A stretch of 64,000 nucleotides of DNA from Pseudomonas sp. St316 (GTDB lineage Bacteria > Pseudomonadota > Gammaproteobacteria > Pseudomonadales > Pseudomonadaceae): positions 6,542,001-6,606,000 of the forward strand of contig NZ_AP021901.1 of assembly GCF_018325905.1 (NCBI RefSeq), read 5' to 3'. Numbering within the stretch: position 1 is the stretch's first letter; each line of letters opens with the position of its first letter. A program made the translations under genes and the position numbers. The notes under the pieces are model-generated. The model did not search any database. It was not told the origin of the DNA and saw only the letters and a program-made list of their open reading frames with translations. Of the stretch, positions 1 to 64,000 are shown in pieces.

Positions 1-1177
1 TGGCCTTGGAGTCCAGGGAGTCGAGCTGATGCTGGGCGAAGTAACCGACCACGGTGTTCTCGCCCCGGGTCAGGCGCCCGGCCAGAGGTTGGAGTTCGCC
101 GGAAAGGTTCTTGATCAGGGTCGACTTACCGGCACCGTTAGGCCCCAGCAGACCGATCCGCGCACCCGGGGTCAGTTGCAGCTTGACCTTCTCCAGCACG
201 GTCTTGTCGCCGTAACCCAGGCGTGCGTCGGACAGGTCGATCAACGGGCTGGAAATCTTGGTCGATTCGCGGAAGACAAAATCAAACGGCGAATCGACAT
301 GGGCCGCCGACAACTCTTCCATCCGCTCCAGCGCCTTGATCCGGCTCTGGGCCTGGCGGGCCTTGGTGGCCTGGGCCTTGAAGCGGGCGATGTAGCTTTC
401 CATGTGCGCACGTTGCGCCTGTTGCTTCTCGTAGGCCTGTTGTTGCTGGGCCAGGCGTTCAGCACGAGCGCGCTCGAAAGCACTGTAGCCGCCACGGTAC
501 AAAGTGAGCTTGCGCTGGTCGACATGGGCCACGTGATCCACCACCGCGTCGAGGAAATCACGGTCGTGGGAAATCAGCAGCAGCGTGCCCGGGTAACTCT
601 TGAGCCAGTCTTCGAGCCAGATGATGGCGTCGAGGTCCAAGTGGTTGGTCGGCTCATCGAGCAACAGCAGATCCGAAGGGCACATCAAGGCCTGAGCCAG
701 GTTCAGACGCATCCGCCAGCCACCGGAGAAGTCCCCGACCTGGCGATCCATTTGCTCATTGGTAAAGCCCAGGCCGGCGAGCAATTTGCGCGCACGGGCA
801 TCGGCGGTGTAGCCGTCGGCACTGTCGAGCTCCGCGTGCAGGCGGGCCTGTGCGGCACCGTCGTGGGCCGCTTCGGCCGCAGCCAGGTCACGTTGCACCT
901 GGCGCAGGCGCAGGTCGCCATCGAGCACGTAGTCCACCGCCAGGCGCTCAAGGGTGTCGACCTCCTGGCGCATGTGGGCGATGCGCCAATCAGCCGGCAA
1001 CAGGCAATCACCCGAGTCCGGGTGCAGCTCGCCTCGCAGCAAGGCGAACAGGCTCGATTTGCCGGCGCCGTTGGCACCGATGAGGCCAGCTTTGTGGCCG
1101 GCGTGCAGGGTCAGCTCGGCGTCTTCTAGCAGACGTTGCGGGCCACGCTGTAAAGTCAGGTTCTGAAGTCGGATCAT
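1..1177 (-). CDS. ABC-F family ATP-binding protein (YheS-like), 3' end outside window
   Basis: Soluble tandem-ATPase protein of the ABC-F class, whose members act on ribosomes rather than in membrane transport. The first 392 codons are in the window; the rest lies to the left of base 1. It begins MIRLQNLTLQRGPQRLLEDA. A first Walker A (GANGAGKSS, near residue 36), signature LSGG-like FSGGWRMRL and Walker B LLLLDEPTNHLDL come first. An Arg/Gln/Lys-rich helical linker (ARAERLAQQQQAYEKQQAQR) of the ABC-F type follows, then a second Walker A (GLLGPNGAGKST). No transmembrane segment is visible. The domain order and linker fit the YheS/Uup group; YheS is the likelier subgroup in pseudomonads, but substrate or antibiotic role cannot be told. 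It is divergent from the TIGR02444 gene, sharing a 50-bp gap. Confidence 0.9.
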   Translation of the reverse strand, partial: MIRLQNLTLQRGPQRLLEDAELTLHAGHKAGLIGANGAGKSSLFALLRGELHPDSGDCLLPADWRIAHMRQEVDTLERLAVDYVLDGDLRLRQVQRDLAAAEAAHDGAAQARLHAELDSADGYTADARARKLLAGLGFTNEQMDRQVGDFSGGWRMRLNLAQALMCPSDLLLLDEPTNHLDLDAIIWLEDWLKSYPGTLLLISHDRDFLDAVVDHVAHVDQRKLTLYRGGYSAFERARAERLAQQQQAYEKQQAQRAHMESYIARFKAQATKARQAQSRIKALERMEELSAAHVDSPFDFVFRESTKISSPLIDLSDARLGYGDKTVLEKVKLQLTPGARIGLLGPNGAGKSTLIKNLSGELQPLAGRLTRGENTVVGYFAQHQLDSLDSKA

Positions 1178-1227
1178 AATGGCGGCGGAGTCTACCAGCT
1201 TCGCTCGCAACTGGCGCGAGTAGCACG

Positions 1228-1692
1228 ATGTCCCCTGACCTGTGGAGTTTTTCCCTCGACCTCTATGCCAAGCTTGGCGTAGAGCCTGCCTGCCTGGCAT
1301 CACAAGACGCCGGCGCCAACGTCTGCCTGCTGCTGTGTGGCCTGTGGCTGGCGCAGCGCGGCGTGGCCTGCAATGAATACAGGCTACAGCAGCTTCGACT
1401 ACTGGCCGAGCCTTGGGATGCCGAGGTGGTGCAGCCACTGCGCACGCTTCGCAGCCAATGGAAAACCAGCGCCCTCCAGGACACGGCCCTCAATAGCCTG
1501 CGCGAGCAGGTCAAGCAACTGGAGTTGGCAGCCGAACGGCGATTGCTGGAGCGATTGGAAGCGCTGGCCAAGGATTGGCCTGGGACACAACAGAACGATT
1601 CAGCACAATGGCTGCAAGGGCTGACGGCGAATGCCGGGCCCGCAAGCCGCGACGCGCTGCATCAGCTGCGCGTCGCGGTGTCCGGCACTTAG
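1228..1692 (+). CDS. TIGR02444 family conserved hypothetical protein
   Basis: A 154-residue acidic, helical protein with no signal peptide or membrane segment. The opening LWSFSLDLYAKLGVEPACL and the following NVCLLLCGLWLAQRG are typical of the uncharacterised TIGR02444 family of gammaproteobacteria, which often sits beside the ABC-F gene, as here. Function is unknown. Its stop codon (1690-1692) overlaps the stop of the oppositely oriented algP (TAA at 1691-1689), so the two genes meet tail to tail with no room for a terminator. Confidence 0.8.
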   Translation: MSPDLWSFSLDLYAKLGVEPACLASQDAGANVCLLLCGLWLAQRGVACNEYRLQQLRLLAEPWDAEVVQPLRTLRSQWKTSALQDTALNSLREQVKQLELAAERRLLERLEALAKDWPGTQQNDSAQWLQGLTANAGPASRDALHQLRVAVSGT

Positions 1693-2888
1693 GAAGCGCT
1701 GGTTGGGGTGCTGCTGGTGCTCGGCGCAACGGCGGCGGATGGGCTGGTCGCCGCGGCCGGAGTGCTGGCGGTTGGAGCCGATGCCGTGGTCGGAGCCGGG
1801 GCCGGCGTCGCTGGCTTGGCGGCTGGCGCAGTCGCAGGTTTTGCAGCGACTGGCTTTTTCACGGCCGGTTTCGCTGCGGGCTTGGCGGCAGCTGGCTTCA
1901 CGGCGGCTGGTTTGGCAGCCGTTGGCTTGGCCGCAGCAGGCTTGGCCGCAGCCGGTTTGGCAGCGGGTTTAGCCGCCGCTTTGGCGGGGGCTTTGGCAGT
2001 CACTGGCTTGGCAGCCGCTTTCGCAGCGGGCTTGACCGCAGCCGTTTTGGTCGCCGCAGGCTTCGCGGCTGGTTTGGCAGCAGGCTTAGCGGTAGCAGGT
2101 TTTGCAGTGGCTTTTACCGCCGCTTTGGCAGCCGGTTTTGCGGCAGCGGTTTTCGTCGCGGCTGGTTTTGCGGCGGCGGTTTTAGCGGCAGGTTTGGCTG
2201 CAGCTTTTGCCGCAGGTTTAGCGGCTGGTTTAGCAGCAGCTTTTACAGCAGGCTTGGCGGCAGCAGGTTTAGCGGCCGCCGTTTTTGTCGCGGGCTTGGC
2301 CGCAGCTTTGACGACTGGTTTTTTTGCCGCAGGTTTTGCAGCACTGGCAGCGACCGCTTTGGCAGCAGGCTTGCCGGCAGCTTTGGCCGGTGCTTTCGCT
2401 GCTGGCTTGGCAGCAACTTTGGCCGCAGCTTTTGCCGCGACGGGTTTAGCCGCCGGCTTCTTGGCCGATACAGCGGCAGGCTTGGCAGCACGAAGCGTCA
2501 GCGCCTTGCCTGCGGCTTCTTGCACGCGACCGACACCCTGGGCCAGTTTCAGGCTTTCCTGGGCATCACGCTTGAGTTGCAAAATGTAGGTGCGGGTCTC
2601 GGACTGACGATCCTTCAAGGCATCGAGCAGGTCTTCGAGTTCTTTCACGACATCTTTGGCCTTGGCTTGTGCCTTGGCCTTGCCAGCGGTGGCTGCGTCT
2701 TGCAATTTGGTGCGCGATTTGTGCAGTTTTTCCTGCGCTTTGCCGCGTTGTTTTTCAAGTTTGGCGAGCAGTTTTTCAGCATCAGCCAGCGCTTGGGAGC
2801 AGGCATTTTCCAGATGTTCGAGCAGGCTGCCCGAGAGTTGTTGGAGCAAGTGCAACGGAGTGTTTACAGGCTTCTTGGTGGCCGACAT
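1689..2888 (-). CDS. algP: AlgP, histone H1-like Lys/Ala/Pro-rich regulatory protein
   Basis: AlgP (AlgR3) is a histone-like DNA-binding protein linked in P. aeruginosa to alginate gene expression. The 399-residue product has two parts. Residues 1 to about 130 are a charged helical domain (begins MSATKKPVNTPLHLLQQLSG). From about residue 130 to the end it is almost entirely K-P-A-A type repeats (AAKPAAKPA and variants) with a Pro/Ala/Thr tail, as in eukaryotic H1 tails. The start has a strong AGGAGG six bases upstream. The repeat tract (about 1860-2490) is prone to slippage, so its length is expected to vary between strains. Neighbours (FKBP isomerase, rsd) match the P. aeruginosa algP locus. 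Long open frames on the opposite strand are by-products of the repeat composition. Confidence 0.92.
   Translation of the reverse strand: MSATKKPVNTPLHLLQQLSGSLLEHLENACSQALADAEKLLAKLEKQRGKAQEKLHKSRTKLQDAATAGKAKAQAKAKDVVKELEDLLDALKDRQSETRTYILQLKRDAQESLKLAQGVGRVQEAAGKALTLRAAKPAAVSAKKPAAKPVAAKAAAKVAAKPAAKAPAKAAGKPAAKAVAASAAKPAAKKPVVKAAAKPATKTAAAKPAAAKPAVKAAAKPAAKPAAKAAAKPAAKTAAAKPAATKTAAAKPAAKAAVKATAKPATAKPAAKPAAKPAATKTAAVKPAAKAAAKPVTAKAPAKAAAKPAAKPAAAKPAAAKPTAAKPAAVKPAAAKPAAKPAVKKPVAAKPATAPAAKPATPAPAPTTASAPTASTPAAATSPSAAVAPSTSSTPTSAS
1860..2490. repeat. KPAA-coding repeat tract inside algP
   Basis: On the plus strand this stretch is an irregular run of 9-15 bp units built from ggcttggcagc/ggttttgcggc-like words, the complement of codons for Ala-Ala-Lys-Pro. 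It codes for the C-terminal tail of AlgP. Units are imperfect, consistent with expansion and contraction by slipped mispairing. Confidence 0.8.
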
Positions 2889-3079
2889 GGTTTACCTCCT
2901 GACTGACGTGAGTGCGGCTCATACTAGACCTCTGCTTCAACCGCCGCTAGGGCATGTTGACAGTACACAAGACGTTGCGTTGCAAGGGACGAAAAATCTT
3001 CTGCGCCAGTGCCTTGGCAATCCACCTCTATAGATATCGGCACTGGCATAATTCCTCGATTCGAGGCCGGAGAGCACAC

Positions 3080-3745
3080 ATGTCGCGTCACCTGTTTTTA
3101 TTCCTGTGCATGGTTTGCTCCACGGCCCAGGCCGTTGAAAAAACCAGCGCAAACGATGCCCACGATTTGGCTTACAGCCTGGGCGCAAGCCTGGGCGAAC
3201 GCCTGCGCCAGGACGTGCCGGACCTGCAGATCAAAGCCTTGGTCGAAGGCTTGCAACAGGCCTACCTGGGCAAGCCGCTGGCCCTCAAGGATGAACGCAT
3301 CGAACAGATCCTGGCCGAGCACCAGGCACAACTGAGTTCGCAATCGACAACGCCGCAGATCGAAGCCGCGCTGAAAACGGAACAGACGTTTCTCAACGAA
3401 GAAAAGAACCGTCCCGGCGTCCAGCAACTCGCAGACGGCATCCTGCTGACCGAGATCAAGCCAGGCCATGGCGCGAAAGCCGGTCCTCACGGCAAGGTCC
3501 AGGTGCTGTATACCGGTCGATTGCCGGACGGCACCGTATTCGATTCCAACCATCAGGCGCAGTGGTTCAATCTCGACAGCGTGATTGACGGCTGGCGCAG
3601 TGCATTGCCGCAAATGCCGGTAGGCGCAAAATGGCGGTTGGTGATTCCATCGACCCTGGCCTATGGCGCCGAAGGCGCGGGAGATGTGATCCCGCCGTTC
3701 ACGCCACTGGTGTTTGAAATCGAGTTGCTGGGCGCGACGACCTGA
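3080..3745 (+). CDS. FKBP-type peptidyl-prolyl cis-trans isomerase, exported
   Basis: Catalyses cis-trans isomerisation of prolyl bonds, probably in the periplasm. From the ATG at 3080 the protein is 221 residues with a Sec signal peptide (MSRHLFLFLCMVCSTAQA, cut near residue 18). An FKBP N-terminal dimerisation region (about 25-115) follows, then a C-terminal FKBP domain with the usual blocks VQVLYTGRLPDGTVFDS, VIDGWRSALPQMPVGAKWRL and IPSTLAYG. An upstream in-frame start at 2954 exists, but it would bury the signal peptide and overlap the algP promoter region. The gene lies between algP and rsd as in P. aeruginosa. A strong bidirectional terminator follows. Confidence 0.9.
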   Translation: MSRHLFLFLCMVCSTAQAVEKTSANDAHDLAYSLGASLGERLRQDVPDLQIKALVEGLQQAYLGKPLALKDERIEQILAEHQAQLSSQSTTPQIEAALKTEQTFLNEEKNRPGVQQLADGILLTEIKPGHGAKAGPHGKVQVLYTGRLPDGTVFDSNHQAQWFNLDSVIDGWRSALPQMPVGAKWRLVIPSTLAYGAEGAGDVIPPFTPLVFEIELLGATT

Positions 3746-3757
3746 CCCTGGCCCAAT

Positions 3758-3788
3758 AAAAAACGGTGCGCAATGCGCACCGTTTTTT
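3758..3788. terminator. Bidirectional intrinsic terminator between FKBP gene and rsd
   Basis: Perfect inverted repeat ACGGTGCGC-AAT-GCGCACCGT flanked by an A run on the left and a T run on the right. It can therefore end transcripts from both the plus-strand isomerase gene and the minus-strand rsd gene. Confidence 0.92.
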
Positions 3789-3806
3789 CATGACCGCGAA
3801 ATCCTC

Positions 3807-4265
3807 TCAGGCCTGGACCGCAGCTTCTTCCTTGTGGGCGTTGTGCAGCACTTCGATCAGGCAGTCTTCCAGTTCGAAACGTTCGTGCAGCAAGCCGCCC
3901 AGCTCCTTGAATTTTTCCGCTACGCACTTGCCTTCATCGCACAGGTCGTTGAACGCCAGCAGCTTTTCGGTGATGACATCGATGCGCGGGTAGATCTGCT
4001 CGGCGAGTTCCAGGCCACGCTTGTCGTTGAAAGCCTTGGCCTCGCCCGTTAGTTGTTCGTAGATCTCGAAATGACCGGCAGACACATAGTCGACCAGCAC
4101 ACCGCAGAATTCCTGCAAGGGTTTGCGGCTTTCGCTCAGTGCTTCAGGCTTATCGCCGAGGGCATCATAGGCCCGAACCAGTTCGTGACGCTCCTGCAAC
4201 CAGCGATCGATCAGCAGATGCACCCCACCCCAGCGTTCCTGCGCATTCTGACAACTTTCGAGCAT
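3807..4265 (-). CDS. rsd: Rsd/AlgQ, regulator of sigma-70
   Basis: A 152-residue all-helical cytoplasmic protein that binds region 4 of the housekeeping sigma factor. In P. aeruginosa, where it is called AlgQ, it influences alginate, siderophore and virulence gene expression. The sequence starts [20 protein letters not shown] and contains the Rsd-typical blocks [27 protein letters not shown] and [14 protein letters not shown]. The length matches AlgQ/Rsd. It stands alone, with a terminator immediately downstream and a 174-bp gap to dsbB upstream. Confidence 0.93.
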
Positions 4266-4439
4266 GGTGATTTCTTCCCTTGTGAGTCATGCCCCTCGCA
4301 GCCTGTGCACGCCTGATGATCAGGGACAAGCCAGACACAACATGAGCGAGTGGCACAATTCCAATAACACGTGCGGGCCAGATTATGCCCGCACGACAAT
4401 GGCTTCAAGGTACGCAGGAGATAAAGTTCATACAAGTGT

Positions 4440-4982
4440 TTAATCCAGGGCCCGGAGCATCTGCGACGTATCGCCGCGAAGCGGTCGTACCAGAGCACTC
4501 CAGGCAAGGCGCAGCAGCAGATAGCTCAGCGCGCTGGACACCGCGAGAAAAAACAACAGGCTCCACTCGGGGATGCTCAGGTCGAACAGCGTCCAGGTGA
4601 TGTTCGCGCAATCGACCGCGCCGTCGAGGACGCGATGCAACGCGCACCACCACGAATCCATGAGCCCGGGCTGGGCAATACAATCAGCAAACGGCTCGAA
4701 CGAATGGCTTTGCATCAAGACCTGACGCCATGCCAGGGCCAATCCCGCCGTCGCAAAAACCAACCCTGTCGCGCCATAGAAGAGACTGCCTCTTTGGCCT
4801 GGACCGTGTACGCATGCCACAAGGTTGTTCACCAGGAACAGCATCAGGCACAACCGCTGCAAGACACACAAGCTGCACGGCGTCAGGCCGACCGAATACT
4901 CCAGATAAGTGGCGATGCCCAAAGCCAGGGCTGCGGCGATGGAAGCCATGAAAAACAAGAAGCGTGAGCTGGCCAAAGACAT
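4440..4982 (-). CDS. dsbB: Disulfide bond formation protein DsbB
   Basis: Inner-membrane quinone reductase that re-oxidises DsbA. The 180-residue protein has four hydrophobic segments (about 8-28, 42-58, 68-85 and 140-162). The first periplasmic loop carries the C-x-x-C pair (TPCSLCVLQR, near residue 36). The second loop carries the other redox pair (FADCIAQPGLMDSWWC). This is the dsbB/dsbH copy that sits beside rsd and the hem genes in pseudomonads. No partner dsbA is nearby. Confidence 0.93.
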   Translation of the reverse strand: MSLASSRFLFFMASIAAALALGIATYLEYSVGLTPCSLCVLQRLCLMLFLVNNLVACVHGPGQRGSLFYGATGLVFATAGLALAWRQVLMQSHSFEPFADCIAQPGLMDSWWCALHRVLDGAVDCANITWTLFDLSIPEWSLLFFLAVSSALSYLLLRLAWSALVRPLRGDTSQMLRALD

Positions 4983-5200
4983 GGCGGTTCCGTAACAGAA
5001 GAGACAAGCAGTTACGGTAGAGGAAAGCCCTCGGGCCTTTCAAGGCAGGCCCGCGCAGACACTTCACCAAGGGTGTAGGGAATTCCCGACAGGCCAAAGA
5101 GGATTCAGCGCGATGAACTGTAGGACTTTACTGACGGCATGACCAAAGCCCCAAAACCGGGGCGGTATCGGCAACCGCGAATTTGAGGTTTCAACCAACC

Positions 5201-5333
5201 CGTGGCGAGGGAGCTTGCTCCCGCTGGGCTGCGCAGCAGCCCCATACCATTCAACCCGGTGCACCCGGCAAAAACCGTTGCAGGCTCGTTACGACTGCTG
5301 CGCAGCCGAGCGGGAGCAAGCTCCCTCGCCACA
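5201..5333. repeat. REPIN: inverted pair of GGCGAGGGAGCTTGCTCCC-type REPs
   Basis: Left arm GTGGCGAGGGAGCTTGCTCC followed by CGCTGGGCTGCGCAGCAG (5202-5240). The right arm (5293-5333) is its inverted copy ending CTCCCTCGCCACA. It sits in the 389-bp gap between hemY and dsbB, which otherwise shows no gene. The same type recurs at 55314-55409. Confidence 0.85.
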
Positions 5334-5371
5334 ATGATTCATACCATTTTCAAGAATGAGTCATGCCCCTC

Positions 5372-6619
5372 TCAAGGGGTCAACACCTGAGCCGGAACCG
5401 GCAACGGCGCGGCCAGCAGGCGCTCGTCCAACAGCCCCAACCCCTCCTGGAACAACTGATTGCTACGCTCGGCATCTCCCAGTTGCGCCAGCAATCGCGC
5501 CAGTTCTGCGCAGGCTTCGGGATTGCGTTGGACGCGCAAGCTGCTTTCCAGATAGTCCCGCGCCTTGCCCCACAAACTGTTCTGCAAGCATAGGCGCCCC
5601 AGGGTCAGCAGCAGGCTTGGATCAGCCGGATGATCCTTGAGCCAGCCTTCGGCCGTTTGCAACTGACGGATCGGATCATTGCCCCGAACCAACCCGTAAA
5701 GGCGTGCCAGATGGCTGTCATAGTGACGCTTTAGCGCACTTCGCAGCACCTCTTCAGCCTCGACCTGGGCCCCCAACTGGCGCAACTGCTCGGCATAGGC
5801 CAGCACCAGCGCCGACTCCTGGCGCTGCGCAGAAGTCAGTTGTTGCCAGGCGCGATTGAGCGATTGCAAACCGACGCTGCCGTCCTCCTCACGGTGGGCT
5901 GCCAGGGTGAGGTTTTCGCCCCAGGCACGACGTTCCAGTTCCGCCAGTTCAGCCGGCGGCAGGACCTTGTCCTTGCGCAGTTCCGGCAACAGCCGGATCA
6001 ATGCCGACCAGTCGCCGCGCTGCTGATGCAGTCGTTGCAGTTGGCGCAGGACTTGGACGTTATGGGGATGACGCTCATGCATGGCCTGCAGCGTGGTCAA
6101 AGCGCCGTCCGTGTCGCCTCGGTCCGTCTGCAGTTGCGCGTGACTCAGGGCAATGGCCAGTTCCGCCTGGGGCTGACGCTCCAGCGCACGCTCCAGCAAA
6201 CTGTCGCTCTGTTCGTAAAGACCTTGTTCGTTGGCCGCACGGGCGGCACCGAGGTAATACAGCAGCGGCTGGCGCTCGGCTTCGGCGGCACGATGCAGGT
6301 GTCGTTGGGCACTGGCCCAACGACCTTCGGCCAGATCCAACTGGCCGTGCTCGATCGCCACTTGCACCCGCCGGCTGCGGTTGCGCCGCGACCACGGGTT
6401 GACCACGCCGCTCGAGGTAGTCACCAGTCCGATCAGCGCCCTCAGGCCTCGCCACACCAGCCAGAGCACCGCCACCAGTGCCAGGGTGACCCACAGGCCA
6501 GCTTCATAACGGAAGTTCTTGTACGCCACCAGCACGTAACCCGAATGCTCGGCAATCGCCACGCCCAACAAAGCAGCGGCAGCGATGACCACGAACAGAA
6601 TCACGTAGAGACGCTTCAT
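5372..6619 (-). CDS. hemY: HemY, TPR-containing heme biosynthesis-associated membrane protein
   Basis: Inner-membrane protein co-transcribed with the tetrapyrrole genes. Its precise role is not settled, and it is not the Bacillus HemY oxidase. The 415-residue product has two N-terminal membrane segments (about 4-24 and 42-60) separated by the family motif YKNFRYEAGLW. From about residue 85 a helical TPR region follows (YYLGAARAANEQG, ALERQPQAELAIALSHAQL). Its ATG overlaps the hemX stop as ATGA, so it is translationally coupled and last in the hemC-hemD-hemX-hemY unit. Confidence 0.92.
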   Translation of the reverse strand: MKRLYVILFVVIAAAALLGVAIAEHSGYVLVAYKNFRYEAGLWVTLALVAVLWLVWRGLRALIGLVTTSSGVVNPWSRRNRSRRVQVAIEHGQLDLAEGRWASAQRHLHRAAEAERQPLLYYLGAARAANEQGLYEQSDSLLERALERQPQAELAIALSHAQLQTDRGDTDGALTTLQAMHERHPHNVQVLRQLQRLHQQRGDWSALIRLLPELRKDKVLPPAELAELERRAWGENLTLAAHREEDGSVGLQSLNRAWQQLTSAQRQESALVLAYAEQLRQLGAQVEAEEVLRSALKRHYDSHLARLYGLVRGNDPIRQLQTAEGWLKDHPADPSLLLTLGRLCLQNSLWGKARDYLESSLRVQRNPEACAELARLLAQLGDAERSNQLFQEGLGLLDERLLAAPLPVPAQVLTP

Positions 6620-8532
6620 GGCGTGGCCTCCTGCGCGCCAGAGGCGGGCAGCGGCTTGACCGATTCCTGGGCATTGAGGTTGCGACGCTCAAGATAAGCC
6701 TGGACGCTGCTCAGCGTGCCGGTCAGGTCCGGGGTGACCACCGTCACCGGTTGCTTGGACAGCTCACCCACGCGCTCGAGCATGATCCTGCTTTGCGGGT
6801 TGTCCTGGTTGAAGTTGTTCTTCAACACGTCCCGAGCCTCGGTCAGCGCCTGGGTGTAGACCGGCGCCTGACCATTGAGGGCGGCCCATTGAGCCTGCTC
6901 CAGCGCCAGGCTCAAGGCCAGGCGCACTTGCACGAGGCTTTGCCCGGCCAGCAACGGACGGACATTTTCATCCGCATTGAAGTCGATACGGATATAGCGC
7001 GAGATCTGGTCCCACCACTGCGCCCAACGACTGGCGCCATCGCCGTCGGCGGTCAGGCCCAGCAGGGATTCACCGCGGTCCTTGTACTCGGGCGCCAGCT
7101 CGGTCAGCTCCAGGACCTGGTCACGCAAGGCGCCCAGTTGCAGGAACAGCCCGGTGCGATCCGGTTGCTCGGTGCTGCGCAACGCGGCGAGGGTCTTGGC
7201 CAGTTGCTCGCGAGCGGCGAACGAACCGGGGTCGTTCTGCTCGCGCAGGATTTCGTCAGCTCCCTGGACCAGCGCCTGGGCACTGTTGATGTCCTGCAGG
7301 GCAGAAAGACGCAGGCTGGCCAGGCGCAACAAGTGTTCGGCCTCAGCCAGGCGCCAATCCTTGCGGCTGGCACCGAGCACGGTTTCCAGGCGCTGGTTCA
7401 GGTGCTGCTGGTCACTTTGCAACTGGGCCACCAGGCGCCGCCGCTCCTCCAGCTCTTCGGCCGGAGGCAATTGCGCCAGGCGCTCGCTCAGGCGTTGCTC
7501 GTTGAGCTTGAGGCTCTGGGCCTGGTCATTCAGTGCCTGGACCTGGGCGGACTGCTGCTGGTTATTGGTTTGCAGGTGACGCACCTGCCACACGCCCCAA
7601 CCGCCCACGGCCACGCCGGCAGCCCCGAGCAGCAAGGCAACAATGGCCAACCCGTTGCCGCGACGCGGCGCCACCGGGGGCGGAGTTTCAACCGGCGCAT
7701 CGATCGCTGGCAGGTCTTGATCTTCTTTTGGCAAGGCTGTTTCGCTCACGTATCCATCCTTTGCATTAGAAAACGGCACGGAGTGTTCCCGTAACGCCGC
7801 CAGCAAAGCCGCGGCATTGGCGCCACGACAATCCACAACTGTTCGGGCTCCGGCGGCACGCGCCATCTCGGCAACCCTTGGGCTTGGAACAAACAACGGT
7901 AACCGCGCCAGGGCCGGCCACGCATCGCCGGCCAGCCGCTGCAGATGCTCGAAGCCCTGCCCACTGCTGACCACCAGTGCGTTCAAGCGTTCCGCTTCGA
8001 CTTTCGCCGGCAACGCCCCTTCGCCGTAATCGGGCAAGTGGCGGCGGTACAATTCCAGATAATCGACACTAGCACCTTGCTCGCGCAAACGCTCTGCCAG
8101 CAAGCCACGCCCGCCTTCACCCCGCACGATCAAAACCTTGGGGTCGGGCCGCGCAACAGCCTGGCGCAAGACCAAGTGGTCCAGCAAGGCTTCGCTGTCA
8201 TCGCCGTTATCGGGATAAAACACCGTGAGGCCGGCATCGACGAGAATCTGTCCGGTGGCCGCGCCCACGCTGAACCATGGTTGGTCTGGAGGCTGGGGCC
8301 AGTATTGGCGCAGCAACTCGACGCACAGGCGTGCGGCCGGTTTGCTGACGACGATCACGGCAGAGTATTGGTCCAGCGCCTGGAGTATCGCCCGCCCGGC
8401 GTCGGACAGCGGGACCGGCTCGATATCCAGCAAGGGCAGGCTGCTGCTATAGACCCCCGCTTCGGCCAGCACAGCCTCCAGCGCCGACGACTCGTCCGCC
8501 GGCCGGGTGAGCAGCAGCCGCCAACCCGTCAC
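6616..8532 (-). CDS. hemD: HemD-HemX in-frame fusion: uroporphyrinogen-III synthase and membrane protein
   Basis: One open frame of 638 codons covers two normally separate genes. Residues 1 to about 255 are uroporphyrinogen-III synthase (begins with [23 protein letters not shown]), which cyclises hydroxymethylbilane. Residues from about 262 are Hem[19 protein letters not shown], a membrane anchor ([20 protein letters not shown]), a coiled coil, then a periplasmic-type helical domain. The join reads [19 protein letters not shown] (7768-7766) typical of a hemD end lies one base out of frame, so a single-base indel could explain the fusion. The GTG start overlaps the hemC stop (8531-8529), so the unit is coupled. 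HemX may also be made separately from an internal GTG at 7749. Confidence 0.88.
7747..7762 (-). promoter_or_regulatory. hemX: Internal ribosome-binding site and GTG start for separate HemX
   Basis: On the minus strand an AAAGGAT Shine-Dalgarno sequence is followed after six bases by GTG-AGC-GAA, the usual first codons of a pseudomonad HemX. Initiation here would give a 377-residue HemX independent of the HemD-HemX fusion. It strongly suggests the ancestral arrangement was two genes. Confidence 0.65.
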
Positions 8533-9470
8533 GCGTGGCCGGCCTCGCCGTAGACCGCCTTGAGAATGTCGGCGGCACCCTGGCTCAGCAGGTCTTCGGC
8601 CACCCGCACGCCCAACGCCTCGGCATCGTGGCGCGGCGCCCGGGCTTCGGCACTGAGCAGCCGGCCACCATTGGGATCCCCCACCAGCCCGCGCAACCAG
8701 ACCTGTTCGCCTTCCAGCACGGCGTAACAGGCAATCGGCACTTGGCAACCGCCATTGAGGTGTTTGTTGAGGGCGCGCTCGGCGAATACCCGCGTGGCGG
8801 TGTCTTCATGGTGCAGCGGTGCCAGCAGGGCGTGGATTTCGCTGTCGGCGCTGCGGCACTCGATGCCCACCGCCCCTTGCCCACCGGCCGGCAGGCTGTC
8901 GTCGACGCTGATGGCCGAGGTGATGCGCTCTTCAAAGCCCAATCGAATCAAGCCGGCGGCAGCGAGGATGATCGCGTCGTACTCACCGGCATCGAGCTTG
9001 GCCAGGCGCGTATTGACGTTACCGCGCAGGAAGCGGATTTGCAGATCCGGGCGGCGAGTCAGCAACTGTGCCTGGCGACGCAGGCTGGAAGTGCCGACCA
9101 CGCTCCCGGCAGGCAGTGCTTCAAGACTGGAAAATGTGTTGGAGACGAACGCATCGCGCGGGTCTTCCCGCTCACAGATGCAAAACAGGCCCAGGCCTTC
9201 AGGGAAGTCCATGGGCACGTCTTTCATCGAATGCACGGCGATGTCGGCTTCGTTGTCCAGCAACGCGGTTTCCAGTTCCTTGACGAACAAGCCCTTGCCG
9301 CCGATCTTCGACAGCGGCGAATCCAGGAGCTTGTCACCACGACTGACCATCGGCACCAGGGTCACGAGCAGGCCGGGATGGGCCGCTTCCAGGCGGGCTT
9401 TGACGTATTCGGCCTGCCAGAGGGCCAAGGCACTTTTACGGGTGGCGATGCGGATCTCGCGAGGGGACAT
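8529..9470 (-). CDS. hemC: Hydroxymethylbilane synthase (porphobilinogen deaminase)
   Basis: Joins four porphobilinogen molecules into hydroxymethylbilane in heme and siroheme synthesis. The 313-residue length is standard. Visible motifs are the N-terminal [16 protein letters not shown], substrate-loop residues [38 protein letters not shown] and the C-terminal domain [12 protein letters not shown]. The Cys of GGCQVP carries the dipyrromethane cofactor. It is first of the hem cluster and lies 137 bp behind algR, as in P. aeruginosa. Confidence 0.96.
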
Positions 9471-9607
9471 GGATCAATCCGTACTTAAAAGATACGGCAG
9501 ATAATAACAGCTCAGCCAAAACCGCTTTGATTTGAATCACGACCCCAAGGCCTCCCTGGCCGCCAGATCCTCGAAATGAACCGCATCGAACGCTTTGGAC
9601 CGCCGCG

Positions 9608-10354
9608 TCAAAGCTGCTGCATCATCTTGCGCACGCCGGCCACATGCCGTCGGCTGACAATCAGCGCATCGCCATTAAGGCCCTTGAGGAACAGTTGGAA
9701 ATGCCCAAGGGGGGTGCGTTGCAAACGCTCGATACGCTCGCGGGCCACGAGGGCGTTGCGGTGGATGCGTACGAAACGCTCGCCGAACTCGTCCTCGAGG
9801 GCCTTGAGTGGCTCATCCAGCAACACCTCGCCACTCTCATGGCGCAAGGTCACGTATTTGTGGTCGGCAATGAAATAGACCACCTGATTCAACGGGATCA
9901 GCTCGATGCCCTTGCGGGTGCGCGCACTGATATGACTGCGCGGACCGCTGCCGCTTTCGGCGGCCGGACGGGTCAGCGCTGCCAGCTGCACGCGGTTGGG
10001 TCGCTCGGCCTTGCGCAAGGCTTCGAGCAACGCCTCGGACGCCACCGGCTTGACCAGGTACCCCACGGCACCGGCCTGCAGCACCTCGGGAGGGAAGTCG
10101 TCCCGGGTGGTACAGAACACCACGGCGGGCGGCGACTCTCGTTCGCACAACTTCGCCGCAACCTGCAGACCGTCCAGGCCAGGCATGCGAATGTCGAGCA
10201 GCACGATATCCGGCTTGTGGCTGTCAATAAGGGCCAATGCCTCGTCGCCATTGGTGGCGCTCGGCTCCAGGACACTGTAACCCTCGAGTTCGCCAACCAT
10301 TCGGCTCAGGCGCTCGCGGGCCAGTGGTTCGTCATCAACGATCAGGACATTCAT
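9608..10354 (-). CDS. algR: AlgR, LytTR-family response regulator
   Basis: Response regulator controlling alginate, motility and other functions in pseudomonads. From the ATG at 10354 it is 248 residues, the same as P. aeruginosa AlgR. The receiver domain (1-120) has the acidic pair D7/D8, the phospho-acceptor D54 in VLLDIRMPGLDG and the conserved Lys in YLVKPV. The C-terminal LytTR DNA-binding domain (about 140-248) includes the blocks YFIADHKYVTLRH, FVRIHRNALVARERI and LIVSRRHVAGVRKMM. The usual cognate sensor gene (fimS/algZ) is not next to it: the 461 bp upstream hold no kinase and argH follows directly. Confidence 0.94.
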   Translation of the reverse strand: MNVLIVDDEPLARERLSRMVGELEGYSVLEPSATNGDEALALIDSHKPDIVLLDIRMPGLDGLQVAAKLCERESPPAVVFCTTRDDFPPEVLQAGAVGYLVKPVASEALLEALRKAERPNRVQLAALTRPAAESGSGPRSHISARTRKGIELIPLNQVVYFIADHKYVTLRHESGEVLLDEPLKALEDEFGERFVRIHRNALVARERIERLQRTPLGHFQLFLKGLNGDALIVSRRHVAGVRKMMQQL

Positions 10355-10815
10355 ATTGCGCTGGATTCCTGCGTGAGTCTCGCACAAGGATAGCGTAGAC
10401 AGGGGAAGTGACATCCGTCACCGCGATCCACGCTAAGACTCGTTCGAGGGCCAAAAAGTGCCGCGAGGCGGTTGCCTATCTTTACCAGCGCTTGCCGACC
10501 GATGCCCGAGGCCCGTTGTCGCACGGCGTCGCCGTAGGGATTATTAACTGTCGATCTGACCAATATGAGCACCCCCTTCTTATCTATATCCGCTGCGCCA
10601 TGGGTGGAAAAGCAAAAGTCCTACAGTCCACTGTAGACGGTTGCCACGACGATATTGCTCAATCGAAAAATATCGTTGCGGGAAAACCCGGTTGGATCCC
10701 AGGCTTGTATCGAAAAAACCTGCCGACCAGTGCCAGCGCCAGTCCCGGCAACCCTGCTATCATCCGCCGCAGCCTTTAACCGCTACTTTTTCCACAGCCG
10801 ATCACGAGCGAATTC
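10355..10815. other. algR-argH divergent intergenic region with inverted repeats
   Basis: No gene I can support; a 123-codon open frame at 10408-10779 has neither a good ribosome site nor coding-like composition. The gap must hold the divergent promoters of algR and argH. Two inverted repeats stand out: CTACAGT-CC-ACTGTAG at 10621-10636, and ACGATATT with AATATCGT separated by 12 bases (10649-10676). Confidence 0.55.
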
Positions 10816-12210
<1,395 letters not shown>

Positions 12211-12554
12211 AAGCATCGCGAGCAAGCTCGCTCCCACAGGGGATCTTCAGTGGCACAGATTCTGTGAACATCTGGAGATCAGTTGACCTTCAATGAACAC
12301 AAGCTCTGTGGCCATCTGGAGATCAGGGGATCTTCAGCGGTGGCACAGATTCTGTGAACGTCTGGAGATCAGTGGACCTTCAATGAACACAAGCCCTGTG
12401 GCCATCTGGAGATCAGTGGACCTTCAATGAACACAAGCCCTGTGGCCATCTGGAGATCAGGGGATCTTCAGTGGGCACAGATTCTGTGAACAGGTGGAGA
12501 TCAACTGTGGGAGCGAGCTCGCTCGCGATGACTCACTTCAAAACAGCACAAACC
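12211..12554. repeat. REPIN expanded by six 44-bp tandem units
   Basis: A REP (12214-12239, TCGCGAGCAAGCTCGCTCCC) and its inverted copy (12505-12530) enclose about 265 bp of tandem repeats. The word TCTGGAGATCAG recurs at 12271, 12315, 12361, 12405 and 12449, with a degenerate sixth near 12493; steps are 44, 46, 44, 44 and 44 bp. Two unit types alternate as A B A B B A. A carries GGGATCTTCAGTGGCACAG, B carries GACCTTCAATGAACACAAGC. Ordinary REPINs in this window have spacers of only about 40 bp. The rest of the gap between argH and the transferase gene holds nothing else visible. Confidence 0.9.
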
Positions 12555-13214
12555 TCACTTCTTGGCGGCTATCATCGCCAAAAACGCTGGCATCTCTGCC
12601 TCCCTGTCCGCCGCGATGCGCTGCACGTTCGGGTTTTGCGCCAAGCGTTCCATCAGCGCCTTGGCTGCGGACATGTCCGCCAGAAAATCGAGATCGAAGA
12701 GCTTCTTGCCCACTTGCAAGGCCAGCAAAAGACTGTAGTAGAAATACAGGTCGGCGATGCTCAGGCTTTCGCCCGCAACGTAGGGCGAGAATTTGCCGTG
12801 CCTTCCGAGCGAGGCAAACCCCAGCAGCAATTCAGCCTTGGACTTTTCCTTGATGGCATCGGCGACCGACATACCGAAAAACGCCTCGGCATAGCAGGCT
12901 CGTCCCGGCAGCTCGATGTAGAGCTCGATTTCCCGGCACAAGGCCAACACTTGGGCGCGCTCGAACGGGTCGGCCGGCAGCAGGGCCTTGCCCGGTTGGG
13001 TTTGCTCGATGTATTCGAGGATGACGCTGGTCTCGTTGACAAAACCCTGCTCGGTCTTCAGCACCGGTACTTTGCCGCGCGGGCTGATGGCCAGGGCTTG
13101 CGGAGTCTGGTTGCCGAAGAACGGCACTTCTTCGAAGGGCACACCCTTTTCCAGCAGCGCCAACTTGACCATGTTGTAATAATTACTGACAGAGAAACCA
13201 TAAAGCTTGAGCAT
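12555..13214 (-). CDS. Glutathione S-transferase family protein
   Basis: Cytosolic 219-residue protein with the two-domain GST fold. The N-terminal thioredoxin-like domain (1-80) begins MLKLYGFSVSNYYNMVKLAL and has the cis-Pro block GKVPVLKTEQGFVNETSVIL, where the Glu-Thr/Ser pair binds the gamma-glutamyl part of glutathione. The C-terminal helical domain includes SIADLYFYYSLL. The start was placed at MLKLYGF, where the fold begins; longer in-frame starts add a meaningless extension. The specific substrate is not predictable. It stands alone between the repeat array and a small hypothetical gene. Confidence 0.88.
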   Translation of the reverse strand: MLKLYGFSVSNYYNMVKLALLEKGVPFEEVPFFGNQTPQALAISPRGKVPVLKTEQGFVNETSVILEYIEQTQPGKALLPADPFERAQVLALCREIELYIELPGRACYAEAFFGMSVADAIKEKSKAELLLGFASLGRHGKFSPYVAGESLSIADLYFYYSLLLALQVGKKLFDLDFLADMSAAKALMERLAQNPNVQRIAADREAEMPAFLAMIAAKK

Positions 13215-13339
13215 TACAAATGCCTCCAGGCCGTGCGGGGTTGGCAGCCTTGCGTTATAGACTGTCGAGACGTTTCTCGCCAGGCGCATCACAGCGCTGA
13301 ATGCGGGTAAACTGGCGACCTTTCTCACAGGAGCCTGCC

Positions 13340-13624
13340 ATGAGCGAGCCAACCGACATCGACAACGACGAAGAAGAATTCGTCGAGAACACGCTGATCC
13401 AGGCCATCGAAAACCAGATCGAAAGCGACAATCCGCCTGCGGCCAAGGCCACGTTCAACAAGTTGACCCTGGTCGGTTATGAGCGCGAAGAAATCCTCAA
13501 CCTGATGGCCCATGTGCTGGCGGTGGAGATCGATGCGATCCTGGAAGAAGATCGCCCGTTCGATACCCAGTGGTACGAAGCCGCCTTGCGCGCCTTGCCT
13601 GAGTTGCCGCCGGAAAAGAACTGA
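13340..13624 (+). CDS. Conserved hypothetical protein, acidic, 94 residues
   Basis: Small cytoplasmic acidic protein with no signal peptide. The N-terminus is a run of Asp/Glu (IDNDEEEFVENTLIQAIENQ), followed by a helical region (LTLVGYEREEILNLMAHVLA) ending EIDAILEEDRPFDTQWYEAA. The ATG at 13340 has a CAGGAG ribosome site seven bases upstream. Such proteins are conserved in Pseudomonas without a known role. It is divergent from the GST gene and followed by a REP pair. Confidence 0.75.
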   Translation: MSEPTDIDNDEEEFVENTLIQAIENQIESDNPPAAKATFNKLTLVGYEREEILNLMAHVLAVEIDAILEEDRPFDTQWYEAALRALPELPPEKN

Positions 13625-13662
13625 ACCGTTCTTGCCCCCGCTCGGCTGCGCCCTGCAGGCGC

Positions 13663-13765
13663 TGTGTAGGAGCTGCCGAAGGCTGCGATCTTTTGATCTT
13701 GCACTTCAAACTCAATTGTCAGGGGAAAGATCGCAGCCTCGTTGCACTCGACAGCTCCTACACAG
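13663..13765. repeat. Inverted pair of TGTAGGAGCTGC...GCTGCGATCTT repeats
   Basis: Left arm TGTAGGAGCTGCCGAAGGCTG through CGATCT, right arm AGATCGCAGCCT through CAGCTCCTACACAG. This is a second intergenic repeat family, distinct from the GAGC-GCTC REPs. It is also present at 17693-17801. Confidence 0.8.
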
Positions 13766-13910
13766 CTTCTACACAGCGCCTACACAGCCCCTGCCGACCA
13801 CAGAGAATCGCTTTAAACAAAAAAGCATGACACTGAGACTGGACAGCTCGGCCGAGTGCGCTCACCTTAGTGTCGCTGTCGACCAAATTCCTAGAAAGTC
13901 TGGAGTCCTT

Positions 13911-14156
13911 ATGTCGCTTACCCCTGAGCTGGTTGCCGAACTGGAAATCCTTGCACTCTTCAACCTGGACAGTTCCCAGGAAGGCCTGAAAATTCATCAG
14001 ACCGCTGCCCCTAAAGCGATTGCCGCTGCCCAACGCCTGTTCGAAAAAGAACTGATCACCCAGCCCGACGGTGGTTACCTGACAAGCCTGGGCCGAGATG
14101 CTGCCCAAAACGTACAAACCGTCCTGACGATACTCAGCGTGCAAGAAGCCGCCTGA
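13911..14156 (+). CDS. TIGR02647 family small protein
   Basis: 81-residue cytoplasmic protein starting MSLTPELVAELEILALFNLD, with a predicted winged-helix-like pattern: KAIAAAQRLFEKELITQPDG then GGYLTSLGRDAAQNVQ. It matches the TIGR02647 family of unknown function found mainly in pseudomonads. The start is supported by a TGGAG ribosome site six bases ahead. It lies upstream of cyaA with a 168-bp gap. Confidence 0.8.
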   Translation: MSLTPELVAELEILALFNLDSSQEGLKIHQTAAPKAIAAAQRLFEKELITQPDGGYLTSLGRDAAQNVQTVLTILSVQEAA

Positions 14157-14172
14157 TCCCCCCTGTCGCCCA

Positions 14173-14198
14173 CGGAAATCTCCTTTACGGGATTTCCG
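14173..14198. terminator. Possible hairpin after TIGR02647 gene
   Basis: Inverted repeat CGGAAATC / GATTTCCG with a ten-base loop directly after the stop codon. There is no T run, so termination is uncertain. Confidence 0.4.
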
Positions 14199-14324
14199 CA
14201 GGCGCGCGGGTGCCCTGCGTAAAAACTGGCATCCAAGTTCTGTTTTCAGCTTAAGAATTCCCAAGATCGGGCGCTAACCTGCCATCACCCCCACGTTCGA
14301 CGCCGCGAGCCGGTTTGAGCTGAC

Positions 14325-17168
14325 ATGACCCGCAATCACGAAATACGCCCCGATCTGGACGAGGGAATCGACCGCAAGGTCTTGAGCCAGTTGCGCGCAC
14401 GTTTTCTCAAGCTCAACACCGTGCGGATGGAGCGCGCCCTCGAAGGCCTGTCGCCGCGCCAGCAAGGCGTGCTGACGTTGCTGCCGCTGTTCTTCCACGT
14501 CAACCATCCGCTGCTGCCCGGCTACGTTTCCGGCAGCACGCCTGCCGGGTTGTCGAATTACGAGCCTGACGCCAATATCCTTGCCGAAGCCCAGCGGCTG
14601 ACCCGTTCGTTTTCCTACAAGCCCCGGCACGGCAGCAACCCGCCGCGGCCAATCCTTGGCCTGTTCCTGATGGGCAGCCTCGGCACCCTGGCCCAGGCCG
14701 ACCAGAGCGACATGGACTTTTGGGTGTGCCACGGGCCGGACCTGAGCGATGACGAACTGGCCGAGCTGCGCAAGAAATGCCAGTTGCTGGAGATCTGGGC
14801 CGCGACCCAGGGCGCCGAAGCGCACTTTTTCCTGATTGACCCGGCGCGTTTCGTAAGGGGTGACCGTGACAACCAGCTCAGTTCCGACGATTGCGGCACG
14901 ACCCAGCATTACCTGCTGTTGGACGAGTTCTACCGGACCGCGATCTGGCTGGCCGGGCGCACGCCGATCTGGTGGCTGGTACCGGTCTATGAAGAAGAGA
15001 ACTATGAGCAGTACACCCACACGCTGATGTCCAAGCGTTTCATCCGCGCCGATGAAACCCTGGACCTGGGGCACCTGGCCTACATTCCACCGGGCGAATT
15101 CGTCGGTGCCGGGCTCTGGCAGTTGTTCAAAGGTATCGAGTCGCCCTACAAGTCCGTGCTCAAGCTGCTGCTGACCGAGGTCTATGCCAGCGAGCACCCG
15201 AATGTCCGCTGCCTGAGCCTGCGCTTCAAACAGGCCGTGTTTGCCAATCGCCTGGACCTCGAAGAGCTGGACCCGTACATGCTGGTCTACCGCCGTATCG
15301 AGGAATACCTCAATGCCCGTGGCGAATCCGAACGCCTGGAGTTGATCCGCCGCGCGCTGTACTTGAAGGTCAATCGCAAACTCACCGGCCAGGCACGCAG
15401 TAGCGGCTGGCAACGGGTGCTGCTCGAGCGACTGGCTCGGGAATGGGGCTGGGACCAGCGTCAATTGGCGCTGCTGGACAGCCGCAGCCAATGGAAAGTC
15501 CGCCAGGTCAGCCACGAGCGACGGGCGCTGGTCAACGAACTCACCCACAGCTACCGCTTCCTGACCCAGTTCGCCCGCACCGAGAAAACCGTCAGCCTGA
15601 TCAACAAGCGCGATCTCAACGTGCTTGGCCGGCGGTTGTACGCCGCCTTCGAGCGCAAGGCCGACAAGGTTGAGTTCATCAACCCTGGCATTGCGCCGGA
15701 CCTGGCCGAAGACACCCTGACGCTGGTCCAGTCACCGAACAAGAAAGAACCGGGGCAGAACCAGTGGGGGCTGTACAACGGCAGCCTCAACGCCCTGGAG
15801 TGGGATAACTTCGCGCCGATCAAGCGCTGCCGCGAGCTGCTGGAACTGCTGACCTGGTGCCATCGCAACGGCGTGATCGACAGCAGCACGCGCCTGGCGC
15901 TGCACCCTGGCGACAGCGACCTGAGCGAGTTCGAACTGTTCAACCTGCTGGGCAGCCTGCAACAGTCCATCGCCCTGCCCTTGACCACGGTGGATGAAGC
16001 ACAACTGCTGCGCGCCAGCGTGCCCAGCGAAGTGCTGATCCTGGTGAACGTCGGCGTCGACCCGCTCAAGCACCACCGCGACCTGAATATCCTGATGACC
16101 ACCGAGCGCACCGACTCCCTGAGCTATGCCGGGGTCCGGGAAAACCTGGTGCTGACCCTCGACCAGGTCACGCTCAACAGTTGGAATGAAGTGCTGGTCA
16201 ACCGTTTTGACGGCGAACACGCCCTCCTCGACTGCCTGCGCGATTACCTCAACGACCTGCCCATCACCCAGCACCAGCCACGCTTGCAGGTGCGCTGCTT
16301 CTGCCACAACCGCGCCCAATTCATTGCGCGGCGCGTCGAAGAAGTCATCGAGACGGCGCAGACCCTGCTGCTGAGCAGGCTCAATCACCGCTACCTGCTT
16401 CAGGTCCAGCAGCACTATCACGTATTGGAACTGGTGCCCGGCCAGGTCAATCACGTGGCGCTGGGCAGCCTGTCGGCACTGATGGATTACCTGGGCGAGG
16501 AACTGACGGCCTACAGCCCCCTGCACCTGGACCCGATGGCCCTGGAGGTCCACGACCTGGCGCTGATCCTGCCCATGGGCCAGCCCGAGTGCATCCAGGT
16601 GTTCTACCGCGTCGACGAAGACGAAGCCGATCTGTACGTGCTCGATGAATTCAACGCATTGTGGCAACAGCACGTGCCTTATCACGACGAACAAAGCCTG
16701 CTGGTGCCGCTGCAACGCTTTTTGCAATCGGTGCTGTACCGTCGCGACGCCCTGCTGCCGCTGGATGCTGCCCAGCCGCTGACCCTGGAAACCCTGTACT
16801 ACCAGTTATTGCCCTCAGGCGGCAGCCGGGCACGACGGATCGAAGCGCGGCAAGCCCCGCAGACGCTGGTCAACAAGCCGTTCTACGACGTACAGGCGAT
16901 CATCGGCAAAGCGGCGCACGGGCAGGTGCACGTCACTCTGTATTGCGATCAGCAGGAGTTTTCCGAACTGGAGCATGGCGACCAACTGTTCCGCGTGGTC
17001 GCCAGGGAGATCATCGAACAGCGCCGCGAAGCCCAGCGCTATCGCTGCTACATCACCGACCTGGACCTCTCGGGCCTGGTGGGCGACGGCGCCTGTTCAA
17101 GCAATTTTTACCTGCGCTACAAGGCCGACCTGGAACGTGCCCTGAACGAGGCACTGAACCAGGTCTGA
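14325..17168 (+). CDS. cyaA: Class I adenylate cyclase
   Basis: Makes cyclic AMP from ATP, the signal for Vfr/CRP. The 947-residue product has a catalytic N-terminal half and a regulatory C-terminal half, as in enterobacterial CyaA. It starts MTRNHEIRPDLDEGIDRKVL. The catalytic nucleotidyltransferase motif is visible as FLMGSLGTLAQADQSDMDFW, near residue 130: Gly-Ser followed by the paired Asp of SDMDFWVCH. Further family blocks are YFVGAGLWQLFKGIESPYKS-like sequence near 265 and VLKLLLTEVYASEHP. It is convergent with rnk, the stops being seven bases apart. Confidence 0.95.
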   Translation: MTRNHEIRPDLDEGIDRKVLSQLRARFLKLNTVRMERALEGLSPRQQGVLTLLPLFFHVNHPLLPGYVSGSTPAGLSNYEPDANILAEAQRLTRSFSYKPRHGSNPPRPILGLFLMGSLGTLAQADQSDMDFWVCHGPDLSDDELAELRKKCQLLEIWAATQGAEAHFFLIDPARFVRGDRDNQLSSDDCGTTQHYLLLDEFYRTAIWLAGRTPIWWLVPVYEEENYEQYTHTLMSKRFIRADETLDLGHLAYIPPGEFVGAGLWQLFKGIESPYKSVLKLLLTEVYASEHPNVRCLSLRFKQAVFANRLDLEELDPYMLVYRRIEEYLNARGESERLELIRRALYLKVNRKLTGQARSSGWQRVLLERLAREWGWDQRQLALLDSRSQWKVRQVSHERRALVNELTHSYRFLTQFARTEKTVSLINKRDLNVLGRRLYAAFERKADKVEFINPGIAPDLAEDTLTLVQSPNKKEPGQNQWGLYNGSLNALEWDNFAPIKRCRELLELLTWCHRNGVIDSSTRLALHPGDSDLSEFELFNLLGSLQQSIALPLTTVDEAQLLRASVPSEVLILVNVGVDPLKHHRDLNILMTTERTDSLSYAGVRENLVLTLDQVTLNSWNEVLVNRFDGEHALLDCLRDYLNDLPITQHQPRLQVRCFCHNRAQFIARRVEEVIETAQTLLLSRLNHRYLLQVQQHYHVLELVPGQVNHVALGSLSALMDYLGEELTAYSPLHLDPMALEVHDLALILPMGQPECIQVFYRVDEDEADLYVLDEFNALWQQHVPYHDEQSLLVPLQRFLQSVLYRRDALLPLDAAQPLTLETLYYQLLPSGGSRARRIEARQAPQTLVNKPFYDVQAIIGKAAHGQVHVTLYCDQQEFSELEHGDQLFRVVAREIIEQRREAQRYRCYITDLDLSGLVGDGACSSNFYLRYKADLERALNEALNQV

Positions 17169-17175
17169 GACGGGT

Positions 17176-17586
17176 TCAGAACGCGCAGTCGCCGCCATTG
17201 ACCGGCTGCGACTCGACCTCCAGCAACGTCAGCTTCAGCGTCTTGCCACCCGGGGCCGGCCAGTCGATGTGCTGCCCGACCTTCAGGCCCAGCAACGCGC
17301 TGCCCACCGGCGCCAGGATCGAGATCCGGCCTTCGTCGGCGTTCGCGTCCTGTGGATAAACCAGTGTGAGGTGATAATCCTTGCCGCTGCTTTCTTCGCG
17401 GCAGTGCACGCGCGAGTTCATGGTCACGACATCGGCAGGCACGTCTTCGTGGCCCACCACGTTCTCGGCGCGATCCAGTTCGGTTTGCAGCGCAATCACG
17501 CCCGGCAGCGTTTCATCAAGGCTGTCGATCAGGCGCTCCAGACGCTGTACGTCCAGACGGGTAAGGGTGATGGAAGGTGCGGTCAT
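17176..17586 (-). CDS. rnk: Rnk, nucleoside diphosphate kinase regulator (GreA/GreB-like)
   Basis: 136-residue protein of the Rnk family. It resembles transcript-cleavage factors by its C-terminal domain, binds RNA polymerase, and in P. aeruginosa/E. coli was linked to Ndk and alginate. A short N-terminal coiled coil is seen (TRLDVQRLERLIDSLDETLP). The FKBP-like C-terminal domain has HLTLVYPQDAN, RISILAPVGSALLGLKVGQ and LTLLEVESQP. The ATG at 17586 gives the family's usual length; longer in-frame starts run through the upstream terminator. Confidence 0.92.
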   Translation of the reverse strand: MTAPSITLTRLDVQRLERLIDSLDETLPGVIALQTELDRAENVVGHEDVPADVVTMNSRVHCREESSGKDYHLTLVYPQDANADEGRISILAPVGSALLGLKVGQHIDWPAPGGKTLKLTLLEVESQPVNGGDCAF

Positions 17587-17623
17587 GATCCTGGCAGACT
17601 CCTTTCTTCTGCACAAAAAAAGC

Positions 17624-17652
17624 AAAACCCCGCCACAAAAAGGCGGGGTTTT
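17624..17652 (-). terminator. Intrinsic terminator downstream of the cyaY-DUF1289 unit
   Basis: Stem AAAACCCCGCC / GGCGGGGTTTT with a seven-base loop. On the minus strand it is followed by GCTTTTTTT. It ends leftward transcription from cyaY/DUF1289 just before the rnk promoter and start. Confidence 0.85.
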
Positions 17653-17692
17653 CACGGGCCTCGATGGATTGAGGCGTAACCGGACACTATCA

Positions 17693-17801
17693 GTAGGAGC
17701 TGACGAGTGCAACGAGGCTGCGATCTTGACCCGGGCAATTGAGCTTCAAGCGCAACCGCAAAGACCAAGATCAAAAGATCGCAGCCTTCGGCAGCGCCTA
17801 C
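17693..17801. repeat. Inverted pair of GTAGGAGCTG...GCTGCGATCTT repeats
   Basis: Arms GTAGGAGCTGACGAGTGCAA through CGATCTT and AAGATCGCAGCC-like sequence through GCGCCTAC. This is the same family as at 13663-13765. The right end includes the stop codon of the DUF1289 gene (TAG, read from 17800-17798). Confidence 0.75.
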
Positions 17802-18013
17802 GAAGATCTGCGCTTGAGCGCCTCGGCACAGATAACCCGCCGGCGCTCGTCGTCGGCCGAGCGCCATTCGCGGATATCTTCCACGTGGCGCAAACAGCCG
17901 AGGCAGACCTTCTGTTCATCCAGCTTGCACACGCCGCTACACGGCGACGGCACGGCCGGGCTGACGTTGCTGTAGAGCGGCTTGGGTGGGCGCGCCGGGG
18001 CTGGCTGGCTCAC
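17798..18013 (-). CDS. DUF1289 family cysteine-motif protein
   Basis: 71-residue small protein with the DUF1289 pattern SPCSGVCKLDEQKVCLGCLR: four cysteines spaced C-x3-C-x6-C-x2-C, suited to metal binding, followed by DIREWRSADDERRRVI. The GTG start at 18013 lies four bases after the cyaY stop, so the two are very likely co-transcribed and possibly coupled. A longer in-frame start inside cyaY gives a low-complexity extension and was rejected. Function is unknown. Confidence 0.82.
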   Translation of the reverse strand: MSQPAPARPPKPLYSNVSPAVPSPCSGVCKLDEQKVCLGCLRHVEDIREWRSADDERRRVICAEALKRRSS

Positions 18014-18017
18014 GCCG

Positions 18018-18350
18018 TCACAGGCCTTCGAAATCGAGTTCCACGCCCGCCTGCTGCTTGACGATGCGCTCGAGCATTTCGCCCAACTGCTCTTCGCTCT
18101 TGTCGCACATCCAGCGTTCGCTTTCTTCGTCGTAGTCGAAGTGAAAGCCACCGGAGACCGCCGCCAGCCACAATTGCCGCAACGGCTCCTGGCGACTGAA
18201 AATCAACTGGCTGGCGTTTTCGAACTTGACGGTGAGTACACCGGCGGAGATTTCCAGGTCAAGGTCCAGGCCACTGTCATCGAACACATCCTCCAGCGTT
18301 TGCTGGGTCGCATCGACCAGATCGTGGAAACGGGCTTCAGTCAAACTCAT
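18018..18350 (-). CDS. cyaY: CyaY, bacterial frataxin
   Basis: Iron-binding regulator of Fe-S cluster assembly at the cysteine desulfurase IscS. 110 residues, the usual length. It begins MSLTEARFHDLVDATQQTLE with the acidic first helix that binds iron (DVFDDSGLDLDLE). The beta-sheet blocks follow: GVLTVKFENASQLIFSRQEP and QLWLAAVSGGFHFDY. It is divergent from lptM. Confidence 0.95.
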   Translation of the reverse strand: MSLTEARFHDLVDATQQTLEDVFDDSGLDLDLEISAGVLTVKFENASQLIFSRQEPLRQLWLAAVSGGFHFDYDEESERWMCDKSEEQLGEMLERIVKQQAGVELDFEGL

Positions 18351-18534
18351 TGCGGCAACCTCGAAAATGTCTGCTCATGCTCAAGCGCCGCAAGATACGG
18401 ACGCCGCCCGGCGATTGCAAAGGATATACCGATCAGCGACCACAGTGCCGCCGGACGGGCGGTCCGTTGCATAGGCAAGCTGCCGGGTGGCCGGTATACT
18501 CCGGCGCAATTAAAGCATTTTCAAGGATTTCGCC

Positions 18535-18708
18535 ATGAAGCGCCTGATCTCTTCCCTTGCTGCGCTCGTCGCGGTTGCCTGCCTCGTGACAGCCTGTGGT
18601 CAAAAAGGTCCGCTGTACCTGCCTGATGACAGCAAGTCCCCTGAAGAACAGGCCAAGTCGTCGCAAGCCAAATCCCACTCGCACGACACCCACACCACCA
18701 CTTACTAA
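18535..18708 (+). CDS. lptM: LptM (YifL-type) small lipoprotein
   Basis: 57-residue lipoprotein precursor: signal peptide MKRLISSLAALVAVACLV, lipobox LVTAC, mature start CGQKGPLYLP. The CGQKGPLY motif is the hallmark of the LptM family, which in E. coli stabilises the oxidised, correctly assembled LPS translocon LptDE. The His/Thr-rich tail (HSHDTHTTTY) is strain-specific. An AAGGA ribosome site lies about eight bases ahead. lysA starts ten bases downstream, so the gene heads the lysA-dapF operon. Confidence 0.9.
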   Translation: MKRLISSLAALVAVACLVTACGQKGPLYLPDDSKSPEEQAKSSQAKSHSHDTHTTTY

Positions 18709-18717
18709 GGGAACGCC

Positions 18718-19965
18718 ATGGACGCTTTTAACTACCGTGGCGGGGAGCTGTTCGCGGAAGGGGTTGCCCTGTCCGCGATCGCCGAACGTTTCGGCACGCC
18801 GACCTACGTCTATTCCCGTGCCCACATCGAAGCCCAGTACCGGACGTTCGCCGATGCCCTCGAGGGCATGCCGCACCTGGTATGTTTCGCTGTAAAAGCC
18901 AACTCCAACCTGGGTGTGCTCAATGTCCTGGCGCGCCTGGGCGCCGGTTTCGACATCGTCTCCGGCGGTGAGCTCGAGCGCGTGCTGGCCGCTGGCGGCA
19001 GCGCCGACAAGATCGTGTTCTCCGGCGTCGGCAAGACCCGTGAAGACATGCGCCGCGCCCTGGAAGTCGGCGTGCACTGCTTCAACATCGAATCCACCGA
19101 TGAACTCGAGCGCCTGCAAATCGTCGCCGCCGAGCTGGGTGTCCGCGCGCCGGTCTCCCTGCGCGTGAACCCGGACGTCGACGCTGGCACCCACCCGTAC
19201 ATCTCCACCGGTCTCAAGGAAAACAAGTTCGGCATCGCCATTGCCGACGCCGAAGACGTGTACGTGCGCGCCGCCCAACTGCCGAACCTGGAAGTATTGG
19301 GTGTCGATTGCCACATCGGCTCGCAACTGACCACCCTGGAACCCTTCATCGATGCCCTCGACCGCCTGCTGGCGCTGGTCGACCGCCTCGGCGATTGCGG
19401 CATCTACCTGCGCCACATCGACCTCGGTGGCGGCGTCGGCGTGCGCTATCGCGATGAAGAGCCGCCGCTGGTGGCCGACTACATCAAGGCCGTGCGCGAG
19501 CGTCTCGACGGGCGTGACCTGGCGCTGATGTTCGAGCCGGGCCGCTACATCGTCGCAAATGCCGGCGTACTGCTGACCCAGGTCGAATACCTCAAGCACA
19601 CCGAGCACAAGGATTTCGCCATCGTCGATGCAGCGATGAACGACTTGATCCGCCCGGCGCTGTACCAGGCCTGGATGGACGTCACCGCCGTGCGCCCTCG
19701 CGACACCGCGGCCCGCAGCTACGACATCGTCGGGCCGATCTGCGAAACCGGTGATTTCCTGGCCAAGGGTCGGGAGCTGGCGCTGGAAGAGGGCGATCTG
19801 CTGGCCGTGCATTCGGCCGGTGCCTACGGGTTTGTCATGAGTTCCAACTACAACACCCGCGGCCGTTGCGCCGAGGTGCTGGTGGACGGTGATCAGGCAT
19901 TCGAAGTGCGTCGCCGCGAGACGGTAGCCGAGTTGTTTGCCGGCGAAAGCCTGCTGCCGGAGTAA
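18718..19965 (+). CDS. lysA: Diaminopimelate decarboxylase
   Basis: PLP enzyme making lysine from meso-diaminopimelate, 415 residues. The PLP lysine is K60 in [11 protein letters not shown]. Other fold-III blocks are [29 protein letters not shown], and [12 protein letters not shown]. The substrate Cys is in [10 protein letters not shown]. The C-terminal [14 protein letters not shown] is typical. It is followed after four bases by dapF, which supplies its substrate. Confidence 0.97.
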
Positions 19966-19969
19966 AACC

Positions 19970-20800
19970 ATGCTGCTGCGTTTTACCAAGATGCACGGCC
20001 TGGGCAATGACTTCATGGTCCTCGACCTGGTCAGCCAGCACGCGCACATCCTGCCCAAGCATGCCAAGCAATGGGGCGACCGGCACACCGGTATCGGTTT
20101 CGACCAGTTGCTGATCGTCGAGGCACCCAACAATCCGGACGTGGATTTCCGTTATCGGATCTTCAACGCCGACGGTTCGGAAGTGGAGCAATGCGGCAAC
20201 GGCGCGCGCTGCTTCGCCCGCTTCGTGCTGGACAAGCGCCTGACCGCCAAACGGCAGATCCGTGTCGAGACCAAGAGCGGCATCATCGAACTGGATGTGC
20301 GCAGCGATGGCCAGATCGGCGTCAACATGGGCGCCCCGCGCCTGGTACCGGCGGACATTCCCTTCCAGGCACCGGCCCAGGCCTTGAGCTATCAGGTGGA
20401 GGTCGACGGCACCCCGGTGGAACTGGCGGCGATCTCCATGGGCAACCCCCACGCCGTGCTGCGAGTGGCCGATATCAACAGTGCCCCGGTGCATGAACTG
20501 GGGCCGAAAATCGAGCACCATCCGCGCTTCCCCGCGCGGGTGAACGTCGGTTTCCTGCAAGTCATCGACCGCCACCGCGCACAATTGCGCGTCTGGGAAC
20601 GCGGCGCCGGGGAAACCCAGGCCTGCGGTACCGGCGCCTGTGCCGCCGCAGTCGCTGCGATCAGCCAGGGGTGGATGGATTCGCCATTGTTGATCGACCT
20701 GCCCGGCGGGCGCCTGTCCATCGAATGGGCAGGCCCTGGCCAACCGGTGATGATGACCGGCCCGGCAGTGCGCGTATACGAAGGACAAGTTCGTCTTTGA
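19970..20800 (+). CDS. dapF: Diaminopimelate epimerase
   Basis: Converts LL- to meso-diaminopimelate for lysine and peptidoglycan. From the ATG at 19970 (four bases after lysA) it is 276 residues. The N-terminal [15 protein letters not shown] and the two catalytic cysteines, in [12 protein letters not shown] and [12 protein letters not shown], are present. A longer start inside lysA is possible but breaks the family N-terminus. It is the third gene of the lptM-lysA-dapF-DUF484-xerC-HAD unit. Confidence 0.97.
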
Positions 20801-20813
20801 GTGAGCCAAACCC

Positions 20814-21536
20814 ATGACCGACCAGCCACAGGTTCCAGCCCCACAGCCCGACGAATCTCCCAGCCTCCCGGAAGCCGCGGCCGTGGCGGCTTACCTGGAG
20901 ACTCATCCGGACTTCTTCGTCGAGCATGAAGAACTGCTTGCGACGATGCGCATCCCCCACCGGCGCGGCGATACCGTGTCGCTGGTGGAGCACCAGATGA
21001 AAATCCTGCGTGAGCGCAACATCGAAATGCGCCATCGTCTTTCGCACCTGATGGACGTAGCCCGGGACAACGACCGACTTTTCGACAAGACCCGTCGGCT
21101 GATCCTGGCCCTGATGGACGCCAGCACCCTCGAAGACCTGGTGATGAGCGTCGAAGACAGCCTGCGCCAGGATTTCCAGGTGCCCTTTGTCAGCCTGATC
21201 CTGTTCGGCGACAACGCCATGCCGGTGGGCCGCTGGGTGACCCACGCCGAAGCGCAGACGGCCATCGGCGGCCTGCTCACGGAAAACAAAAGCGTCAGCG
21301 GCAGTCTGCGCGAACATGAGCTGGATTTCCTGTTCGGCGAAGAACAACGCAAACAGATCGGCTCCACCGCCGTCGTCGCCATCGCCCACCAGGGCGTGCA
21401 CGGCGTGCTGGCCATCGCCAGTCGCGATCCGCAGCACTACAAGAGTTCGGTGGGCACGCTGTTTTTGAGCTACATCGCCGAAGTCACCGGCCGGGTGTTG
21501 CCAAGGGTCGCTGGCTCGCTGCGCTCGGTACGCTGA
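20814..21536 (+). CDS. DUF484 family protein
   Basis: 240-residue cytoplasmic protein of the DUF484 family (E. coli YigA relatives). The N-terminal segment [20 protein letters not shown] is the family hallmark. A coiled coil follows (about 60-95: [20 protein letters not shown]), then a GAF-like domain ([16 protein letters not shown] to [12 protein letters not shown]). Its role is unknown, but it is almost always between dapF and xerC. Its TGA shares its A with the xerC ATG, indicating translational coupling. Confidence 0.9.
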
Positions 21537-22438
21537 TGATGGAACGGCAACTGGACGCCTACTGCGAACACCTGCGCAGCGAGCGCCAGGTGTCGCCCCA
21601 CACCTTGTCGGCCTATCGCCGCGACCTGGAAAAAGTCCTGGGTTGGTGCCAGAAGCAGAACATCGACAGTTGGTCGGCCCTGGATATCCAGCGCTTGCGC
21701 AGCCTGATCGCCCGCCTGCATCAACAAGGGCAATCCTCCCGCAGCCTGGCGCGCCTGTTGTCGGCGGTGCGTGGCTTGTATCACTACCTCAACCGCGAAG
21801 GCTTGTGCGATCACGACCCGGCCACCGGCCTGGCGCCGCCCAAGGGCGAACGCCGGTTGCCCAAGACCCTCGACACCGACCGCGCCCTGCAATTGCTCGA
21901 AGGCGCCGTCGAGGATGACTTCCTGGCCCGGCGTGACCAGGCGATTCTCGAGCTGTTCTATTCTTCCGGCCTGCGGCTTTCCGAGCTGACGGGGCTTAAC
22001 CTGGATCAACTGGACCTGGCCGACGGCATGGTCCAGGTGCTCGGCAAGGGCAGCAAGACACGCCTGCTGCCCGTCGGCCGCAAGGCCCGTGAAGCCCTGG
22101 AGCAGTGGCTGCCACTGCGGGCGTTGACCAACCCCGCCGACGATGCGGTCTTCGTCAGCCAACAAGGGCGGCGCCTCGGCCCACGGGCGATTCAGTTGCG
22201 GGTCAAGGCTGCCGGCGAGCGCGAGCTGGGACAGAACCTGCACCCGCACATGCTCCGGCACTCCTTCGCCAGCCATCTGCTGGAATCCTCCCAGGACCTG
22301 CGCGCCGTTCAAGAGCTGCTGGGGCACTCGGACATCAAGACCACCCAGATCTACACCCATCTGGATTTCCAGCACCTGGCGACGGTCTATGACAGTGCCC
22401 ACCCCAGGGCCAAACGCATCAAGGGCGACGAATCATGA
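21536..22438 (+). CDS. xerC: Tyrosine recombinase XerC
   Basis: Resolves chromosome dimers at dif together with XerD. 300 residues, with an N-terminal SAM-like core-binding domain ([19 protein letters not shown]) and a C-terminal catalytic domain. The catalytic residues are all visible: Arg in SSGLRLSEL, Lys in GKGSKTR, His-x-x-Arg in [13 protein letters not shown], His in [15 protein letters not shown], and the nucleophile Tyr in that last block. Two ATGs are adjacent (21536, 21539); the first overlaps the upstream stop. The position downstream of dapF-DUF484 is conserved in gammaproteobacteria, so this is not a mobile-element integrase. Confidence 0.96.
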
Positions 22439-23139
22439 CCATCGAGCTCATCACTTTCGACCTGGACGACACCCTGTGGGACACCGCCCCGGTGATCGCC
22501 AGCGCCGAAGCCACACTCCGCCAATGGCTGACCGACCACGCACCGAACCTGGGCAGCGTACCGGTGGAACATCTTTTTTCGATTCGCGAGCAAGTGTTGC
22601 GTGAAGAGCCCGGCCTGAAGCATCGCATCAGTGCGTTGCGTCGACGGGTACTGTTCCGTGCCTTGCAGGAAGCCGGCTACGACCAGTGGCAAGCCTGCGA
22701 ACTGGCGGACCAGGCCTTCGAGACGTTCCTGCACGCCCGCCATCAACTGGAGATTTTTCCCGAGGTGCAGCCCACCCTGGAGATCCTGGCCAATCATTTC
22801 GCCCTCGGCGTAGTCACCAATGGCAACGCCGACGTGCGGCGCCTGGGGCTGGCGGACTATTTCAAATTCGCCTTGTGTGCCGAAGACATCGGCATCGCCA
22901 AGCCTGACGCCCGGCTGTTCCAGGAAGCCCTGCAACGCGGCGGCGCCACGGCACAGACTGCCGTGCACATTGGCGATCACCCGGGCGACGACATCGCCGG
23001 GGCCCAACAGGCCGGCCTGCGCGCCGTATGGTTCAACCCCACGGGCAAGGCCTGGGAGGCCGAGCATGCGCCGGATGCAGAAATCCGCAGCCTGACCGAA
23101 CTGCCAGGGTTATTGGCAGGATGGCATCGCCAGCGTTGA
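22435..23139 (+). CDS. HAD-superfamily hydrolase (YigB-like)
   Basis: 234-residue cytoplasmic phosphatase. HAD motifs: [10 protein letters not shown] (nucleophile and acid Asp); II, VVTNGN; III, Lys in [25 protein letters not shown]. Its E. coli counterpart YigB acts on FMN and sits in the same place after xerC, so a flavin mononucleotide phosphatase role is plausible but unproven. The start overlaps the xerC stop by four bases (ATGA), closing the operon. Confidence 0.9.
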
Positions 23140-23254
23140 ACCCCGCCCTGTAGCCACTACAACCTCTGTGGGAGCAACTGTCTTGGATGGTTTATCTAGC
23201 CATCCTTTTCAGGGGGCAGCAAAACCCTCACAGCTCTGCGCCAGGCACAAAACC

Positions 23255-23345
23255 CTGTGGGAGCGAGCTTGCTCGCGAAGGCGGCGGCACATCCAGCATT
23301 GATGTGACAGATAGACCGCTATCGCGAGCAAGCTCGCTCCCACAG
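23255..23345. repeat. REPIN (GTGGGAGCGAGCTTGCTCGCGA type)
   Basis: REP and inverted REP separated by about 40 bp in the 293-bp gap between the HAD gene and sutA. A lone half (CTGTGGGAGCAACTG) lies near 23167. No gene is visible in this gap. Confidence 0.88.
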
Positions 23346-23382
23346 GGACTGCGCATGGCCCGGGGATGGAATCGCGCCCATG

Positions 23383-23411
23383 AAAAAGCCCGCAGCGACG
23401 GCGGGCTTTTT
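23383..23411 (-). terminator. Intrinsic terminator of sutA
   Basis: Stem AAAAAGCCCGC / GCGGGCTTTTT with a seven-base loop, 21 bases beyond the sutA stop. Confidence 0.88.
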
Positions 23412-23432
23412 CAGCAAGCAAGAAGCAGAAGC

Positions 23433-23756
23433 TCAGATAGGGCGGCTGCCGTACTTGTTGTCAGGCTTCTTGGGCGGATCAGCGACCACGTTGGCTTCCA
23501 CTTCCTGCACCTTACCGCCCCTGGCCAGGAATTCCTCCATGGCCTTGGCGAGCGCATCACGCTCCTTGTTCTTGGCCTCTACGCTCGGCAACTCGTCGAC
23601 CGACACCGCAGCCTTGGCCTTGCCTTTGGCGGTAGGAACCGGAACATCGGCCCCATCATCGTCGGCAACGTCTTCAGCCGCCGCTTCAAGGCCTTCTTCG
23701 GCCTCGTCTTCGTCGCCTACTTCGAGGTCGTCGTTTTCCAGATCATCGTCGCTCAT
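23433..23756 (-). CDS. sutA: SutA, RNA polymerase-binding slow-growth regulator
   Basis: 107-residue largely disordered protein. The N-terminal half is strongly acidic (MSDDDLENDDLEVGDEDEAE). The C-terminal part is the conserved SutA region, ERDALAKAMEEFLARGGKVQ ending KKPDNKYGSRPI. In P. aeruginosa SutA binds RNA polymerase beta and sustains expression of ribosomal genes during slow growth. The near-invariant C-terminus makes the call firm; the acidic head varies among species. It is monocistronic, with its own terminator. Confidence 0.9.
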   Translation of the reverse strand: MSDDDLENDDLEVGDEDEAEEGLEAAAEDVADDDGADVPVPTAKGKAKAAVSVDELPSVEAKNKERDALAKAMEEFLARGGKVQEVEANVVADPPKKPDNKYGSRPI

Positions 23757-23858
23757 GTTCTACCTCATGACTTGCGAAAAGCAGATTAGTTATAGCCCAG
23801 CTTCGCCATCTGTTCGAAGGCTGCCAGAAAAAATTCAACATCCGCCGGCCATCAGCGG

Positions 23859-24284
23859 TTACGCCCCGTCACCGTACAAGGTGGCGAGGACTTTACGAGC
23901 ACCGCCGTGATCACGGTGCTCGCCCAGATAAACACCTTGCCAGGTACCCAATGCCAGCCGTCCTGCCGTGACCGGCAGGCTGATCTGACAACCGAGCACA
24001 CTGGCCTTGAAGTGCGCCGGGAGGTCGTCCAGGCCTTCGTCGTTGTGCTCATAATCGGCGGTTCCTTGTGGGATCAGCCGATTGAAAAATCGTTCGAAGT
24101 CCCGACGTACCGCCGGATCGGCGTTCTCGTTGATGGTCAACGAAGCCGAGGTATGCTGCAGCCACAGATGCAACAGACCGACACGACACGCCTGGAGTTC
24201 AGGCAGGCCGGCGAGCAACTCGTCCGTCACCAGATGAAAGCCCCGAGGCCTTGCCCGCAGCGTTATCAGCGTCTGTTGCCACAT
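23859..24284 (-). CDS. YjbQ/UPF0047 family protein
   Basis: 141-residue protein of the UPF0047 family: [59 protein letters not shown] and [17 protein letters not shown]. These His/Asp/Glu positions line the trimer metal site, and weak thiamine-phosphate synthase activity has been reported for E. coli YjbQ. The start at 24284 is chosen because GGAG lies six bases ahead; the alternative ATG at 24290 is too close to it. Physiological role is uncertain. Confidence 0.88.
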
Positions 24285-24453
24285 ACACATCTCCGCACGT
24301 TCGGCGCGCATTCTAGCGCGCTCTGGGAAAAAACAAAGGGCCTAATATTCTTGCTTCGGTGTAAGCCTTTGGCGGTATAAAAACCCATGTCGCATCCACA
24401 ACAAAAGGCGTCGGAAAAACCACTGCACCTTGTGAGCAATGACAAATTCCAGA

Positions 24454-24487
24454 CAAAAAAATGCCCGGCGAACCGGGCATTTTTTTT
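24454..24487 (-). terminator. Intrinsic terminator of glnK-amtB
   Basis: Stem ATGCCCGG / CCGGGCAT with a CGAA loop, flanked by an A run and a T run. It lies just beyond the amtB stop and could work in both directions. Confidence 0.9.
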
Positions 24488-24495
24488 GCGTGTGC

Positions 24496-25830
24496 CTACA
24501 GGTTGTAGCCACGTTCGTTGTGCTGGGCCAGGTCCAGGCCCACCGCTTCTTCTTCCTCGGTGACACGCAGACCCATGACGGCGTCCAGGACCTTGAGGAT
24601 GATGAAGGTGACGATCGCGGTGTAGACCACCGTGAAACCCACGCCCTTGAATTGAATCCACACTTGCGCACCGATATCGGTCACGGTGCCGAAGCCACCC
24701 AGGGCCGGTGCCGCGAACACACCGGTCAGGATCGCGCCGAGGATACCGCCGATGCCGTGCACGCCGAAGGCGTCCAGGGAGTCGTCGTAGCCGAGTTTGC
24801 GCTTGAGGGTAGTGGCGCAGAAGAAGCACACCACGCCCGCTGCCAGGCCGATGACCAGGGCGCCCATCGGGCCCACGGTGCCGGCAGCCGGGGTGATGGC
24901 AACCAGGCCCGCCACGACGCCCGAGGCGATGCCCAGTGCGCTTGGCTTGCCGTGGGTGATCCACTCGGCAAACATCCAGCCCAGCGCCGCCGCAGCGGTC
25001 GCGATCTGGGTCACTAGCATCGCCATGCCGGCGGTGCCGTTGGCGGCGACAGCGGAACCGGCGTTGAAACCGAACCAGCCGACCCACAGCATGGCCGCGC
25101 CCATCAGGGTGTAACCCAGGTTATGCGGCGCCATTGGCGTGGTCGGGAAGCCTTTGCGCTTGCCCAATACCAGGCACGCCACCAGGCCTGCGACACCGGC
25201 GTTGATGTGCACCACGGTGCCGCCGGCGAAGTCCAGCACGCCCCAGTCCCACAGCAGGCCGCCGTTACCGGACCAGACCATGTGCGCAATCGGCGCATAC
25301 ACCAGGGTGAACCACACGCCCATGAAGACCAGCATGGCGGAGAACTTCATCCGCTCGGCAAATGCGCCGACGATCAGGGCCGGGGTGATGATGGCGAAGG
25401 TCATCTGGAAGGTGATGAACACCGCTTCAGGGAACAGCGCCGCCGGGCCGGTCAGGCTGGCTGGCGTGACGCCCGCCAGGAAGGCTTTGCCGAAACCGCC
25501 GATGAAGGAATTGAAGTTGACGACGCCCTGCTCCATGCCGGTGGTGTCGAACGCAATGCTGTAGCCATAGATGACCCACAGGATGCTGATCAGACCGGTA
25601 ATGGCAAAGCACTGCATCATCACGGAAAGAAGGTTTTTCGACCGAACCATGCCGCCGTAGAACAGCGCCAGGCCAGGAATGGTCATGAACAGTACAAGAA
25701 TCGTGGCCGTGAGCATCCAGGCGGTGTCGCCGGAGTTCAGGACTGGGGCTGCCGCTTCTTCTGCCATGGCCAGGCCAGGCATTGCGAAGGACAACAGGGC
25801 TCCTAGCCCTGCGAATTTACGCAGAGTCAT
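24496..25830 (-). CDS. amtB: Ammonium transporter AmtB
   Basis: Trimeric inner-membrane ammonia channel, 444 residues. A cleavable signal peptide (ends GLAMA near residue 23) precedes eleven hydrophobic segments. The twin-His pore pair is present in GGTVVHINAGVAGL and AFGVHGIGGILGA. The gating/vestibule Phe-Trp residues lie in ITFQMTFAIITPALIVGAFA. The cytoplasmic tail is acidic (RVTEEEEAVGLDL). It is downstream of glnK by 33 bp in the standard glnK-amtB order, so GlnK can dock on and close the channel when nitrogen is plentiful. Confidence 0.97.
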   Translation of the reverse strand: MTLRKFAGLGALLSFAMPGLAMAEEAAAPVLNSGDTAWMLTATILVLFMTIPGLALFYGGMVRSKNLLSVMMQCFAITGLISILWVIYGYSIAFDTTGMEQGVVNFNSFIGGFGKAFLAGVTPASLTGPAALFPEAVFITFQMTFAIITPALIVGAFAERMKFSAMLVFMGVWFTLVYAPIAHMVWSGNGGLLWDWGVLDFAGGTVVHINAGVAGLVACLVLGKRKGFPTTPMAPHNLGYTLMGAAMLWVGWFGFNAGSAVAANGTAGMAMLVTQIATAAAALGWMFAEWITHGKPSALGIASGVVAGLVAITPAAGTVGPMGALVIGLAAGVVCFFCATTLKRKLGYDDSLDAFGVHGIGGILGAILTGVFAAPALGGFGTVTDIGAQVWIQFKGVGFTVVYTAIVTFIILKVLDAVMGLRVTEEEEAVGLDLAQHNERGYNL

Positions 25831-25863
25831 ATTGTTTTCTCCTGGGGCGTTGGGTTTGGCGGC

Positions 25864-26442
<579 letters not shown>

Positions 26443-26560
26443 TCAGTCTCTTGGCCACCTGTTCAACGCGCGTTGCGCCATGAACCGCAGCGATACGCAC
26501 AACAACAGTGCAGCACTGCCCAGCCCCCTGCGCGAAAAGCGTGCATCCCTGGCTTGCGAA

Positions 26561-26587
26561 TTGACTATAGACACTGCGTGATACACT
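26561..26587 (+). promoter_or_regulatory. Possible sigma-70 promoter of ubiK
   Basis: TTGACT followed after 15 bases by TACACT, about 30 bp ahead of the ubiK start. Spacing is short, so this is tentative. Confidence 0.35.
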
Positions 26588-26615
26588 GCCCGCCATTGTT
26601 TTCAGGACACCTGCC

Positions 26616-26876
26616 ATGCTTGCGCCCAAAGACCTCCTCGACGCCCTGAGCGGCCACGCCTCCCGCATCTTGAGTGGCGACACGCCGCTGCCCAAAAGCG
26701 AAATCGAAAGCCAGTTCAAAGCCCTGCTGCAAAGCGGCTTCAGCAAACTGGACCTGGTGAGCCGGGAAGAATTCGACAGCCAAATGGTCGTGCTGGCCCG
26801 GACCCGGGCGCGGCTGGAGAGCCTGGAGGCGAAGGTGGCGGAGTTGGAAGCGCGACTGGCTCCGGTAGCGGAATAA
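26616..26876 (+). CDS. ubiK: UbiK, ubiquinone biosynthesis accessory factor
   Basis: 86-residue coiled-coil protein of the YqiC/UbiK (BMFP) family, which with UbiJ supports the soluble ubiquinone synthesis complex. It starts MLAPKDLLDALSGHASRILS. The typical amphipathic N-terminus and SQFKALLQSGFSKLDLVSRE are followed by a C-terminal trimeric coiled coil (VLARTRARLESLEAKVAELE). It usually sits next to comM; here about 7 kb separates the two. Confidence 0.92.
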   Translation: MLAPKDLLDALSGHASRILSGDTPLPKSEIESQFKALLQSGFSKLDLVSREEFDSQMVVLARTRARLESLEAKVAELEARLAPVAE

Positions 26877-26929
26877 GCCGCGAGCCGGCGCCATACGCCC
26901 GGTCACCCAGGCGTATTCAACCCGACGGG

Positions 26930-28570
26930 TCAGAGACGGAAACGGCCGACCAGGGTATTGAATGACAGGGCCAGGTTGGACAGCTCCTGGCTCGAAGCAT
27001 TGGTCTGGTTCGCCCCAGCCGCAGTCTGGGTCGAGAGATCCTGGATATTCACCAGATTGCGATCGACCTCACGGGCCACATGGGCCTGTTCCTCGGACGC
27101 CGTGGCAATCACTAGGTTACGGTCATTGATCTGCGAAATACCGTCGGCAATCAGCTCCAATGCCTCGCCAGTGGCGCGGGCCAGACTTTGGGTCTCGGTC
27201 ACCAGCGTCTGGCTCTTGCCCATGGCATCAACCGCACTGTCGGCACGGTCCTGCACCGAGTGGATCATGCTCTCGATTTCACCGGTGGACGCCTGGGTCC
27301 GCGCCGCCAGGGCGCGAACCTCATCGGCCACCACGGCGAAGCCGCGACCCTGCTCCCCGGCGCGGGCCGCCTCGATGGCCGCGTTGAGCGCCAACAGGTT
27401 GGTCTGTTCGGCGATCCCGCGGATCACATCCAGCACCTTGCCGATATCGCGGACCTGCACGGCAAGGTCCCTGACCAGTCCGGTGGATGAGGTAATTTCC
27501 TGGGTGGCGTTGTTGATCGCCTGCACCGCGCTACGAGCCTGATCACGTCCTTCACTGGCCTGCGTGCTGGTCGATTGCGAAGCCTGTGAAGTGGAGACCG
27601 CGTTGCGAGCCACTTCCTCGACCGCCGAAGTCATCTCGGTCACGGCCGTGGCGGCCTGCTGGATCTCGTCATTCTGCCGGATCAAGGCACGACTGCCATC
27701 ATCGGTGACCGCCGTCAGTTCCTCGGCGGCAGAAGCCAACTGGTCCGAAGCGTTGGCAATCTGCTGGATGGTGGACTTCAAGCTCGTCTGCATGTCACCC
27801 AAGGCCTTGAGCAATTGACCGGCCTCGTCGCGACCGCGGCTGGTGATGTGCTGGGTCAGGTCGCCCTGGGCGATGCGTTGCGCGCAATCGACCGCCGTGG
27901 CAATGGGTCGGCTGATCAGGCGGCTGATAAACACGCCCAACAGCAGCGCGGCAATGAAGGCCACGACGATGCCGCTGTACAACACGGTCTTGGCCGTCAC
28001 CTCCTGCTGCGTGGCGGCCTTGGCGTCTTCGCTGATCTGGCGGTCATTGGAGTCGATCATGATGGTCAACTGGTCCATCACCTTGCGATAGGTTTTCTGC
28101 AGGTCACCCAGCAGCAGGGCGCGGCCGTTCTCCAGATCGCCAGCCGCCATCATCGCCACGTACTGCTGAACCATGGCCTGGTAGACCGGCCAATCGCGGG
28201 CCATCTGGTCGCCGGCCAGGCGCTCGTCTTCAGCCAGGATCCCTTTACGGTAAGCGGCGAAGGCCTGTTCACTGGCCAACTGATTGGCTTTCATCGAGGC
28301 AAGAAACTCATCCTTCATGCTCTGCGGGGCGTTGCCGGCGGTAGCGACATACAGCCGGTACATGTCGCGCGTCTGGCCAACCGCCTTGGTCTTGGTCTGC
28401 GACGTGTTGGCGACCGAAACCAGGTTGTTGTTGAACACCCCCAGCAAGCGTGTCGACAGCGCGGAAACACCACTGACGCCCAGCATGCCCACGGCGAGCG
28501 TGATCAAGGCACAGAGGAAAAACGAGGTGATCAGTTTGGTCGATAATTTTGCATCATTGAGCCAGTTCAT
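26930..28570 (-). CDS. Methyl-accepting chemotaxis protein, 4-helix-bundle sensor
   Basis: Inner-membrane chemoreceptor, 546 residues from the ATG at 28570. Layout: cytoplasmic stub and TM1 (about 12-34, [19 protein letters not shown]); periplasmic four-helix-bundle ligand domain (about 35-190); TM2 ([20 protein letters not shown]); HAMP ([20 protein letters not shown]); and the signalling hairpin with the invariant tip [20 protein letters not shown]. No C-terminal CheR-tether pentapeptide is seen. The start is placed at [13 protein letters not shown], the usual beginning; the longer frame upstream is not coding-like. The ligand is unknown. It is convergent with ubiK and divergent from the cytochrome operon. 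Confidence 0.93.
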
Positions 28571-29032
28571 CGGTGGATCCTCATGGGATGCTGGTCCAGC
28601 AGCCCTGTTATGTGTGCATTTCCCTGCCCCGCGTAACGCCAGGTAAAGGGCCTGTGTCCGGATTCCATCGCCGCTCGGGTCCGCCTGCCGACAGGACACT
28701 GTTGGCGCGACGCTTGATAGTTTTTTCGTCATGACGTCGTACAACATCACAAACATACAAGCAAAAACCCCTGTTAACCCTCAAGCTGGATGGAGCGATC
28801 TCCTTTCTTTCCTGCCCATTGCGCTCGCGACGCTTTTGGTCAGAACCCTTCTGAAACACCTTAAATAGAGCCGTTTCATAAAAAAAAAAAATGATGGCCC
28901 TTGGCCATTTTCATTGAGAAATGTTACATCATGTGACATATTCATCGCAACGTAAGACATCGTACGACCGTGCAAGCCTTAACGAACCGAGCCAACGGCA
29001 ACGCGTCGAACCCCAACCGTGAGGAGTTACAC
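28571..29032. other. Divergent promoter region of the chemoreceptor and dehydrogenase operon
   Basis: 462 bp without a supportable gene. It holds a perfect palindrome CGTCATGACG (28727-28736 region), a run of 12 A (28880-28891) followed by an ATGGCC-CTT-GGCCAT hairpin, and a 19-bp near-palindrome at 28921-28939. Base composition is lower in GC than the neighbouring genes, as expected for a regulatory region. Confidence 0.55.
28921..28939. promoter_or_regulatory. Candidate operator upstream of the dehydrogenase operon
   Basis: ATGTTACATCATGTGACAT is a near-perfect palindrome (arms ATGTTACAT and ATGTGACAT around a central C, one mismatched pair). It lies about 95 bp ahead of the cytochrome start, a usual place for a regulator site. 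The regulator is unknown. Confidence 0.5.
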
Positions 29033-30457
29033 ATGCATCCGCAGAGGAGGGACTCGCCATTGCCCGGCGTGCGCAAGGCGAAGCCCATGAGGAATATGCT
29101 CGCGGGCGCCTTGGCCCTGATGACGGTCAGCCTGGCGACCCACGGCGAGACACTCGACACCAGCGCCTCGCCCGGCAAGCGACTGGCCGTGGCCGCCGAT
29201 TGCGTGGCCTGCCATAGCACCCGCGACGGCAAGCCTTTTGCCGGCGGTTACCCGCTCAACTCGCCGATGGGCGTCATCTACTCGACGAACATCACCCCTT
29301 CCAAGAGCGCCGGCATCGGCCGTTACAGCCAGGCAGACTTCGCCCGAGCCGTGCGCGACGGCGTGACCCCGGACGGCACCCACCTGTACCCGGCGATGCC
29401 CTACACCTCCTACGCGAAGATGACCGACAGCGACGTCGCAGACCTGTACCGGTACTTCATGGATGAAGTCGCGCCGGTGGATACGCCCAGCCCCAAGACC
29501 GAGCTCGATTTCCCGTTCAATATCCGCGCCTCGATGCTCGGCTGGAATGCCTTGTTCCATAGCCAGAAACGCTTCGAGGCGGATCCGGGCAAGTCCCCGC
29601 AGGTCAATCGCGGCGACTACTTGGTCAATGCACTGGCCCACTGCGATACCTGCCATACCCCGCGCAACAGCCTGATGGCTGCAGAGAACGCCAAGGCGCT
29701 TGCCGGTGGTTCGCTGGGGGGCTGGTACGCCCCGAACATCACCTCGGACAAGACCAGCGGAATCGGCGCCTGGTCGAGCGAAGAGCTCGTTGCCTACCTG
29801 CGCAGCGGCCATATGGAGGGCAAGGCGCAGGCAGCCGGGCCCATGGCCGAGGCGGTCGAGAACAGCCTGCAATACCTCGGCGAGGATGATCTCAAGGCCA
29901 TCGCCGCCTACCTGCTGCAGACCCCGCCAATCGCCACCGGAGAACGCCAGGCCCGCCATACCTTCGGCCAGGCGTCGAACGACGAACTCAGCCTGCGCGG
30001 CGGCAAGCCGCAGGACAATCCGGGCTGGCACATCTTCAGTGGCACCTGCGCCAACTGCCACCAGGCCAACGGCGAGGGCACCCGCGAGTACCCCTCGCTG
30101 TTCCACAACACCGCGACCAGCCGCCGCGACAACCTGATCGCGACCATCGTCCATGGCGTACATCGCGAAGTCGACGGCGTGGCAATCGACATGCCGGCCT
30201 TCGGTCCCGATGCACTGTTCACCGATCGCCTCGACGACCAGCAGATCGCCGATGTCAGCAACTACGTCCTGTCCCGCTATGGCAATGCCGAATTGAACGT
30301 GACCGCTGCGGATGTGGCACAGGTGCGCGAAGGCGGACCCAAGGCCCCCATCGCCGTGCTGGCACGCTACAGCGGACCGACGCTAACGGTGCTCGGCCTG
30401 CTGATCCTCCTGGTGCTTTACAGGCTCAAGGCTCGTCGCCGGCAACAGGAGGCCTGA
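29033..30457 (+). CDS. Tri-heme cytochrome c subunit of a membrane-bound FAD dehydrogenase
   Basis: Exported cytochrome that passes electrons from a periplasmic dehydrogenase to the quinone pool or oxidase. 474 residues from the ATG at 29033, which has GAGGAG eight bases ahead; the signal peptide core is MRNMLAGALALMTVSLATHG (from residue 19). Three heme c sites are visible: CVACH at 57-61, CDTCH near 204 and CANCH near 339. A C-terminal membrane anchor (LTVLGLLILLVLYRL) follows. This three-heme layout with a C-terminal anchor is that of the cytochrome subunit of gluconate, sorbitol, fructose and related flavin dehydrogenases. It is first of three genes; the next starts four bases after its stop. 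Confidence 0.9.
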   Translation: MHPQRRDSPLPGVRKAKPMRNMLAGALALMTVSLATHGETLDTSASPGKRLAVAADCVACHSTRDGKPFAGGYPLNSPMGVIYSTNITPSKSAGIGRYSQADFARAVRDGVTPDGTHLYPAMPYTSYAKMTDSDVADLYRYFMDEVAPVDTPSPKTELDFPFNIRASMLGWNALFHSQKRFEADPGKSPQVNRGDYLVNALAHCDTCHTPRNSLMAAENAKALAGGSLGGWYAPNITSDKTSGIGAWSSEELVAYLRSGHMEGKAQAAGPMAEAVENSLQYLGEDDLKAIAAYLLQTPPIATGERQARHTFGQASNDELSLRGGKPQDNPGWHIFSGTCANCHQANGEGTREYPSLFHNTATSRRDNLIATIVHGVHREVDGVAIDMPAFGPDALFTDRLDDQQIADVSNYVLSRYGNAELNVTAADVAQVREGGPKAPIAVLARYSGPTLTVLGLLILLVLYRLKARRRQQEA

Positions 30458-30460
30458 GCA

Positions 30461-31009
30461 ATGGAGACTTCAATGACCGACCCACACATGCCCGTTTCAT
30501 CCGCCCCCACCAACCGGTTGTCCCGCCGCAGCCTGCTGCGCGGGTCGGTCACCCTGGGCCTGGCGGCCCTGGTCGGCGGCCTCGGCCCCTGGCAATCGGC
30601 GATGGCCGAGGACGACCAGGACTTTATCGTCCTGTCGCAATTTCTCGTCAGTCGCCCAGTCAACCCGCTCCTGGCGGCGCGCTACTACCGCGCCCTGAGC
30701 CGCCGCGCACCGAACTTCAGGGGCAATGTCGGTGCCCTCAGGCAGATGATCGACGGGCAAGGCTTCAAGCATGTGGATGAATACCTGGCCCAGGCCAACC
30801 CCGACCCATCGTTGAAGGCGACTGCCACCAGCATCATCTCGGCCTGGTACCTGGGCATCGTCGGTGAGCTCGCCGATGCCGAACTGATCAGCTACCGCGA
30901 AGCGCTGATGTATCGCCCGACCCACGGCATTCTCATCATTCCAACCTACGGTGGCGGCCCCGACTCCTGGGGTGCCAAGCCAGCCAGCACGCAGGATTTC
31001 AAACTATGA
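30461..31009 (+). CDS. Tat-exported small subunit of the FAD dehydrogenase (FAD-SLDH type)
   Basis: 182-residue small subunit. The N-terminus has a twin-arginine signal (LSRRSLLRGSVTLGLAALVG, Arg pair at 22-23). The mature part has the pattern of the sorbitol/fructose dehydrogenase small subunit: FIVLSQFLVSRPVNPLLAAR, then SAWYLGIVGELADAELISY, ending PTYGGGPDSWGAKPA. In such enzymes the small subunit carries the folded flavoprotein across the membrane by piggy-back. An AGGAGG site overlaps the end of the cytochrome gene; the 3' end overlaps the large-subunit ATG by four bases. Confidence 0.87.
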   Translation: METSMTDPHMPVSSAPTNRLSRRSLLRGSVTLGLAALVGGLGPWQSAMAEDDQDFIVLSQFLVSRPVNPLLAARYYRALSRRAPNFRGNVGALRQMIDGQGFKHVDEYLAQANPDPSLKATATSIISAWYLGIVGELADAELISYREALMYRPTHGILIIPTYGGGPDSWGAKPASTQDFKL

Positions 31010-32640
31010 GCAGCGTTGTTTACGACGCCGATGTGGTCGTCATCGGCTCCGGCGTGATGGGTGGCCTGATCGCCAGCGGCCTGGCCAAGGCGAACAAATC
31101 CGTGATCGTCCTCGAAGCGGGCCCGCGCGTGAACCGCCGCGACATCGTCGAGGCTTTCCGCAATGCGCCGGTCAAGCTCTCGCTGGCCAACGCCAAGCTG
31201 CAGGGTGCCGGCTCGCCCTATCCAAGCCTGCCCCATGCGCCCTCCACCTATGGCGACTACCTGCAACAGGTTGGCCCGGTGAAGTACAACACCTCCTACC
31301 TGCGGGTGGTTGGCGGCACCACTTGGCACTTCGGTTCCTCGCTGTGGCGCATGTTGCCCAATGACTTTCGCCTCAACGCCCTCTACGGGCGCGGGCGCGA
31401 CTGGCCGATCAGCTACGACGAATTGGAACCCTTCTATGCCCGCGCCGAGACCGAGCTGGGCGTGTCCGGGGTCGACGGCCAGGATGAAAGCGGCCAGGGC
31501 GGTGCGGCCTATCCACCGCGCTCGATCCCCTACCCGATGGAAGGCCTGAAGCCCAGCTACATGTTCAAACGCCTCTCGACCCTGTTGAGCAAGGGCGGCT
31601 ACAACCCGATCCTCGAGCCCAATGGTCGCGCCACCCGCCCTTATGGCAAACGCCCACCGTGCGCGGGCAACAACAACTGCAACCCGGTTTGCCCGATCGC
31701 CGCCAAGTACGACGGCTCGATGCATATCGACGAGGCCGAGCGCCACGGCGCCAAGGTCCTGGACAACTCGGTGGTGTACAAGATCGAGGCCGGCGACGAC
31801 GGCAAGATCAGCGCGATCTGGTACATGCGCCCCGACAAGACCCAGCATCGCCTGACCGCCCGCTACTTTGTGCTGGCGGCCTATGGCATCGAATCGCCGA
31901 AGCTGTTGTTGATGTCCACCTCCGAGAAATACCCCAACGGCATCGCCAATACTTCCGACCAGGTCGGCCGCAACCTGATGGACCACACCGGCGTGAGCAT
32001 GAACGTGATGACCAAGGAGGACATGTGGCCCGGCGAGGGACCGACCCAGCTGCTGGTCTACTTGAACAGCCGCGACGGCGCGTTCCGCAAGGACTACCCG
32101 AGCTACAAGATCAAGGTCCGCAACACAGTGCCCACCTCGCAGATCACCACCAACCTGATCGCCAAGGGCGTGCTGGGCTCCAAGCTCGACGAACAGATCC
32201 GCTTGCAGTCGGCGCGTTCCTTGAACTGGGCAGTGGACTTCGAAACCCTGCCACTGCCGGAAAACCGCGTCACCCCAAGCAAAACCCACTTCGACGCAAT
32301 CGGCCTGCCAGTACCGGAAATCTACTACAGCGTTCCCGACTACTGGCATGCCGGCAAGGAAAAGGCGCTGGAGGACCTCAAGCAGTTCGCCCACCTGCTC
32401 GACGCCGACATCCTCAGCACCGACGTCAACTTCCAGAACCGCCAGCACATCATGGGCACTACCATCATGGGCGACGATCCGAAAAACTCGGTGGTCGACC
32501 GCGACTGCCGTAGCCACGACCACGCCAACCTGTTTATCGCCGGGACCAGCGTGATGCCGTCATCGTCCTGCGTGAACCCCACCTTGACGGGTGCCGCGCT
32601 GAGTATTCGTATCGCCGATCAGTTGCTAAGGGAGGTATAG
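31006..32640 (+). CDS. GMC-family FAD dehydrogenase large subunit
   Basis: Catalytic flavoprotein, 544 residues, with no signal peptide of its own. The N-terminal FAD dinucleotide fold is VVVIGSGVMGGLIASGLAKA with the ribose Glu in VIVLEAGPR. A cysteine cluster, RPPCAGNNNCNPVCPIAAKY (near residue 220), matches the place where related glucose and fructose dehydrogenases bind a 3Fe-4S cluster. The C-terminal GMC block has HIMGTTIMGDDP and the catalytic region SSSCVNPTLTGAALSIRIAD. A sugar, sugar acid or polyol is the likely substrate (fructose, sorbitol, gluconate and 2-ketogluconate enzymes share this architecture), but the substrate cannot be fixed from sequence. Its stop is seven bases from the convergent kinase stop. 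Confidence 0.9.
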   Translation: MSSVVYDADVVVIGSGVMGGLIASGLAKANKSVIVLEAGPRVNRRDIVEAFRNAPVKLSLANAKLQGAGSPYPSLPHAPSTYGDYLQQVGPVKYNTSYLRVVGGTTWHFGSSLWRMLPNDFRLNALYGRGRDWPISYDELEPFYARAETELGVSGVDGQDESGQGGAAYPPRSIPYPMEGLKPSYMFKRLSTLLSKGGYNPILEPNGRATRPYGKRPPCAGNNNCNPVCPIAAKYDGSMHIDEAERHGAKVLDNSVVYKIEAGDDGKISAIWYMRPDKTQHRLTARYFVLAAYGIESPKLLLMSTSEKYPNGIANTSDQVGRNLMDHTGVSMNVMTKEDMWPGEGPTQLLVYLNSRDGAFRKDYPSYKIKVRNTVPTSQITTNLIAKGVLGSKLDEQIRLQSARSLNWAVDFETLPLPENRVTPSKTHFDAIGLPVPEIYYSVPDYWHAGKEKALEDLKQFAHLLDADILSTDVNFQNRQHIMGTTIMGDDPKNSVVDRDCRSHDHANLFIAGTSVMPSSSCVNPTLTGAALSIRIADQLLREV

Positions 32641-32647
32641 GGCCTGC

Positions 32648-33925
32648 TCAACCCTGCGCCGCCCGCTGAGAGGGGGCCGGGGTCTGTGCCAGCGGCAGCT
32701 CCAGGATAAACAGCGCGCCCCTGCCCAGCCCGGCGCTCTGCACGGTCAGATCGCCACCCATCTCGTGCGCCGCCAGAATGCAGCTGTGCAGGCCAAAGCC
32801 ATGGCCGTTGGTCCGCGTGGTAAAGCCATGCTCGAATACCCGCGCAAGATTGTCCGGCGAAATTCCCTCGCCATTGTCCTCGACCTCGACCCGCACGCGC
32901 CTGTCGTCAACGACCTTCAAGCGCAGGATGATCTGCGGCGGCCGGTTCGCACCCGCCTCCAGCGCCTGCTTGGCGTTGTTGATCAGATTGACCAGGATCT
33001 GCAGCACTCGGTGCTTGTCCAGCGGCATTTGAGGGACATCGCTGAACGCCTTGACCAGCGTGATGTGGTGACGGGCCAGGGACACATCGCAAATGCGCAC
33101 GACATCCTCGACCAACTCTCGCAACGAGCCCGGCTCCAGTACGCTGGAGTTGCCCGCGTAGGACTGCTGGGTGGCGACGATGTCCTTGATATGGTCGATT
33201 CTGCTGGTCAACTGCGCCAACTCGGCGATCATCGCCTGCTGCTCGATTGCCAGCGCGTCGGCCAGCTTGTCGAGATAGTCGGGTAGCGCGCGACCTTTCG
33301 GGTCGCTGCTGATGAAATCACCGAGATCGTCGGGATGCGCCTTCATCAACTGGACGACCTTGGCCACTCCGGGTCCCTTGGATGTATTCACCTTCTCGTA
33401 CAGGACCTGGGCTGACACATTGACGCTATTGAGCACATTGCCCACGTTGTGCAGCACGTTGGTGGCGATCTCCGCCATACCGGCCCGGCGCGCGGTGGTG
33501 ACCAGCTCGGCCTGCGCCTCGCGCAACTCGTCATTGACCTTGGCCAGTTGCTTCGGGCTGGGGATCTTCAGCGCCGCCGGCACCAACCGAACCAGCAGGA
33601 TGGCGGTAATCACCGAGGCAATCGCGGTGATCACCTTGACCAGCGCCGACAGCCAGTAATAGGGCTGCCAGATGGTCAGGATCTCCATCACATGGCTGGT
33701 CCCGCAGGCCAGGATAAACACACCAAAGGCCGCCAGCATCCAATCAAACGGCACATCCTTGCGCTTGTGGATAAAGTACAGGAGGGTGAAGGGGATGGTG
33801 ACGTACGACAGGGTGATCAAGCCGTCGGCGATCACATTGGTCCACAGCAGGTCCGGACGCCACATGTAGCAATGCCCGTGAGGCATGAAACGCTTGTCGG
33901 TTAACAGAGCCAGCAGATCGTTCAT
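32648..33925 (-). CDS. Ethylene-receptor-like (ETR1 domain) sensor histidine kinase
   Basis: 425-residue membrane histidine kinase. The N-terminal 115 residues form three membrane helices that align without gaps to the ethylene-binding domain of plant ETR1 over its ligand-site region: D34, Y41, I44, P45, I71, C74 and H78 correspond to ETR1 D25, Y32, I35, P36, I62, C65 and H69. C74/H78 (ACGTSH) would be the copper ligands. A coiled linker leads to the phospho-acceptor H159 (NVLHNVGNVLNS) and an HATPase domain with N-box NLINNAKQALE, G1 DNGEGI and G2 GHGFGLH. No GAF, PAS or receiver domain is present. Start: ATG at 33925 with GAGGA ahead; a GTG six bases upstream is less likely. No response regulator is adjacent. 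Confidence 0.88.
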   Translation of the reverse strand: MNDLLALLTDKRFMPHGHCYMWRPDLLWTNVIADGLITLSYVTIPFTLLYFIHKRKDVPFDWMLAAFGVFILACGTSHVMEILTIWQPYYWLSALVKVITAIASVITAILLVRLVPAALKIPSPKQLAKVNDELREAQAELVTTARRAGMAEIATNVLHNVGNVLNSVNVSAQVLYEKVNTSKGPGVAKVVQLMKAHPDDLGDFISSDPKGRALPDYLDKLADALAIEQQAMIAELAQLTSRIDHIKDIVATQQSYAGNSSVLEPGSLRELVEDVVRICDVSLARHHITLVKAFSDVPQMPLDKHRVLQILVNLINNAKQALEAGANRPPQIILRLKVVDDRRVRVEVEDNGEGISPDNLARVFEHGFTTRTNGHGFGLHSCILAAHEMGGDLTVQSAGLGRGALFILELPLAQTPAPSQRAAQG

Positions 33926-34177
33926 GGCCACTTCCTCGCTGTGCCGGTGATACCACCCAGCGCCGACTGGGCAAAATCGAGTCTAGCAGAGGGTGGTTAC
34001 CGGGCATTTCGGGTGACGCCCGCTGAACAGCATCGCGTTTACCGCCCTTCGGCTATCACTGGCTGTCGTAACATCCTGCCAAAATTTCTCCTTTCAATTG
34101 CCGCGCCCAAGCGCATCCCCACGACTAATCTTCAAGAGCCGCAGGACGCGGCGTCCTATTCACTCAAGGAATGATTC

Positions 34178-35674
34178 ATGTCGCTCGCCATCGTCCACAG
34201 TCGCGCCCAAGTAGGGGTCGAGGCTCCTGCCGTTACCGTTGAAGTCCACCTGGCCAATGGCTTGCCATCGCTGACGATGGTTGGCCTGCCGGAGGCGGCG
34301 GTGAAGGAAAGCAAGGATCGGGTGCGCAGCGCGATCATCAATTCGGGGCTGAACTTCCCGGCACGGCGCATCACCCTGAACCTGGCACCGGCAGATCTAC
34401 CAAAAGACGGCGGGCGCTTCGACCTGGCCATTGCCTTGGGGATCCTGTCGGCCAGCGTGCAGGTGCCAACCCTGACGCTGGACGACGTGGAATGCCTTGG
34501 TGAGCTGGCATTGTCCGGCGCGGTACGGCCGGTGCGCGGGGTATTGCCCGCGGCCCTGGCGGCGCGCAAGGCCGGGCGCATGCTGGTGGTGCCGCGGGCC
34601 AATGCCGAGGAGGCCTGCCTGGCCTCGGGGCTGAAGGTGATCGCCGTGGACCATCTGCTCGAAGCGGTGGCGCACTTCAATGGGCACACACCGGTCGAGC
34701 CTTTCGTTTCCAATGGACTGCTCTCGGCCAGCAAGCCCTACCCCGACCTGAACGAAGTACAAGGCCAGGCCGGGGCCAAGCGGGCCTTGCTGATTGCCGC
34801 CGCGGGGGCTCATAACCTGTTGTTCAGCGGGCCACCGGGAACTGGCAAGACACTGCTGGCGAGCCGACTGCCGGGGCTGTTGCCCCCCCTGGCCGAGAGT
34901 GAGGCCCTGGAGGTCGCGGCCATCCAGTCGGTGGCCAGTTGCGTGCCGTTGAGCCATTGGCCGCAACGGCCGTTTCGCCAGCCGCACCATTCGGCTTCCG
35001 GGCCCGCGCTGGTGGGTGGCGGGTCAAAACCGCAACCGGGGGAGATCACCCTCGCTCACCATGGGGTGCTGTTTCTGGATGAACTGCCGGAATTCGACCG
35101 CAAGGTGCTGGAGGTCTTGAGAGAGCCACTGGAGTCTGGGCACATCGTGGTTTCTCGTGCCCGCGACCGAGTGCGTTTCCCGGCGCGTTTCCAGTTGGTG
35201 GCGGCAATGAATCCCTGCCCTTGTGGATATCTTGGCGAGCCCAGCGGCCGCTGCTGCTGTACACCGGACATGGTGCAGCGCTACCGCAACAAACTCTCCG
35301 GCCCGCTGCTGGACCGCATCGACCTGCACCTGACCGTCGCCCGGGAAGCCACGGCGTTGACCCCCAAGAACGAACCTGGGGACGATACGGCCACGGTCGC
35401 CGAGCAGGTGGCCGAGGCCCGTGAGCGTCAGCACAGGCGCCAGGGTTGCGCCAACGCCTTTCTTGATCTGCCGGGGTTGCGCCGGCACTGCAAGTTATCC
35501 ACAACCGATGAAACCTGGTTGGAAACCGCCTGTGAACGGCTGACCCTGTCGCTGCGCGCCGCTCACCGCTTGCTCAAGGTCGCCCGGACGTTGGCAGACC
35601 TGGAGCAAGCGGGGGGCATCCGCCGCGAGCACTTGGCCGAAGCGTTGCAGTATCGGCCAGCTACGACACCCTGA
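34178..35674 (+). CDS. comM: ComM/YifB family AAA ATPase (Mg-chelatase-like)
   Basis: Cytoplasmic hexameric helicase that promotes branch migration during natural transformation in Vibrio and other bacteria. 498 residues. The N-terminal ChlI-like domain starts MSLAIVHSRAQVGVEAPAVT with GLPSLTMVGLPEAAVKESKD. The AAA core has Walker A FSGPPGTGKTLLASRLPG and Walker B GVLFLDELPEFDR, and MNPCPCGYLG is the family zinc-type motif. The C-terminal lid begins RLTLSLRAAHRLLKVARTLA. AAGGA precedes the ATG. It is common also in non-competent species. The gene ends six bases before the convergent DUF4432 gene. Confidence 0.95.
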   Translation: MSLAIVHSRAQVGVEAPAVTVEVHLANGLPSLTMVGLPEAAVKESKDRVRSAIINSGLNFPARRITLNLAPADLPKDGGRFDLAIALGILSASVQVPTLTLDDVECLGELALSGAVRPVRGVLPAALAARKAGRMLVVPRANAEEACLASGLKVIAVDHLLEAVAHFNGHTPVEPFVSNGLLSASKPYPDLNEVQGQAGAKRALLIAAAGAHNLLFSGPPGTGKTLLASRLPGLLPPLAESEALEVAAIQSVASCVPLSHWPQRPFRQPHHSASGPALVGGGSKPQPGEITLAHHGVLFLDELPEFDRKVLEVLREPLESGHIVVSRARDRVRFPARFQLVAAMNPCPCGYLGEPSGRCCCTPDMVQRYRNKLSGPLLDRIDLHLTVAREATALTPKNEPGDDTATVAEQVAEARERQHRRQGCANAFLDLPGLRRHCKLSTTDETWLETACERLTLSLRAAHRLLKVARTLADLEQAGGIRREHLAEALQYRPATTP

Positions 35675-35680
35675 ATCGCC

Positions 35681-36895
35681 TCATGGTTTGCTCAGGTCCA
35701 CCAACGGTGTTTCCCGGACCTCGGTTTTTTGACCGTTCTGGATGGCGTCGATGCGCTTGAGCGCCTTATCCACAGCGCCCTTGTCCGCCAACAAGCTGTA
35801 GTGGATCTGGAACTGCTTGTGCTCTTTCGGCCCGATGGTAGGGACCAGGCCCAGGGGGCGTTGATACCGGCGGTTATAGGAAAAACTGGTGCCTGGCTCC
35901 AGGCCGGTCACGTAACCCTGGCCTTGGGTGTCGGTGTTTTTCCACAGGGAGAACACCGGAAGCGTGCTGGTGTTGAAGCCCACCGACACACCGAGGCTAC
36001 CGGCCTTGTTGTGCAACACGGTGAGGGTGTCGCCCTTGGCGTCGGCGTATGGCACGACGTTATAGACAGTTTCGTCGTAATCCTTGGTGGGGCCCCGGTA
36101 GGTTTGCCAATCGGACAAATCGCCCTTGGCCTTGTCGTTGAACGGCGAAACCTGCTTGACCGGTGCCACGAAACGAGCGCCCTGCTCCAGGAACGGCGTG
36201 CTGAAGTTACTGTGGTAGAGCGCTTGGTATTCCTTCGGATAATCGCCGTTGTTGGTCAGCGTATCGCTGAGCGCGAACGTTACACTGCCGGGCTCGGTGA
36301 GCAGTTCGGTCTGCACCGAGAAGTCGACCTTCTTGAACGCCTGCTCCTTCAACTCACCCCGCAGGGTGATGGCGTAAGGCGGTTTTTCATCAATGTGCAA
36401 CGTGACTTTGTTGGCAGGAATGTTGGCGGCGCGACCATGCAGGGTCAGCAGCTCACCGTTGTCCATACCGGGATGGCCGACCCACTCGTAGCCGCAACGG
36501 GTGACCAGCTCGTTGAACCCTTCGAGCCAGCCCAACCCACCTCGGCCATTGAGTTCGATGAACGCCGGATTGACCACTTCCTTGACGGGCGAATCCCAAC
36601 CCATGCGCACATTCCCGACCGAAGCCTGCAGCACGTTCATGCCGCGGGTCGGGACGACCGAAAGTTTCAGGGTGCCATTGTCGATGTCGACGATGCTGAC
36701 GCCTTCCTGCCGGCCGCCGTGCAGGGTGCGCATCGTCACGGAAAAGGGCTTGCCGGTCTTCACGCCCAGTTGCTGGCTGGTGATTTGCCAGGGTTGAGCG
36801 GCTTTATCCGTATCCAGCAGGACGTAGTCCCAAGCCATCGCATGGGAGGCAGCGCCCAGGGCGCCAAGGGTAACGAGGAGTTTGAGCGGAGTCAT
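35681..36895 (-). CDS. DUF4432 family exported protein, aldose-1-epimerase-like
   Basis: 404 residues with a Sec signal peptide (LKLLVTLGALGAASHAMA). The mature part has the galactose-mutarotase-like beta-sandwich pattern of DUF4432: LSVVPTRGMNVLQASVGNVR, GGLGWLEGFNELVTRCGYEW, LTLHGRAANIPANKV and the late HSNFSTPFLEQG. The His and Arg residues in these blocks are candidates for sugar binding. An epimerase or sugar-binding role in the periplasm is an inference from fold only. The ATG at 36895 is preferred over the GTG at 36901 because the AAGG site is better spaced. Confidence 0.82.
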   Translation of the reverse strand: MTPLKLLVTLGALGAASHAMAWDYVLLDTDKAAQPWQITSQQLGVKTGKPFSVTMRTLHGGRQEGVSIVDIDNGTLKLSVVPTRGMNVLQASVGNVRMGWDSPVKEVVNPAFIELNGRGGLGWLEGFNELVTRCGYEWVGHPGMDNGELLTLHGRAANIPANKVTLHIDEKPPYAITLRGELKEQAFKKVDFSVQTELLTEPGSVTFALSDTLTNNGDYPKEYQALYHSNFSTPFLEQGARFVAPVKQVSPFNDKAKGDLSDWQTYRGPTKDYDETVYNVVPYADAKGDTLTVLHNKAGSLGVSVGFNTSTLPVFSLWKNTDTQGQGYVTGLEPGTSFSYNRRYQRPLGLVPTIGPKEHKQFQIHYSLLADKGAVDKALKRIDAIQNGQKTEVRETPLVDLSKP

Positions 36896-37007
36896 GGTCA
36901 CGACCTTTTATTGGAGTTGTGCGGTTTTTATAGACTTGAAGAAACGTTTCAGCAAGCTTAAAAACAGCAATAACCTTAAAAAGGCACGCTTACAAGATCG
37001 GGGGCTT

Positions 37008-37123
37008 TTGTGGGAGCGAGCTTGCTCGCGATGGCGGTGGGTCAGGGTGAAAGATATTGACTGGGCTGCCGTCATCGCGAGCAAGCTCGCTCCCACAGGG
37101 GTTGTGGGTGAGCTTGCTCGTGA
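37008..37123. repeat. REPIN plus a third solo REP
   Basis: GTGGGAGCGAGCTTGCTCGC (37009 on), its inverted copy (about 37072-37098), then a partial third copy GTGGGTGAGCTTGCTCGTGA (37104-37123) directly ahead of the chemoreceptor stop. Confidence 0.85.
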
Positions 37124-37140
37124 CGGTGGCGCAGGACGCT

Positions 37141-39117
37141 TCAGCGGAACCGATCAACCTCTTGGCGCAGGTCCTGGGCCAGTTTTTCCAGTTCCTTGGC
37201 GGTGAGCGCCAGGTTCGAGACCACTTGGCGCTGTTCGCTGTTGGCCATGGCAATGCTTTGCAGGTTACTGCTGAGCAAGGTCGCGGTGCTGCTTTGTTCC
37301 TGGGTGGCGGTGGTGATCGCCGCAAATTGCTGGCCGGCCGAGCGGCTCTGCTCATCGATGCGCGCCAGGGCGGTGGCCACGTTGGCATTGCGCGACAGGC
37401 CTTCCTGCATCAACAGGTTGCCCTGCTCCATCGTGCTGATGGCATTGCCGGTTTCCTGCTGGATGCTATTGATCATGCTGGAAATTTCGTCAGTGGCCTG
37501 GCGGGTGCGGGAAGCCAGGCTGCGGACTTCATCGGCCACCACGGCGAAACCACGGCCCTGCTCGCCGGCGCGGGCAGCTTCGATGGCGGCGTTCAAGGCC
37601 AGCAGGTTGGTCTGCTCGGCAATCGAGGTGATCACACCCACGATGCCACCGATTTCCTGGGAACGCTGGCCCAAGGTATTGATGACCGTGGCCGTGCTGT
37701 TCAGCGCACCGGCAATTTGTTCCAGGGACGACGACGCTTCGTCCATCGAGGTCCGGCCAATACGGGTTTGTTGAGCGTTTTCCTGGGCCAGGCGCTCGGT
37801 ATTGCCCATGTTGTCGGCAATATTCAATGAGGTGGCACTGAACTCTTCCACCGCACCGGCCATGCTGGTGATTTCGCCGGATTGCTGCTCCATGCCTTCA
37901 TACGCTCCGCTGGACAACCCGGACAGCGCCTGGGCACGGCTGTTGACCTCCTGGGAGGCCTTGCGGATGTGCTCGACCATGGTCGACAAGGCCTGGCTCA
38001 TCTGGTTGAAGGCACGAGCCAACTGACCGATCTCGTCATGGCTCGACACGTTCAGGCGCACGCTCAGGTCGCCGGCGCCCAACGCTTCGGCCTGGCGCAC
38101 CAGGTCCCCAAGCGGCGCCAGTTTGCTGCGCAGCAACCACATCGCCGACCCGACTGCCAACAACATCGCCAGCAGGCTGCCAATGGCCAGTTGCGTACCG
38201 ACGCTCCAGGTCACGGCGCGAATCTCGGCTTTCGGCATGCTCGCCACCACCGCCCACGGCCCACCTTCGAACGGTACGGCAACGCTGTAGAAATCTTCGG
38301 CGGTATCTGTCCAGAACGCGCCCTTGCCCGGCTTTTTGATCAGAGCCGTAATGGTCGCGGTAGCGTTGTCCAGCGCCTGCACACCGGCCGGCGGTACCAG
38401 CCATTTGTTTTGTTCGTCCAGCAGCGCCAGGGAACCGGTCTGGCCGATCCGGAAGCGCTTGAGGTTCTCGAACTGCGCGTTCTGCGCATCGGTGTAGTCG
38501 AAGCCTACGTAAAGCACGGCAATGATCTTGCCGCTGCTGTCGCGTACGGGCGTGTACTGCGACATGTAGAAGCGTCCGAACAGCAGGGCTCGACCAATGT
38601 AGCTCTGCCCGCTGATCACCGGACCATAGGCAGGGCCGGCGCGATCGAGCACGGTACCAATGGCCCGCGTGCCGTCCTGCTTACTGACTGAAGTACTGAC
38701 GCGGATGAAATCATCGCCGCTGCGCACGAATACCGTGGCAACCCCGGCGGTCATCGCTTTGAAGTCATCCACTTCCTTGAAGTTGTTGTTCAACACTTCG
38801 CCGCCCAGGCTCAAGCCCGGGGTTTGTACGCCCGCCACCGTCACCGGCTGGTCCGGATGCACGCTCAGGCCCGCGCTGAAGCGCTTTTCGAACAGGCCGG
38901 CCAACCGCTGAGTACTCTCGCGCAAGGTGCTGTGGAAGGTATTGAGCTGGTCGGCCATCAGACGCGCTTCGCTGGCCAGATGTTCTTCACGGGTGGCAAG
39001 GTTCGCAGCGTCCAGCGAACGCAAGGCGAAGACGGTACTGCCGGAGATCACGACCGCCAGTATCACGGCGAGGGCAAGGCCTAGCTGTGAGGCGATCCGG
39101 GCACGGGGTTGAGACAT
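37141..39117 (-). CDS. Methyl-accepting chemotaxis protein with Cache sensor domain
   Basis: 658-residue inner-membrane chemoreceptor. TM1 is at about 10-32 ([20 protein letters not shown]). A large periplasmic Cache-type domain (about 35-310) has the family blocks [37 protein letters not shown] and [16 protein letters not shown] (Cache_3-Cache_2 pattern). TM2 ([20 protein letters not shown]), HAMP ([20 protein letters not shown]) and the signalling tip [20 protein letters not shown] follow. This Cache type usually binds small molecules such as amines or organic acids; the ligand here is not known. It is flanked by a REPIN and a LysR gene. Confidence 0.93.
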
Positions 39118-39304
39118 GACGGCTCCTGGCCGAGAGACCGGATCATCCTGATCACGCTCGCACGCTCGGCATTTTATTCAAGTGAGGTATAAGTAGACCC
39201 TTTCTGAACGAGGGTTCCATCTTCACGGATTCGGCGGCAAAGCCAAATACTTGAGCGGTTCGCAAGGATTAATATCAAGTGGCTATCACGCCAACTTCAA
39301 CGTT

Positions 39305-40225
39305 TCAGCCCAGACGCTGTACAGCGGGCAATTGCATGGCTTTGACCTCGCCCTGGAGAAAGTCACTGAGCCGGCGCAAACGTTCACCTCCCGGCCGGGT
39401 TTTCGGCCAAACCAGATAGTAATGTTCACCGCTGGCGACAGCCGTCGGCCATGGCAGGCTCAGGCGTCCCTGGGCAACGTCCTCGGCCACCATCAACAGG
39501 TCACCCATGGAAACCCCATAGCCGCGTGCTGCCGCGATCATGCCCAGCTCCAAGGTATCGAACACCTGGCCCCCTTTGAGCGAGACCTTGTCGGACAGGC
39601 CCATGCGTTGCAGCCAGTTACGCCAGTCCCGGCGATCCGGCGTGGGGTGCAGCAATTCAGCGCTGGCCAACCGCGCCACATCCCAAGGCTGGTCGTTCAA
39701 CAGGTTCGGCGCACCCACCGGGATCAGTTCCTCGGGAAACAGCAAACTGGCCTCCCAGTCCGCCGGAAAATGGCCGTTGCCCAACAACACGGCGCAATCG
39801 AAGGGTTCGACGTTGAAGTCCACCGAGTCGATGTCCATCCAGGCACTGGTCAGTTGCACCTCGTTGCCGGGTTGCAAATGGCGGAAGCGACTCAAGCGCG
39901 CCAACAACCAGCGCATCGTCAACGTGGAGGGCGCTTTCATGCGCAGGATGCCATCCTCGCCATGCAAGGTATGGCAGGCCCGCTCCAGCGCCATGAAGCC
40001 CTCGCGTACGCCCGGTAACAGCAAGCGCGCCGCCTCGGTCAATTGCAGGTTGCGGCCGCTGCGCAGGAACAGCCGACAGGCAAAGTGATCTTCCAGCGTG
40101 CGAATGTGCCGGCTGACAGCGCTCTGGGTGATCGACAGCTCTTCAGCGGCCCGGGTGAACGAGCTGTAGCGAGCCGCGGCTTCGAATGCCCGCAGCGCAT
40201 AAAGAGGAGGAAGACGACGAGACAT
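39305..40225 (-). CDS. LysR-family transcriptional regulator
   Basis: 306 residues from the ATG at 40225 (GGAG eight bases ahead). The N-terminal winged helix-turn-helix is PPLYALRAFEAAARYSSFTR and AAEELSITQSAVSRHIRTLE, followed by an effector domain (about 90-300). The helix-turn-helix resembles the GcvA subgroup (RAFEAAAR, SITQSAVSRHI). It is divergent from a MATE exporter, 152 bp apart, in the same arrangement as P. aeruginosa PA5293/PA5294, so it may control that exporter; this is not shown by sequence. Confidence 0.9.
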   Translation of the reverse strand: MSRRLPPLYALRAFEAAARYSSFTRAAEELSITQSAVSRHIRTLEDHFACRLFLRSGRNLQLTEAARLLLPGVREGFMALERACHTLHGEDGILRMKAPSTLTMRWLLARLSRFRHLQPGNEVQLTSAWMDIDSVDFNVEPFDCAVLLGNGHFPADWEASLLFPEELIPVGAPNLLNDQPWDVARLASAELLHPTPDRRDWRNWLQRMGLSDKVSLKGGQVFDTLELGMIAAARGYGVSMGDLLMVAEDVAQGRLSLPWPTAVASGEHYYLVWPKTRPGGERLRRLSDFLQGEVKAMQLPAVQRLG

Positions 40226-40377
40226 CACAAAAGCTCCATGGCGTTGTTCGCAAACCCTACCAGAAACACATCCTGCATGAGTTTTAATCATGCCAGCGAT
40301 CTTTTTTATCCCTTTGTGCAATCCGCCGAGAGCACCGAGAATCGTTGCTTTACTGCCTTGTTTGAACATGGAGCGTG

Positions 40378-41778
40378 ATGATCATGCGGCATCCAGCGCG
40401 TACCGAACTCTGGGCCATCCTGCGGCTGGCGGGACCGTTGATTGCCTCGCAGTTGGCGCACATGCTGATGGTGCTCACCGACACCGTGATGATGGCACGC
40501 CTGAGCCCCGAAGCCCTGGCCGGCGGTGGGCTTGGGGCGGCCACCTATTCGTTCGTGTCGATCTTCTGCATCGGCGTGATCGCTGCGGTGGGCACCCTGG
40601 TCGCGATCCGCCAGGGCGCAGGCGATGTCGAAGGCGCCACCCGGTTGACCCAGGCCGGGTTATGGCTGGCCTGGCTGATGGCGCTGATGGCCGGGTTGCT
40701 GCTGTGGAACCTCAAGCCGGTGCTGCTGATGTTCGGCCAGACCGAAACCAACGTGCTTTCCGCCGGCCAGTTCCTGCTGGCGCTGCCGTTCGCCCTGCCC
40801 GGCTACTTGAGCTTCATGGCCCTGCGCGGCTTCACCAGCGCCATCGGCCGGGCCACACCGGTCATGGTGATCAGCCTTGGCGGCACGGTGGCCAACTTCC
40901 TGCTCAACTATGCGCTCATCACTGGCATGTTCGGCCTGCCGAAACTCGGCTTGATGGGGATCGGCCTGGTCACGGCCATCGTCGCCAACTGCATGGCCCT
41001 GGCGCTGGCCTGGCATATCCATCGGCACCCGGCCTACCGTGCCTATCCATTGCTCGATGGCCTGTCGCGGCCCAATCGCCAATACCTCAAGGAACTGTGG
41101 CGCCTGGGCCTGCCGATCGGCGGCACTTACGCGGTGGAGGTCGGGCTGTTTGCGTTTGCCGCACTGTGCATGGGCACCATGGGCAGCACACCGTTGGCCG
41201 CCCACCAGATCGCGCTGCAAATCGTCTCGGTGGCGTTCATGGTGCCGGCGGGGATGTCCTACGCCATCACCATGCGCATCGGCCAGCACTACGGCGCCGG
41301 GCAGTTGCTGATGGCGCGCCTGGCCGGTCGGGTCGGGATTGGCTTTGGCGCGGCGGCCATGCTGGCGTTCGCCATGGTGTTCTGGCTGCTGCCCCACCCG
41401 TTGATCGGCTTGTTCCTGGACCACAACGACCCGGCGTTTCGCGACGTGATCAACCTGGCCGTGAGCCTGCTGGCGGTGGCGGCGTGGTTCGAGCTGTTTG
41501 ACGGCACGCAAACCATTGCCATGGGCTGCATTCGCGGGCTCAAGGACGCCAAGACCACCTTCCTGGTAGGCCTGGGGTGCTATTGGCTGATCGGCGCGCC
41601 GGCGGCGTGGTGGATGGCGTTTCACCTGAACTGGGGGCCGACCGGCGTCTGGTGGGGCCTGGCCCTGGGGCTGGCCTGCGCGGCCGTGAGCCTGACGCTG
41701 GCGTTTGAATGGAAGATGAAGCGGATGATCAGGCGTGAGCCTGGGCAGCAAGGTTTTCAAGCTATCCAAGCCAAGTGA
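40378..41778 (+). CDS. MATE-family multidrug efflux protein (NorM-like)
   Basis: 466-residue inner-membrane antiporter with twelve hydrophobic segments in two related halves. The first half begins RTELWAILRLAGPLIASQLA and has VLTDTVMMARLSPEALAG; the second half has LWRLGLPIGGTYAVEVGLFA and LAAHQIALQIVSVAFMVPAG. These are the NorM-type blocks; NorM/PmpM exporters expel cationic drugs using sodium or proton gradients. The start is ambiguous: ATGs at 40378 and 40384 both follow a GGAG (spacing 4 and 10). The LysR gene lies divergently upstream. Confidence 0.92.
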   Translation: MIMRHPARTELWAILRLAGPLIASQLAHMLMVLTDTVMMARLSPEALAGGGLGAATYSFVSIFCIGVIAAVGTLVAIRQGAGDVEGATRLTQAGLWLAWLMALMAGLLLWNLKPVLLMFGQTETNVLSAGQFLLALPFALPGYLSFMALRGFTSAIGRATPVMVISLGGTVANFLLNYALITGMFGLPKLGLMGIGLVTAIVANCMALALAWHIHRHPAYRAYPLLDGLSRPNRQYLKELWRLGLPIGGTYAVEVGLFAFAALCMGTMGSTPLAAHQIALQIVSVAFMVPAGMSYAITMRIGQHYGAGQLLMARLAGRVGIGFGAAAMLAFAMVFWLLPHPLIGLFLDHNDPAFRDVINLAVSLLAVAAWFELFDGTQTIAMGCIRGLKDAKTTFLVGLGCYWLIGAPAAWWMAFHLNWGPTGVWWGLALGLACAAVSLTLAFEWKMKRMIRREPGQQGFQAIQAK

Positions 41779-41789
41779 AATCTATCCCC

Positions 41790-41879
41790 CTGTGGGAGCG
41801 AGCTTGCTCGCGATTGCGATAGACCTGTCACATCGATTCTGACTGACACACCGCTATCGCGAGCAAGCTCGCTCCCACA
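41790..41879. repeat. REPIN (GTGGGAGCGAGCTTGCTCGCGA type)
   Basis: REP and inverted REP around a spacer of about 45 bp, filling most of the gap between the convergent MATE and GSDEF/EAL genes. The right half of the spacer (ACACCGCTATCGCGAGC) is shared with other copies. Confidence 0.88.
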
Positions 41880-41889
41880 AGGTTTTGTG

Positions 41890-43560
41890 TCAGCTGATTT
41901 CCAGCATCGATTGCTGATCACCTTCGAACGTCAAGTACTCAACCAACTCCGACAACGGCAACGGCTTGCTAATCAGGAAGCCCTGCACCTGGTCGCAACC
42001 AAAGCCGCGTAGCAGGTCCAGTTGTTCCTGGGTTTCCACACCTTCGGCCACCACTTCCAGGTTGAGGTTGTGCGCCAGGTTGATCATCGCGTGCACCAGC
42101 TTGCGGTTCTCTTCGCGCTGCTCCATGCCACCGACGAAGCTCTTGTCGATCTTGAGCAAGGCGATCGGCAGGCTGTTGAGGTGCACAAACGAGGAGAAAC
42201 CGGTGCCGAAGTCGTCCAGGGAGAAGCGCACCCCCAGGCGGCCCAGGGCATCCATGGTCTGCTTGACCAGTTCGCTACGGCGCATGACGGCGGTTTCGGT
42301 GAGTTCGAACTCCAGCCATTGCGCCTCGACGCCCCGCTCAGCAATCAGCCGGCTCAAGGTCGGCAGCAACTGGCTGTCCTGGAACTGTCGGAACGACAGG
42401 TTGACCGCCATGTGCAACGGCGCCAGCCCCCGCTCGCGCAAAGCCTGCATGTCCCGCAGCGCCCGGGAAATCACCCAATAGCCCAGCGGCACGATCAGGC
42501 CACTCTGTTCGGCCAGCGGCACGAACTCACTCGGTGGCAGCAAGCCACGTTCGCCGTGACGCCAGCGGACCAACGCTTCGAGGCCGACAATGTGGCCGCC
42601 ATCGAGGTTCAGCCGTGGCTGGTAATGCAGCTCCAGCTCGTCACGACGCAGTGCCCGGCGCAGTTCGCTTTCCAGGTCGGCGAGGCTGCGGGCATTGCGG
42701 TTGATGCGCTCGTTGAAGATATGAAAAGTGCAGCCCTGGGTGCTCTTGGCCTGCTGCATGGCAATGTGGGCATGCCACATCAGCGGATCGGCGCCGGCCT
42801 GGGCGCGGGCGTGGGCAACGCCCAGGCTGCAGCCGATCAGCAGGCTTTCACCGTCCACCCAATAGGGTTCGGCCAAAGCTTCGGTAATACGCTCGGCCAT
42901 CCACTCGGCCCGCTGTGGTGCGCGGCGGGTGTCGATCAACAGGGCGAATTCATCACTGCCCAACCGCGCCAATTGATCGCCGGCCTCGAGCGAGTTCTTG
43001 AGCCGCGACACCACTTGCAGGATCAAGCGGTCACCGGCCTGGTGGCCAAGGGCGTCATTGGCGTGACGAAAGTTGTCCAGGTCCAGGTGACCGAGCGCCA
43101 GTCCACGGCCGTCGTTTTCCGCCAGGCGCGCCGCCAGCAGCGTCTGGAAACCCTGGCGATTGGCGATGCCCGTCAATGGGTCCTGTTCGGCAAGGCGCTG
43201 CAAGGTGTTTTCCAGCACGCCGCGTTCGCGCACATGGCGCAGGCAACGACGCAGGGTCGCGCTGTCGAGGACATCACGCACCAACCAGTCGCTGACACCG
43301 TCGGGGGCAACTGCCGGCTCGTGCTCAAGCAACAGGATCGTCGGCAGGCTGCAACGACCCGGTGCCGGCTGCAACGCCGCAACGGTCAGCAACACCGCGT
43401 TGCGATTATCTTCGAACAGGCTGCTGACTGACTCCCAGCTCGGGGCGCTGATCAACACGACCAAGGGCCCCAAGGGCGCCAGGCACTCGCGCAATATTGC
43501 TGACCACGCAGGCTCTTGGGCCAATAACAGCAAACGCAAGGGTTCGACAGGCGTTGACAA
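41890..43560 (-). CDS. GGDEF/EAL c-di-GMP phosphodiesterase with degenerate receiver-like N-terminus
   Basis: 556 residues. The N-terminal ~120 residues (LRLLLLAQEPAWSAILRECL) look like a receiver domain lacking an obvious phospho-Asp. The GGDEF domain (about 125-290) has the altered signature RLGSDEFALL. The EAL domain (about 310-545) keeps the active residues: GLEALVRW, NLSFRQFQDS, ELTETAVM, DDFGTGFSSF, KIDKSFVGG and VVAEGVETQEQ. It is thus likely a phosphodiesterase whose GGDEF part may bind GTP or be inactive. Position (MATE - this - rep) matches P. aeruginosa PA5295, reported as the phosphodiesterase ProE. It starts with a rare TTG at 43560, supported by GGGAG five bases ahead. Confidence 0.9.
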   Translation of the reverse strand: MSTPVEPLRLLLLAQEPAWSAILRECLAPLGPLVVLISAPSWESVSSLFEDNRNAVLLTVAALQPAPGRCSLPTILLLEHEPAVAPDGVSDWLVRDVLDSATLRRCLRHVRERGVLENTLQRLAEQDPLTGIANRQGFQTLLAARLAENDGRGLALGHLDLDNFRHANDALGHQAGDRLILQVVSRLKNSLEAGDQLARLGSDEFALLIDTRRAPQRAEWMAERITEALAEPYWVDGESLLIGCSLGVAHARAQAGADPLMWHAHIAMQQAKSTQGCTFHIFNERINRNARSLADLESELRRALRRDELELHYQPRLNLDGGHIVGLEALVRWRHGERGLLPPSEFVPLAEQSGLIVPLGYWVISRALRDMQALRERGLAPLHMAVNLSFRQFQDSQLLPTLSRLIAERGVEAQWLEFELTETAVMRRSELVKQTMDALGRLGVRFSLDDFGTGFSSFVHLNSLPIALLKIDKSFVGGMEQREENRKLVHAMINLAHNLNLEVVAEGVETQEQLDLLRGFGCDQVQGFLISKPLPLSELVEYLTFEGDQQSMLEIS

Positions 43561-43832
43561 GCTGACTCCCTAGACTCTGCAAGGTGGTAGGCGCCGGGCA
43601 TTATGACGTGCCGATGGGCAATGACCAATGCCAATGGTTCTCAAACACGCGGTTTCGGTGGTTTTTTCCACTCCAAATCCTGCGCTGGACGCAATTGGCC
43701 CCACATCCTGCGTGAAAGTAACAGAAGCGGCAAATGACAATGCGCTGTGCGTCACAAGTCGGACAGAGCAGCACAATTCTCTGAGCCTGTTAAAATGCCG
43801 GCCCATTTCGCAAACGACTCCCTGACTCTGTC

Positions 43833-46470
<2,638 letters not shown>

Positions 46471-46482
46471 CCCCGATGTCTC

Positions 46483-46576
46483 CCTGTGGGAGCGAGCTTG
46501 CTCGCGATAGCGGTCTGTCAGACACATTTTATGTAACAGACACACCGCTATCGCGAGCAAGCTCGCTCCCACAGGG
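46483..46576. repeat. REPIN (GTGGGAGCGAGCTTGCTCGCGA type)
   Basis: REP and inverted REP with a 45-bp spacer, lying between the convergent xpt and acetyl-CoA hydrolase genes. The spacer itself is partly palindromic (TCTGTCAGACAC / TAACAGACAC). Confidence 0.88.
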
Positions 46577-46591
46577 GTTCTAGATGGGTCG

Positions 46592-48514
46592 CTAAGACGC
46601 GGTGGCCTTAAGCCCCGCCAGCAACAACCGCTGGTACAGATCCTCCTTCAGCCCGTCAGTGCTCGCCAATTGCATCCGCTCCAGGTGTTCTGCAAAAGCC
46701 GAAGGCTCCGGCGCATCCAGCGCCGCCTTGCCCAGCTCCAGGATCTCGGTGAGCTTGAACTTGCTCTTGAGCCAGTTCAGCGCACGCAACAAGTCCCGCT
46801 CAATGGCATCGAAGTCGCAGCCCAGCGGGTATTCGGGGAACAGGTTCGGGTGGCGCGCCTGGATCGCCTGCAAGCGTTCCGATGTGTTGTCGGCGAACCG
46901 TGGATCGAGGCGGAAGTCCTTCGGCAATTTGCCGGCATTCTGGGCCTGTTCGATCAGCCCCGGCTGGAAGCGTGAGTCACTGATGTTCAGCAACGCCTCG
47001 ATCACCGCCGCGTCGGTCTTGCCTCGCAGGTCGGCGATGCCGTACTCGGTCACCACGATGTCCCGCAGGTGCCGGGGAATCGTGCAATGGCCGTACTCCC
47101 AGACGATGTTCGAGCTGATCTCGCCCCCGGCCTCACGCCAACTGCGCAGCAGCAGGATCGAGCGCCCGCCCTCCAGCGCATGGCCCTGGGCGACGAAGTT
47201 GTACTGCCCGCCCACACCGCTGAGCACCCGTCCGTCCTCCAACTGATCGGCCACCCCGGCCCCCATCAGGGTCATGGTGAAGACCGTGTTGATAAAACGG
47301 GCATCCAGGCGCTGCAGGCGCTTGAGCTGTTCCTGGCCGTACAGCTCGTTGATGTAACTGATGCGCGTCATGTTGAATTCGAGAAGACGGCTTTGCGGCA
47401 ACTCGCGCAGGCGCTCATAAAAACTGCGCGGCCCGAGGAAAAACCCGCCGTGTATGCAGATGCCGTCAGGTTGCGCCGCCTCGTCGAGGGTCCCGGCGTT
47501 GGCCCGTTCCTGGGTCGGTTCGTCGGGATAGACCTTGCGCCGGATGATCCCGGCCTCGGCCAGTACCAGCAAACCGTTGACGAACATTTCACTGCATCCG
47601 TACAGCCCTTTGGCAAACGGCTCGACGCCACCCTCGCGCTCGATCAGTTGCGCCCACTGGCTAAGGTTCAGGTCCGCCAGCAGCGCCTGGTAACCGGCGT
47701 TATCGGCCTGGCGCGCCAACAGCGCTGCCGTCAATGCATCGCCCATGGCGCCGATGCCGATCTGCAGCGTGCCGCCGTCGCGCACCAGCGTACTGGCGTG
47801 CAGGCCGATCAGATGGTCCTGGAACCCCACCGGCATGTTCGGCGTGGAAAACAACGTGTGGCTGTCCTTTTCGTCGATCAACAAGTCGAAAGCGTCGATG
47901 CCGACTTCCGCGTCGCCCGGCATGTAGGGCAAATCGTTGTGTACCTGGCCGACCAGGAGAATGGTCTCCCCGACCGCCCGGCGCTTGGCGATCATCGGCA
48001 GCAGGTCGAGGGTGATGTCCGGGTTGCAGCTCAGGCTCAGGCGATCCGGGTGCCGTGGGTCGCTCGCCACCAGTTGCGCCACCAGGTTCAAGCCGGCGGC
48101 GTTGATGTCCCGGGCCGCATGGCTGTAGTTGCTGCTGACGTAATTCTGCTGGGCCGAGACGCTGTGCAGCAGGCTGCCGGGCTGCATGAAGAACTGCTCG
48201 ACCCGTATGTTGGGTGGCAAACTGTCCTGATGCAGGTCGGCCAGGTAATCCAGTTCGGGGTAATCACCGAAGACCCGTTCGACAAAGGGCTCAAGGAAGC
48301 GCTTCTGCAAACCATCGCCCAGGTTCGGCCGGCCCAGGCTCAGGGCGGTGTAGATGGTCAGCTGTCGCTCGGGCAGCTGTGCGATACGCCGGTACAGCGC
48401 GTTGGCGAACAGGTTGGGTTTGCCCAACCCCAGGGGCATGCCGAGATGAATATGCGCGGGCAGGCGCTCGAGCACGTCATCCACCGCCTGTTCGATTGAA
48501 CACAACTGCACCAT
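46592..48514 (-). CDS. Acetyl-CoA hydrolase/transferase family protein
   Basis: 640-residue cytoplasmic protein of the CoA-transferase family I fold. It starts MVQLCSIEQAVDDVLERLPA; the ATG at 48514 has a GGAGGG site five bases ahead, whereas a longer frame runs through the preceding terminator and cytochrome gene. Blocks of the family include GQVHNDLPYMPGDAEVG, LQIGIGAMGDALTAALL, and in the C-terminal domain GVGGQYNFVAQGHALEGGRS and HLRDIVVTEYGIADLRGKTD. The Glu of the catalytic region is likely in VVTEYG-type positions, not proven. It may move CoA between short acyl groups or hydrolyse acetyl-CoA. Confidence 0.87.
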   Translation of the reverse strand: MVQLCSIEQAVDDVLERLPAHIHLGMPLGLGKPNLFANALYRRIAQLPERQLTIYTALSLGRPNLGDGLQKRFLEPFVERVFGDYPELDYLADLHQDSLPPNIRVEQFFMQPGSLLHSVSAQQNYVSSNYSHAARDINAAGLNLVAQLVASDPRHPDRLSLSCNPDITLDLLPMIAKRRAVGETILLVGQVHNDLPYMPGDAEVGIDAFDLLIDEKDSHTLFSTPNMPVGFQDHLIGLHASTLVRDGGTLQIGIGAMGDALTAALLARQADNAGYQALLADLNLSQWAQLIEREGGVEPFAKGLYGCSEMFVNGLLVLAEAGIIRRKVYPDEPTQERANAGTLDEAAQPDGICIHGGFFLGPRSFYERLRELPQSRLLEFNMTRISYINELYGQEQLKRLQRLDARFINTVFTMTLMGAGVADQLEDGRVLSGVGGQYNFVAQGHALEGGRSILLLRSWREAGGEISSNIVWEYGHCTIPRHLRDIVVTEYGIADLRGKTDAAVIEALLNISDSRFQPGLIEQAQNAGKLPKDFRLDPRFADNTSERLQAIQARHPNLFPEYPLGCDFDAIERDLLRALNWLKSKFKLTEILELGKAALDAPEPSAFAEHLERMQLASTDGLKEDLYQRLLLAGLKATAS

Positions 48515-48604
48515 CGGACCCTCCAGGACATTCCATGAATGTGGGTTGGACCGAGCTTGCCGGGTCTTGGTTGCGATGAACAGCCCTGGAAAAAAACCGG
48601 GCAC

Positions 48605-48632
48605 AAAAAAGCCGCTCGTAAGCGGCTTTTTG
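48605..48632 (-). terminator. Intrinsic terminator of the cytochrome c5 gene
   Basis: Stem AAAAAGCCGCT / AGCGGCTTTTT with a CGTA loop, 19 bases beyond the cytochrome stop. Confidence 0.88.
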
Positions 48633-48650
48633 CTGAAAGATACCGGCGTA

Positions 48651-49076
48651 TTACAGGCCGGACATCTCTTTGATGGCGCCCTTGAGGTCGTCATCCGAGC
48701 AATCGGCGCAGGTGCCTTTAGGCGGCATGGAGTTGATGCCGGTAATGGCCTTGGCCAAGATACCGTCGAGACCGCCCTGGTGGTCGGCGCGTTCTTTCCA
48801 GGCAGCTTTGTCACCAATTTTCGGCGCACCCAGCAGGCCCGTGCCGTGGCAGGCGTTGCAGTGTTTTGCAATCACGTCAGCCGGCTCCTTGGCACCACCA
48901 GCGCCGCCCGCGGCAGTGGCAACTTCCATGCCTTTGCATTCTTTCCCCTGGACGCAGACCTGGCCGACCGGTTCAAGGCGCTTGGCGATTTCGTCGGTGG
49001 TCGCCGCTTGGGCACTGACTGCCCAAAGGGCCAATACGGTTGCTGGTGCAGCCAGCATTTTCATAATTAGGTTCAC
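48651..49076 (-). CDS. Cytochrome c5 family protein
   Basis: Periplasmic mono-heme cytochrome c, 141 residues. The signal peptide is MNLIMKMLAAPATVLALWAV with cleavage after AQA. The heme site is KHCNACHGTGLLGAPKIGDK; the distal Met is in INSMPPKGTCADCSDDDL, which also holds a Cys pair typical of cytochrome c5. The GTG at 49076 is preferred because GAGGG lies seven bases upstream; the ATG at 49064 has none. It corresponds in position to P. aeruginosa PA5300 (cycB) and probably donates electrons to terminal oxidases. Confidence 0.9.
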   Translation of the reverse strand: MNLIMKMLAAPATVLALWAVSAQAATTDEIAKRLEPVGQVCVQGKECKGMEVATAAGGAGGAKEPADVIAKHCNACHGTGLLGAPKIGDKAAWKERADHQGGLDGILAKAITGINSMPPKGTCADCSDDDLKGAIKEMSGL

Positions 49077-49247
49077 GCGTACACCCTCAATGGTGGCTAG
49101 TCACGCCTGCGGCCACGGTTTGCAGGCGGGCGCAAGTATAGCGGTAAGCCCGTCACACTGAAACAACCCCAAAGTCGCAAGGGTCTTGTTTGCAACGACA
49201 GCTCATTCCTTGGGCGCCTTTGCCCTACAGGGCCGACGCCTCTTTTT

Positions 49248-49796
49248 CTAGAAATTGGCCGGTGTGGCTGCGCTGATCAGTCGCGCCGGCACGTCGAACG
49301 GATTACGGAAACGGTGGGGCTTGGTGCTTTCGAAATAGTAGCTGTCGCCGGCTTCGAGCACGAAGGTTTCGACACCGACCACCAGTTCCAGCCGGCCTTC
49401 CACCAGGATCCCGGTTTCTTCGCCCTCATGGGTGAGCATCTCTTCACCGGTGTCGGCGCCAGGCGGATAGATTTCGTTGAGGAAGGCAATCGCCCGGCTC
49501 GGGTGTGCCCTGCCCACCAGCTTCATGGTCACGGCGCCGTCGGAGATGTCGATCAGTTCGTTGGCTTTATAGACGATCTGGGTCGGTTTCTCCTGAAGGA
49601 TTTCTTCGGAGAAAAACTCGACCATGGACATGGGAATCCCGCCAAGGACCTTACGCAGCGAGCTGATCGAGGGGCTGACGCTGTTCTTCTCGATCATCGA
49701 AATAGTGCTGTTGGTGACGCCCGCGCGCTTGGCGAGTTCACGCTGGGAAAGGCCTTTGAGTTTACGAATGGATTGCAGTCGTTCACCGACGTCCAA
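49248..49796 (-). CDS. pauR: PauR, XRE-cupin polyamine-responsive regulator
   Basis: 182 residues: N-terminal XRE helix-turn-helix (LQSIRKLKGLSQRELAKRAG, STISMIEKNSVSPSISSLRK) and C-terminal cupin (about 105-180: GEEMLTHEGEETGILVEGRL, GDSYYFESTKPHRFRN). This PuuR-type architecture and the position between cytochrome c5 and dadX match P. aeruginosa PA5301, PauR, which represses polyamine catabolic genes until polyamines bind. Other likely members of that regulon in the window are the flavoprotein at 53991 and pauC at 60323. It starts with TTG at 49796, with GGAGG eight bases ahead. Confidence 0.88.
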   Translation of the reverse strand: MDVGERLQSIRKLKGLSQRELAKRAGVTNSTISMIEKNSVSPSISSLRKVLGGIPMSMVEFFSEEILQEKPTQIVYKANELIDISDGAVTMKLVGRAHPSRAIAFLNEIYPPGADTGEEMLTHEGEETGILVEGRLELVVGVETFVLEAGDSYYFESTKPHRFRNPFDVPARLISAATPANF

Positions 49797-49924
49797 TGCT
49801 GGAGCCTCCAGGGAATCAGGTTGTGAGGAAAGTGAGCGTTATCATGGCGACAGCGTTCAGTATTTACAACACTTTGACCCGAATCCTGTGCGGTGAAGCG
49901 ACTTTCGGTAGGTGGCGCTTCGTG

Positions 49925-50998
49925 TCAGCCCCCGGAATAGAGCCGTGGCACTCGCCGCAGGTTGCAAAAAATCTGATAAGGAATTGTGTCGGCGGCCTTG
50001 GCGACATCGCTGGCGAGGATGTGCTTGCCCCACAGCTCCACGGTCGAACCGAGCCCGGCCTGGGGGACATGGGTCAAGTCGACACACAACATGTCCATCG
50101 ACACTCGCCCGACCAGTTGGCTGCGCTGCCCATCCACCAGCACTGGTGTACCGGTGGGCGCCTGGCGCGGGTAGCCGTCGGCATAGCCCATGGCGACCAC
50201 GCCGACCCGGGTCGGTTGCGTCGTCACGAAGCGGGCACCGTAGCCCACCGGTTCGCCGGCGGGCAATTCGCGCACGCAGATGATCTTCGATTCCAGGGTC
50301 ATCACCGGCTGCAGGCGCGAGGCGACGGCGTTGGGCTCGTCAAAGGGTGTGGCCCCGTAGAGCATGATGCCTGGGCGCACCCAGTCGCTGGGTATCTGCG
50401 GCCAGCCCAGCACAGCCGGGGAGTTGCGCAGGCTGATCTGCGCCGCCAGCCCTTGGCGGGCCGCTTCGAACACCGCCAACTGGTGGGTGCTGCTGGGATC
50501 GTGCAGCTCATCGGCACGGGCGAAGTGGCTCATCAAGACAATCTTCGCCACCTTGCCGCTGGCGAGCAGGCGCCGGTAGGCCGCCTGGTAATCCGCCGGA
50601 TGCAGGCCGACCCGGTGCATGCCGGAATCGAGCTTGAGCCAGACCGTGATCGGTTGGCTCAGCACAGCTTTTTCAATCGCTTCGAGCTGCCACAACGAAT
50701 GCACCACGCACCAGAAATCGTGCTCGACGATCAACGGCAGCTCACTGGCCTCGAAAAAACCCTCCAGCAGCAGGATCGGCCCACGGATCCCGGCGGCCCG
50801 CAGTTCCAGGGCTTCTTCGATACACGCCACGGCATAGCCGTCCGCCGTGTCCTGAAGCGCCTCGGCGCACCGCACAGCACCATGCCCATAGGCATCGGCC
50901 TTGATCACCGCGAGGGCCTTGGCCCCCGTGACTTCGCGGGCCAATTGGTAGTTGTGACGCAGGGCTTGAAGGTCGATCAGGGCACGGGCAGGACGCAT
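49925..50998 (-). CDS. dadX: Catabolic alanine racemase
   Basis: PLP enzyme interconverting L- and D-alanine, here to feed D-alanine to DadA. 357 residues. PLP-binding K33 is in [14 protein letters not shown], the catalytic Tyr in GYGARFVTT, and the C-terminal block [12 protein letters not shown] is typical. The substrate-binding region is [10 protein letters not shown]. It lies downstream of dadA and ridA, in the order dadA-ridA-dadX, separated from ridA by a hairpin with a T run. Confidence 0.93.
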
Positions 50999-51026
50999 GG
51001 CGGCAGGCTTCTAGGCGGTCATGAAT

Positions 51027-51071
51027 AAAAAACCGGTGCTGGCTGACAGCATGAACCACCAACAGCACCGG
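51027..51071 (-). terminator. Hairpin with T run between ridA and dadX (terminator or attenuator)
   Basis: On the minus strand CCGGTGCTG pairs with CAGCACCGG over a 21-base loop and is followed directly by TTTTTT, ahead of dadX. It may end most dadA-ridA transcripts or reduce readthrough into dadX. Confidence 0.65.
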
Positions 51072-51095
51072 GAGAGGGATCGTTTGGGCCGGTAT

Positions 51096-51449
51096 TTAAG
51101 GCAGCGCGGCCACGACGGACAGCTCCACCAGGATCTGCGGTTCGCACAGCTTGGCTTGCACCGTGGCGCGGGCCGGGGCGACACCCTTGGGCAACCATTT
51201 GTCCCAGACCGCGTTCATGCCCTCGAAGTGGGCATCGATGTCCTTCAAGTAGATCGTCACCGATAGCAAACGATTCTTGTCGGTTCCGGCCAGGTCCAGC
51301 AAGCGCTCGATATTGGCCAGGCTCTCGCGGGTCTGCTGTTCAATACCGGCGTTCATGTCGTCGCCGACCTGTCCGGCCAGGTAAACGGTGCCGTTGTGCA
51401 CGACAACCTGGCTCATGCGGTCATTGGTGAGCTGGCGCTGGATTGACAT
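51096..51449 (-). CDS. RidA family protein
   Basis: 117-residue trimeric RidA/YjgF-type protein: [60 protein letters not shown] and [20 protein letters not shown]. The Arg that binds the substrate carboxylate in RidA proteins is in PARATVQ. RidA proteins hydrolyse reactive enamine/imine intermediates, such as the imino acids released by DadA from D-amino acids, which fits its place within the dad operon. The start at 51449 lies 29 bases inside the dadA end; GGAG is ten bases ahead. Confidence 0.9.
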
Positions 51450-52725
51450 GTTTTGCAGACTCCTGGTGTTTGCTGCCATAACGGGAAATATCGAGGCCTT
51501 CGGCGCTGATCTGCGGCTTTTTCTTCGCCATCAGATCGGCCAACAGGCGACCGGAACCACAAGCCATGGTCCATCCGAGAGTGCCATGGCCGGTGTTCAG
51601 GAACAGATTCTTGAAGGGCGTGGCCCCCACGATTGGCGTACCGTCCGGGGTGGTCGGGCGCAAGCCGGTCCAGAAACTGGCCTGGGCCAGGTCGCCGCCC
51701 TGAGGATAAAGGTCGTTGACGATCATCTCCAGGGTTTCGCGCCGGCGCGGGTTGAGGGACAGGTCAAAACCGGCGATTTCCGCCATGCCGCCCACCCGGA
51801 TGCGGTTGTCGAACCGGGTGATCGCGACCTTGTAGGTTTCGTCGAGAATGGTCGACGTCGGCGCCATCGCCGGGTTGGTGATCGGCACGGTCAGGGAGTA
51901 GCCCTTGAGCGGATACACCGGTGCACGGATCCCGAGGGGCTTGAGCAGTTGCGGCGAATAGCTGCCCAGGGCGAGGACGTAGCGGTCGGCGGTTTCCAGC
52001 TTGCCGTCGATCCAGACACCGTTGATGCGATCACCGGCGAAGTCCAGGCGCTGGATGTCCTGGCCGAAGCGGAATTGCACACCGAGCTTCTCGGCCATTT
52101 CCGCCAGGCGCGTGGTAAACATCTGGCAGTCGCCGGTCTGGTCGTTGGGCAGGCGCAAGGCACCGGCCAGAATGTCGGTGACATTGGCCAGGGCCGGTTC
52201 GACCCGGGCAATGCCCTCGCGGTCGAGCACTTCGAACGGTACGCCGGACTCTTTCAACACCGCGATGTCTTTCGCCGCGCCATCGAGCTGGGCCTGGGTG
52301 CGGAACAGCTGGGTGGTGCCCAGGCTACGGCCCTCGTAGGCAATGCCGGTTTCGGCGCGCAGCTCGTCGAGGCAGTCACGGCTGTACTCGGACAGGCGCA
52401 CCATGCGCTCCTTGTTGATGGCATAGCGGCTGGCGGTGCAGTTGCGCAGCATCTGTGCCATCCACAAGTATTGGTCAATGTCGGCAGTGGCCTTGATCGC
52501 CAGCGGCGCGTGGCGCTGCAGCAGCCACTTGATGGCCTTGAGCGGTACGCCCGGTGCGGCCCATGGCGAGGCATAACCCGGCGACACCTGGCCGGCGTTG
52601 GCGAAACTGGTTTCCATGGCTGGCGCCGGCTGACGGTCGACCACCACCACTTCAAACCCGGCACGGGCCAGATAGTAAGCACTGACGGTACCGATGACGC
52701 CGCTACCCAAGACCATAACGCGCAT
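51421..52725 (-). CDS. dadA: D-amino acid dehydrogenase small subunit
   Basis: Membrane-associated FAD enzyme that oxidises D-alanine and other D-amino acids to oxo acids, passing electrons to quinone. 434 residues. The N-terminal FAD motif is [20 protein letters not shown], followed by [20 protein letters not shown], the DadA signature. The C-terminal block is [20 protein letters not shown] and [20 protein letters not shown]. It is first in the dadA-ridA-dadX unit and divergent from its Lrp-type regulator. Confidence 0.96.
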
Positions 52726-52831
52726 GTTGATGCCCTCATCGCGGATAACCGCTGACGTTTGTTGTACACAGCTTTGATGGTCGCAGTGTAAAAAAGATCA
52801 GCCAGTGCTTTTCACTATATAAACACCTATA

Positions 52832-52853
52832 TTTGGCGAGAATTCTCGGCAAA
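52832..52853. promoter_or_regulatory. Palindrome in the dadA-lrp divergent promoter region
   Basis: A 22-bp palindrome with one mismatched pair, TTTGG-CGAGAATTCTCG-GCAAA style, centred on the perfect 12-mer CGAGAATTCTCG. It lies 30 bp ahead of the lrp start and about 110 bp ahead of dadA. It resembles an Lrp-type AT-centred operator and is the best candidate site for the divergent regulator. AT-rich sequence (CACTATATAAACACC) lies beside it. Confidence 0.55.
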
Positions 52854-52880
52854 AACCCTTTTCACGGAGGCGCATCACCT

Positions 52881-53369
52881 GTGCGTACCAACACCCAGAC
52901 CAAACGTGAGCTGGACAAGATCGACCGCAATATCCTGCGCATCCTCCAGGCGGACGGACGCATCTCCTTCACTGAGCTGGGGGAAAAGGTCGGCCTCTCC
53001 ACCACGCCCTGCACCGAGCGGGTACGGCGCCTGGAGCGCGAGGGCATCATCATGGGCTACAACGCCCGGCTCAATCCGCAGCACTTGAAGGGTAGCCTGC
53101 TGGTGTTTGTCGAGATCAGCCTCGACTACAAATCCGGCGACACGTTCGAAGAGTTCCGACGCGCCGTGCTGAAACTGCCTCACGTGCTGGAATGTCACCT
53201 GGTGTCAGGGGATTTCGACTATCTGGTGAAAGCACGGATTTCCGAGATGGCTTCGTACCGCAAGCTGCTGGGGGACATCCTGCTCAAGCTGCCCCATGTG
53301 CGCGAATCCAAGAGCTATATCGTGATGGAAGAAGTGAAGGAAAGCCTGAGCCTGCCGATTCCGGATTGA
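52881..53369 (+). CDS. lrp: Lrp/AsnC-family regulator of the dad operon (DadR/Lrp)
   Basis: 162 residues. The N-terminal helix-turn-helix is LDKIDRNILRILQADGRISF, TELGEKVGLSTTPCTERVRR; the C-terminal effector domain is LLVFVEISLDYKSGDTFEEF to VSGDFDYLVKARISEMASYR. The GTG start at 52881 follows GGAGG by ten bases and gives the Lrp length; a longer ATG frame at 52833 would cross the palindrome and lacks a site. Its P. aeruginosa counterpart PA5308 activates dadAX in response to alanine. It is divergent from dadA, as expected. Confidence 0.93.
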   Translation: MRTNTQTKRELDKIDRNILRILQADGRISFTELGEKVGLSTTPCTERVRRLEREGIIMGYNARLNPQHLKGSLLVFVEISLDYKSGDTFEEFRRAVLKLPHVLECHLVSGDFDYLVKARISEMASYRKLLGDILLKLPHVRESKSYIVMEEVKESLSLPIPD

Positions 53370-53407
53370 TGACGGTCTCCAAGGCAAGGGTCGTCTGGAC
53401 GGCCGCT

Positions 53408-53467
53408 TTCGCGAGCAAGCTCGCTCCCACACAGAGATCCATTGTGGGAGCGGGCTTGCTCGTGAAG
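53408..53467. repeat. Short REP pair, tail-to-tail orientation
   Basis: TTCGCGAGCAAGCTCGCTCC followed after about 14 bases by TTGTGGGAGCGGGCTTGCTC. The order of arms is reversed relative to the other REPINs in the window. Confidence 0.75.
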
Positions 53468-53491
53468 GCCGTGACTCGGTATCCCTGCCTG

Positions 53492-53845
53492 CTAGACCAA
53501 CACCTGCCGGGTGCTGGCCATGTACTCATGAATCTGCTTCTCGACCCGCGGATGAATCAGTTCCACCGGTCGCCGCCCATTCGGACACGGCAAGGTCGCC
53601 GTGGTGCCGAACAGCCGGCAGATCAGCGGGCGCTCGTCGTAGACGGTGCAACCGTTGGGCCCCAAGTGCACGCAGTCGAGCGCGTCCATGGCCGCGTCCT
53701 GTTCAGCGCGGGTCTTGCGGGGCAAGCGGGCCATTTCCTCCGGCGAGGTGGTCACCGGACCACAGCAGTCATGGCAGCCCGGAACACATTCGAACGAGGG
53801 AATCTGCTGGCGCAGCGTGCGAATTTTTTGACTGTTGCAGCTCAT
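53492..53845 (-). CDS. YkgJ family cysteine cluster protein
   Basis: 117-residue protein with the YkgJ/UPF0153 pattern of metal-binding cysteines: FECVPGCHDCCGPVTTSPEE near the start, then LDCVHLGPNGCTVYDERPLI, CRLFG and LPCPNGRRP. Such cysteine sets suggest zinc or Fe-S binding. Function is unknown. It lies between lrp and a divergent flavoprotein gene. Confidence 0.87.
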   Translation of the reverse strand: MSCNSQKIRTLRQQIPSFECVPGCHDCCGPVTTSPEEMARLPRKTRAEQDAAMDALDCVHLGPNGCTVYDERPLICRLFGTTATLPCPNGRRPVELIHPRVEKQIHEYMASTRQVLV

Positions 53846-53990
53846 CGAGGCGATTACCGAAGGAGATGGTCCAGGATTCTGCCTTAAAAGCCGCGCACCA
53901 GACAGCGTCAGCCGACCGGTGTTGCCCAGTAAGGAATCGCCGGCTTATGCTCCGTAAAATTTCTCAAACACAAAAATCAGGATTACGCAC

Positions 53991-55304
53991 ATGAACGCCC
54001 GTGTTCAGCAACCTGTTCCGAGCCACGCGCACGCCGCCTCTTATTACGCCGCCAGCAGCCTGCCGCAACCGGACCATCCGCTGCTGCAGGGTGAATTGCT
54101 GGCCGATGTCTGCGTGGTCGGTGGTGGGTTCTCCGGGTTGAACACGGCGATCGAACTGGCCGAGCGCGGCATGAGCGTGGTGCTGCTGGAAGCGCACCGG
54201 GTCGGCTGGGGCGCCAGCGGGCGCAACGGCGGCCAATTGATTCGTGGCGTCGGCCATGGCCTTGATCAGTTTGCGCCGATCATCGGTGCCGACGGCGTGC
54301 GCCAGATGAAGCTCATGGGCCTTGAGGCCGTGGAAATCGTCCGACAGCGCGTCGAGCGCTTCCAGATCCCTTGCGACCTTACTTGGGGCTATTGCGATCT
54401 CGCCAACAAGCCGAGCGACCTGGAAGGTTTCGCCGAAGACGCCGAAGAACTGCGCAGCCTGGGTTATCGCCACCCGACCCGATTGCTGCAAGCCAACGAA
54501 ATGCACAGCGTCGTGGGTTCGGATCGTTACGTCGGTGGGTTGATCGACATGGGCTCGGGGCATCTGCATCCGCTGAACCTGGCCCTGGGCGAAGGCGCCG
54601 CCGCGCAGCAACTGGGGGTCAGGCTGTTCGAGCAATCGGCGGTCACGCGTATCGACTACGGCCCTGAAGTGAAGGTGCACACCCGGCAGGGCTCGGTCCG
54701 CGCCAAGACGCTGGTGCTGGGCTGCAACGCCTACCTCAATGGGCTCAATCGGCAACTGGGCGGCAAAGTGCTGCCGGCCGGCAGCTACATTATCGCCACC
54801 GAACCCTTGAGCCAGGCCCAGGCACAGGCGTTGTTGCCACAGAACATGGCGGTCTGCGATCAACGCGTGGCCCTGGACTACTACCGGCTATCGGCGGATC
54901 GACGCTTGCTGTTTGGTGGGGCCTGCCACTATTCCGGCCGCGACCCACAGGACATCGGCGCGTACATGCGGCCGAAGATGCTCAAGGTCTTCCCGCAATT
55001 GGCGGATGTGAAAATCGATTACCAGTGGGGTGGGATGATTGGCATCGGCGCCAACCGTTTGCCGCAGATCGGCCGACTCAAGGACCAACCCAATGTGTAT
55101 TACGCCCAGGCCTATTCAGGCCATGGGGTGAATGCCACGCACCTGGCCGGCAAGTTGTTGGCCGAAGCCATCAGTGGGCAGCACAGCGGCGGTTTCGATC
55201 TGTTCGCCCAGGTCCCGCACATGACGTTCCCTGGCGGCAAGCACCTGCGCTCGCCGCTGTTGGCGCTGGGGATGTTGTGGCATCGATTCAAAGAGTTGGT
55301 TTAA
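53991..55304 (+). CDS. FAD-dependent gamma-glutamyl-amine oxidase-like protein (PauB/PuuB type)
   Basis: 437-residue flavoprotein of the DAO superfamily. After a leader of about 35 residues comes the FAD fold LADVCVVGGGFSGLNTAIEL with the ribose Glu in VVLLEAHRVGWGASGRNGGQ, typical of gamma-glutamylputrescine oxidases. The C-terminal part has WGGMIGIGANRLPQIGRLKD and YSGHGVNATHLAGKLLAEAI. Position next to lrp matches P. aeruginosa PA5309 (PauB4), implicated in polyamine use, so it probably oxidises a gamma-glutamylated polyamine. Substrate not proven. Confidence 0.87.
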   Translation: MNARVQQPVPSHAHAASYYAASSLPQPDHPLLQGELLADVCVVGGGFSGLNTAIELAERGMSVVLLEAHRVGWGASGRNGGQLIRGVGHGLDQFAPIIGADGVRQMKLMGLEAVEIVRQRVERFQIPCDLTWGYCDLANKPSDLEGFAEDAEELRSLGYRHPTRLLQANEMHSVVGSDRYVGGLIDMGSGHLHPLNLALGEGAAAQQLGVRLFEQSAVTRIDYGPEVKVHTRQGSVRAKTLVLGCNAYLNGLNRQLGGKVLPAGSYIIATEPLSQAQAQALLPQNMAVCDQRVALDYYRLSADRRLLFGGACHYSGRDPQDIGAYMRPKMLKVFPQLADVKIDYQWGGMIGIGANRLPQIGRLKDQPNVYYAQAYSGHGVNATHLAGKLLAEAISGQHSGGFDLFAQVPHMTFPGGKHLRSPLLALGMLWHRFKELV

Positions 55305-55313
55305 CCCAAAAAC

Positions 55314-55409
55314 CGTGGCGAGGGAGCTTGCTCCCGCTGGGTTGCGCAGCGACCGCAAAATCTTGGGGTTGCTACGCAACCCAGCGGGAGCAAGCTCCCT
55401 CGCCACAGG
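55314..55409. repeat. REPIN of GGCGAGGGAGCTTGCTCCC type
   Basis: GTGGCGAGGGAGCTTGCTCC and the inverted copy ending CTCCCTCGCCACAGG around a spacer of about 35 bp. Same family as at 5201-5333. Confidence 0.85.
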
Positions 55410-55435
55410 GACTGCGCTGGTGACTTCCTGTCGCT

Positions 55436-55681
55436 TCAAAGCCGCCAGAACGGTTTCAGCCCCTCCTCCCGCGCCTGCTCCAGACTCAGCCCGATATCAC
55501 GCAACTGTTCGGGTGTAAGTTCCAACAAAGCTCGGCGTGTATGCAGACGATGCCAGAGCAGGGCCCAACGGCTCAGGCCGGATGGCGGATTGCGCAACAT
55601 CGCGCTACGCAGCCCCTTCTCCTGCCCTGCCGCCAGTTCCTGACTGTGTAACGTCAGCCGCACATCGCTCAAGCCGTTCAT
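55436..55681 (-). CDS. DUF1127 family small protein
   Basis: 81 residues with the DUF1127 motif in the second half: WALLWHRLHTRRALLELTPE followed by QLRDIGLSLEQAREEG. Small arginine-rich DUF1127 proteins have been linked to RNA maturation and to nitrogen or phosphate responses in alphaproteobacteria; the role in Pseudomonas is unclear. It is divergent from the PLP-dependent regulator/aminotransferase gene, 179 bp away, a pairing that suggests DUF1127 could be its target. Confidence 0.85.
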   Translation of the reverse strand: MNGLSDVRLTLHSQELAAGQEKGLRSAMLRNPPSGLSRWALLWHRLHTRRALLELTPEQLRDIGLSLEQAREEGLKPFWRL

Positions 55682-55860
55682 TTTGATCGCTCCTGTTTAC
55701 TTGGGTAGCCAGAGGTTTCATGATGCGTGGACGATCAAAAGCGATACAGATTCAACTCATTTTTTTTATAAGCATACAGATTCGGTATTTCCGCCACTGA
55801 ATTGTCATTTTCCACCCCAACTGTATCGGTTGCAGTGGTCCATCTCATCGGGAGCGCGCC

Positions 55861-57294
55861 ATGACCCTCTACGTGAACCTCGCCGAATTGCTCGGTACCC
55901 GCATCGAACAGGGCTTCTACCGCCCCGGCGATCGGCTGCCGTCAGTGCGGGCATTGAGCACGGAACATGGGGTCAGCTTGAGTACGGTGCAGCAGGCCTA
56001 TCGCGTGCTGGAGGACAGTGGACTGGCGATGCCGAGGCCCAAGTCCGGCTATTTCGTCCCCGTGGGCCGCGAACTGCCGGACCTGCCGGTGGTAGGCCGG
56101 CCAGCCCAGCGTCCTGTGGATATTTCCCAGTGGGACCAGGTGCTGGAGCTGATCCGCGCCGTACCGCGCCCGGACGTGGTGCAACTGGGACGCGGCATGC
56201 CAGATATCAATTCGCCGACCATGAAACCGTTGCTGCGCAGCCTGGCGCAGATCAGCCGCCGACAAGACATGCCCGGCCTGTATTACGACAACATCTACGG
56301 CAACCTCGCATTGCGCGAACAGATCGCCCGGCTGTCGCTGGACTCCGGCTGCCAACTGGGGCCCAACGACTTGATCGTCACCACCGGCTGCCACGAGGCC
56401 CTGTCGGTCAGCATCCGCGCCACCTGCGAACAAGGCGATATCGTCGCGGTGGACTCACCCAGCTTTCACGGGGCCATGCAAACCCTCAAGGGCCTGGGCA
56501 TGAAGGCCTTGGAAATTCCCACCGACCCACTCACCGGTATCAGCCTGGATGCACTGGAACTGGCGCTGGAGCAATGGCCGATCAAGGCCATACAGTTGAC
56601 CCCCAGCTGCAATAACCCGCTGGGCTACATCATGCCCGACGCTAACAAACGCGCGCTGCTGACCCTGGCACAACGCTTCGACGTGGCGATCATCGAAGAT
56701 GATGTGTATGGCGAGTTGGCCTACACGTACCCTCGCCCGCGCACCATCAAGTCCTTCGATGAAGACGGCCGCGTCCTGCTCTGCAGTTCATTTTCCAAGA
56801 CCCTGGCGCCCGGGCTGCGCATTGGCTGGGTTGCGCCGGGCCGGTATTTGGAGCGAGCGCTGCACATGAAATACATCAGCACCGGCTCCACCGCCCCACA
56901 ACCGCAGATCGCCATCGCCGAATTTCTCAAGGGCGGGCATTTCGAACCCCATTTGCGCAGGATGCGTACGCAATACCAGCGCAATCGCGACGTGATGATC
57001 GATTGGGTCAGCCGCTATTTTCCACCGGGTACCCGGGCCAGTCGCCCGCGGGGCAGCTTCATGCTGTGGATCGAATTGCCCGACGGTTTCGACACGCTGA
57101 AGCTCAATCGGGTCCTGCTCGACCAAGGCGTGCAGGTCGCCGTCGGCAGCATTTTTTCGGCCTCGGGCAAGTACCGCAACTGCCTGCGGATGAACTACGC
57201 TGCCAAGCCAACGGCCCAGATCGAAGAGGCCGTACGCAAGGTCGGAACTGCCGCTATCGCATTGTTGAACGAAACCCAACACGACATCGTCTGA
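55861..57294 (+). CDS. MocR/PdxR-type GntR-helix protein fused to aminotransferase fold
   Basis: 477 residues. The N-terminal winged helix-turn-helix (about 1-70: LAELLGTRIEQGFYRPGDRL, PSVRALSTEHGVSLSTVQQA) is fused to a class I aminotransferase domain. The PLP lysine is in SSFSKTLAPGLRIGW, the PLP Asp/Tyr block is IIEDDVYGELAY and the substrate Arg is likely in NCLRMNY. In such fusions the aminotransferase part usually senses PLP or an amino compound rather than catalysing. The regulated genes are unknown; the divergent DUF1127 gene is the natural candidate. Confidence 0.9.
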   Translation: MTLYVNLAELLGTRIEQGFYRPGDRLPSVRALSTEHGVSLSTVQQAYRVLEDSGLAMPRPKSGYFVPVGRELPDLPVVGRPAQRPVDISQWDQVLELIRAVPRPDVVQLGRGMPDINSPTMKPLLRSLAQISRRQDMPGLYYDNIYGNLALREQIARLSLDSGCQLGPNDLIVTTGCHEALSVSIRATCEQGDIVAVDSPSFHGAMQTLKGLGMKALEIPTDPLTGISLDALELALEQWPIKAIQLTPSCNNPLGYIMPDANKRALLTLAQRFDVAIIEDDVYGELAYTYPRPRTIKSFDEDGRVLLCSSFSKTLAPGLRIGWVAPGRYLERALHMKYISTGSTAPQPQIAIAEFLKGGHFEPHLRRMRTQYQRNRDVMIDWVSRYFPPGTRASRPRGSFMLWIELPDGFDTLKLNRVLLDQGVQVAVGSIFSASGKYRNCLRMNYAAKPTAQIEEAVRKVGTAAIALLNETQHDIV

Positions 57295-57355
57295 ACTTTA
57301 CCCAGGGAAGCAGCACCCAACGCCCGATCAACGTGAACAAGCGGAACGATCCTAC

Positions 57356-58921
57356 GTGAGATCCAGACCGATCCTGCCTGCGCTGCTGCTAATCGCCTCA
57401 CTGCTGAGCGGCTGCGCCAGTCTTGATGTCACCCGCGAGCCTTCCCAGGCCTTGCCGGCCGCCGAATCCTCGTTCGGCCGCTCGGTCCAGGCCCAGGTTG
57501 CCACCCATGAAGGGCGCTCGGGCTTTCGGCTGCTGTCGGACAGCACCGACGCGTTCATCGCCCGGGCCGAGTTGATTCGCCACGCCCAAGGCAGCCTGGA
57601 CTTGCAGTACTACATCGTCCACGACGGCATCAGCACACGGATGCTGGTGGATGAATTGCTCAAGGCCGCCGACCGGGGCGTGCGCGTGCGCATCCTGCTG
57701 GACGACACCACCAGCGATGGCCTTGATCAGATCATCGCGACCCTCGCCGCTCATCCGCAGATCCAGATTCGCCTGTTCAACCCGCTGCACCTGGGACGCG
57801 CCACCGGCGTGACCCGCAGCCTCGGGCGCCTGCTCAACCTGTCACAGCAACACCGCCGAATGCACAACAAATTGTGGCTGGCGGACAACAGCATGGCCAT
57901 CGTCGGCGGCCGCAACCTGGGCGACGAGTATTTCGACGCCGAACCCAACCTGAACTTCACCGACATCGACCTGCTCGGTGTCGGCCCGGTGGCCGAACAA
58001 TTGGGGCACAGCTTCGACCAATACTGGAACAGTGCCCTGAGCAAACCCATCGAACAGTTTCTGTCCCATCGCCCCACGCCCAAGGACCTGGCCAACAGTC
58101 GCCAGCGCCTGCAAGAGTCCCTGGAGCAGACCCAAAAGGAGAATCACGCGCTCTACCAGCAGTTGACCGCCTACAAGACCCAACCGCGCCTGGACACTTG
58201 GCGCGGCCAGTTGATCTGGGCCTGGAACAAAGCGCTGTGGGACGCGCCCAGCAAGGTGCTGGCCAAGGACGAGCCCGACCCACAGCTGTTGCTGACCACG
58301 CAACTGGCCCCCGAGCTGACGGGCGTCAGCAAAGAATTGATCATGATTTCCGCCTACTTCGTCCCCGGTCAGCCAGGTTTGGTGTACCTGACCAGTCGCG
58401 CCGATGCCGGTGTATCGGTGAGCCTGCTGACTAACTCCCTGGAAGCTACCGATGTGCCAGCGGTACATGGCGGCTATGCGCCGTATCGCAAGGCACTGCT
58501 GGAACATGGTGTGCGCCTGTTCGAGTTGCGACGGCAACCGGGCGACAAAGGCAGCAGCCCACACCTGTTCTACAGTAAATCCTACGGTGAATCGGACTCC
58601 AGCCTGCACAGCAAAGCGATCATCTTCGACCAGCAGAAATCATTCATCGGCTCGTTCAATTTCGACCCGCGCTCGGTCCTGTGGAACACCGAAGTCGGCG
58701 TGCTGGTGGACAGCCCCGAACTCGCCGGCCAAGTGCGCGAACTGGCCTTGCAGGGCATGGCACCGGCCCTGAGTTATCAGGCCAGGCTGGAGAATGGAGC
58801 GCTTGTATGGACCACCGAAGACAACGGCCAGACCCACGACCTGGACCGCGAACCGGGCAGTTGGTGGCGCCGGTTCAATGCCTGGTTCAGCACGACGATC
58901 GGGTTGGAGCGGATGTTGTAG
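57356..58921 (+). CDS. Phospholipase D family lipoprotein
   Basis: 521 residues with a lipoprotein signal (LPALLLIASLLSGCASL, modified Cys near residue 21). Two HKD catalytic motifs of the PLD superfamily are present: HNKLWLADNSMAIVGGRN (near 169) and HSKAIIFDQQKSFIGSFNFD (near 420). Other PLD blocks are GSLDLQYYIVHDG and VRVRILLDDTTSDG. It is probably an outer- or inner-membrane-anchored phosphodiesterase or cardiolipin-synthase-like enzyme; the exact substrate is not known. The start is GTG at 57356, 61 bp after the aminotransferase-like gene. Confidence 0.9.
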   Translation: MRSRPILPALLLIASLLSGCASLDVTREPSQALPAAESSFGRSVQAQVATHEGRSGFRLLSDSTDAFIARAELIRHAQGSLDLQYYIVHDGISTRMLVDELLKAADRGVRVRILLDDTTSDGLDQIIATLAAHPQIQIRLFNPLHLGRATGVTRSLGRLLNLSQQHRRMHNKLWLADNSMAIVGGRNLGDEYFDAEPNLNFTDIDLLGVGPVAEQLGHSFDQYWNSALSKPIEQFLSHRPTPKDLANSRQRLQESLEQTQKENHALYQQLTAYKTQPRLDTWRGQLIWAWNKALWDAPSKVLAKDEPDPQLLLTTQLAPELTGVSKELIMISAYFVPGQPGLVYLTSRADAGVSVSLLTNSLEATDVPAVHGGYAPYRKALLEHGVRLFELRRQPGDKGSSPHLFYSKSYGESDSSLHSKAIIFDQQKSFIGSFNFDPRSVLWNTEVGVLVDSPELAGQVRELALQGMAPALSYQARLENGALVWTTEDNGQTHDLDREPGSWWRRFNAWFSTTIGLERML

Positions 58922-58934
58922 AACTGCAAAACCT

Positions 58935-58966
58935 CTGTGGCGAGGGGATTTATCCCCTCGCCACAG
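58935..58966. repeat. Perfect hairpin CTGTGGCGAGGGGATTTATCCCCTCGCCACAG-type REP
   Basis: Arms CTGTGGCGAGGGGAT and ATCCCCTCGCCACAG with a two-base loop, placed 13 bases after the phospholipase stop and 24 before the convergent MFS stop. It may double as a terminator, though it lacks a T run. Confidence 0.75.
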
Positions 58967-58990
58967 GTTCACCACACCTCCAGCAGGCGT

Positions 58991-60133
58991 TCAGGCGGCC
59001 TCGGTGGTCCCGAATGCCCCTTGGCGCAACAGCAGGATCACCAGGCCAAACGCCCCTGCCGCCATGAACAAAGGCAGTGCATGCCCGCTGATCCACTGGC
59101 TTCCCGCTCCCGCCGCCAAGGGGCCGATCAGGCAACCAAGGCCCCACAGTTGCGCGACATGGGCGTTGGCCCGCACCAGCGCATCGTCGCGGTAACGCTC
59201 GCCGATCAGAATCAGCGACAAGGTGAACAAACCGCCGGCGCTGGCGCCGAACAGCACCCACAGCGGCCAGATCAACAGGGTATCGATCAAAAGCACAACG
59301 GCCAGGCTCGACAACGTCAGCGCCACCGCACAGCCCATCAACAGCGCCCGGCGAGACACGCGATCGGCCAGGGCGCCAATGGGCAACTGCAACAAGGCAT
59401 CACCGACCACCACGGTGCTGACCATCGCCAGCGCGATGTCGGCAGTGAAGCCCTGACGCAGGCAATACACCGGCAGCAGCGTGAGGATCATGGCCTCGAA
59501 CGCGGCGAACAACGAGACCGCCCAGGCAATCGCCGGCAAGCCTCGGCAAAAGACCCACAAATCCCCGAACGTCACGCTGCCGGCCTCGCTGCTCGGCGCA
59601 CCGCTACGGCCCAGCAACAGCAAGGGTGCAATCAGCAGCAAACCGACGCCCACCCAGAACCCGTAGTCATGATCGGTCCCCAGTGCGCCCAGCAGCAGCG
59701 GGCCAGACAACTGACTCAGGGCGTAGCTGCTGCCGTACAGCGCCACCAGTCGCCCACGCCATTTCTCAATGACCAGTTGATTGATCCAGCTTTCACCCAG
59801 AATGAACACCAGGGTCAGGACCACGCCAATCACCAGGCGCAGCAGCAACCAGACCGGATAGCTGGGCAACAGCGCCAGCAACCCAATGGACACCGCGCCG
59901 CCCCACAGGCACAGACGCATCAACACCGCCGTGCCAAACCGCGCCGCCAACCGGCTGGACACCTTGGCCCCGAGCAGCACCCCCACGGCCGGCATGGCGG
60001 CCATCACGCCAATGGCGAACGAGCCATAGCCCCAGCCCTCCAGGCGCAGCGACACCAGCGGCATGCTCACGCCCAAGGCCAGGCCGACACTCAGGACAGA
60101 CGCCAACACGGCGAAATAGGTCGCCCAACGCAT
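58991..60133 (-). CDS. MFS transporter (YcaD-like)
   Basis: 380-residue inner-membrane carrier with about twelve hydrophobic segments. Starts MRWATYFAVLASVLSVGLAL. MFS features include the loop 2-3 motif GAKVSSRLAARFGTAVLMRL, RLVIGVVLTLVFILGESWIN and in the second half PIGALADRVSRRALLMGCAV. ATG at 60133 has GGAG seven bases ahead. Its place near pauC matches P. aeruginosa PA5311, so an amine or related compound is a possible substrate, but this is inference. Confidence 0.87.
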   Translation of the reverse strand: MRWATYFAVLASVLSVGLALGVSMPLVSLRLEGWGYGSFAIGVMAAMPAVGVLLGAKVSSRLAARFGTAVLMRLCLWGGAVSIGLLALLPSYPVWLLLRLVIGVVLTLVFILGESWINQLVIEKWRGRLVALYGSSYALSQLSGPLLLGALGTDHDYGFWVGVGLLLIAPLLLLGRSGAPSSEAGSVTFGDLWVFCRGLPAIAWAVSLFAAFEAMILTLLPVYCLRQGFTADIALAMVSTVVVGDALLQLPIGALADRVSRRALLMGCAVALTLSSLAVVLLIDTLLIWPLWVLFGASAGGLFTLSLILIGERYRDDALVRANAHVAQLWGLGCLIGPLAAGAGSQWISGHALPLFMAAGAFGLVILLLRQGAFGTTEAA

Positions 60134-60181
60134 TTCCACGCTCCTGTGGAGGGTTATCAATCTCAGCCATCCCCCAAAACA

Positions 60182-60274
60182 CTGTGGGAGCGAGCTTGCT
60201 CGCGATGACGGAGCAACATTCAACAGAGTCGTCGACTGTCGTACCGCTATCGCGAGCAAGCTCGCTCCCACAGG
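60182..60274. repeat. REPIN (GTGGGAGCGAGCTTGCTCGCGA type)
   Basis: REP and inverted REP with a spacer of about 45 bp, between the MFS gene and pauC. Confidence 0.88.
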
Positions 60275-60293
60275 GGGCTCGGCGCTGCTCGAA

Positions 60294-60314
60294 GCCCCGG
60301 ACAGGGTCCGGGGC
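60294..60314 (-). terminator. GC-rich hairpin after pauC
   Basis: Stem GCCCCGGAC / GTCCGGGGC with a three-base loop, nine bases beyond the pauC stop. No T run, but the stem is perfect and well placed. Confidence 0.6.
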
Positions 60315-60322
60315 CTAAGGTG

Positions 60323-61816
60323 TCAGAGCTTGATCCAGGTCGACTTCAGCTCGGTGTATTTGTCGAACGCATGCAGCGACTTGTCGCGACCGTTGCCCGA
60401 TTGCTTGAAGCCACCGAACGGCGCGGTCATGTCGCCGCCGTCGTACTGGTTGACCCATACGCTACCGGCACGCAGGGCCTTGGCGGTCAGGTGGGCCTTG
60501 GAGATGTCCTTGGTCCACACCGCTGCGGCCAAGCCGTACGGTGTGTCGTTAGCGATCTCGATGGCCTGCTCGGCGGTGTCGAAGGCAATGACCGACAACA
60601 CCGGGCCGAAAATCTCTTCCTGGGCGATTTTCATCGCGTTGCTCACGCCATCGAAAATCGTCGGTTCGACGTACGTACCGCCCGTTTCCTCAAGGATGCG
60701 CTTGCCGCCGGCCACCAGTTTGGCGCCGTCGCTGTGCCCGGCCTCGATGTAGGACAGCACGGTGTTCATCTGCTGTGTATCGACCAAGGCACCGACATTG
60801 GTGGCCGGGTCCAGGGGGTTGCCAGGCTTCCAGCCCTTGAGGGCTTCGATCACCAGTGGCAGGAACGTGTCCTTGATGGAGCGTTCCACCAACAGCCGCG
60901 AGCCGGCGGTGCAAACTTCGCCCTGGTTGAAGGCGATGGCGCTGGCGGCGGATTCGGCGGCGGCTTGCAGGTCCGGGGCATCGGCGAACACGATGTTCGG
61001 GCTCTTGCCGCCGGCTTCCAGCCAGATACGCTTCATGTTGGATTCACCGGAGTAGATCATCAGTTGCTTGGCGATCTTGGTAGAGCCGGTGAACACCAGT
61101 GTATCGACGTCCATATGCAGGGCCAGGGCCTTGCCGACGGTATGGCCATAGCCTGGCAGCACGTTCAGCACGCCTTTCGGAATGCCGGCCTCGATCGCCA
61201 GTGCGGCAATGCGGATGGCGGTCAACGGGGATTTTTCCGACGGCTTGAGCACCACCGAGTTACCGGTGGACAGCGCCGGGCCGAGTTTCCAGCAGGCCAT
61301 CATCAACGGGAAGTTCCAGGGCACGATAGCGCCCACGACACCCACTGGCTCACGGGTTACCAGGCCCAATTGGTCGTGCGGCGTGGCCGCCACTTCGTCG
61401 TAGAGTTTGTCGATAGCTTCGCCGCTCCAGCTCAAGGCTTGGGCCGCGCCGGGAACGTCGATATTCAAGGAATCACTGATCGGCTTGCCCATGTCCAGGG
61501 TTTCGAGCAGGGCCAGCTCTTCGGCATGCTGCTTGAGCAGGCCGGCAAAACGAATCATGGTGGCTTTGCGCTTGCTGGGTGCCAGGCGCGACCAGACGCC
61601 GGAACTGAAAGTGGCGCGGGCGTTTTCGACAGCACGCTGGGCGTCGGCGACGTCACAGCTGGCGATCTTGCCCAGCAGGCGGCCATCGACCGGGCTGAGG
61701 CAATCAAAGGTTTCGCCGGACACCGCATCGGTGTACTCGCCGTTGATGAAGGCGCGGCCTTCGATCTTCAGGTCGCGGGCGCGTTGTTCCCAGTCGGCAC
61801 GAGTCAGGGTGGTCAT
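60323..61816 (-). CDS. pauC: Aldehyde dehydrogenase PauC (KauB), gamma-glutamyl-aminobutyraldehyde type
   Basis: NAD(P)-dependent aldehyde dehydrogenase, 497 residues, the same as P. aeruginosa PA5312. It starts MTTLTRADWEQRARDLKIEG. Motifs: VGAIVPWNFPLMMACWKLGP (cofactor-binding Asn), KPSEKSPLTA, VFTGSTKIAKQL, catalytic Glu in WLEAGGKSPN, catalytic Cys in FNQGEVCTAGSR and EEIFGPVLSV. In P. aeruginosa it oxidises aldehydes from putrescine, cadaverine and agmatine/arginine breakdown and belongs to the PauR regulon. It is divergent from a cupin gene, with candidate operators between them. The transaminase gene usually found beside it (gabT2) is not present here. Confidence 0.93.
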   Translation of the reverse strand: MTTLTRADWEQRARDLKIEGRAFINGEYTDAVSGETFDCLSPVDGRLLGKIASCDVADAQRAVENARATFSSGVWSRLAPSKRKATMIRFAGLLKQHAEELALLETLDMGKPISDSLNIDVPGAAQALSWSGEAIDKLYDEVAATPHDQLGLVTREPVGVVGAIVPWNFPLMMACWKLGPALSTGNSVVLKPSEKSPLTAIRIAALAIEAGIPKGVLNVLPGYGHTVGKALALHMDVDTLVFTGSTKIAKQLMIYSGESNMKRIWLEAGGKSPNIVFADAPDLQAAAESAASAIAFNQGEVCTAGSRLLVERSIKDTFLPLVIEALKGWKPGNPLDPATNVGALVDTQQMNTVLSYIEAGHSDGAKLVAGGKRILEETGGTYVEPTIFDGVSNAMKIAQEEIFGPVLSVIAFDTAEQAIEIANDTPYGLAAAVWTKDISKAHLTAKALRAGSVWVNQYDGGDMTAPFGGFKQSGNGRDKSLHAFDKYTELKSTWIKL

Positions 61817-61950
61817 GCGTGTGTCCTCCTCTTATTGAGTACGAACGCCGCGCGGTGCGCAACGCCCAAAAGAATTCTGCCCAACCAGCCTGTTTTCGGC
61901 GCTATTTTCGGCATAGGGCACCCGCCACCCTAAACCAGCGGCTGGTCATG

Positions 61951-61969
61951 TTTCAATATATTTGACACA
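61951..61969. promoter_or_regulatory. Palindromic element 1 in the pauC-cupin intergenic region
   Basis: TGTTTCAATATATTTGACA: outer TGT/ACA and inner AATATATT are palindromic. A TTGACA -35-like word lies in its right half. Confidence 0.4.
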
Positions 61970-61992
61970 AGGCTGGCAAACGACCTTGCGAT

Positions 61993-62012
61993 GTTCGTTT
62001 TAATAAACATAG
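61993..62012. promoter_or_regulatory. Palindromic element 2 in the pauC-cupin intergenic region
   Basis: ATGTTCGTTTTAATAAACAT: arms ATGTT and AACAT, with inner TT/AA also pairing (7 of 10 pairs). It is a plausible repressor operator, PauR being a candidate. Confidence 0.45.
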
Positions 62013-62050
62013 ACTCGGGGCCTTCCAAGCGATCGCTGAGGATCACCCGC

Positions 62051-62413
62051 ATGAGCATTCAGGACATCGTCGATTTCAGCCAGGCCAATACCACCGCCGA
62101 ACGTTATCGCCCGGACCCGGCCAAGGTGTTCAAGGGCGATCCCGAGCAAACCGTGTTCAACCACTACAGCAGCCCCTGCGGGCAAATGAACGCGGGCGTA
62201 TGGGAAGGCGCCATCGGGCAGTGGACGGTCAATTACACCGAGCATGAGTATTGCGAGATCGTCCAGGGTGTTTCCGTGCTGCGGGACGACGATGGCAATG
62301 CCAAGACTTTGCGAGCCGGCGACCGCTTCGTGATTCCAGCAGGGTTCAAGGGCACTTGGGAGGTGTTGGAGCCGTGCCGCAAGATTTATGTGATCTTCGA
62401 GCAGAAGGCTTGA
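62051..62413 (+). CDS. Cupin-domain protein
   Basis: 120-residue cytoplasmic single-cupin protein. Starts MSIQDIVDFSQANTTAERYR; the cupin core is GAIGQWTVNYTEHEYCEIVQ and AGDRFVIPAGFKGTWEVLEP, with the Glu/His ligand positions in TEHEYCE. It belongs to the DUF861/(S)-ureidoglycine aminohydrolase-like cupin group. The gene corresponds to P. aeruginosa PA5314 beside the polyamine genes; role unknown. The ATG at 62051 has GAGGAT ahead; a longer frame would include the operator palindrome. Confidence 0.87.
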   Translation: MSIQDIVDFSQANTTAERYRPDPAKVFKGDPEQTVFNHYSSPCGQMNAGVWEGAIGQWTVNYTEHEYCEIVQGVSVLRDDDGNAKTLRAGDRFVIPAGFKGTWEVLEPCRKIYVIFEQKA

Positions 62414-62580
62414 GCCCCACTGAAAAAGCAGCTGACACTCTAACGCTGGTCAATGACCCGCCAAGCAGATGAGACTGCTCGCGGGCGCCACATTGTTATC
62501 GTCGCATCGGCTACGCACAGGACGTGCGGCCAACCCGACAGGTGAGCGCCCCGACCTATCAATAGTTGCAAGGAGGCAAC

Positions 62581-62799
62581 ATGCCCGTCCTACCCGATCA
62601 ATGCGATCTGGCCATCGCCCAGTACACCATCGGCCAAAAATGCACCCCCGAACTGCTTGAAGAGGTTCGCGCCCTGGCCGATGGAGCTCCCGTGCGCGCC
62701 ACGGGCCCGAAGTATCCTACGGGCTGGGATCTGCGCCCGCGACGCATCAACCTGCACACCAACGCCGACAGGATCATTGTCAGCATCAACTGCGGCTGA
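62581..62799 (+). CDS. I78-family peptidase-inhibitor-like small protein
   Basis: 72 residues with the I78 pattern: CDLAIAQYTIGQKCTPELLE, then RATGPKYPTGWDLRPRRINL and TNADRIIVSINCG at the C-terminus. I78 proteins inhibit subtilisin/chymotrypsin-like proteases. AAGGAGG four bases ahead of ATG 62581 gives a very strong ribosome site. There is no visible signal peptide, so the inhibitor would act in the cytoplasm unless exported otherwise. It is followed by a bidirectional terminator shared with rpmG. Confidence 0.85.
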   Translation: MPVLPDQCDLAIAQYTIGQKCTPELLEEVRALADGAPVRATGPKYPTGWDLRPRRINLHTNADRIIVSINCG

Positions 62800-62812
62800 T
62801 CGACACGTAAAC

Positions 62813-62847
62813 AAAAAAGGCCCGTATCTCGCGATACGGGCCTTTTT
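62813..62847. terminator. Bidirectional intrinsic terminator between the I78 gene and rpmG
   Basis: Long perfect stem AAAAAGGCCCGTATC / GATACGGGCCTTTTT with a four-base TCGC loop; A run on the left and T run on the right. Confidence 0.93.
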
Positions 62848-62867
62848 CGTAAGAAGGGAAAAATCAA

Positions 62868-63023
62868 TTACTTGATTTTGCCTTCCTTGTAGATCACGTG
62901 CTTGCGAACAACCGGATCATATTTCTTGATCTCGATTTTGTCCGGGGTAGTACGCTTGTTCTTGTCGGTAGTGTAGAAGTGACCAGTACCGGCGCTCGAG
63001 ATCAAACGAATCAATTCACGCAT
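62868..63023 (-). CDS. rpmG: 50S ribosomal protein L33
   Basis: 51-residue large-subunit protein: [20 protein letters not shown] then [20 protein letters not shown] and [10 protein letters not shown]. It lacks the CxxC pair, so it is the zinc-independent form. It lies 11 bp downstream of rpmB in the usual rpmB-rpmG operon, with a GGGAG ribosome site. Confidence 0.96.
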
Positions 63024-63034
63024 GATTAGCTCCC

Positions 63035-63268
63035 TTAAACCTTGCCATCGCGACGAAGTTCGGCCAGCACGACACTGATGCCACGCTTGTCGATGATGCG
63101 CATGCCCTTGGCAGATACGCGCAGACGCACAAAACGTTTCTCTTCTTCAACCCAGAAGCGGTGATGCTGCAGGTTCGGCAGGAAACGACGACGGGTTTTG
63201 TTGTTTGCGTGGGAAATGTTATTCCCAGTCACCGGACCCTTACCGGTAACTTGACAGACTCTCGACAT
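63035..63268 (-). CDS. rpmB: 50S ribosomal protein L28
   Basis: 77-residue large-subunit protein, starting [20 protein letters not shown] with [20 protein letters not shown] and ending [11 protein letters not shown], the standard L28 sequence. A GAGGG ribosome site precedes the ATG. It is first of the rpmB-rpmG operon. Confidence 0.97.
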
Positions 63269-63705
63269 GCCTCAGCCCTCTAAAACCACATGCCCAACCC
63301 GGCATGGGTTGGCCGCTTAATCTCTCAGTCATTTGGCGCCAGGCGCCGCGTTTCTTTAAGGGTCTTACCGGCTACACCTACAGTGAAGGAACCGGGCCCC
63401 TAGAAAAGAGCGCTGCTTTATACCAGAAAGACCACAGTGCAACAACAGCCGATGCGATTTGTCTTCAGGGCGAATCATCGAGCAACCGCCCCGGACGGCG
63501 GGGACAGAGGCTGGCACAGCCCCTTACCGCTCGTCGCTGGACGCAGATTTTTTTCACCCGCGGCGACTTTCAGCCCATCAAAGTGCCGGCGCAGAGTGCC
63601 GGAAAATGCAAAAAGGGGATAGTCATTTAGCGGCGAGCCCACTAGGGTAGGCCTTTTCCAGACTGCACTCGCAGATGGGCCTTCGACTTGCACAGGAAAC
63701 CGACC
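63269..63705. other. Intergenic region upstream of rpmB and the peptide-binding protein gene
   Basis: 437 bp with no supportable gene; short open frames at 63304-63650 lack ribosome sites and resemble no family. The rpmB promoter must be at the left and the binding-protein promoter at the right. No clear repeats or hairpins were seen. Confidence 0.6.
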
Positions 63706-64000
63706 ATGCGCCTCGCTGCCCTACCATTGTTGCTCGCCCCTCTGCTGATCACCCCGCAGGCCATGGCCGCTGCCCTGAGCGTCTGTACCGAGGCCAGCCC
63801 GGAAGGGTTCGATGTCGTCCAGTACAACTCCCTGACGACCACCAACGCCTCTGCCGATGTGCTGATGAACCGCCTGGTGGACTTCGACACCGCCAGCGGC
63901 AAAGTGGTCCCCAGCCTGGCCGAGCGCTGGGAAGTCTCCATCGATGGCCTGGCCTACGTGTTCAAGCTGCGGCCACAGGTCAAGTTTCACCACACCGACT
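63706..64000 (+). CDS. Periplasmic peptide-binding protein of an ABC transporter, 3' end outside window
   Basis: The first 98 residues are present. A Sec signal peptide (MRLAALPLLLAPLLITPQAM, cleavage after AMA) is followed by ALSVCTEASPEGFDVVQYNS and SLAERWEVSIDGLAYVFKLR PQVKFHHTD, the SBP_bac_5 (DppA/OppA) start pattern. The Cys in VCTEASPEGFD is conserved in DppA-type proteins of pseudomonads. It probably binds dipeptides. The GGAAACC site upstream is weak. Position after rpmB matches the dipeptide-binding gene of P. aeruginosa. Confidence 0.88.
   Translation, partial: MRLAALPLLLAPLLITPQAMAAALSVCTEASPEGFDVVQYNSLTTTNASADVLMNRLVDFDTASGKVVPSLAERWEVSIDGLAYVFKLRPQVKFHHTD

Follow-up and report, generated by a model that had tools for sequence, protein, structure and literature searches.

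The locus described here raises two questions: does a Pseudomonas histidine kinase with a plant-type membrane domain act as an ethylene receptor, and which output would it control? We analyzed a window of 64,000 nucleotides from Pseudomonas sp. St316, in which the initial annotation had pointed out such a kinase and called it an orphan. Our best reading, to which we give slightly less than an even chance, is a copper-dependent ethylene receptor that feeds c-di-GMP through IHxDF receivers. The gene itself is genuine, under selection and complete for a kinase of the ethylene receptor type.

The open reading frame had been placed at 32648..33925. This interval was correct, and the strand has to be added: the gene lies on the minus strand and runs from an ATG at 33925 down to 32648, stop included, to encode 425 amino acids. 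On the plus strand the first frame of the same interval is interrupted by stops. A ribosome-binding-like site (GAGGAAG, 33937-33931) is found directly 5′ of the ATG. When the protein was searched against Pfam, ETR1_N matched residues 26-121 (126.2 bits against a cut-off of 27; E 6.1e-37) and HATPase_c matched residues 303-413 over its cut-off (E 8e-20; 32687..33019, minus strand). HisKA, GAF and PAS were absent among the seven Pfam families matching at E≤1, which bears out the minimal architecture first proposed, an ethylene-binding domain (EBD) plus kinase with no GAF or PAS. Plant ETR1, unlike this kinase, carries GAF and receiver domains. From the ETR1_N match and an AlphaFold2 model, the EBD was assigned to residues 1-125 (33551..33925, minus strand). 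Residues 126-265 (33131..33550, minus strand), aligned to four paralogues, form a linker and a divergent DHp region with the motif VLHNVGNVLNS and no Pfam HisKA match.

The EBD was compared with an AtETR1 N-terminal sequence, which itself scores 117 bits against ETR1_N. By BLAST the two are 35% identical over 108 columns, gapless from the Asp to the Cys as the initial annotation had said, and the likeness to ETR1 is far beyond chance. All seven ethylene-binding residues of ETR1 are present (D34, Y41, I44, P45, I71, C74 and H78), with 40 residues from D34 to C74. On the minus strand, D34 (33824..33826) corresponds to ETR1 D25, C74 (33704..33706) to C65, a copper ligand in the accessible text of PMC12643061, and H78 (33692..33694) to H69, which the literature excerpts also give as a copper ligand. 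The claims about these residues and their spacing were confirmed. The profile search placed the N-terminus in ETR1_N at 126 bits and in no other membrane family, and none of the 20 Pseudomonas copies lacks any of the seven residues.

AlphaFold2 predicted three helices in the EBD, at residues 24-54, 61-86 and 90-119 (mean pLDDT 85.4, pTM 0.70). The full-length model, with a pTM of 0.44, is too weak for detail. Basic residues sit between helices 1 and 2 and after helix 3, a pattern that fits a periplasmic N-terminus and a cytoplasmic kinase. No match was obtained when PDB sequences were searched with the EBD profile, and Foldseek with the EBD returned nothing at E≤0.001.

We then determined how widespread the domain is. 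With the window genome counted in each sample, ETR1_N was found in 20 of 298 Pseudomonas genomes, 29 of 398 Pseudomonadota genomes (28 over the cut-off), 12 of 369 genomes of the class sample and 1 of 198 of the family sample. The window genome has it once, in the kinase at 6.57 Mb. The weakest match of the Pseudomonadota search, L068 (E 6.6e-4, below the cut-off), is probably due to chance; we take this protein to resemble part of an oxidase subunit. Among the best 120 of 7998 protein matches, all scored at E≤0.001, those with a stated organism are Pseudomonas. The close matches listed include P. brassicacearum, P. kilonensis and P. thivervalensis, in agreement with the suggestion of a plant-associated pseudomonad. 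In one strain the homologue is annotated as a “putative incomplete histidine kinase”. That proteobacterial ethylene receptors were already known also holds, both from the 29 of 398 Pseudomonadota genomes with EBDs and from AzoEtr1, reported as proven in the accessible part of PMC11819568. An EBD kinase in proteobacteria is not new in kind. Judged by sequence, this kinase is a new member of the ethylene receptor family and its minimal HNVGN architecture is a new variant, and we count its probable c-di-GMP output as part of what makes it one.

The neighbors of the gene give no partner. Upstream lies a Mg_chelatase-family gene (Pfam; 34178-35674, plus strand), which we take to be comM. Downstream, on the opposite strand, are genes for a cytochrome c, a FAD-SLDH-type subunit and a GMC oxidoreductase (Pfam), and this set ends at 32640, 7 bases off. 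No response regulator gene adjoins the kinase gene, whose neighbors are the GMC oxidoreductase gene and comM. Chemoreceptor genes at 26930-28756 and 37141-39117 (-) flank the locus by a few kilobases (MCPsignal; 4HB and Cache). The EBD-kinase gene lies within 1.5 kb of comM in 17 of the 20 Pseudomonas carriers, the window genome included. The other three, L021, L022 and L023, have it at another site, near what are presumably dnaN/recF/gyrB-like genes.

The transmitter belongs to a small family in this genome. His159 lies in the VLHNVGNVLNS motif and is followed by Asn, not by an acidic residue. It is at least 90% conserved in 38 sequences, the ATP-binding residues of HATPase_c are conserved as well, and by sequence H159 is the likely phosphoacceptor. 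Kinase activity is not assured, because of the Asn after the phosphoacceptor and the lack of a Pfam HisKA match. The window genome has five HNVGN kinases, and the other four are 54-56% identical to the EBD kinase. One of these, the DAHL-domain kinase at 1.334 Mb (P0123), is 55% identical to it over 280 residues. In a midpoint-rooted tree with several long branches, the window kinase is joined by L023 with support of 100/100. One side of the tree (99/96) contains the EBD kinases and also a hybrid kinase of the window genome, encoded at 4.05 Mb; this hybrid is nested with the EBD kinases of P. gingeri and P. batumici (L021/L022; 91/96, on long branches). A single clade of EBD kinases is therefore not supported. 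The opposite side comprises the DAHL kinases and those encoded at 3.15 and 3.91 Mb, and the tree gives no support to the DAHL kinase as the nearest paralogue of the EBD kinase. The hybrid (L094 7995-11741, minus strand) has two successive transmitters: HAMP-HisKA-HATPase-REC is followed by one of the HNVGN type, which has a HATPase of its own.

Candidate receivers were located at 1.33 Mb. The window genome has three strong matches to the IHxDF receiver, all in this place, and three more that are weak and partial; the motif DDTPxIHxDFRKIL is common to the three strong ones, which are the REC domains of a REC-kinase, a REC-GGDEF-EAL and a REC-PAS-GGDEF-EAL protein. The cluster encodes the DAHL kinase, a REC-HisKA-HATPase protein, a MauG-like cytochrome peroxidase, a REC-GGDEF-EAL protein of 624 aa and a REC-PAS-GGDEF-EAL protein of 763 aa. 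In the 763-aa protein GGDEF is intact and the EAL motif is lost; EAL is intact in the 624-aa protein, where GGDEF reads GSDEF. From these motifs we predict that the former is a c-di-GMP cyclase and the latter a phosphodiesterase. Two further features of the cluster were recorded. The gene for the MauG-like di-haem cytochrome peroxidase (L078 9864-10823, minus strand) separates the DAHL kinase gene from the GGDEF/EAL genes. The REC-HisKA-HATPase protein (L078 6761-8068, minus strand) has 435 aa, compared with 464-505 aa in the copies of the relatives listed, and its last ~30 residues fall outside the alignment to a 469-aa Duganella protein.

Kinase family and receiver family were found together repeatedly. 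An HNVGN kinase and an IHxDF receiver on GGDEF/EAL proteins occur in 17 of the 18 Pseudomonas clusters examined. Among 14 loci picked by the REC-PAS-GGDEF-EAL regulator, 13 have the kinase (the exception is L253), and the receiver adjoins in 4 of 4 loci picked by the DAHL kinase. The 14 regulator-picked loci, the window genome and genome G149 make up 16 of at least 28 places with a P0124-like regulator. Specificity residues of kinases and receivers were compared by eye. P0124-like regulators (E≤1e-200) are present in 20 of 20 EBD-positive Pseudomonas genomes, compared with at least 7 of the first 40 EBD-negative ones by number (Fisher p 2e-10, in a test that ignores relatedness). They are likewise present in L021, L022 and L023, the carriers with the gene at another site. 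Of the 20 carriers, G149 alone gave no P0123-like DAHL kinase at E≤1e-150, among the 22 of 72 candidates scored in that genome.

In two relatives the EBD-kinase gene itself adjoins a regulator gene. In L023 (genome G149) it lies tail-to-tail with a REC-PAS-GGDEF-EAL gene, whose product has an IHxDF receiver. In Duganella sp. BJB480 (L109), whose kinase is 64% identical to the window kinase by alignment, it overlaps the start of a REC-PAS-GGDEF-EAL-REC gene by 4 nt. The next gene there encodes a REC-kinase, 60% identical over 405 residues to the REC-kinase from the cluster of the window genome. In the window genome the kinase at 6.57 Mb and the receivers at 1.33 Mb are on one contig, neither adjacent nor in the same operon. 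The description as an orphan is thus right at the window locus, where no regulator adjoins, and does not extend beyond it, since L023 and L109 encode the kinase beside regulators and matching receivers are found elsewhere in the window genome.

A route from ethylene to c-di-GMP can be drawn from these observations. The three-helix N-terminal domain would hold Cu(I) through C74 and H78, with D34, and would sense ethylene, most likely of plant-root or soil origin. The ligand state would alter autophosphorylation at H159 of the HNVGN transmitter, and phosphate would then pass to, or be taken off, the IHxDF receivers at 1.33 Mb, which would serve the DAHL-domain kinase of that cluster as well. In this way ethylene would adjust c-di-GMP, and through it motility, attachment and biofilm. 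We infer the binding of copper and ethylene, the phosphotransfer and the sign of the effect. The closest precedent found for such wiring is Xanthomonas PcrK/PcrR, in which, according to the excerpts of PMC7700396, a cytokinin receptor kinase controls a c-di-GMP phosphodiesterase response regulator. It is likewise a plant-hormone kinase acting on a c-di-GMP regulator, and differs in its CHASE sensor domain and its hormone. GeiEtr2 of Geitlerinema is similar in that the gene for a diguanylate cyclase-domain protein forms a group with its EBD gene, and differs in being cyanobacterial and 1025 aa long (PMC6682694, accessible sections, which describe no pairing with a receiver). We searched the literature and found no Pseudomonas ethylene receptor and no similar pair of receptor and c-di-GMP protein, which is weak evidence of absence with subscription papers mostly out of reach.

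As a general rule, EBD genes do not have c-di-GMP genes beside them more often than other kinase genes do. Counted within 300 bp or as fusions, they occur at 9 of 40 EBD loci and at 10 of 37 control kinases (p 0.79); the counts are 7 and 9 within 150 bp, and 10 and 12 within 1 kb. As controls, 37 HATPase loci were hand-picked in 13 of the genomes sampled for EBDs, from the top-scoring matches listed, a choice that favours hybrid kinases. Domains near both kinds of loci were found with small home-made profiles. EBD-PAS-GGDEF-EAL fusions number two, compared with none in the control, and this is not significant (p 0.49). A general enrichment was accordingly dropped (9/40 and 10/37), and the wiring claim therefore rests on the family-specific HNVGN/IHxDF pairing. 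The two fusions, each in one polypeptide, are L205 3954-7055 and L207 3909-6497, both on the minus strand, and L207 has Asn in place of the Asp of the site. EBD kinases of other than the HNVGN type with c-di-GMP neighbors include those of L113 (REC-DUF3369-GGDEF), L115 (REC-GGDEF-EAL-REC) and L151 (REC-REC-HD_5).

The co-occurrence of EBD and receiver is confounded by descent, as 17 of 20 carriers share the comM site. The receiver cluster is present in EBD-negative genomes too, and the DAHL kinase alone could account for it. There are also competing partners, the four other HNVGN kinases, three of which have no IHxDF receiver in the 16-17 kb around each. The kinase could be an ethylene receptor with another partner, such as chemotaxis-type receivers or a different response regulator, while the DAHL kinase alone serves the IHxDF receivers. 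We consider this rather unlikely. It agrees with the P. gingeri locus (L021/L110), where the kinase gene is divergent from an MCP-domain gene and a CheY-like receiver, and with P. batumici (L022/L108), where it lies near a CheA-type gene. The che-type genes of L021 are on the opposite strand, however, no IHxDF receiver was found in the stretches of L021 or L022, and REC-PAS-GGDEF-EAL proteins with an IHxDF receiver are the partners both in the nearest relative (L023) and in Duganella. For two other HNVGN kinases of the window genome the receiver is not of the IHxDF type; it lies nearby in L093 and within the same protein in L094. The latter, the 4.05 Mb hybrid, is also the nearest non-EBD transmitter on the tree, rather than the kinase of the 1.33 Mb cluster, and its receiver differs. 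AzoEtr1 pairs with a single-domain receiver of 135 aa (PMC11819568, accessible part).

The identity of the ligand was considered in the light of a Pfam-drawn sample of 40 EBD loci, 29 from the phylum search and 11 from the class search. This sample excludes the window's locus, one 48-aa fragment and one match below the cut-off, and two loci found twice were counted once. D34, C74 and H78 are all kept in 30 of the 40 loci, and all seven residues in 21. In L200 and L201, Arg replaces the copper-ligand His (CGVTR) beside an intact Cys, and these probably do not bind ethylene in the manner of ETR1. Ahead of helix 1 the window kinase has the motif H16-G-H-C19 (33869..33880, minus strand), which falls outside the Pfam ETR1_N model, on the predicted periplasmic side and in a low-confidence part of the structure model. 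H16 and C19 are kept in 34 of 40 loci: 29 of the 30 with the Asp/Cys/His site, compared with 5 of the 10 without it. These counts were taken from the Pfam-drawn sample, as the named loci selected by the pattern FMPHGHC are biased and were not used. The HGxC motif could be a copper entry site or form a disulfide. The second option is raised by plant ethylene receptors, which form disulfide-linked dimers at the N-terminus (PMC12744750, accessible text), where bacterial EBDs have HGxC.

With the same copper site, the domain might instead respond to Cu(I) availability or to a small unsaturated or pi-acid gas (CO, acetylene or propylene), and not to plant ethylene. We regard this as unlikely. In its favor, EBD kinases are also found in bacteria that have no evident association with plants, groundwater MAGs for example, and HGxC, just ahead of helix 1, might serve as an additional metal ligand. 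Against this, the window copy keeps all seven ethylene-binding residues, and as the full set is found in just 21 of 40 sampled EBDs, it is of the complete kind. Moreover, AzoEtr1 of Azospirillum brasilense Sp7, a proven ethylene receptor with the same layout (D35/C75/H79), binds ethylene (PMC11819568, accessible part). The sole match to ACC deaminase in the window genome is below the family cut-off (226 compared with 392 bits), and there is therefore no sign of breakdown of the ethylene precursor by this enzyme.

Among known receptors, AzoEtr1 is another membrane histidine kinase of a plant-associated proteobacterium, with the seven residues at the same spacing, one residue off. AzoEtr1 has 525 aa with a PAS domain, and the gene for its stand-alone REC protein overlaps its own gene (PMC11819568, accessible part). 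The window kinase has no PAS, no adjacent receiver and an HNVGN-type transmitter. SynEtr1 (slr1212) of Synechocystis shares the EBD, the histidine kinase and a phosphorelay output; in contrast, it has a GAF domain and is bifunctional for ethylene and light, and its partner slr1213 acts on a small RNA (PMC11819568 and PMC7700396, in the excerpts). Plant ETR1 shares the membrane domain, with its seven residues and ungapped Asp-Cys spacing, and differs in that its signalling is mainly kinase-independent according to the accessible part of PMC11819568.

Selection was measured against nine intact close relatives (L095, L096, L098, L099, L100, L103, L104, L107 and L112). The dN/dS of the EBD (residues 1-125) is 0.015-0.066 and that of the kinase 0.11-0.23, so that the EBD is under strong purifying selection among these relatives and the sensor domain is therefore kept by selection. 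In the distant copies L023, L108, L109 and L110, where synonymous sites are near saturation, the EBD gives 0.09 and 0.16 where computable and the kinase 0.135-0.257. The P. corrugata DSM 7228 copy (L106 10001-11278; L020) is interrupted at about residue 184 and was left out; a pseudogene or a misassembly could account for it. A receptor in decay, or a vestige that has lost its function, would fit this interrupted copy and the patchy distribution (20 of 298 Pseudomonas genomes), but this reading is largely refuted by the low dN/dS of both domains and is very improbable.

The gene neighborhoods of the relatives suggest that the sensor controls the messenger that decides between swimming and settling in a biofilm. 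For A. brasilense, the accessible part of PMC11819568 reports that ethylene lowers c-di-GMP and that the receptor affects biofilm, and its authors state that the signalling pathway is unknown. A more specific picture, possible and doubtful, is that rhizosphere pseudomonads related to P. brassicacearum and P. corrugata use a plant-type receptor to sense the ethylene of plants directly and convert it to c-di-GMP through the receivers of the DAHL kinase, with HGxC as a periplasmic Cu(I) capture site feeding the membrane copper site. If this is true, a single DGC/PDE pair would answer to two sensors with transmitters of the same family, and these sensors would either compete for it or set it together. 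Such an arrangement would also be a candidate explanation of how ethylene leads to the fall in c-di-GMP in Azospirillum, and ethylene would be the second plant hormone, after cytokinin (PcrK/PcrR), to be read through c-di-GMP. A complete receptor-type kinase, together with candidate receivers that would make and break c-di-GMP, makes an ethylene-to-behaviour route in root-associated pseudomonads directly testable.
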